Virus record (IMG/VR): IMGVR_UViG_3300035156_000215
Location: 1-21,034 of that record
From: a virus
Reading direction: 5' to 3' (one strand)
DNA length: 21,034 bases
Part shown: piece by piece, positions 1 through 21,034 of the stretch
Numbering within the stretch: the stretch's first letter is position 1
How the letters are laid out: the number at the start of each line of letters is the position of its first letter
Program-made: the position numbers and the translations under genes
The notes under the pieces: generated by a model
Seen by the model: the letters and a program-made list of their open reading frames with translations, nothing else
Databases searched by the model: none
What the model was told of the DNA's origin: nothing

Positions 1-40
1 ATTGTTGGGCTTTGGCCACAAGATCGCTCGTCGTACCTCG

Positions 41-70
41 TTGTCAACCGTGCACGAACCCGCGTAGAAT
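41..70 (+). promoter_or_regulatory. Promoter of tRNA-Gly
   Basis: A -35 box TTGTCA at 41-46 and a -10 box TAGAAT at 65-70 are separated by 18 bases. The expected transcription start is near 77, just before the mature tRNA at 80. Both boxes are close to the sigma-70 consensus. The remaining bases 1-40 contain no gene that I can recognise. Confidence 0.6.
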
Positions 71-79
71 GCGGGAGCC

Positions 80-153
80 GCGGGTGTAGCTCAATGGTAG
101 AGCTGAAGCTTCCCAAGCTTACGACGAGGGTTCGATTCCCTTCACCCGCTCCA
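80..153 (+). tRNA. tRNA-Gly (anticodon CCC)
   Basis: The sequence folds as a complete cloverleaf. The acceptor arms are 80-86 and 143-149, the D stem is GCTC/GAGC (89-92 and 100-103), the anticodon loop TTCCCAA has CCC at 112-114, and the T stem is 126-130 with 138-142. The discriminator is T150 and CCA is encoded at 151-153. The outermost anticodon-stem pair (105 with 121) is a G-A mismatch, which slightly weakens an otherwise regular tRNA. It reads GGG glycine codons. A phage integrase operon begins about 1 kb downstream, so the 3' half of this gene is the most likely attachment site. The prophage would then have rebuilt an intact tRNA end on this side. Confidence 0.93.
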
Positions 154-181
154 ATGAAAAACGGCTAAAAACCTCTTTTCG

Positions 182-213
182 CCGCTCCACAAAATCTGGT
201 CCGCTCCACAAAA
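182..213 (+). repeat. Two 13-bp direct repeats resembling the tRNA 3' end
   Basis: CCGCTCCACAAAA occurs at 182-194 and again at 201-213, a period of 19 bases. Its first eight bases CCGCTCCA match the last bases of the tRNA-Gly gene (146-153). The copies sit in the otherwise geneless spacer 154-282 between the tRNA and the cargo gene. They may be integrase arm-binding sites, or remnants of earlier or alternative attachment events. The right end of the element is not in the window, so the core site cannot be defined here. Confidence 0.5.
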
Positions 214-295
214 CCACGCTTCGTGGGTGCACACTGGCTTGACTGCCGCCCCCTCCTGTAGAGCACTTCTTGTAAGGTAGCTATGTCTCTACGCA

Positions 296-1123
296 GTGTT
301 CAGCAAGTATCAAGAGCTGCAGATGCCTAAGTCATTACCGCCACGAAAGAAAAGAAGGCAAACCCCCAAGAGTAGGGCGCACGAGACTTTCGTTCAGTTT
401 GACGTGGCAGCAAATCACGGTGGTAGCGTGTCCGTCGAGTTCGGCCCTAGAGGGTCAATTACCTCTAAGCAGGCTACCCGAGGAACGTTTAAGTCAGTAA
501 CCACATATGTCCGGGCCAGTGGTAAAGAGAAGGTCGTATTTTCGCAGCAAGGTGAAACGGAGTTTGCTTTCCTTGCACAATCTCAGCAGCTACTCAGCAG
601 TTTTGATTGCATCGCCGCTCTGGATGCCGGTACTGTTCAAGTCGGCGACGTGAAGGTTTCGACAGCATGCCTGGCCCTATCAAGCTCTTCTTTAGCGTAC
701 GGAGAACTGACGTTTGACCTTTATAAGTTCGCGTTTTTCGACGTTCCTGATCAGGTAAATCCGGAGATGGTGGCTCTTGATCTCGCCCTACACCATATTC
801 TGAACACCAAGATCGCAGATCAGCAGAGAATCGGGATCGTGATGGATACGGAGCTTGGGGCGCATAATCAAATCAATACGAGGGCTATTTCGTATCTTGG
901 AAGTAGTTTCCTTCCAGAGGGTGTTAGGTTGATATATGCATCGGCTGACACTGGGCAGGGCCCCGCTCACGATCTGATCAAGATCTGCGATAAGGAGGAG
1001 AAATCTTTCCGCGATGAGGTGTTAGGACATCCGGAATGGATCAACCCAAAAATTGATCAATATCCATATTGTTGCGGATGGATTTTGAGCCGACCGCCCA
1101 GCGTCAGAAACGAAGACGGTTGA
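296..1123 (+). CDS. Unknown cargo protein between tRNA and integrase
   Basis: I do not recognise this 275-residue protein. The first residues include a strongly basic patch (PPRKKRRQ, about residues 15-22). The rest is a mixed alpha/beta protein with no membrane segment. Acidic residues end or follow predicted beta strands: D110 in IAALDAGT, D184 and E186 in IVMDTELG, D218 in LIYASADTG, and D232. That pattern resembles RNase H-fold nucleases such as the DUF3800 group, but this is inference only. The start is uncertain. A GTG at 296 and an in-frame ATG at 323 are both possible, and an upstream ATG at 283 opens a 15-codon frame ending at 330. Base composition is less GC-rich than the replication and head genes. 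Its place between attachment site and integrase is typical of lysogenic-conversion or defence cargo. It converges on the integrase gene with a 14-base gap. Confidence 0.7.
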   Translation: MFSKYQELQMPKSLPPRKKRRQTPKSRAHETFVQFDVAANHGGSVSVEFGPRGSITSKQATRGTFKSVTTYVRASGKEKVVFSQQGETEFAFLAQSQQLLSSFDCIAALDAGTVQVGDVKVSTACLALSSSSLAYGELTFDLYKFAFFDVPDQVNPEMVALDLALHHILNTKIADQQRIGIVMDTELGAHNQINTRAISYLGSSFLPEGVRLIYASADTGQGPAHDLIKICDKEEKSFRDEVLGHPEWINPKIDQYPYCCGWILSRPPSVRNEDG

Positions 1124-1137
1124 ATAGGGCTCGGCTT

Positions 1138-2178
1138 TTACTTAGTTGGATGAACAATCTTGCCCCGGCGCAGGTAATGGCGCTGGGTAGTTTTGACACT
1201 TTCATGCCCCAGCAGATCTCGCGCTGCTTCCTCTCCGCGGCCATCGGCCGTGTCATCCGCCGCCTTCGCGCGCAGATCATAAAATCGAAAATTCTTGATG
1301 GCGCTGGCCAGCTTCGGGTGCTTTTCCCTGGCGTCTTTGCGCGCCTGGTCAAAGTGCGTCCGCAGCGTCGGCCCGGTCAGACGTTTACCTTGCGTGTTCA
1401 CCAGTAGAGCGGCTGTCTGGACTTTGCAGCGAGCCTTTCGCAGTTGAATGCGCTCCAACAGGCCGGCGAGCTCCCCGACGATCTGGATCCGCAATGGCTG
1501 CTTCGTCTTCTCCTGCGTGACGATCAGATGCCCGTCGATAATGTCATGCTCGGTCATCTTGAGCGCGTCAGCCGGCCGCTGGCCGGTCAAGTACGCCAGG
1601 TCCATAGCATCGCGTAATGGATCGCTCGCACAGCCCCGTACAGCGTCAAAGATAGCATCGGTGATATACACCGTGCGCTTACCCAGCGTGTGCCCTTGCA
1701 CGCCCTCGCACGGGTTCGGCAGGTCCGTGTATCCCCAGCCGCGGGCTTTGTTCCACATTGTCGAAAACACCCGCTTGCACCGGTTTGCTGTGGTCGGCTT
1801 GTCAGCGTGGTCGTCCAAGAACTGCCGAATGTGCATCGGCTTGATCTGGTCGAGTGGCGCCGCGCTGAAGGAGGCCATCAGATGCTTGATGTCGGACCGA
1901 TACATGCGCGCCGAGTTCACTGCGAGCTTAGGCACAGCTTCCACCAGATAGCGCTGCTGCAGGTCCGCAAAGCTGGCGCCTGTGCCTGGCGCAACGACGA
2001 CGTTCAGCTCGGCATACTTTTTCAACGCCAGGATGAAGTCTTCGCCCAGCGCGATCTCTTGTCGCTTTCCGTCGGCGCCCTTCCTGTACATGTAGTAGTA
2101 GACCTTGCCGCTGCGCTGTGTCCGAGGATGCATGTGCGGCGGCATGTTCAGATTACGCGTGTTTTTTCTGCCCATCAC
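1138..2178 (-). CDS. int: Tyrosine-family site-specific integrase
   Basis: This 346-residue recombinase inserts and excises the phage DNA. An N-terminal arm-binding part is followed by a core-binding domain (about residues 68-150) and the catalytic domain (about 170-340). Visible catalytic positions are R201 in LTGQRPAD, R303 in FYDLRAKA, H325 in LLGHESV and the nucleophile Y335 in QRHYLRR. K226 is a candidate for the beta-hairpin lysine. The usual HxxR histidine is tyrosine (Y300). The start ATG at 2178 lies inside the end of the DUF4224 gene (26-base overlap), with a purine-rich GAGGCGGAG just upstream. It is the last gene of the minus-strand operon starting at 4107, so the promoter at 4141-4170 probably drives it. 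The nearby tRNA-Gly is the likely target. Confidence 0.95.
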   Translation of the reverse strand: MMGRKNTRNLNMPPHMHPRTQRSGKVYYYMYRKGADGKRQEIALGEDFILALKKYAELNVVVAPGTGASFADLQQRYLVEAVPKLAVNSARMYRSDIKHLMASFSAAPLDQIKPMHIRQFLDDHADKPTTANRCKRVFSTMWNKARGWGYTDLPNPCEGVQGHTLGKRTVYITDAIFDAVRGCASDPLRDAMDLAYLTGQRPADALKMTEHDIIDGHLIVTQEKTKQPLRIQIVGELAGLLERIQLRKARCKVQTAALLVNTQGKRLTGPTLRTHFDQARKDAREKHPKLASAIKNFRFYDLRAKAADDTADGRGEEAARDLLGHESVKTTQRHYLRRGKIVHPTK

Positions 2179-2374
2179 TCCGCCTCGGCATTACCCATGT
2201 TTTCTCACGTGGGGCTTCCTTGCGCCCCTCAACTGCCGCCACGGTGACGACCGGCTCCCCGATCGCATTCACCCAAAAGGGGAGGCCCATCTGGCGCAGC
2301 TGTGCGACCTGCAATGATTTGCGCCGGCGCCCGGTCAGGCGGGCGACAGCGTCGGTTGTCAAAAACGTGTCCAT
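2153..2374 (-). CDS. DUF4224 family protein, possible excisionase
   Basis: This 73-residue protein has the layout of DUF4224 proteins: FLTTDAVARLTGR, then LRQMGLPFWVNAIGEPVV, which suggests a small winged-helix or MerR-like DNA-binding fold. Such proteins often sit directly upstream of phage integrases and are proposed to help excision. The start ATG at 2374 was chosen because AGGAAGG lies just upstream; a longer frame from 2443 lacks such support and would overlap the preceding gene. The 3' end overlaps the integrase start by 26 bases, so the two are probably translationally coupled. The excisionase role rests on position and size and is inference. Confidence 0.8.
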   Translation of the reverse strand: MDTFLTTDAVARLTGRRRKSLQVAQLRQMGLPFWVNAIGEPVVTVAAVEGRKEAPREKTWVMPRRSDGQKKHA

Positions 2375-2384
2375 TATGTCCTTC

Positions 2385-2570
2385 CTATTTTCTTGCGCGC
2401 TGACGGCGGATATCGCGCACAGCATCGACCAGCATCCAGACATGCGTCGCCCCGACGAAAATCCACAGCGCCGCCCACCAGGGCTGGCCGGTCGCGAGCC
2501 TATTCAGTGCGATGAACGCGCTGGCCGGCGCCGATGCAGCGCTGATCGCTACCTGAGTACGCGTGCTCAC
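2385..2570 (-). CDS. Small membrane protein, unknown
   Basis: This 61-residue protein has one clear hydrophobic helix (about residues 31-50, WWAALWIFVGATHVWMLVDA) and a weaker apolar stretch before it (about 6-25). It ends in a basic tail (RDIRRQRARK), so the C-terminus is probably cytoplasmic. The start overlaps the stop of the preceding gene as ATGA (2570-2567), and the stop is 10 bases before the DUF4224 start. It is not recognisable as a holin from sequence alone, and its place in the integrase operon argues against a lysis role. Confidence 0.6.
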   Translation of the reverse strand: MSTRTQVAISAASAPASAFIALNRLATGQPWWAALWIFVGATHVWMLVDAVRDIRRQRARK

Positions 2571-2788
2571 GACAGCCGGTCCGCATCGGGCCGCAGCCCT
2601 CGGCGCGCACGCCGGTCAAGAAACTCGGCCAAGCCCCAGCTGACGAGCCCGACGACCAGGCAAGCGCCATAGAAGCCGACTTTGCCGGTGTAGACATAGA
2701 TCAGGCCGAGAACCGTTCCGCCGACGCAGCCACCGACAGTACCCTGACCGAATGCGCGCAGCGTTGCGTATCGTGACGTGGCCTTCAT
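2567..2788 (-). CDS. Small two-helix membrane protein, unknown
   Basis: This 73-residue protein has two hydrophobic segments. The first is about residues 13-33 and glycine-rich (TVGGCVGGTVLGLIYVY); the second is about 38-55 (FYGACLVVGLVSWGLAEF). A basic and acidic tail follows. The start at 2788 was preferred over a longer frame from 2851 because it forms an ATGA junction with the stop of the upstream gene (2787-2785). Its own stop forms an ATGA junction with the next gene. The product is probably an inner-membrane protein. The function is unknown; superinfection exclusion is one possibility, but nothing in the sequence proves it. Confidence 0.65.
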   Translation of the reverse strand: MKATSRYATLRAFGQGTVGGCVGGTVLGLIYVYTGKVGFYGACLVVGLVSWGLAEFLDRRARRGLRPDADRLS

Positions 2789-3186
2789 GACATCTGCTCC
2801 ACGTCGAGCCCGGACAGCAGACCTTCGATCACAGCCTGGGCGCGCACGCACGCCGCTGCAACGTCGCTGTCACCGCCGGCCGCGAGGCGCGCCAGGTCGC
2901 GCTGCAGCTGGGTCACGTCGGCGACCTTGACGCAAGTCTTCGGGCGGGAGGTCTGCTCAAGCAAGTGGCGAACAGCGAAAGCAGCCCACATGCTCCAGTG
3001 TTCCCTCACCTCGGTCGACCGGTATCCGAATTCGTCTCGTTCGAGCGCCCCTTGAAGCCAGGGGCCGCTCTTACCGATCGCCCACGCTTCGAATTTCTCG
3101 CGTTCAGCATCGATCCCTTCGAAGTAGTCTGGTTCGCAATAGAGTCGTTCTTCTGGAGAGAGGGAGTGATTATTTTGCTCAGTCAT
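2785..3186 (-). CDS. Phage protein of unknown function
   Basis: This 133-residue soluble, acidic protein carries repeated tryptophans in its middle (FEAWAIGK, GPWLQGAL, HWSMWAAFAVRHLLEQ). Similar patterns occur in small early-region proteins of many phages, but I cannot name a family. The C-terminal half looks helical (about residues 88-130). The start at 3186 overlaps the stop of the upstream gene as ATGA and the end overlaps the next start the same way, so it belongs to the integrase operon. Confidence 0.65.
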   Translation of the reverse strand: MTEQNNHSLSPEERLYCEPDYFEGIDAEREKFEAWAIGKSGPWLQGALERDEFGYRSTEVREHWSMWAAFAVRHLLEQTSRPKTCVKVADVTQLQRDLARLAAGGDSDVAAACVRAQAVIEGLLSGLDVEQMS

Positions 3187-3431
3187 TTTGCGAAATTCTC
3201 CACTACGGTAACAATGATCCAGATAAGACGGTCGAGAGCGAACACGCCGGCGCCGGCCAACATGAGGCCCGCAGCGCGCATCACAATCGGACTTTCGGCC
3301 ACGCGCGCGATACTTGACGCTGCTGTCCTGTAGACCGTGTACCCGAGGACGCGGCGCGAACGTTGAGTTTTACGGGTTGGCCGTAAAACGGACTGGGCCC
3401 CGGCTGTCTGATTGGCGATAGCGATGCTCAC
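3183..3431 (-). CDS. Small protein with C-terminal membrane helix
   Basis: This 82-residue protein has a basic N-terminal half (RPTRKTQRSRR) and hydrophobic residues at about 49-77 (VMRAAGLMLAGAGVFALDRL, then IWIIVTVVEN). It could be one long or two short membrane helices. It starts and ends in ATGA overlaps with its neighbours. I do not recognise the family. With the two membrane proteins downstream it makes three membrane proteins in one early operon. Confidence 0.6.
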   Translation of the reverse strand: MSIAIANQTAGAQSVLRPTRKTQRSRRVLGYTVYRTAASSIARVAESPIVMRAAGLMLAGAGVFALDRLIWIIVTVVENFAK

Positions 3432-3784
3432 TTGGATTCCCCCTGGTGGTCGAGTGTGTAGCGGATGGTGTCCTGCAGTTCCTGGAGGTATTGCGCTTGC
3501 ACCGCGAGCATCGACAGAAGTGAAGCAGTATTCGATACGACGTCGCGTTTCAACTCCAGCTGTTCGTTTGTTGAGGCAGCGAAAAGGAGCTGTCCGACGG
3601 CCTCGAACCCATGCACGAGCGTATAGCTGTAGTTCGCTGCATGTTTGCCGGTTGCCTCAAGCATTTGCAGCTGCTCGGCCTCCAGCTTCGACTCAATAAA
3701 GTTCGCGGGTAGCTTTTCGAGGAGGTCAGCGATCTCACGCGGCGCGCGCTCGAGGCGGGTGAGAAACGGATTGGGCGCACTCAT
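3428..3784 (-). CDS. Helical phage protein of unknown function
   Basis: This 118-residue protein is rich in Leu, Glu and Gln and is predicted almost entirely helical, without a membrane segment or cysteine motif. Stretches such as LERAPREIADLLEKL and QYLQELQDTIRYTLDHQ look amphipathic, so it may oligomerise. Both ends are ATGA junctions inside the integrase operon. No family or activity can be assigned from sequence. Confidence 0.6.
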   Translation of the reverse strand: MSAPNPFLTRLERAPREIADLLEKLPANFIESKLEAEQLQMLEATGKHAANYSYTLVHGFEAVGQLLFAASTNEQLELKRDVVSNTASLLSMLAVQAQYLQELQDTIRYTLDHQGESK

Positions 3785-4107
3785 AAGGATCGTCCCATCA
3801 ACGCGCGTACGTCACGGAAGCCGTAATGAACAGCGGAAGCAGCCAACAGGCGATCAAGTTCGCGCCCAGCTCGGAAGCACTCGATTCGCTGGAGCACCCA
3901 CTCAAGAGAGTGCGCAACGAAACGCTGGCCTGAGCTGTCGGCGAGATCAATCCAAAGGCCATCTTTCGTGAGCCCCAGATTCCCACCTAGGTAGACCAGC
4001 GGGAGGTGGAAGACAAACGTACCTTCCCGCAGGAAGGCACCGCCCCGTTTTCCTGTGAATTGCCCTTTGCCATGGGCAGGCAAAGCAGCGCTCTCCGATG
4101 TACTCAT
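3781..4107 (-). CDS. First gene of the integrase operon, unknown
   Basis: This 108-residue protein has a beta-rich middle (TFVFHLPLVYLGGNLGLTKDGLWIDLAD) and a helical C-terminal part. The family is not recognised. ATG at 4107 is the first start codon downstream of the promoter at 4141-4170, and the leader is about 25-30 bases with GAGGGGA-like purines before the start. The stop overlaps the next start as ATGA. As the first gene after the promoter, it should be made earliest and most strongly of this operon. Confidence 0.65.
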   Translation of the reverse strand: MSTSESAALPAHGKGQFTGKRGGAFLREGTFVFHLPLVYLGGNLGLTKDGLWIDLADSSGQRFVAHSLEWVLQRIECFRAGRELDRLLAASAVHYGFRDVRALMGRSL

Positions 4108-4140
4108 TGGTTCCCCTCATGAGGTTGCTAACGAGAGGAT

Positions 4141-4180
4141 AGTTTAACTTTCTAAACTTGCTTAAGTCAAGAACTCTAAA
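4141..4180 (-). promoter_or_regulatory. Leftward promoter and operators of the integrase operon
   Basis: Read on the minus strand, a -35 box TTGACT (4170-4165) and a -10 box TAAACT (4146-4141) are separated by 18 bases. TTTAGAG lies four bases upstream of the -35 box (4180-4174) and AGTTTAG lies between the boxes (4158-4152), with 15 bases between the two motifs. The cro promoter at 4980-5019 has the same elements at the same distances. I infer that the CI-like repressor, Cro or both bind here. The intergenic stretch 4108-4248 holds nothing else that I can identify. Confidence 0.65.
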
Positions 4181-4248
4181 CCAAGCGGCCGAAAAAAGTT
4201 CTCGCGTGCTCGAAGCACCGAGATCATCGACTGTAAACCATTGGAAGC

Positions 4249-4953
4249 TTAGAGGCGGCCAGTGATCGCTCGGGCAGACTGGTAGACGACACGACCAAGG
4301 ATCTTAAGCTCTTCACTCCGAACAGTGAGTCGTTCAAATCCAGGATTTATTGCATGCAACTGCCACTCACTTCCACTTAGGAGCAATTGCCTAAAGCAAA
4401 GCTGTTCCTTGACCTGTAGAGCATATATCTCCCGGCTCACAGGGCGTCTATCGCTAAGATCTACGACAACAATGTCATCTGGGAACAGAAGAGGCTCCAT
4501 GCCGCGGTCTCCGACTTCTATTGATACCAGTTTGTCGCTGTCCATCATATGCTGCTTAATCCACTCTTTGGACAAGAGGACCTCAGGTCCATCTACAGAC
4601 AGCATCTTGGGCTCCTTGCCTCCCTTACCTGCCTGAAATTTCACGTGCTGGACAGCGACTGTTCTGACGGACTCCTCAGTCTTGTCTAACCTCAAACCGC
4701 CCTGGCTATAAAAATTTTCTTCCGCCAATGGGGCCCCAAACCCAGTCATCAGCCAGATGTGCGAATAGCCTAGCGCTTCCTCAATGTTGAGAGCGTATCT
4801 GATGTCCATCGACTTGATCTTTCCAGTCAACCACTGATTTACAACGCTCTTTGAGGCTCTGGACGCGCGAACCAAGCCGATTTGTCCACGATCACCCTCA
4901 AGATCAGGGCGTTCGCGATAGATATGTTCCAGGCGGTCGATTAGTGTATTCAT
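4249..4953 (-). CDS. CI-like phage repressor with S24-type domain lacking catalytic residues
   Basis: This 234-residue protein has an N-terminal helix-turn-helix (about residues 24-70, with ASRASKSVVNQWLTGK as recognition region) and a C-terminal LexA/CI-type domain (about 120-225). By family knowledge such repressors keep the lytic promoters off, and many cleave themselves during SOS. Here the usual GDSMEP motif reads GDRGMEP, so the nucleophile serine position is glycine (G151). The usual lysine before the RL motif appears as arginine (R188 in CFRQLLL). An Ala-Gly pair remains in the linker (108-109). The protein probably still dimerises but should not self-cleave. ATG at 4953 has no visible ribosome site; a TAGAAT box at 4967-4962 would give an almost leaderless mRNA, as for lambda cI from PRM. 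Composition is less GC-rich than the head genes. Confidence 0.9.
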   Translation of the reverse strand: MNTLIDRLEHIYRERPDLEGDRGQIGLVRASRASKSVVNQWLTGKIKSMDIRYALNIEEALGYSHIWLMTGFGAPLAEENFYSQGGLRLDKTEESVRTVAVQHVKFQAGKGGKEPKMLSVDGPEVLLSKEWIKQHMMDSDKLVSIEVGDRGMEPLLFPDDIVVVDLSDRRPVSREIYALQVKEQLCFRQLLLSGSEWQLHAINPGFERLTVRSEELKILGRVVYQSARAITGRL

Positions 4954-4961
4954 ATTTTAGG

Positions 4962-5019
4962 ATTCTAAACAATCTATGATTTAGAGTGCTTGACTACGAT
5001 CAGTTTAGGGTTCTATACT
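4962..5019 (+). promoter_or_regulatory. Rightward cro promoter and repressor operators
   Basis: On the plus strand, a -35 box TTGACT (4990-4995) and a -10 box TATACT (5014-5019) have an 18-base spacer. TTTAGAG at 4980-4986 and AGTTTAG at 5002-5008 flank and overlap the promoter. A third, inverted copy TCTAAAC at 4964-4970 lies next to the repressor start and overlaps a minus-strand TAGAAT box (4967-4962) that may serve repressor transcription. This resembles a lambda-like immunity switch with three operator half-sites. Binding specificity is inferred from the repeats only. Confidence 0.7.
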
Positions 5020-5051
5020 CCATGGACGAAAACCATCCTTGGCCCGTTCTC

Positions 5052-5246
5052 ATGACCAACTCTACTACTGACGCCACCTTGGTGATTCAGCGGCTCGGCG
5101 GCAACAAAAAAACTGCTGTGCTGTGCAAAGTAACTCGTAGCGCCGTTTCCCAGTGGCGCACTAACGGCATACCACGAACTCAGCTCATGTACCTCCAGGC
5201 AGTTCGGCCCGATGTGTTTTCGGATGAGCCGCGTCGAGCAGGGTAG
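5052..5246 (+). CDS. cro: Cro-like repressor
   Basis: This 64-residue DNA-binding protein has a YdaS/Cro-type helix-turn-helix: IQRLGGNKKTAVLCKV, then TRSAVSQWRTNGIP. By family, Cro represses repressor synthesis and favours lytic growth. The frame is open from 4986 and contains an ATG at 5022. However, the promoter -10 box ends at 5019, so transcription should start near 5026, and the first usable start is ATG at 5052. That start lacks a good ribosome site. It is the first gene of the rightward early transcript and is divergent from the CI-like repressor. Confidence 0.8.
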   Translation: MTNSTTDATLVIQRLGGNKKTAVLCKVTRSAVSQWRTNGIPRTQLMYLQAVRPDVFSDEPRRAG

Positions 5247-5320
5247 TGAAGCGCTGATTACATGACTGAATCATCGCATCGAGATAGTGCCAAATCATCA
5301 TTCTTTTAACGGGTTTCCGA

Positions 5321-5761
5321 ATGAACGCCAAAGACGCTTTCCACCAAACTGTCCACGCCGCTCCTGGAGGATGTGCTGCTCTGGCAGTCCGCCTGAACAT
5401 GTCGCCCACGATCCTGCGGAATAAGGCGAACCCGAACAATGTCGCGAACGTCGTGACGATCGATGACGTCGATCGCGTGATGGACCTGACCGGCGATTAC
5501 GCGGTGCTGCACTCGCTGGCGCAGGCTCACGGGTTCATTTGCACGAAGCTCGATGCAGGCCAGGCGAACGACGCCGGCCTGATCGAGTCCGTTACCGATA
5601 TCTGGTCGAAGCTTGGCACCGTAGGCACCCAGGTTCACGCAGCCCTGTCTGACGGCCGCGTCGACATGCACGAGGTAAAGCACATCGAAGCGGCGATCTT
5701 CACCGCGATCCGCCCGATGATGGACCTGCTGAACCGCTTGAACGGGATGGCCGAGAAGTAA
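5321..5761 (+). CDS. CII-like regulatory protein (CP76 family)
   Basis: This 146-residue protein matches the phage regulatory CII/CP76 family layout. It starts MNAKDAFHQTVHAAPGG, followed by ALAVRLNMSPTILRNKANP and the conserved DRVMDLTGDYAVLHSLA segment (about residues 51-67). The N-terminal half is a DNA-binding helix-turn-helix and the C-terminal half is helical. Family members regulate the choice between lysis and lysogeny or early genes. It follows cro after a 74-base gap with no terminator that I can see, so it is likely cotranscribed. Its DNA targets are not evident. Confidence 0.85.
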   Translation: MNAKDAFHQTVHAAPGGCAALAVRLNMSPTILRNKANPNNVANVVTIDDVDRVMDLTGDYAVLHSLAQAHGFICTKLDAGQANDAGLIESVTDIWSKLGTVGTQVHAALSDGRVDMHEVKHIEAAIFTAIRPMMDLLNRLNGMAEK

Positions 5762-5851
5762 TCTAGCCGCCCGCCTCCCTCTACACCTTAGTTGATCTTC
5801 CGGTATTCGCCGGGAGCAGGGCCCCTTTACGCCCAAATTTCGGAGAGCTGC

Positions 5852-5959
5852 ATGAGAACCATCCTGAAACGCATCCTGATCCAGCTGTACTGCCGAGGCG
5901 TGGTCCGCGGCGCCGTCATCAACTGGGCATTCAAACACTTCAATCTGCAGAGCGCGTGA
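5852..5959 (+). CDS. 35-residue ORF coupled to the ParB-like gene
   Basis: A small ORF starts at ATG 5852 with a good ribosome site (GGAGAG, 5842-5847). It encodes 35 residues with a basic, partly hydrophobic helix (MRTILKRILIQLYCRG) and ends in TGA at 5957-5959. That stop overlaps the ATG of the next gene as TGATG. The good ribosome site plus the coupled stop suggest a real small protein, or a translated leader that loads ribosomes on the next gene. Family and function are unknown. Confidence 0.55.
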   Translation: MRTILKRILIQLYCRGVVRGAVINWAFKHFNLQSA

Positions 5960-6957
5960 TGGTTGAGATCGACACTGTTCCACTTGATAGCGTTCGCATC
6001 AACGGCGGCACCCAGTCGCGCGCTGAGCTGAGCCAGTCGACGATCGCAGACTACGCCGAGGCGATCCGCCTGGCCGTCGAGCTGCCGCCCGTTGTGATGT
6101 TCTTCGACGGCGCGCACTTCTGGCTTGCCGACGGGTTCCATCGCTTCCATGCGCACCGCGAGGCCGGCGCCATTGAGATCGCCGCAGAAATCCGCGTGGG
6201 CACGCAGCGCGACGCTGTTCTGTTTTCCGTTGGTGCCAACGCATCGCACGGTCTGCGCCGATCTAACGAAGACAAGCGTAAGGCGGTCGAGACACTGCTA
6301 AACGATCCGGAGTGGGCCACCTGGAGCAATAACGCGATCGCGAAAGCTTGTGCTGTCAGCGACAAGACTGTGGCCACCTACCGGGCGGAGTATCTACGGA
6401 ATTCCGGAGATGAAGGGTCCGGAAATACTGCACGTACCGTCGAGCGCAACGGCAAGACGTACCAGATGGACACGACCAAAATCGGCTCAGCAGGTGCGCA
6501 GCCGGCACCCGCCGCCGTAACGCCTCCTGCGATTCCGCCTGCTGAGACGAACACAGCACCCGCTGTCGTGGCGCCAGAAGGCTCGCCAATGACGGTCACC
6601 TCGATCCCGTCGGGCCAGCACCAGAAGATCGAGATGGATCCACATCCCGCTGCTGAAGAAAACCTCGTGCCGGCGAGTGAAGTTGAACAGCTGCGCGAGC
6701 AGATTGCTGAGTTGAGCGAACACCTACGGACGACCCTCGCCGACAACGAAATGATGGGTCGAGTCTTCGACGCGGACGATCGGATCAAGGCGGCAATGGA
6801 CGAGGCTGCCCGTCAGAGAGCTATTGCGGAAAACGCCGAGCGCACCCTGGCTGCTAAGTCCGGCGAATTTATTGAGCGCGCCCGAGCTGTCACACATTGG
6901 AAAAACCGGGCCGAGAAGGCCGAGAAAGCCCTCGCCAAACTGCAGGTGTCAGCATGA
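5959..6957 (+). CDS. ParB/Srx-domain protein with coiled-coil tail
   Basis: This 332-residue protein has a ParB-like N-terminal domain. LADGFHRFHA (about residues 56-65) and GANASHGLRRSNEDKRKAV (about 92-110) are the characteristic boxes, and a helix-turn-helix-like segment lies at about 124-145 (NNAIAKACAVSDKTVATY). A Pro/Ala-rich linker (about 170-215) is followed by a long coiled coil (about 235-330). In phages such proteins lie beside replication genes and may bind DNA, act as transcription regulators or carry nuclease activity. No ParA partner is visible, so plasmid-style partition is unlikely. The start at 5959 is preferred over GTG 5956 because of the TGATG junction with the upstream small ORF. 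The stop overlaps the helicase start as ATGA. Confidence 0.85.
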   Translation: MVEIDTVPLDSVRINGGTQSRAELSQSTIADYAEAIRLAVELPPVVMFFDGAHFWLADGFHRFHAHREAGAIEIAAEIRVGTQRDAVLFSVGANASHGLRRSNEDKRKAVETLLNDPEWATWSNNAIAKACAVSDKTVATYRAEYLRNSGDEGSGNTARTVERNGKTYQMDTTKIGSAGAQPAPAAVTPPAIPPAETNTAPAVVAPEGSPMTVTSIPSGQHQKIEMDPHPAAEENLVPASEVEQLREQIAELSEHLRTTLADNEMMGRVFDADDRIKAAMDEAARQRAIAENAERTLAAKSGEFIERARAVTHWKNRAEKAEKALAKLQVSA

Positions 6958-8471
6958 ACGCGCCTCACTACCCAAACGACAAATTCCCTACGCCGCGTCA
7001 GTTCCAAACGAGCGCACGGGAGAAGCTGCGCGCCGGATTCGCTGCTGGCCATCGATGCCAAATGGTGATGAGTCCGACTGGCTCCGGCAAGACGATTCTG
7101 GCGATGTTTCTGATTCGCGAATCGCTGGCGCGCGGGAAGCGGGCAATCTTTGTCGCGGATCGCCGGACCCTGATCAAGCAAACGTCCGATGTGGCCGACC
7201 AGGTCGGTCTTAACAAGCACTCTGTGCTGATGGCAGATCATTGGCGCTTCAACCCTGAACTACCGTTCCAGATCGCGAGCGCGCAGACTCTGGGCCGCCG
7301 AGACTGGCCCGATGCGGATCTGATCATCATCGATGAGGCACATACCCAGCTGGCCGCATGGACCGATCACATTCCGGATTGCCGGGCGGCCGTTATCGGC
7401 CTCAGCGCGACACCATTCAGCCCAGGCTTGGGCAACCTTTTCACCAATCTGATCAACGCTGCGACCATGCGCGAGCTGACGGAACAAGGTCACCTCGTGC
7501 CGATGCGGGTCATGTCCTGCACGAAGGTAGACATGAAGGGCGCGGCGACGGCTGGCGGCGAGTGGACCGACGCTGCAGCGCAAGAGCGCGGCATGGAGAT
7601 CGTCGGCGATGTGGTGCACGAGTGGATCAAGCATGGCGAGAACCGCAAGACTATCGTGTTCGGATCAACCATTGCGCACTGTGAAGGCCTTGTTCGCGAA
7701 TTCAACCAGGCGGGGATTATGGCGGCAGCTTTCACGTCGGAGACGACCGAAGCTGAGCGCAAAGAGATTACCGAAGACTTCAAATCGGCGGATTCGCTTA
7801 TTCGCGTGCTCGTATCGGTCGAGGCGCTGGCGAAAGGGTTCGATCAAAAGGACGTCAGCTGTGTATGTGACGTTCGTCCGCTGCGCAAGTCGCTGTCGAC
7901 CGCGATCCAAATGTGGGGCCGCGGCCTGCGCGCCTCGCCGGAAACCGGAAAGACCGACATGCTGTTGCTCGACTTCTCCGGAAACATCATTCGGTTCGCC
8001 GAAGACTTCGAGCGCATTTATGCCGAGGGCCTGGACGCGCTCGACATGGGTGAAAAGCTCGACAAGATGATTCGCAAGGATGCCGACGATGACGAGCCGG
8101 ATCATCCAGCGAACTGCCCCCAATGCCAATTCGTCCCATTCCGGAAGCGTTGCATGTCGTGCGGCTTCGAGATAATCAAACAGAACCTGATCGAGCACGA
8201 GGCCGGCCAGATGGTCGAGTTCAAGGTAGGAAAGGTCACTGTCGGAAACAAGCTGACCGTGTGGGAGCAGGTTGTCTCGCACTGCCGAAGCCAGGGGAAA
8301 CCCGAGACGGCAAAGGCTCGAGCAATGCACCTGTTCCGCAGCATTACTGGTCAAGAGCCCCGCGGGCTCCCGATGTTTGATTCCACTCCAACTGTTGCGG
8401 TATCGCGCGAGGTGGCCAACAAGGCCAAGTCCGAGATGCTCCGATTCGTCAAGGGCAAGGCAAAAGCATGA
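6954..8471 (+). CDS. SF2 DEAD/DEAH-box helicase with zinc ribbon
   Basis: This 505-residue ATP-dependent helicase carries Walker A SPTGSGKT (residues 40-47), Walker B IIIDEAH (124-130), motif III SATPF (151-155) and motif VI QMWGRGLRA (319-327). Four cysteines at 388, 391, 400 and 403 (CPQC...CMSC) form a likely zinc ribbon near the C-terminal third. It resembles UvrB/RecG-type restriction-helicase cores used by temperate phages in place of a DnaB-type helicase. It probably opens DNA at the phage origin or remodels replication intermediates. The start ATG at 6954 gives an ATGA overlap with the ParB-like gene; a longer frame from 6897 would lie deep inside that gene. The stop overlaps the primase start the same way. 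Confidence 0.92.
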   Translation: MNAPHYPNDKFPTPRQFQTSAREKLRAGFAAGHRCQMVMSPTGSGKTILAMFLIRESLARGKRAIFVADRRTLIKQTSDVADQVGLNKHSVLMADHWRFNPELPFQIASAQTLGRRDWPDADLIIIDEAHTQLAAWTDHIPDCRAAVIGLSATPFSPGLGNLFTNLINAATMRELTEQGHLVPMRVMSCTKVDMKGAATAGGEWTDAAAQERGMEIVGDVVHEWIKHGENRKTIVFGSTIAHCEGLVREFNQAGIMAAAFTSETTEAERKEITEDFKSADSLIRVLVSVEALAKGFDQKDVSCVCDVRPLRKSLSTAIQMWGRGLRASPETGKTDMLLLDFSGNIIRFAEDFERIYAEGLDALDMGEKLDKMIRKDADDDEPDHPANCPQCQFVPFRKRCMSCGFEIIKQNLIEHEAGQMVEFKVGKVTVGNKLTVWEQVVSHCRSQGKPETAKARAMHLFRSITGQEPRGLPMFDSTPTVAVSREVANKAKSEMLRFVKGKAKA

Positions 8472-9415
8472 CCATTCAGAAAGCAATCACAGCACTGTCT
8501 TTCGTCCCATCGCATGACCGCGAGACGTGGGTGCGCATGGGCATGGCGATCAAGTCCGAGTTCGGCGAGGACGGCTTCGACGCCTGGGACTCGTGGAGCC
8601 AGGGCGCCGATTCGTACAGCGAGAAGTCCGCACGCACCACCTGGCGCAGCATCAAGGCCGTGGGCAAGGTCGGTATCGGTACCCTGTACCACGAAGCAGC
8701 GGCCAACGGCTGGCGCGACAACGGCGAGCACCGCGGCCCATTGACAGAGCACGAGCTGGCCGAGCGCCGGCGCCACCAGGCAGCACGCGAGGCCGCAAAC
8801 GCAGCAGAGGAAAACCGCAAGCATCAGGCATACCGCGCGGCTGCCATCGAGGCGCAGAAGCTGATCGAACAGTGCGAACTCAAGACCCATTACTACCTGA
8901 ATGCGAAGGGCCTGCCGGACGTCGTCGCGCTCGTGAACGACATGACGCTCGTCGTCCCAATGCGCAGCCTGGAAACGAACCAGCTGCAGGGCGTGCAAAC
9001 GATCAACTGGATCGTGGAAGAGCGCCGCTGGGAAAAGAAGATGGCCACCGGGATGCGTGCCAAAGGCGCAGTCCTGAGGCTGGGCAGCCCGCGCGCGCTG
9101 GAAGTCTTCCTGTGCGAAGGCTACGCCACCGGCCTGTCGATCGAGCTGGCGCTGCGCCGCTTGCGCCTCAACGCGTCGGTGCTGGTGTGCTTCAGCGATT
9201 CCAACATGGTCTACGTGGCCGGCCAGGTGAAGACGCCGGCATTCGTCATCGCCGACAACGACAAGTCGCTGGCCGGCGAGCGCGCCGCCGTGAAAACCGG
9301 CCTGCCGTGGCGCATGAGCGACCAGCTGGGCGAAGACGCAAACGACCTGCACCAGCGGGCAGGCCTGGCCGCGCTTTGCAAACTCATCCTCGACGTTCGT
9401 CGACGCACCGCGTAA
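8468..9415 (+). CDS. Primase with PriCT-2 and Toprim domains
   Basis: This 315-residue protein starts with a PriCT-2-like domain (about residues 3-82, with SHDRETWVRMGMAIKSEFG and WRSIKAVGKVGIGTLYHEA). A charged linker follows (about 95-130), then a Toprim domain with E217 in LCEGYATG and the DxD pair D263/D265 in VIADNDK. The missing N-terminal zinc finger and full catalytic fold suggest a short phage primase that cooperates with the preceding helicase. It is joined to the helicase gene by an ATGA overlap and is the last gene of this block. An inverted-repeat-rich region begins 11 bases after its stop. Confidence 0.9.
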   Translation: MTIQKAITALSFVPSHDRETWVRMGMAIKSEFGEDGFDAWDSWSQGADSYSEKSARTTWRSIKAVGKVGIGTLYHEAAANGWRDNGEHRGPLTEHELAERRRHQAAREAANAAEENRKHQAYRAAAIEAQKLIEQCELKTHYYLNAKGLPDVVALVNDMTLVVPMRSLETNQLQGVQTINWIVEERRWEKKMATGMRAKGAVLRLGSPRALEVFLCEGYATGLSIELALRRLRLNASVLVCFSDSNMVYVAGQVKTPAFVIADNDKSLAGERAAVKTGLPWRMSDQLGEDANDLHQRAGLAALCKLILDVRRRTA

Positions 9416-9426
9416 GGCGGGCAGAC

Positions 9427-9888
9427 GCGCTCAAAACTGAGCGCATCTTGGAAAGGGGGGGGCGCATTCAACGACCTCCTTTCCAAGATTGAAAGGGTCG
9501 CGATTCGGAATCGACCCCACCAGGTGGAGCGGACGACACCTCAAAAAACGTGCAGGGGCCTGAATCGGCTCACACCGCAGAAAGACCGACAGCACCGTCG
9601 AACACCAGGGTACAGCAAGAACAAGGCGCAGAGGGGGCCTTGGCGAGGCCTGAGAGCACAGGCCGGACCGAACAGAGGTACAGAGTTGGAATGCTTGGCT
9701 CGTTTGGCAGGCGCATTCACAAGAGTGCGCCAATCGAAAGAGCGAGGGGGCGGCCTGGGCGAGCCGTAGCGGACATGACCACCCGCGAATACGTCACTTT
9801 CGATACCAGTTTTTGCTGATTTTGCTCAGGGGCCGCAGGACACCCCTTACAACCACTACCGCAGCCTGAGGGGTCCAACCAACCCCTC
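9427..9888 (+). ncRNA. Candidate structured RNA after the primase gene
   Basis: From 9416 to 9891 I see no convincing gene: open frames here have unlikely composition and no ribosome site. Inverted repeats are dense. GCGCTCA/TGAGCGC (9427-9433 with 9438-9444) closes a tetraloop. A 14-pair stem joins 9446-9459 with 9475-9488. GGGTC/GACCC (9495-9499 with 9513-9517) encloses GATT/AATC. CCACC-A-GGTGG lies near 9517-9527. GGCGCATTC/GAGTGCGCC (9710-9718 with 9723-9731) closes an ACAA loop. The loop of the 14-pair stem repeats GGCGCATTC (9461-9469), so it could pair with 9723-9731 instead and form a pseudoknot. The region could be a noncoding RNA, a long 5' leader of the following genes, or the phage origin. 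I saw no match to a known RNA class. Confidence 0.4.
9828..9888 (+). promoter_or_regulatory. Four-segment attenuator-like leader before the 9892 gene
   Basis: Four short complementary segments occur in order: AGGGG (9828-9832), ACCCCT (9842-9847), GAGGGGT (9868-9874) and ACCCCTC (9882-9888). Segments 1 and 2, or 2 and 3, or 3 and 4 can pair, the last as a perfect 7-base stem with a 7-base loop. The last stem ends four bases before ATG 9892, and the only Shine-Dalgarno-like sequence (GAGGGG) lies inside it. This layout could switch translation of the next gene on and off. There is no run of T, so a translational rather than transcriptional effect is more likely. Confidence 0.4.
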
Positions 9889-9891
9889 TAA

Positions 9892-10143
9892 ATGACAACT
9901 ATGGCCGAAACAAACGCAAACGAAAAACTAAAGCAATATGCAGAAAGTGCATACGAGCTGCCGCCGAGGATCGAGCAACGGCTCGCTGACCTGGTCCAGC
10001 TGGGGGAGTTCGACCAGGGCGACGTGGAGCACTGCCGCCGGGATTACTGGGGCGCGCGTGGCGACTGGCACACTATCCTGATCGACTGCTACCATCAAGC
10101 TCAGCAGCGAATGGCCCCGAGTCAAACCAACAAAAGGAATTGA
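9892..10143 (+). CDS. Small phage protein, unknown
   Basis: This 83-residue acidic, helical protein has the core ELPPRIEQRLADLVQLGEFDQGDVEHC and a WGARGDWHTILIDCY segment. The family is not recognised. ATG at 9892 or ATG at 9901 (MAETNANEKL) may be the start; neither has a free ribosome site, and the leader hairpin 9868-9888 lies immediately upstream. The stop is one base before the next start, so it belongs with the two following genes. Confidence 0.6.
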   Translation: MTTMAETNANEKLKQYAESAYELPPRIEQRLADLVQLGEFDQGDVEHCRRDYWGARGDWHTILIDCYHQAQQRMAPSQTNKRN

Positions 10144-10144
10144 G

Positions 10145-10402
10145 ATGGAACACGACAAGTTCGCAGAGTTCGACAAGGCACTTCTGGCGCAGGTCCGGCT
10201 GGGCAAGGGGACAATGAAGCAGCTCGATACTGACGCCAGCGGTTTGCGTGCGCTTGCGTGGCCACTTTGCACGCGCGGCCTGCTAAGCCGTCCGGTTCCT
10301 CCGCCACGTGTAATAAGCGACCGGCTGATAGTTCTAGAGCAGAAGGGAATGATCCATTTCAATGGCTCGGCCTGGCTTATCGGCCGCCGGCCAGCGCTTT
10401 GA
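10145..10402 (+). CDS. Small phage protein, possible winged helix
   Basis: This 85-residue protein has AAGGAA seven bases before ATG 10145. Helical segments (FDKALLAQVRLGKGTMKQLDTD) are followed by SDRLIVLEQKGMIHFNGSAWLI. The ending resembles the wing of a winged-helix domain, as in phage proteins that start with a dissociable HTH, but the match is loose. It overlaps the next gene by 41 bases in another frame. The function is unknown. Confidence 0.6.
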   Translation: MEHDKFAEFDKALLAQVRLGKGTMKQLDTDASGLRALAWPLCTRGLLSRPVPPPRVISDRLIVLEQKGMIHFNGSAWLIGRRPAL

Positions 10403-10625
10403 GCCGGGCGCCGAGCTGGCGCTGGTCATCACGTCCGTCCAGCCCGACCGCCGCTCGCGCGACCGCGACAACCTGCTGGCGGCCTGTAAGCCGATGCTGG
10501 ACGGCGTGGCCGACGCGCTGGGCGTGAACGACAGCCAGTTCGAGCCGGTAACGATCCGGCGCGAGTACGGGATGAAGCCGGGCGCGGTAAGGGTCGAGAT
10601 CGGAACGAGAGTTACGGCAGATTGA
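10362..10625 (+). CDS. Short RusA-like Holliday junction resolvase
   Basis: This 87-residue protein has the RusA core. RRSRDRDNLLAACKPMLDGVADALGVNDSQF (about residues 30-60) contains the conserved aspartates of RDRDN and of the VNDS segment, which bind catalytic metal in RusA. RusA cuts four-way DNA junctions during phage recombination and replication. Typical members have about 120 residues and begin with a PPSVN-type beta strand that is absent here. The N-terminus (MARPGLSAAGQRFEPGAEL) starts 41 bases inside the preceding gene, and I see no better upstream start in this frame. It may be a natural short form or a decayed gene. It converges on the membrane-protein gene with a 14-base overlap. 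Confidence 0.7.
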   Translation: MARPGLSAAGQRFEPGAELALVITSVQPDRRSRDRDNLLAACKPMLDGVADALGVNDSQFEPVTIRREYGMKPGAVRVEIGTRVTAD

Positions 10626-11214
10626 GCAGTTCGGCGTCGCACAATGTGATTACTTGACCTGTTCTAGCTATTAGACCGGGAAGCATGTTGCGAGCTTCCG
10701 ACTCATGAAACGCTCTTTTGGAACTGTCATGCGGATGAGTGAGCGTCCTTTCGAGCTCGAAATGTTCGCACAAGATCGGGACGAAACGTTGGATGTGGTG
10801 GAACTCGATAATCAGCTCATCTAACGGCACCTCAAATATTGGCAGGCGCTCTAGGAGTGAATGGAGAGACCGAAGTGAGGCAACAGTCTCATCCCCAGTT
10901 TTACGGGTTGGAGAGCTGGCGCGCATGTGTGACGCGATTTCAAGTGATTGCTTCAAATGGATTAGCAACGACCGGAGCGTTTTTATCTTTCGCCGCGCCT
11001 CGTCGTTAGCATTAGCCCGCTCAAGTTTGAGCTGCTCGCGCGACTGGCTGTTTGCAATCATGAAGGCCGCGAGAATTGCAGCAACGGATCCAACTGCCTG
11101 GACCCAAGCTGGCAAATCATTTGATCCTTTCGCGAGAAGAGACAGAACGATTGAAACCGCAACTAGTGCTAGGACAATAACGGTCGCTTCAGCGAGCTTA
11201 AAAAAGCGTTTCAT
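10612..11214 (-). CDS. Two-helix membrane protein, likely lysogenic-conversion gene
   Basis: This 200-residue protein has two hydrophobic helices close to the N-terminus (about residues 9-28 and 36-54). A long charged, helical cytoplasmic part follows (from about 60, ANANDEARRKIKTLRSLLIHLKQSLE). Family and activity are unknown. It is the only minus-strand gene between the immunity region and hicAB. It is less GC-rich than its neighbours and stands alone with a possible promoter (TTGTGA and TATAGC boxes, about 11268-11247). These are signs of a gene expressed from the prophage. Similar architecture is found in superinfection-exclusion and abortive-infection proteins, so a protective role is a reasonable guess and no more. 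Confidence 0.65.
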   Translation of the reverse strand: MKRFFKLAEATVIVLALVAVSIVLSLLAKGSNDLPAWVQAVGSVAAILAAFMIANSQSREQLKLERANANDEARRKIKTLRSLLIHLKQSLEIASHMRASSPTRKTGDETVASLRSLHSLLERLPIFEVPLDELIIEFHHIQRFVPILCEHFELERTLTHPHDSSKRAFHESEARNMLPGLIARTGQVITLCDAELLNLP

Positions 11215-11358
11215 GTTGTAAAGAAGGGGGCGAAATTGTCGATGCTATACCCTTCTGACGTTCCCTCACAACAATGTAAAAAATAAATATTTTCCACTAG
11301 TCAAAACTCGCTCAGCCGTGCTACGCTGGCTCGGTCGTCTTTCGCTGAAGGTTAAATC

Positions 11359-11913
11359 ATGGGATTCGCAGACAGCTACATTCATGCGTTGAGCGCCTCG
11401 AATCTCCGGGATGACGCCCAGCATCATCAAGCCGAGCCGCTGCAAGCGTCGGCCTTTGCAGCAGCCGAGCTGTCGGGCGATATTGGCCCACTGCTGCACC
11501 GGGTGAAGTTCGCCGATCCGCTCGCGCGCCAGGCGTTCGAAGGCAACGCCGCCAACCTGGCCCAGCTGCTGCGCCTGTGGATCGCCGAGGTGATGAAGCG
11601 CGGCCGTGCGCGCAAGTGGGTGCCAGAAAATACCGCCTGGGATGCGGACGCGGCACAGAAACTGTATCGCACCGTTGCCGAGCATTCGCTGGCGCACTGG
11701 CTCGATGGGAACTGTTCGCCGTGCGGCGCCACCGGCGTGCTGGAGAGTCGGACATGCAAGGCCTGCTGCGGGACCGGGAAGGCTGAGCTGAGCATGGCGG
11801 CGGGATTCGTCCGCGAGCACACCCTCGACATGGTGAGCGAGCTGCACAGCATCGTTGAGAGCCATGCGGCGCGCGCGGCTGCCAAACTGCGTACTGTGTT
11901 CCGCAAGGATTAA
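11359..11913 (+). CDS. Q-like late antiterminator with zinc finger
   Basis: This 184-residue helical protein has one cysteine cluster: C119, C122, C133 and C136/C137 in CSPCGATG...CKACCGTG. It resembles the zinc finger of lambdoid phage 82/21-type Q proteins and of DnaJ. Gene position supports Q, since it is the last early gene. Its stop is followed after 13 bases by a promoter and then by an intrinsic terminator, as expected for a pR'/tR' pair. By family knowledge Q loads on RNA polymerase at the late promoter and makes it ignore terminators. A ribosome site GAAGG lies eight bases before ATG 11359. Identity as Q is inferred from finger plus context; a different zinc-finger regulator remains possible. 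Confidence 0.65.
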   Translation: MGFADSYIHALSASNLRDDAQHHQAEPLQASAFAAAELSGDIGPLLHRVKFADPLARQAFEGNAANLAQLLRLWIAEVMKRGRARKWVPENTAWDADAAQKLYRTVAEHSLAHWLDGNCSPCGATGVLESRTCKACCGTGKAELSMAAGFVREHTLDMVSELHSIVESHAARAAAKLRTVFRKD

Positions 11914-11926
11914 ATCTGCTGAATTG

Positions 11927-11956
11927 TTGAGCAACTGAGCAGTATTCGTGTAAACT
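11927..11956 (+). promoter_or_regulatory. Candidate late promoter (pR'-like)
   Basis: A -35 box TTGAGC (11927-11932) and a -10 box TAAACT (11951-11956) are separated by 18 bases. Transcription would begin near 11963 and run through a structured leader, with GCGACAG/CTGTCGC pairing 12019-12025 with 12043-12049, to the terminator at 12061-12086. The -10 box is identical to that of the integrase-operon promoter. No gene occurs between 11914 and 12092 on the plus strand. Confidence 0.55.
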
Positions 11957-12060
11957 GTAGGTCTTCAATTCTTCCGGCCTCGTAAAGTGCGCACCAGCGC
12001 CACCGATAACCGGAATTCGCGACAGTACCCCAGCCATTGATGCTGTCGCACGTCCCTACA

Positions 12061-12086
12061 AAGCCCGAGCCTAGCCGGGCTTTTTT
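12061..12086 (+). terminator. Intrinsic terminator (tR'-like) of the late leader
   Basis: AAGCCCG (12061-12067) pairs with CGGGCTT (12076-12082) around an 8-base loop, and a run of six T follows at 12081-12086. Without antitermination it should stop transcripts from the late promoter after about 120 bases. The minus-strand side lacks a T run, so it should not terminate hicAB transcripts efficiently. Confidence 0.8.
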
Positions 12087-12092
12087 GTTGCC

Positions 12093-12599
12093 TTATGCCG
12101 CAAGCGCGTACGAGTTGTCATGAGCTGCAGCAATCCTAACTGCATCTAATGATGGATCAAGATCTAGGCTGGCAAGCTCCTTCGGTCGAACCCGAATGAT
12201 CAGTTCATACCCAAGTGCGTCAAGTGCCTGAGCAAGAGTATCAATCTTTGTATTGTGATTCAGGTCAGTCAACCGAGTGACTTCCTGGGGCTTGACACCG
12301 AGTAGGCGTGCCAGGTCAGCCGGCCGGATACGTTCCTTCAGCAACCGATTGAGTAAAAGCACCTTCACAGATACGCTCGGAGGAAGGGCAATAAGACGCT
12401 CTCCCTCTTGAGCAGGCGAAGGTGGCGGCACTGGGCGCCGATCTTCGAAATAGAAGTCCATTGCTGTTCGAAGTGCATCGGCGGCCATCTCCAACGACTC
12501 GGCCTCGTCGTCGCCCTGAGTGATCGCTTCTGGAATATCGCGGAACGTAACAACGAACCCGCCTTCTTCGGCTGGAGTAAAAGTAGCTGGATATTTCAT
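12093..12599 (-). CDS. hicB: HicB-type antitoxin with C-terminal HTH
   Basis: This 168-residue protein begins with the HicB fold, a degraded RNase H-like domain: MKYPATFTPAEEGGFVVTF, then IPEAITQGDDEAESLEMAADAL. A helix-turn-helix follows (about residues 92-130, LARLLGVKPQEVTRLTD). HicB binds and silences HicA and, through the HTH, represses its own promoter. ATG at 12599 was chosen because GGAGGG lies seven bases upstream; the earlier in-frame ATG at 12611 sits inside that site. It is longer than the 110-140 residues common in the family, with an extra tail after residue 140. It follows hicA on the minus strand after 81 bases. Confidence 0.9.
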   Translation of the reverse strand: MKYPATFTPAEEGGFVVTFRDIPEAITQGDDEAESLEMAADALRTAMDFYFEDRRPVPPPSPAQEGERLIALPPSVSVKVLLLNRLLKERIRPADLARLLGVKPQEVTRLTDLNHNTKIDTLAQALDALGYELIIRVRPKELASLDLDPSLDAVRIAAAHDNSYALAA

Positions 12600-12657
12600 G
12601 TTGCCCTCCATGGCAGTTAAGTCAGTACTGAGTGATGCTGTAGTGCGGTGCTGTGCC

Positions 12658-12679
12658 GCAAGCCCCTTTCGGGGCCTGC
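12658..12679 (-). promoter_or_regulatory. Hairpin between hicA and hicB
   Basis: On the minus strand, GCAGGCCCC and GGGGCTTGC form a 9-pair stem with one G-T pair around a GAAA tetraloop, one base after the hicA stop codon. There is no T run, so it is not a standard terminator. It could protect the 3' end of a processed hicA message or set the HicA to HicB ratio. Confidence 0.55.
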
Positions 12680-12680
12680 C

Positions 12681-12857
12681 TCACTTGAGTTTTAGTTGTT
12701 TCTTTACCCCTTCGACTAACCCCGTTTTCAGTTCTTCGCTGGGGTGTCTCGGGACTTGGCTTCGTTCGCCGTTCAGGTAGACCTTCAAGTGTTTCGTGCC
12801 TTGCTTGAATGTTGCTCCCTGTTTGGCCAGCCACCTTACAAACTCACTCTGCTTCAC
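12681..12857 (-). CDS. hicA: HicA-type mRNA interferase toxin
   Basis: This 58-residue protein has the double-stranded-RNA-binding-like fold of HicA: SEFVRWLAKQGATFKQGTKH, then the beta strand LKVYLNG and the ending VPRHPSEELKTGLVEGVKKQL. H23 is the expected catalytic histidine. HicA cleaves mRNA and stops translation until HicB neutralises it. The start is GTG at 12857 with AAGGAG five bases upstream (12863-12868). A longer frame from an ATG at 12941 would run through the promoter and operator and has no ribosome site. Length and order (toxin first) are typical of hicAB. Confidence 0.9.
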   Translation of the reverse strand: MKQSEFVRWLAKQGATFKQGTKHLKVYLNGERSQVPRHPSEELKTGLVEGVKKQLKLK

Positions 12858-12886
12858 CGCACTCCTTTCGTCTTGTCGATGTAGAG

Positions 12887-12929
12887 ATAATAAACAAAAA
12901 TGCTTATGAATGCAAGCAATTTTGTTTAT
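12887..12929 (-). promoter_or_regulatory. hicAB promoter with 16-bp palindromic operator
   Basis: On the minus strand, a -10 box TATTAT (12892-12887) lies 17 bases from a weak -35 box TTGCAT (12915-12910). An inverted repeat of 16-base arms covers both boxes: ATAAACAAAAATGCTT at 12890-12905 and AAGCAATTTTGTTTAT at 12914-12929, with an 8-base spacer and one mismatch. HicB, which carries an HTH, is the obvious candidate to bind it and repress the operon. Confidence 0.8.
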
Positions 12930-12958
12930 ATTTTTCCCCATCGCTCTAACTGAGCTTT

Positions 12959-12991
12959 GCCGCTGCCACCTTCGGTGCCAGCGGCGTTTTT
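12959..12991 (+). terminator. Intrinsic terminator upstream of the 13010 gene
   Basis: GCCGCTG (12959-12965) pairs with CAGCGGC (12979-12985). CACC and GGTG extend the stem inside after one C-C mismatch, closing a TTC loop. GTTTTT and further T-rich sequence follow (12986-12991). It lies across the late transcription path, so late messages must pass it by antitermination. Confidence 0.75.
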
Positions 12992-13009
12992 ATTACTGAG
13001 GTACACGCG

Positions 13010-13375
13010 ATGGCGATCATGGCATACGAGATCGGCAAGGATCTGATCGATGCGCTCGGTCTACCGAAGAAGCTGAAGTCGTTCTCGCTGCACGTTCGCG
13101 TGGGTGAAGTAGTACGGGTCGAGTGTGAGTACATGCCGAGCGACAGCAAGGCGATCACGACCGCGCTGATGGCTTACGATTTGGTGCCGCGCTTCAGGCC
13201 TGCACCAGCTGCCGTCGCGCCTGCTGAGCCTGTGCACTTCGACACCTGGTACCGACACCGCATCAACGTGGCTCATGCCAAGTACATGGAGCGAACGTCG
13301 TACAGCCTGCGATGCGACTGGAGCACGTTCCCGCCCGAAGCGATAAAGCGATACCTCGACGGGCCAGGCGTATGA
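13010..13375 (+). CDS. Phage protein, unknown
   Basis: This 121-residue protein has an N-terminal half that looks like a small alpha/beta fold (KLKSFSLHVRVGEVVRVECEYMP). A Pro/Ala linker and an aromatic C-terminal part follow (FDTWYRHRINVAHAKYMERT). I do not recognise a family. GAGG lies about nine bases before ATG 13010. The stop overlaps the next start as ATGA. It is the first gene after the terminator at 12959-12991 and so the first structural-side late gene. Confidence 0.65.
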   Translation: MAIMAYEIGKDLIDALGLPKKLKSFSLHVRVGEVVRVECEYMPSDSKAITTALMAYDLVPRFRPAPAAVAPAEPVHFDTWYRHRINVAHAKYMERTSYSLRCDWSTFPPEAIKRYLDGPGV

Positions 13376-13641
13376 GCGCGGCCGCCGAGATGTACCGGTT
13401 CGACCTGATCCGCGCCATCGTGCCCGACCGACCGGCCATGACCTACCCGGTCCACCAGCCCACGGTACTGGATGACTACTGCGAGCTGCTCGCCGACTGC
13501 GCCGAGGCCAAGCGTCTGCTGCGCGCCAATGGGCACGGCACGCCGGGCATGAGCGTGCGCGAGCTGGTGCAGCTGCTTCTGGCGCTGCCGCCCGCACCGG
13601 TCAAGCCCGCACCCACACGCAAGAGAAAAGGAAAGCGCTGA
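13372..13641 (+). CDS. Phage protein, unknown
   Basis: This 89-residue protein is largely helical with a Pro-rich, strongly basic end (KPAPTRKRKGKR) that may bind nucleic acid. The start at 13372 follows from the ATGA overlap with the preceding gene; an upstream in-frame ATG at 13312 lies inside that gene. The stop overlaps the HNH start as TGATG. The position between unknown early-late genes and the HNH nuclease is common in HK97-like phages. The function is unknown. Confidence 0.65.
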   Translation: MSAAAEMYRFDLIRAIVPDRPAMTYPVHQPTVLDDYCELLADCAEAKRLLRANGHGTPGMSVRELVQLLLALPPAPVKPAPTRKRKGKR

Positions 13642-13964
13642 TGGCATGGGGCAGCAAGAGCCGACACGAGCGCGGTTATGGCGCTGCCTGGGTCAAGCTC
13701 CGCGCCCGTGTGCTGCAGCGTGACTGTGGCCTGTGCCAGGTATGCAAGCGCGCCGGCCGCGTCACCATCGCCACGCAGGTCGACCACATCGTCAGCAAGG
13801 CCAACGCCACGCGCCTGAAGTGGACGCCCGCGCAGATCGACCACGAGAACAACTGCCAGTCCATCTGCGGTCCCTGTCACCTCGCCAAGACGGAGGAGGA
13901 ACAGGGCAAGACCAAGCACAAGCCCGTGCGCATCGGCGTCGACGGGTTCCCGATCGAGGAGTAG
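13641..13964 (+). CDS. HNH endonuclease of the packaging module
   Basis: This 107-residue HNH nuclease has CQVC (residues 32-35), VDHI with the catalytic D48-H49, an Asn in HENN (about 70-71) and CGPCH (76-80). The cysteines bind structural zinc. HNH proteins directly upstream of terminase genes help terminase cut DNA at cos ends in HK97-like phages. Homology to that group is family knowledge, and activity here is inferred. The start at 13641 is coupled by TGATG to the previous gene. A 100-base gap to the small terminase follows. Confidence 0.9.
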   Translation: MAWGSKSRHERGYGAAWVKLRARVLQRDCGLCQVCKRAGRVTIATQVDHIVSKANATRLKWTPAQIDHENNCQSICGPCHLAKTEEEQGKTKHKPVRIGVDGFPIEE

Positions 13965-14064
13965 GGGGTAGGCAAAAGTCCGCACCCTTGGGCACTGGGG
14001 ACCGACTAGCCAGTGAAATATTCACACGTGCAGGATAGAAAAAACGGTTTTTGAAGGATCACAC
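13965..14064 (+). other. HNH-terS intergenic gap, possible cos region
   Basis: One hundred bases lie between the HNH and small terminase genes. They include GGGGGTAGG just after the HNH stop, an inverted repeat ACTGG/CCAGT (13994-13998 with 14010-14014), and a palindrome AAAAAC-G-GTTTTT near 14040-14052. HK97-like phages often carry their cohesive-end site here. No feature proves a nick site, so this is a position-based suggestion. The small-terminase ribosome site (GAAGGA) occupies the last bases. Confidence 0.25.
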
Positions 14065-14493
14065 ATGCCAGGCCCACCGAAGAAAGCCACGACGCTGAAG
14101 GCGATCTCCGGCACAAAGCAGCCGTGCCGCGCCGCGCCGCCGCCGGCGGTGGACCTTCCGGCTATCGAGCAGGTGCCGCCGGCGCCGGACTGGCTGCCGA
14201 ACGCGCACGCCGTCAAGGAATGGGAGCGTCTGGCGCCGATCCTCACGGCGAACAAGCTCCTGACCGAAGGCGGCCTATCGGCGCTGGCGCACCTCTGCGC
14301 GATGCACGGGAAGATCGTCCAGCTCTACGCCGCTGGCGAGGCGCCGACGGCCAGCATGGCCAGCACGCTGCAGAGCATGATCAACGACTTCGGCCTGACG
14401 CCGGTGGCACAGGGGAAGGTGAAGCCGAATGGTGGCGAAGAAGACAAAGGGAACAAGTTCGCCAGGAACGGCAAGCGCACCGGAACAGCGTGA
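14065..14493 (+). CDS. terS: Terminase small subunit, P27 family
   Basis: This 142-residue protein has the P27-type layout. MPGPPKKATTLKAISGT at the start is followed by a WLPNAHAVKEWERLAPIL segment and helices (about residues 70-115) ending LQSMINDFGLTPVAQGKV. Small terminase recognises phage DNA and feeds it to the large subunit at the portal. The ribosome site is GAAGGA upstream of ATG 14065. Its last 65 bases overlap the large-subunit start in another frame. Confidence 0.9.
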   Translation: MPGPPKKATTLKAISGTKQPCRAAPPPAVDLPAIEQVPPAPDWLPNAHAVKEWERLAPILTANKLLTEGGLSALAHLCAMHGKIVQLYAAGEAPTASMASTLQSMINDFGLTPVAQGKVKPNGGEEDKGNKFARNGKRTGTA

Positions 14494-16225
14494 CTATGTC
14501 CAGGTCGCCATCGACTACGCCAAAGCGGCGGTGGCCGACAAGAAGGGCAAGCGCTTTGGCCGCTGGGTGCGCCTAGCCGCCGAGCGCTTCCTGAACGATC
14601 TTAAGCGCGCGCGCTACGACCATGCGAAGGGCACCTCGACGGCAACGCCGAAGAACGCGCCGTTCATGTTCGATGCTTGGCACGCCTGGGACCCGTGCGA
14701 CTTCATCGAAAAGCTTCCGCACGTCGAGGGGGAGTGGGACACGCCGACCGTCGTCATGCACGAGTCGCATATTTTCTTCGTCGTAAACCTGTTCGGGTTT
14801 CGGAACCACGACGGCACGCGCCGGTTCAGCACCGCGCTGTTCGCCGTGGCGCGGAAGAACGCGAAATCGTTCCTGTGCTCGGCGGTGCTGCTGTACTGCT
14901 TTTGCTGCGAAGCCGGAAACGGCCCGCAGGTTATCAGCGCGGCGACCACCGGCTCGCAGGCCCGCATCGTGTTCAACGTTGCGAAGCGGATCGTCGAGGT
15001 GGTGTCGGACCTGCGCGAGGCGTTCACCCTGGAGCCGTTCGCCAACGCGATCGCGCGCTACGAGGTGGGCGGCACCTTCAAGCCGATCAACGCCAAGGCC
15101 AGTACGCAGGACGGTCTGAACCCGTCGCACTGTGGTATCGACGAGATCCACGCACACAAAAACCACGACCTGCTGAACGTCCTGAAGTCGGCGGCCGGCG
15201 CGCGCAAGAACGTCCTGTTCGTCTACACCACCACTGAGGGCTATACCAACCCCGGGCCGTGGGGCGAGATCCGGCACTTCGCCAAGCAGCTGCTGCAGGG
15301 CATCGTCGAGGCGGACCACTTCCTGGCCGTCTACTACGCTCTGGACGACGAAGACAAGTCCGCCGGCATCGAGGCCGATGGCGACTTTGACGAGTCGAAG
15401 TGGATCAAAGCCAACCCGCTGATGGAGGTCAATCCCCTCCTGATGAAGGAGATCCGGAAGGAAGCGGTCGAGGCGAAGTCCATGCCCGGCCGGCACGCCG
15501 AATTCAAGATCAAGCGCCTGAACCGCCCCTCGGCGGCGGCCGGTGGTTGGGTCAACCTGGTCAAGTGGAAGGCCTGCAAGGGCGCCGTCGACCTCGAATG
15601 GCTGCGGCAGTTTCCTTGCTGGGGCGGTCTCGACCTGGCCAGCACGCGCGACTTGACGTCGTTCCGGCTGGTCTGGAACGTCGAGGGCGTGCTTTACACC
15701 CATGGCTGGCGCTTCGTCCCGGCTGCGGCCGTGGAGGCGCGCACCGAGCGCGGCTTGGTTCCGTATCAGGCGTGGGTGCAGGGTGGGCACTTAATCGAAG
15801 CCGGCGACGAGGTCACCGACTACGACGCCGTGCGCGACTGCATCCTGGCCGCGATGGCGCGCTTCGACATCCAGATGATCGGCTACGACTCATGGAATGC
15901 GAAGCAGCTGGTGCAGAAGCTGCAGGAAAAGGACGTGCCGCTGCAGGAGTTCATCCAGGGCGGCAAGAGCTACCACCCGGCCATGCAGGCGCTGGAGCTG
16001 GCGTATGTCGAAGGCAACCTCGCGCACGGTAGCGATCCAGTCCTGAACTGGTGCGCATCGAACCTGATCGCGCGTACGGACCCGAACCTGAACACCGCGC
16101 CCGACAAGAAGAAGGCGCCGGAAAAGATCGACGACATGGTCGCGCTGCTCATGGCCATTGGCGTCATGCAGAGTGCCGAAGTCGAGCCGCCGAAGGTCGT
16201 CAAGCAGGGCTTCGTGATGCTCTGA
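14429..16225 (+). CDS. terL: Terminase large subunit, HK97-like
   Basis: This 598-residue packaging motor has an N-terminal ATPase with the deviant Walker A VARKNAKSF (about residues 140-148) and Walker B CGIDEIH (235-241), followed by a TTT coupling segment (267-269). A C-terminal RNase H-fold nuclease has D402 in WGGLDLAST, a second aspartate in MIGYDSWNAK and the KIDDMVAL motif near the end. It cuts concatemers and pumps DNA into the prohead. ATG at 14429 lies 65 bases before the small-subunit stop, with AAGGTGAAG just upstream. Starting there gives a short basic tail before conserved sequence. The length is slightly above usual for this family. Confidence 0.95.
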   Translation: MVAKKTKGTSSPGTASAPEQRDYVQVAIDYAKAAVADKKGKRFGRWVRLAAERFLNDLKRARYDHAKGTSTATPKNAPFMFDAWHAWDPCDFIEKLPHVEGEWDTPTVVMHESHIFFVVNLFGFRNHDGTRRFSTALFAVARKNAKSFLCSAVLLYCFCCEAGNGPQVISAATTGSQARIVFNVAKRIVEVVSDLREAFTLEPFANAIARYEVGGTFKPINAKASTQDGLNPSHCGIDEIHAHKNHDLLNVLKSAAGARKNVLFVYTTTEGYTNPGPWGEIRHFAKQLLQGIVEADHFLAVYYALDDEDKSAGIEADGDFDESKWIKANPLMEVNPLLMKEIRKEAVEAKSMPGRHAEFKIKRLNRPSAAAGGWVNLVKWKACKGAVDLEWLRQFPCWGGLDLASTRDLTSFRLVWNVEGVLYTHGWRFVPAAAVEARTERGLVPYQAWVQGGHLIEAGDEVTDYDAVRDCILAAMARFDIQMIGYDSWNAKQLVQKLQEKDVPLQEFIQGGKSYHPAMQALELAYVEGNLAHGSDPVLNWCASNLIARTDPNLNTAPDKKKAPEKIDDMVALLMAIGVMQSAEVEPPKVVKQGFVML

Positions 16226-16235
16226 TAAGGAAGAT

Positions 16236-17531
16236 ATGAAACTGGACTTTTTCGACGCCCTGGGCGCCACCGACCACTGGCGACCGGAGCCGACCTATCG
16301 GCCTGAGCCGACGCAGGTCGAGAACCTCACGACGCTCATTCGTAGCGGCGACCCGCAGATCATCGCGCAACTCGGTGGCGCGCCGGCCGCCAGCGGCTTC
16401 GCGGTGACGCCAGAAACGGCAATGCGGGTGTCCGCCGTGTTCGCCGCCGTGCAACTGCTGGGCGGCGCGATCGCGTCCATCCCCGTGTCGATCTTCCGCG
16501 ATGCGGAGGAGGGCAGGCAAAGCATCAATCCGGAGCTGTGGTGGCTGCTCAACGAACAGCCGATCGCGAACTGGACGGCCGCTTCCATGTGGGAGTGGGT
16601 CATGAAGTCCATCTGCCTGCGTGGCGACGGCTTCGTCGAGATCGTCCGCAAGGGCGCCGACGTCAAGAACCTGCGGCCACATCATCCCGACCTGGTCGAC
16701 GTCCGGCGGATCGGCGATACGCTGATCTACACCGTGACGGACGAGACGGGCGCCACGCGAACGCTCCACCAGGACGACATGCTGCACTTCCCGGGCTTCG
16801 GCTTTAACGGTACCCGCAGCATGTCCGTGATCGCGCACGCGGCTTTCCAGTCGATCGGCATCGCGCTGGCCACCGACGCGCTGTCCGGCCACTTCTACGC
16901 GAACGGCGCGGCGCCGAAGCACGTCATCACCGCCCCCGGGGAGATGAGCGACGGGCAGATCGACCAGCTGCGCAACGCATACAAAACCAAGTACGCCGGC
17001 GTCGGTAACGGTGGCCTGCCGATGGTCCTGACCGAAGGGCTGGCGCTGCAGGAAATGAGCATGACGGCCGGCGACGCCCAGCTGCTCGAGTCGCGCAAGT
17101 TCCAGGTCATCGACATCGCGCGGGCGTTCGGCGTGCCGCCGCACATGATCGGCGCGCAGGAAACCACCAGCTCGTGGGGTACCGGCATCGAGCAGCTGTC
17201 GATCGGCTTCATCCGCTGGGCGCTGCAGCCGCACATCAACCGCATTCGCCAGGAGCTGAACCGGAAGCTGTTCCGCCGGGCCTCGCCATTCGTCGAGCAC
17301 AAGATGGACGCGCTGCTGGCCGGCGACTCGAAGGCTGCCGGCGAACGCAACCGCCAGGCAATCGGCGGCTCGCAGGGCCCCGGCTACATGACCATCAACG
17401 AGGTGCGCAAGTCTATGAACCTGCCACCGGTCGAAGGTGGCGACGTTCTCTACCGCCCGGACAAGCCGGCGGCACCAAAACCCGAACCGAAGGAAGAAGA
17501 TGAAACAGCTGGTCCAACTGATCCGCAATAA
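16236..17531 (+). CDS. Portal protein, HK97 family
   Basis: This 431-residue protein forms the ring at the head vertex through which DNA enters and leaves. Family marks include AVFAAVQLLGGAIASIPVSI (about residues 69-88), WWLLNEQPI and the conserved FGVPPHMIG...SSWGTGIEQ segment in the C-terminal half. AAGGAAG lies eight bases before ATG 16236 and eleven bases separate it from terL. The last 32 bases overlap the protease gene. The charged, Pro-rich tail is typical for the family. Confidence 0.93.
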   Translation: MKLDFFDALGATDHWRPEPTYRPEPTQVENLTTLIRSGDPQIIAQLGGAPAASGFAVTPETAMRVSAVFAAVQLLGGAIASIPVSIFRDAEEGRQSINPELWWLLNEQPIANWTAASMWEWVMKSICLRGDGFVEIVRKGADVKNLRPHHPDLVDVRRIGDTLIYTVTDETGATRTLHQDDMLHFPGFGFNGTRSMSVIAHAAFQSIGIALATDALSGHFYANGAAPKHVITAPGEMSDGQIDQLRNAYKTKYAGVGNGGLPMVLTEGLALQEMSMTAGDAQLLESRKFQVIDIARAFGVPPHMIGAQETTSSWGTGIEQLSIGFIRWALQPHINRIRQELNRKLFRRASPFVEHKMDALLAGDSKAAGERNRQAIGGSQGPGYMTINEVRKSMNLPPVEGGDVLYRPDKPAAPKPEPKEEDETAGPTDPQ

Positions 17532-18198
17532 CGCGACACGCGAGCCAGCCCGCATCGTGGCCGAGGCCGAGTCTGACACCCTGTTCCTGTACGACGTGAT
17601 CGATCCGTACTGGGGCATCGGCGCGAGCGACTTCAACAAGGCGCTGGCAGGCATGGCCGGCAAGCGCGTCACGCTGCGTGTCAACTGCCCGGGCGGCGAT
17701 GTGTTCGACGGGCGCGCCATGGCAGCCGCGATCGCGCAGCACGGCGACGTGCACGCGGTCATCGAAGGCGTCGCCGCCAGCGCGGCCACGTTTGTCACCG
17801 CGGCGTGCGCATCGATCACCATCGCCAAGGGCGCGCTGTACATGATCCACAACGCCTGGACGATGGCGTACGGGAACAAGTCGGACCTGCGCCAGACAGC
17901 GGACCTGCTCGACACCATCGACGGCACGATCCTCGACGACTACGAGCGCCTGACCGGCCAGTCGCGCGAGCAGCTCGCAGCTTGGATGGACGCAGAGACC
18001 TGGTTCAACGCGGACCAGGCTGTCGAACACGGCTTCGCCGGCACGGTCGCAGAGACCGCAGCGGCGAAAAACTCGTGGGATCTCTCGGCCTACAACAACG
18101 CACCGAAGCCGCCGGCGCCCGCCGCCGACGACGGCGCGCAGTGGGAAGCGCTGCGTCAGCGCAACCTGAACCGCCTGCGCATTCACGAACTCGGATAG
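17500..18198 (+). CDS. ClpP-like prohead maturation protease
   Basis: This 232-residue serine protease has the ClpP fold. The oxyanion-hole motif is VNCPGGDVFDG (61-71), the nucleophile is S94 in GVAASAAT, and the histidine is H117 in MIHNAW; an aspartate near 138-146 completes the likely triad. It trims the scaffold domain from capsid protein in the prohead. ATG at 17500 was chosen for its ribosome site GAAGGAAG and for family length. A frame open from 17437 lies within the portal gene. The portal overlap is 32 bases. Confidence 0.93.
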   Translation: MKQLVQLIRNNATREPARIVAEAESDTLFLYDVIDPYWGIGASDFNKALAGMAGKRVTLRVNCPGGDVFDGRAMAAAIAQHGDVHAVIEGVAASAATFVTAACASITIAKGALYMIHNAWTMAYGNKSDLRQTADLLDTIDGTILDDYERLTGQSREQLAAWMDAETWFNADQAVEHGFAGTVAETAAAKNSWDLSAYNNAPKPPAPAADDGAQWEALRQRNLNRLRIHELG

Positions 18199-18221
18199 CG
18201 CGCTCGCGTAATCCAGCCCCG

Positions 18222-18243
18222 GCCGCCTCGAGCGGCTTTTTTT
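18222..18243 (+). terminator. Intrinsic terminator between protease and capsid genes
   Basis: GCCGC (18222-18226) pairs with GCGGC (18232-18236) around CTCGA, and seven T follow at 18237-18243. It lies in the late operon just ahead of the most strongly needed product. It may be bypassed by the Q-modified polymerase or act as a partial stop. Confidence 0.7.
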
Positions 18244-18267
18244 ACGTCTGTCATACAAGGAAACCGG

Positions 18268-19485
18268 ATGAAATCCATTCAAGCATTGCGCGAGCAGAAG
18301 CAGAATCTCGCCCGTGAAGCACGCAACCAACTCGCGCAGCAAGGCGATCGCACTTGGTCGAAGGAAGATCAGGCCATCTTCGATAAGCGCTCCGACGAAA
18401 TCGAAGCCATCGACAACCAGATCGAAGCCATCGAGCGCGTCATGGCGCTGGAAGTCGAGAAGGATCACACCGACGTCGAGCAGTTCCGCCGCGCGCCGGA
18501 GAACAAGGCCGAGGCCAAGGGCCGCGAGATGTTCGCCAAGCTGGTGCGCCATGGTCCCTCGGCCCTGAGCGCCGAGGAACTGCAGCAGGTCCGCAACACC
18601 ATGTCGACGGGGACCGGCTCGCAGGGCGGCTATACCGTCCAGACCGATGTCGCCAAGCAGCTGATCGAGACGCTGAAGGCCTACGGTGGTATGCGCGGCG
18701 TGGCCGGCAGCATCACCACCAGCCAGGGCAACCCGCTGGGCTATCCGACCTCGGACGGCACCTCGGAAGAGGGCGAATGGGTCGCCGAGAACGTCCAGGC
18801 ATCGGCAGGTGATCCAAGCTTCGGCACCGTCGGCCTGAACGCGTTCAAGGCCAGCACGAAGATCATCACGATCCCGTTTGAACTGCTGCAGGACAGCTCG
18901 ATCGACGTGATCGCCATGGTCAACAAGCGTCAGCGCGACCGCCTCGGCCGCACAATGAACAAGGGCTTCACCGTCGGCACCGGTACCGGCCAGCCGCTGG
19001 GCTTCGTCACCGCCGCAGGCGTGGGTAAGGCCGGCGCCACCGGCACCGCGACCGCGCCGACCTGGGAAGACCTGGTCGACCTGCAGGAGTCGATCGACCA
19101 AGCCTACAAGGATGCGGGCACCTGCCGCTTCATGATGCACCAGCAGACCCGCAAGGCCGTGCGCAAGCTGAAGGACGGCTCGGGCCGCCCGATCTGGGCT
19201 GAAGCGTACGAGGCCGGCATCAAGTCGGGCATTCCGGCGCAGCTGCTGGGCGAAGACGTGTCGATCAACAACGACATGGCCCAGCCGGGCGCCAACGCTA
19301 AGACCATCGGCTACGGCGACTTCTCCAAGTACATGATCCGCGACGTCCTGGACCTGATCCTGTTCCGCTTCGACGACTCGGCCTTTGCGTCGAAGGGTCA
19401 GGTCGGCTTCCTGGGCTGGGCCCGCGCCGGCGGCAACCTGCTCGACCCGAACGCCATCAAGGTGTTCCAGCACTCGGCGACCTAA
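18268..19485 (+). CDS. Major capsid protein, HK97 fold
   Basis: This 405-residue protein has an N-terminal coiled-coil scaffold or delta domain (about residues 1-85, rich in Glu, Lys and Gln). An HK97-type capsid domain follows, with GGYTVQTDVAKQLIETLK, WVAENVQASAGDPSFG (the E-loop side), KIITIPFELLQDS and RFDDSAFASKGQVGF near the end. The maturation cut by the ClpP-like protease should lie near residues 100-115, before MSTGTGSQGGYTV. AAGGAA lies upstream of ATG 18268. Major capsid protein is the main shell component. Confidence 0.95.
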   Translation: MKSIQALREQKQNLAREARNQLAQQGDRTWSKEDQAIFDKRSDEIEAIDNQIEAIERVMALEVEKDHTDVEQFRRAPENKAEAKGREMFAKLVRHGPSALSAEELQQVRNTMSTGTGSQGGYTVQTDVAKQLIETLKAYGGMRGVAGSITTSQGNPLGYPTSDGTSEEGEWVAENVQASAGDPSFGTVGLNAFKASTKIITIPFELLQDSSIDVIAMVNKRQRDRLGRTMNKGFTVGTGTGQPLGFVTAAGVGKAGATGTATAPTWEDLVDLQESIDQAYKDAGTCRFMMHQQTRKAVRKLKDGSGRPIWAEAYEAGIKSGIPAQLLGEDVSINNDMAQPGANAKTIGYGDFSKYMIRDVLDLILFRFDDSAFASKGQVGFLGWARAGGNLLDPNAIKVFQHSAT

Positions 19486-19493
19486 TCGCTTTC

Positions 19494-19517
19494 GGCGGCC
19501 GGCTGATGCTGGCCGCC
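19494..19517 (+). promoter_or_regulatory. Hairpin after the capsid gene
   Basis: GGCGGCC (19494-19500) and GGCCGCC (19511-19517) form a perfect 7-pair stem with a 10-base loop, nine bases after the capsid stop. There is no T run, so it is more likely to protect the capsid message from 3' exonucleases than to terminate. Confidence 0.5.
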
Positions 19518-19538
19518 ATAACCCCATAGGAGAACAAC

Positions 19539-19697
19539 ATGGCAGATGCCAAAAAAGTGAAAGCACGCGTCCTGCTCGACTGCGAGCTGGGCAAGTGCAA
19601 CGACGTCGTCGAAGTCGACGAGAAACAGGCGAAATCGCTGGCCGGCGTGGTCGATACCTCGCCCGAAGCCGTCGAGTACGCCGAATCGCTGAAGTAA
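19539..19697 (+). CDS. Small head-region protein, unknown
   Basis: This 52-residue protein has AGGAG nine bases upstream of ATG 19539. It starts MADAKKVKARVLLDCELGKCNDVVEVDEKQ and ends PEAVEYAESLK. The pattern (a beta pair followed by a helix carrying EAVEYA) is common in short genes between capsid and head-completion genes of HK97-like phages. Its exact role is unknown. It lies just after the capsid hairpin. Confidence 0.7.
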   Translation: MADAKKVKARVLLDCELGKCNDVVEVDEKQAKSLAGVVDTSPEAVEYAESLK

Positions 19698-19701
19698 CCC
19701 G

Positions 19702-19887
19702 GTGGGCACCCAGCCCGCCACCGCCGCTCTGCTCGCCAAGATCCGCGAGTGGGCGGCCGATCCGGAGGCGCTGTGCTTCCCGGTCAATACCGCCCGCGGC
19801 CGCGCCGTCCTCTTTCCGGAGGAAGTGCCGGGCCGCACCGATAACGAGCTGGTCGCGCTGATCTGCGCGCAGCTGAACAAAGAATAG
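19702..19887 (+). CDS. Small head-region protein, unknown
   Basis: This 61-residue protein starts with GTG at 19702, four bases after the preceding stop. There is no clear ribosome site, so coupling is likely. Sequence such as ATAALLAKIREWAADPEALCFPVN and TDNELVALICAQLNKE looks helical and coherent. The family is not recognised, and the start codon is the best available rather than proven. Confidence 0.5.
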   Translation: MGTQPATAALLAKIREWAADPEALCFPVNTARGRAVLFPEEVPGRTDNELVALICAQLNKE

Positions 19888-19895
19888 AGGACCGC

Positions 19896-20312
19896 ATGGC
19901 AATTTCCGCCGCATTCCCGAGCGCATCGCAGCTGGAAGCGCTGCAGTTGCTCTGCCCATCCGGCAATACATACAAATGTGCCCTGTACACCAGCGCTGCC
20001 ACGCTTGGCGAGGCGAGCACCGTCTACACGACGTCGGGCGAAGTGACGGGCACGGGCTATACCGCTGGCGGCGCCACGCTGACCGGCTATGCCGTGTCGC
20101 TCGACGGCACGGTTGCGATCCTCGATTTCGCCGATCCGTCCTGGGCGAACTCGACCATCACCGCGCGCGGCGCCGTGATCTACGACGCCACTAACGGCAA
20201 CAAGATTCGCGCCGTGCTGGACTTTGGCGCCGACATCGTCTCGACCAACGGTCCATTCACCGTCAACCTGCCGGCGCCTGCAGCTGCGACCGCCGTCATC
20301 AAGATCGCCTAA
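19896..20312 (+). CDS. Probable virion-associated protein, unknown
   Basis: This 138-residue protein is rich in Thr, Ala and Gly and in predicted beta strands (TGEVTGTGYTAGGATLTGYAV-like repeats of T and G), and it ends in AVIKIA. GAGG lies seven bases before ATG 19896. Small beta-rich proteins at this place in such phages are usually decoration or head-tail joining proteins. This is inferred from position and composition, not from a recognised motif. Confidence 0.7.
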   Translation: MAISAAFPSASQLEALQLLCPSGNTYKCALYTSAATLGEASTVYTTSGEVTGTGYTAGGATLTGYAVSLDGTVAILDFADPSWANSTITARGAVIYDATNGNKIRAVLDFGADIVSTNGPFTVNLPAPAAATAVIKIA

Positions 20313-20315
20313 GCC

Positions 20316-20735
20316 ATGTCGATTCGTGACCGCATCCTGGCGCGGACCGACCTGGCCGACTTGCGCGCCGCACGCGACCTGGACAAGCTAGCTGCCGCCT
20401 TAAACGCCGAAGGACTGCTGGCGCCGCAGCAGCGATTCATTACCGCGCGGGCCGTAATGGCCGCGTGTCCTGGCGGCGTCGAAATTCTTGATGCGCTCGA
20501 AAACGCCTCGTCAAACCGCGCAGTTGCATGGGCGCTGAAGTTCCTCGGCCAAGAAGCTGGGCTCGACATTGGTGACCCGTTCACCCAGGGCATGGTCGGC
20601 GAGCTTGTGCGCCTGACTGTGTTGACGGCCACACAAGGCAACGCGCTTAAGGCAATGGCCATGCAGCCGGTCGTAGTTACCCGCGACCAGGTCAAGAACG
20701 CGATGTTCAACGACGATGGAACGGAGAAAGAATAA
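20316..20735 (+). CDS. Phage protein, unknown
   Basis: This 139-residue helical protein starts at ATG 20316, three bases after the previous stop. It contains LADLRAARDLDKLAAALNAEGLL and ILDALENASSNRAVAWALKFL, consistent with a helical bundle, and has an acidic end. The family is not recognised. The stop overlaps the next start as TAATG, so the genes are coupled. Confidence 0.65.
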   Translation: MSIRDRILARTDLADLRAARDLDKLAAALNAEGLLAPQQRFITARAVMAACPGGVEILDALENASSNRAVAWALKFLGQEAGLDIGDPFTQGMVGELVRLTVLTATQGNALKAMAMQPVVVTRDQVKNAMFNDDGTEKE

Positions 20736-21034
20736 TGCCGGCAACTAAATCATTCCAGGCCTTGTGGGCGACACCTACCACCATCCCCTCTGGCACGCTC
20801 GAATCTGCGCCGGTCGCTAGCTCGACAATCGACGTCAGCACCTCCTATGGTGGTGAGCTGACCTATCGCATTATCAACAGCGGCGCACTCGGTAGCCCTG
20901 GCATTCTGATGTTCCAGATTTCGAAAGACGGAACGGACTGGTACGACTATCAGCCGATCGCCAGCAAGGACAACCTGAGTGGCACCGTGACGCCTGGAAC
21001 AATTTCGCTCGTGCGCCCTGCGATGTTCCTGCGT
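20735..21034 (+). CDS. Partial ORF, probable structural protein
   Basis: The frame is open from ATG 20735 to the window end (100 codons), so the C-terminus is missing. ATG overlaps the stop of the upstream gene by one base. The visible part (MPATKSFQALWATPTTIPSG, then YRIINSGALGSPGILMFQIS and DWYDYQPIA) looks beta-rich, as in proteins with immunoglobulin-like or tail/head decoration folds. The role is uncertain. Confidence 0.6.
   Translation, partial: MPATKSFQALWATPTTIPSGTLESAPVASSTIDVSTSYGGELTYRIINSGALGSPGILMFQISKDGTDWYDYQPIASKDNLSGTVTPGTISLVRPAMFLR

Follow-up and report, generated by a model that had tools for sequence, protein, structure and literature searches.

The window analysed here is the whole 21,034 bases of a phage record from IMG/VR (IMGVR_UViG_3300035156_000215). 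The left part encodes a tRNA-Gly, an integrase of the tyrosine type, a repressor of the S24 type, a helicase and a fragment of a primase; genes for an HNH protein, a terminase and a portal lie on the right. On the minus strand, at 12093-12941, a HicA toxin (PF07927, above the cut-off) adjoins a HicB-like antitoxin (PF15919, below the cut-off). The primase fragment (8468-9415, plus strand) contains PriCT_2 and Toprim domains (Pfam PF08707, PF13362) and is the conserved upstream neighbour of the RNA element described below. A preliminary description of this DNA had placed a structured RNA at 9446-9731. We found that a structured RNA does lie beside the primase, but its conserved part spans 9523-9891 on the plus strand (GGUGGAGCGG...CCCCUCUAA, approximately 370 nt), mostly further downstream, and the stem reported at 9446-9488 falls in a variable spacer upstream of this conserved part.

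A conserved RNA element between primase and c3

With the primase as query, 25 phage loci were retrieved, and four close loci (including L027, reached via a downstream gene) have the sequence that follows the primase in common, at 75-84% nucleotide identity. IMG/VR was searched for three separate conserved segments as exact patterns, which matched 20, 23 and 26 stretches; pooled, and checked with R1, a covariance model built on 9606-9830, or by reading in the case of L053, they placed the RNA in 26 IMG/VR phage contigs. We aligned 25 distinct homologues. Over the element and the 12 nt downstream of it their identity to the window is 70-93%, the most divergent full copies being L059 and L062 (70-71%). 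Over 35 loci the gene order is helicase, primase, RNA, a small gene termed c3 and then variable genes, several contigs ending on one side so that only one neighbour is visible. The exceptions are L066 and L067, with another gene behind the RNA, the decayed L068, and L074, an RNA remnant with a different upstream gene and the sole case in which the RNA was not seen behind a phage primase or helicase gene. In L063/L074 (G364) the 3' half matches the family and the 5' half does not, as in a remnant or a recombinant.

R1 recovers the RNA in phage contigs and in prophages of the Massilia type. At family level it matched 6 of 393 genomes and at genus level 4 of 17, and the 3' motif together with the RNA was present in two named species genomes, Massilia frigida and M. 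aquatica. A Massilia-type genome (G150) holds three prophage copies of the RNA (L069, L070 and L071), of which two have the same sequence throughout the element. Among 369 genomes drawn from across the class R1 matched none except the query genome itself; neither the RNA nor c3 was found among 50,697 records of isolated phages, and the RNA was not found in the plasmids searched.

The preliminary description had noted no credible gene in the region and an RNA of no known class, and both observations were borne out. A protein gene, sense or antisense, was rejected: its frames are not conserved among the homologues, the window differing from the other 24 by 47 single-base and 3 two-base indels, with open runs in different frames. 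Moreover, Rfam 15 gave no gathering-score match over 9523-9891, nor for the divergent members. The one weak match of note nearby, IMES-2 (RF02035; cmscan, 9381-9486, E 0.39), scored 14.4 bits where the cut-off is 54.7. It falls in the variable spacer and not in the conserved RNA, and was taken as a chance match. On comparative sequence evidence, 9523-9891 represents a structured RNA family new to phages, located on the presumed transcript of the replication operon.

Secondary structure, pseudoknot and the upstream spacer

The region folds better than shuffled sequences, with a z score of -4.2 on the plus strand and -2.4 on the minus strand. The structure was derived with RNAalifold and by inspection on the alignment of the 25 distinct sequences (A5). 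Its nested part comprises 76 pairs with 97.7% of 1898 cells paired, a percentage that is favoured because the structure was chosen on the same sequences; the two-sided changes are therefore the stronger evidence. These were found in 22 pairs, whereas controls with one strand slid by 1-3 columns yielded 4-5 such pairs and 36-43% paired cells. Furthermore, G-U or U-G cells number 263 and A-C or C-A cells 36, and this excess points to the plus strand as the folded RNA.

The same asymmetry bears on the idea, also raised in the preliminary description, that the region is a structured origin or replication RNA. An origin or a primer RNA serving the neighbouring primase and helicase would fit the position of the element in the replication module, beside these genes in nearly every locus. 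Nevertheless, the wobble excess marks selection on the RNA strand rather than on the DNA duplex, a repeat search showed no conspicuous iterons, and the RNA ends at a translation start, so that we regard a replication element as unlikely. The other part of that suggestion, a regulatory RNA, is probably correct.

The core is closed by a helix between 9608-9622 and 9809-9827, both strands being read from the same alignment and pair count, in which CAGCA/UGCUG is replaced by the compensatory AGACA/UGUCU in L059 and L062. Within it, a hairpin at 9624-9640 with the invariant loop segment GAGGGGG has two-sided changes in one pair (AU/GC/CG), and a second hairpin at 9642-9669, formed by GGCCUGAGAGCACAGGCC and two flanking pairs with the loop GAGCAC, has them in four pairs, including a G-C to C-G exchange of the 9643-9668 pair in 8 of the 25 sequences. 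The best-supported helix is the long hairpin at 9698-9743 (96.4% paired, two-sided changes in 9 of 18 pairs), whose tip, GGCGCAUUC/GAGUGCGCC, is the hairpin at 9710-9731 recognised earlier; its 9 pairs are kept in most of the 25 homologues, which marks it as more than a product of chance. It is followed by a hairpin at 9751-9766 (CGGC/GCCG, 96% paired, two-sided changes in one pair), which by eye reads AGGCC/GGCCU in L050 and AGGUG/CACCU in L062. At the 3' end, a terminal hairpin at 9868-9888 (GAGGGGU/ACCCCUC, 96% paired) exposes the loop UCCAACCA, which contains positions 9874-9879.

A scan of all column pairs returned one non-nested helix of at least 6 pairs that is formed by all sequences and yet varies, namely GUUGGA at 9685-9690 (plus strand) with UCCAAC at 9874-9879, complementary in 25 of 25 sequences. 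Both strands change jointly to GUUGAA/UUCAAC in exactly L002, L003, L059 and L062 (a control was run). This covariation amounts to one pair changed on both sides in four sequences, which look like two lineages. By complementarity and joint change, the terminal hairpin is tied to the core by this long-range pseudoknot. Hence a long-range pseudoknot exists as the preliminary description had proposed, but its partners are 9685-9690 and 9874-9879 and not 9723-9731 and 9461-9469. In addition, CCCCUCU at 9883-9889 is complementary to AGAGGGG at 9630-9636, a pairing that would rival the terminal hairpin pairing with GAGGGG at 9868; the CCCCUCU arm and AGAGGGG are invariant, or nearly so. The 5' arm of the terminal hairpin is weaker in L044, L050, L059 and L062 and the CCCCUC arm is fixed, which hints, at the level of sequence, at a second partner for this arm.

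Between primase and RNA lie variable spacer hairpins (9423-9489, plus strand), among them the reported stem, which is present as 9445-9459/9475-9489 with 93% complementarity. Such hairpins occur in a subset of the phages, the stem being kept and the loops differing: the relatives' spacers fall into those that combine the ATCTTGGAAAGGG stem with other loops, those with different hairpins and those of only 10-14 nt, and roughly half of the relatives have no spacer hairpin. The ATCTTGGAAAGGG stem was seen only beside the RNA, and its reading as a dispersed repeat was rejected, since it occurred in this position alone and in one of six genomes searched.

According to the preliminary description, the arm at 9723-9731 would alternate between 9710-9718 and a copy of the latter in the spacer loop at 9461-9469. 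The letters are indeed there: GGCGCATTC is repeated, as part of a longer GGCGCATTCA at 9461-9470 and again at 9710-9719, and has the single complement GAGTGCGCC at 9723-9731, so that nine complementary bases in the window speak for the switch. A hairpin with a recurring arm is rare in shuffles (1 of 400), but a 10-base direct repeat is common enough (53 of 400), and a 9-base complement to the arm fell within the spacer in 5 of 200 shuffles of the window; as more than chance, the second copy in the spacer loop does not convince. However, the loop copy GGCGCATTC is absent from every relative's spacer and is private to the window, and with the exception of L040 the relatives' spacer complementarity to the arm is at chance level as measured by shuffles. 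Compensatory changes across 9461-9469, 9710-9718 and 9723-9731 had been proposed as support; the 3' arm does change (e.g. GAGTGCGTC in L034 and L036) and nothing compensates upstream. As a conserved mechanism this switch is refuted by the comparison of homologues; it could only be private to the phage of the window, and we consider such an alternation highly improbable.

The apparent translation start downstream of the RNA

The fold stops three bases before an AUG at 9892. The distance from the last hairpin to this codon is fixed at 3 nt (2 in L059 and L062) in all aligned copies, whereas that between RNA and primase ranges from 10 to 135. The AUG opens a conserved, translated-looking leader, MTTMAERN- (MTTMAETNA in the window, 9892-9918, plus strand), with synonymous differences among the homologues: ACA/ACG/ACC, GAG AGA/GAA CGA and GCC/GCT, the codon statistics having been taken by eye. 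It is either fused to c3 or overlaps the c3 start, and in L034, L040, L044, L045 and L064 it ends at a UGA overlapping that start; in L050 the leader also stops early. Translation from AUG 9892 is thus supported, because the MTTMAERN codons vary synonymously and the leader stop overlaps the c3 start. No ordinary Shine-Dalgarno site was found at the right distance from this AUG, and in many phages c3 could instead begin at an ATG or GTG further downstream that has a site of its own.

In the window the c3 frame covers 9892-10143 on the plus strand (83 aa, family unknown) and follows the RNA as its downstream partner in nearly all loci. The protein had no Pfam or PHROG match; in NCBIfam the protein of the window had no match either and the 21 members yielded a single weak one, and the predicted structure is of low confidence (pLDDT 69, pTM 0.45). 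All seven c3 copies in the 393 family-level genomes stand directly behind the RNA (six) or behind Betaproteobacteria-1 (one).

The RNA lies on the same strand as this translated-looking start, directly upstream of it and at fixed spacing. We favour a cis-acting leader that controls how the downstream gene is translated over a trans-acting RNA and, after it, a replication element, because the junction with the AUG is fixed and the last hairpin is pseudoknotted; from sequence evidence we give the leader function about an even chance. A promoter scan around the RNA found none. Against a cis-acting leader, the RNA persists without c3 in L066 and L067, which have another gene behind it, and in L068, a decayed locus; a simple leader would also be expected to be shorter than 370 nt. 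The lack of an ordinary Shine-Dalgarno site before AUG 9892 and the support of the pseudoknot by one covarying pair count against it as well.

Acting in cis, the RNA would set the translation of the MTTMAERN leader and c3. The terminal hairpin, when formed and docked, would hold the start codon against rigid RNA; its opening, perhaps with the CCCCUCU arm pairing with the AGAGGGG loop at 9630-9636, would alter ribosome access. The triggering signal could be a protein, a ligand, an antisense RNA or the replication state.

A pseudoknot between an upstream RNA and a start-proximal hairpin, here complementary in all 25 sequences, is the arrangement of repZ- and timP-like switches. In ColIb-P9 repZ/repA (IncI-complex and IncL/M plasmids), reportedly described by Asano and Mizobuchi in 1998, a long-range pseudoknot near the gene start, behind a translated leader peptide, is said to govern translation. 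The new RNA resembles it in its pseudoknot, its translated-looking short leader and the stop/start overlap of the L034 type. In contrast, c3 is not known as an initiator, the new RNA is far larger and has no known antisense RNA, and the sequences were compared via Rfam only. The competing partners of the CCCCUCU arm could also allow mutually exclusive conformations in the new RNA. The timP mRNA (PMC11228461) adopts such conformations, and one of them contains a pseudoknot without which translation does not initiate. Nevertheless, the product of timP is a toxin, with TimR as the antisense RNA paired with it, and neither was seen at the new RNA.

Exchange with Betaproteobacteria-1

Related phages without the new RNA carry RF02932, Betaproteobacteria-1, downstream of the primase (L006, L011-L016, L022). 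In L006, L012-L014 and L016 it is followed by c3, and in L011, L015 and L022 it simply lies downstream of the primase. RF02932 is an Rfam family of the type 'Gene; sRNA' and reportedly stems from a 2017 paper; the literature searched yielded nothing on it. It stands behind a phage primase also in L085, and in these loci the conservation extends approximately 90 nt past the Rfam model. Furthermore, in freshwater relatives (L017, L019, L021, L022 and L024) we observed another candidate RNA downstream of the primase (e.g. L022:3600-3790), with a promoter-like start, the motif CTGAGAGAAAAATCRGG in most of them and, ahead of a T-run, a G+C stem resembling a terminator. It had no Rfam match at gathering, and in L022 it directly precedes Betaproteobacteria-1.

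From c3 onward L006 is 82-86% identical to L034, L045 and L069, with no such match before it, the break falling at the RNA/c3 junction. The sequences suggest that the two RNAs are interchangeable between primase and c3. They share this slot, a high G+C content, several hairpins and the absence of a protein; Betaproteobacteria-1 differs in having a 120-position model with three hairpins, whereas the new RNA of approximately 370 nt has a closed multibranch core and a pseudoknot. RF02932, which needs at least 49.4 bits, had no match in the window at gathering, nor in 9300-10000 at E values up to 10 (cmscan), and R1 run with filters off on the RF02932 locus L013 scored 1.9 bits at best. On these sequences a common origin is not supported, although very distant homology is conceivable.

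Exchange at the junction also argues for a non-coding RNA similar to Betaproteobacteria-1 in kind that would be freed from the replication operon and act in trans, with c3 as a partner protein or a bystander. An annotated sRNA family occupies the same slot, the break in L006 separates RNA from c3, and the new RNA survives without c3. On the other hand, the fold reaches to 3 nt before a translated-looking, conserved AUG with its last hairpin pseudoknotted into the core, and the scan around the RNA revealed neither a promoter nor a terminator belonging to it. Moreover, RF02932 stands in most genomes in other, unrelated contexts, while the new RNA, the remnant L074 excepted, keeps to phage primase and helicase genes. 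A trans-acting RNA is hence a serious candidate to which we assign a lesser probability than to the cis-acting leader. More tentatively, and with some doubt, we propose that the new RNA and Betaproteobacteria-1 could be unrelated, interchangeable cassettes doing the same job between primase and c3, the new RNA being a pseudoknot-controlled translation switch tied to replication.

The element adds an uncatalogued and strongly supported class of structured RNA with a covarying pseudoknot. Close phage relatives that have either of the two RNAs in the interval between primase and c3 provide a natural experiment on the orphan Betaproteobacteria-1, and if both RNAs do the same job, their comparison would make the function of both testable.
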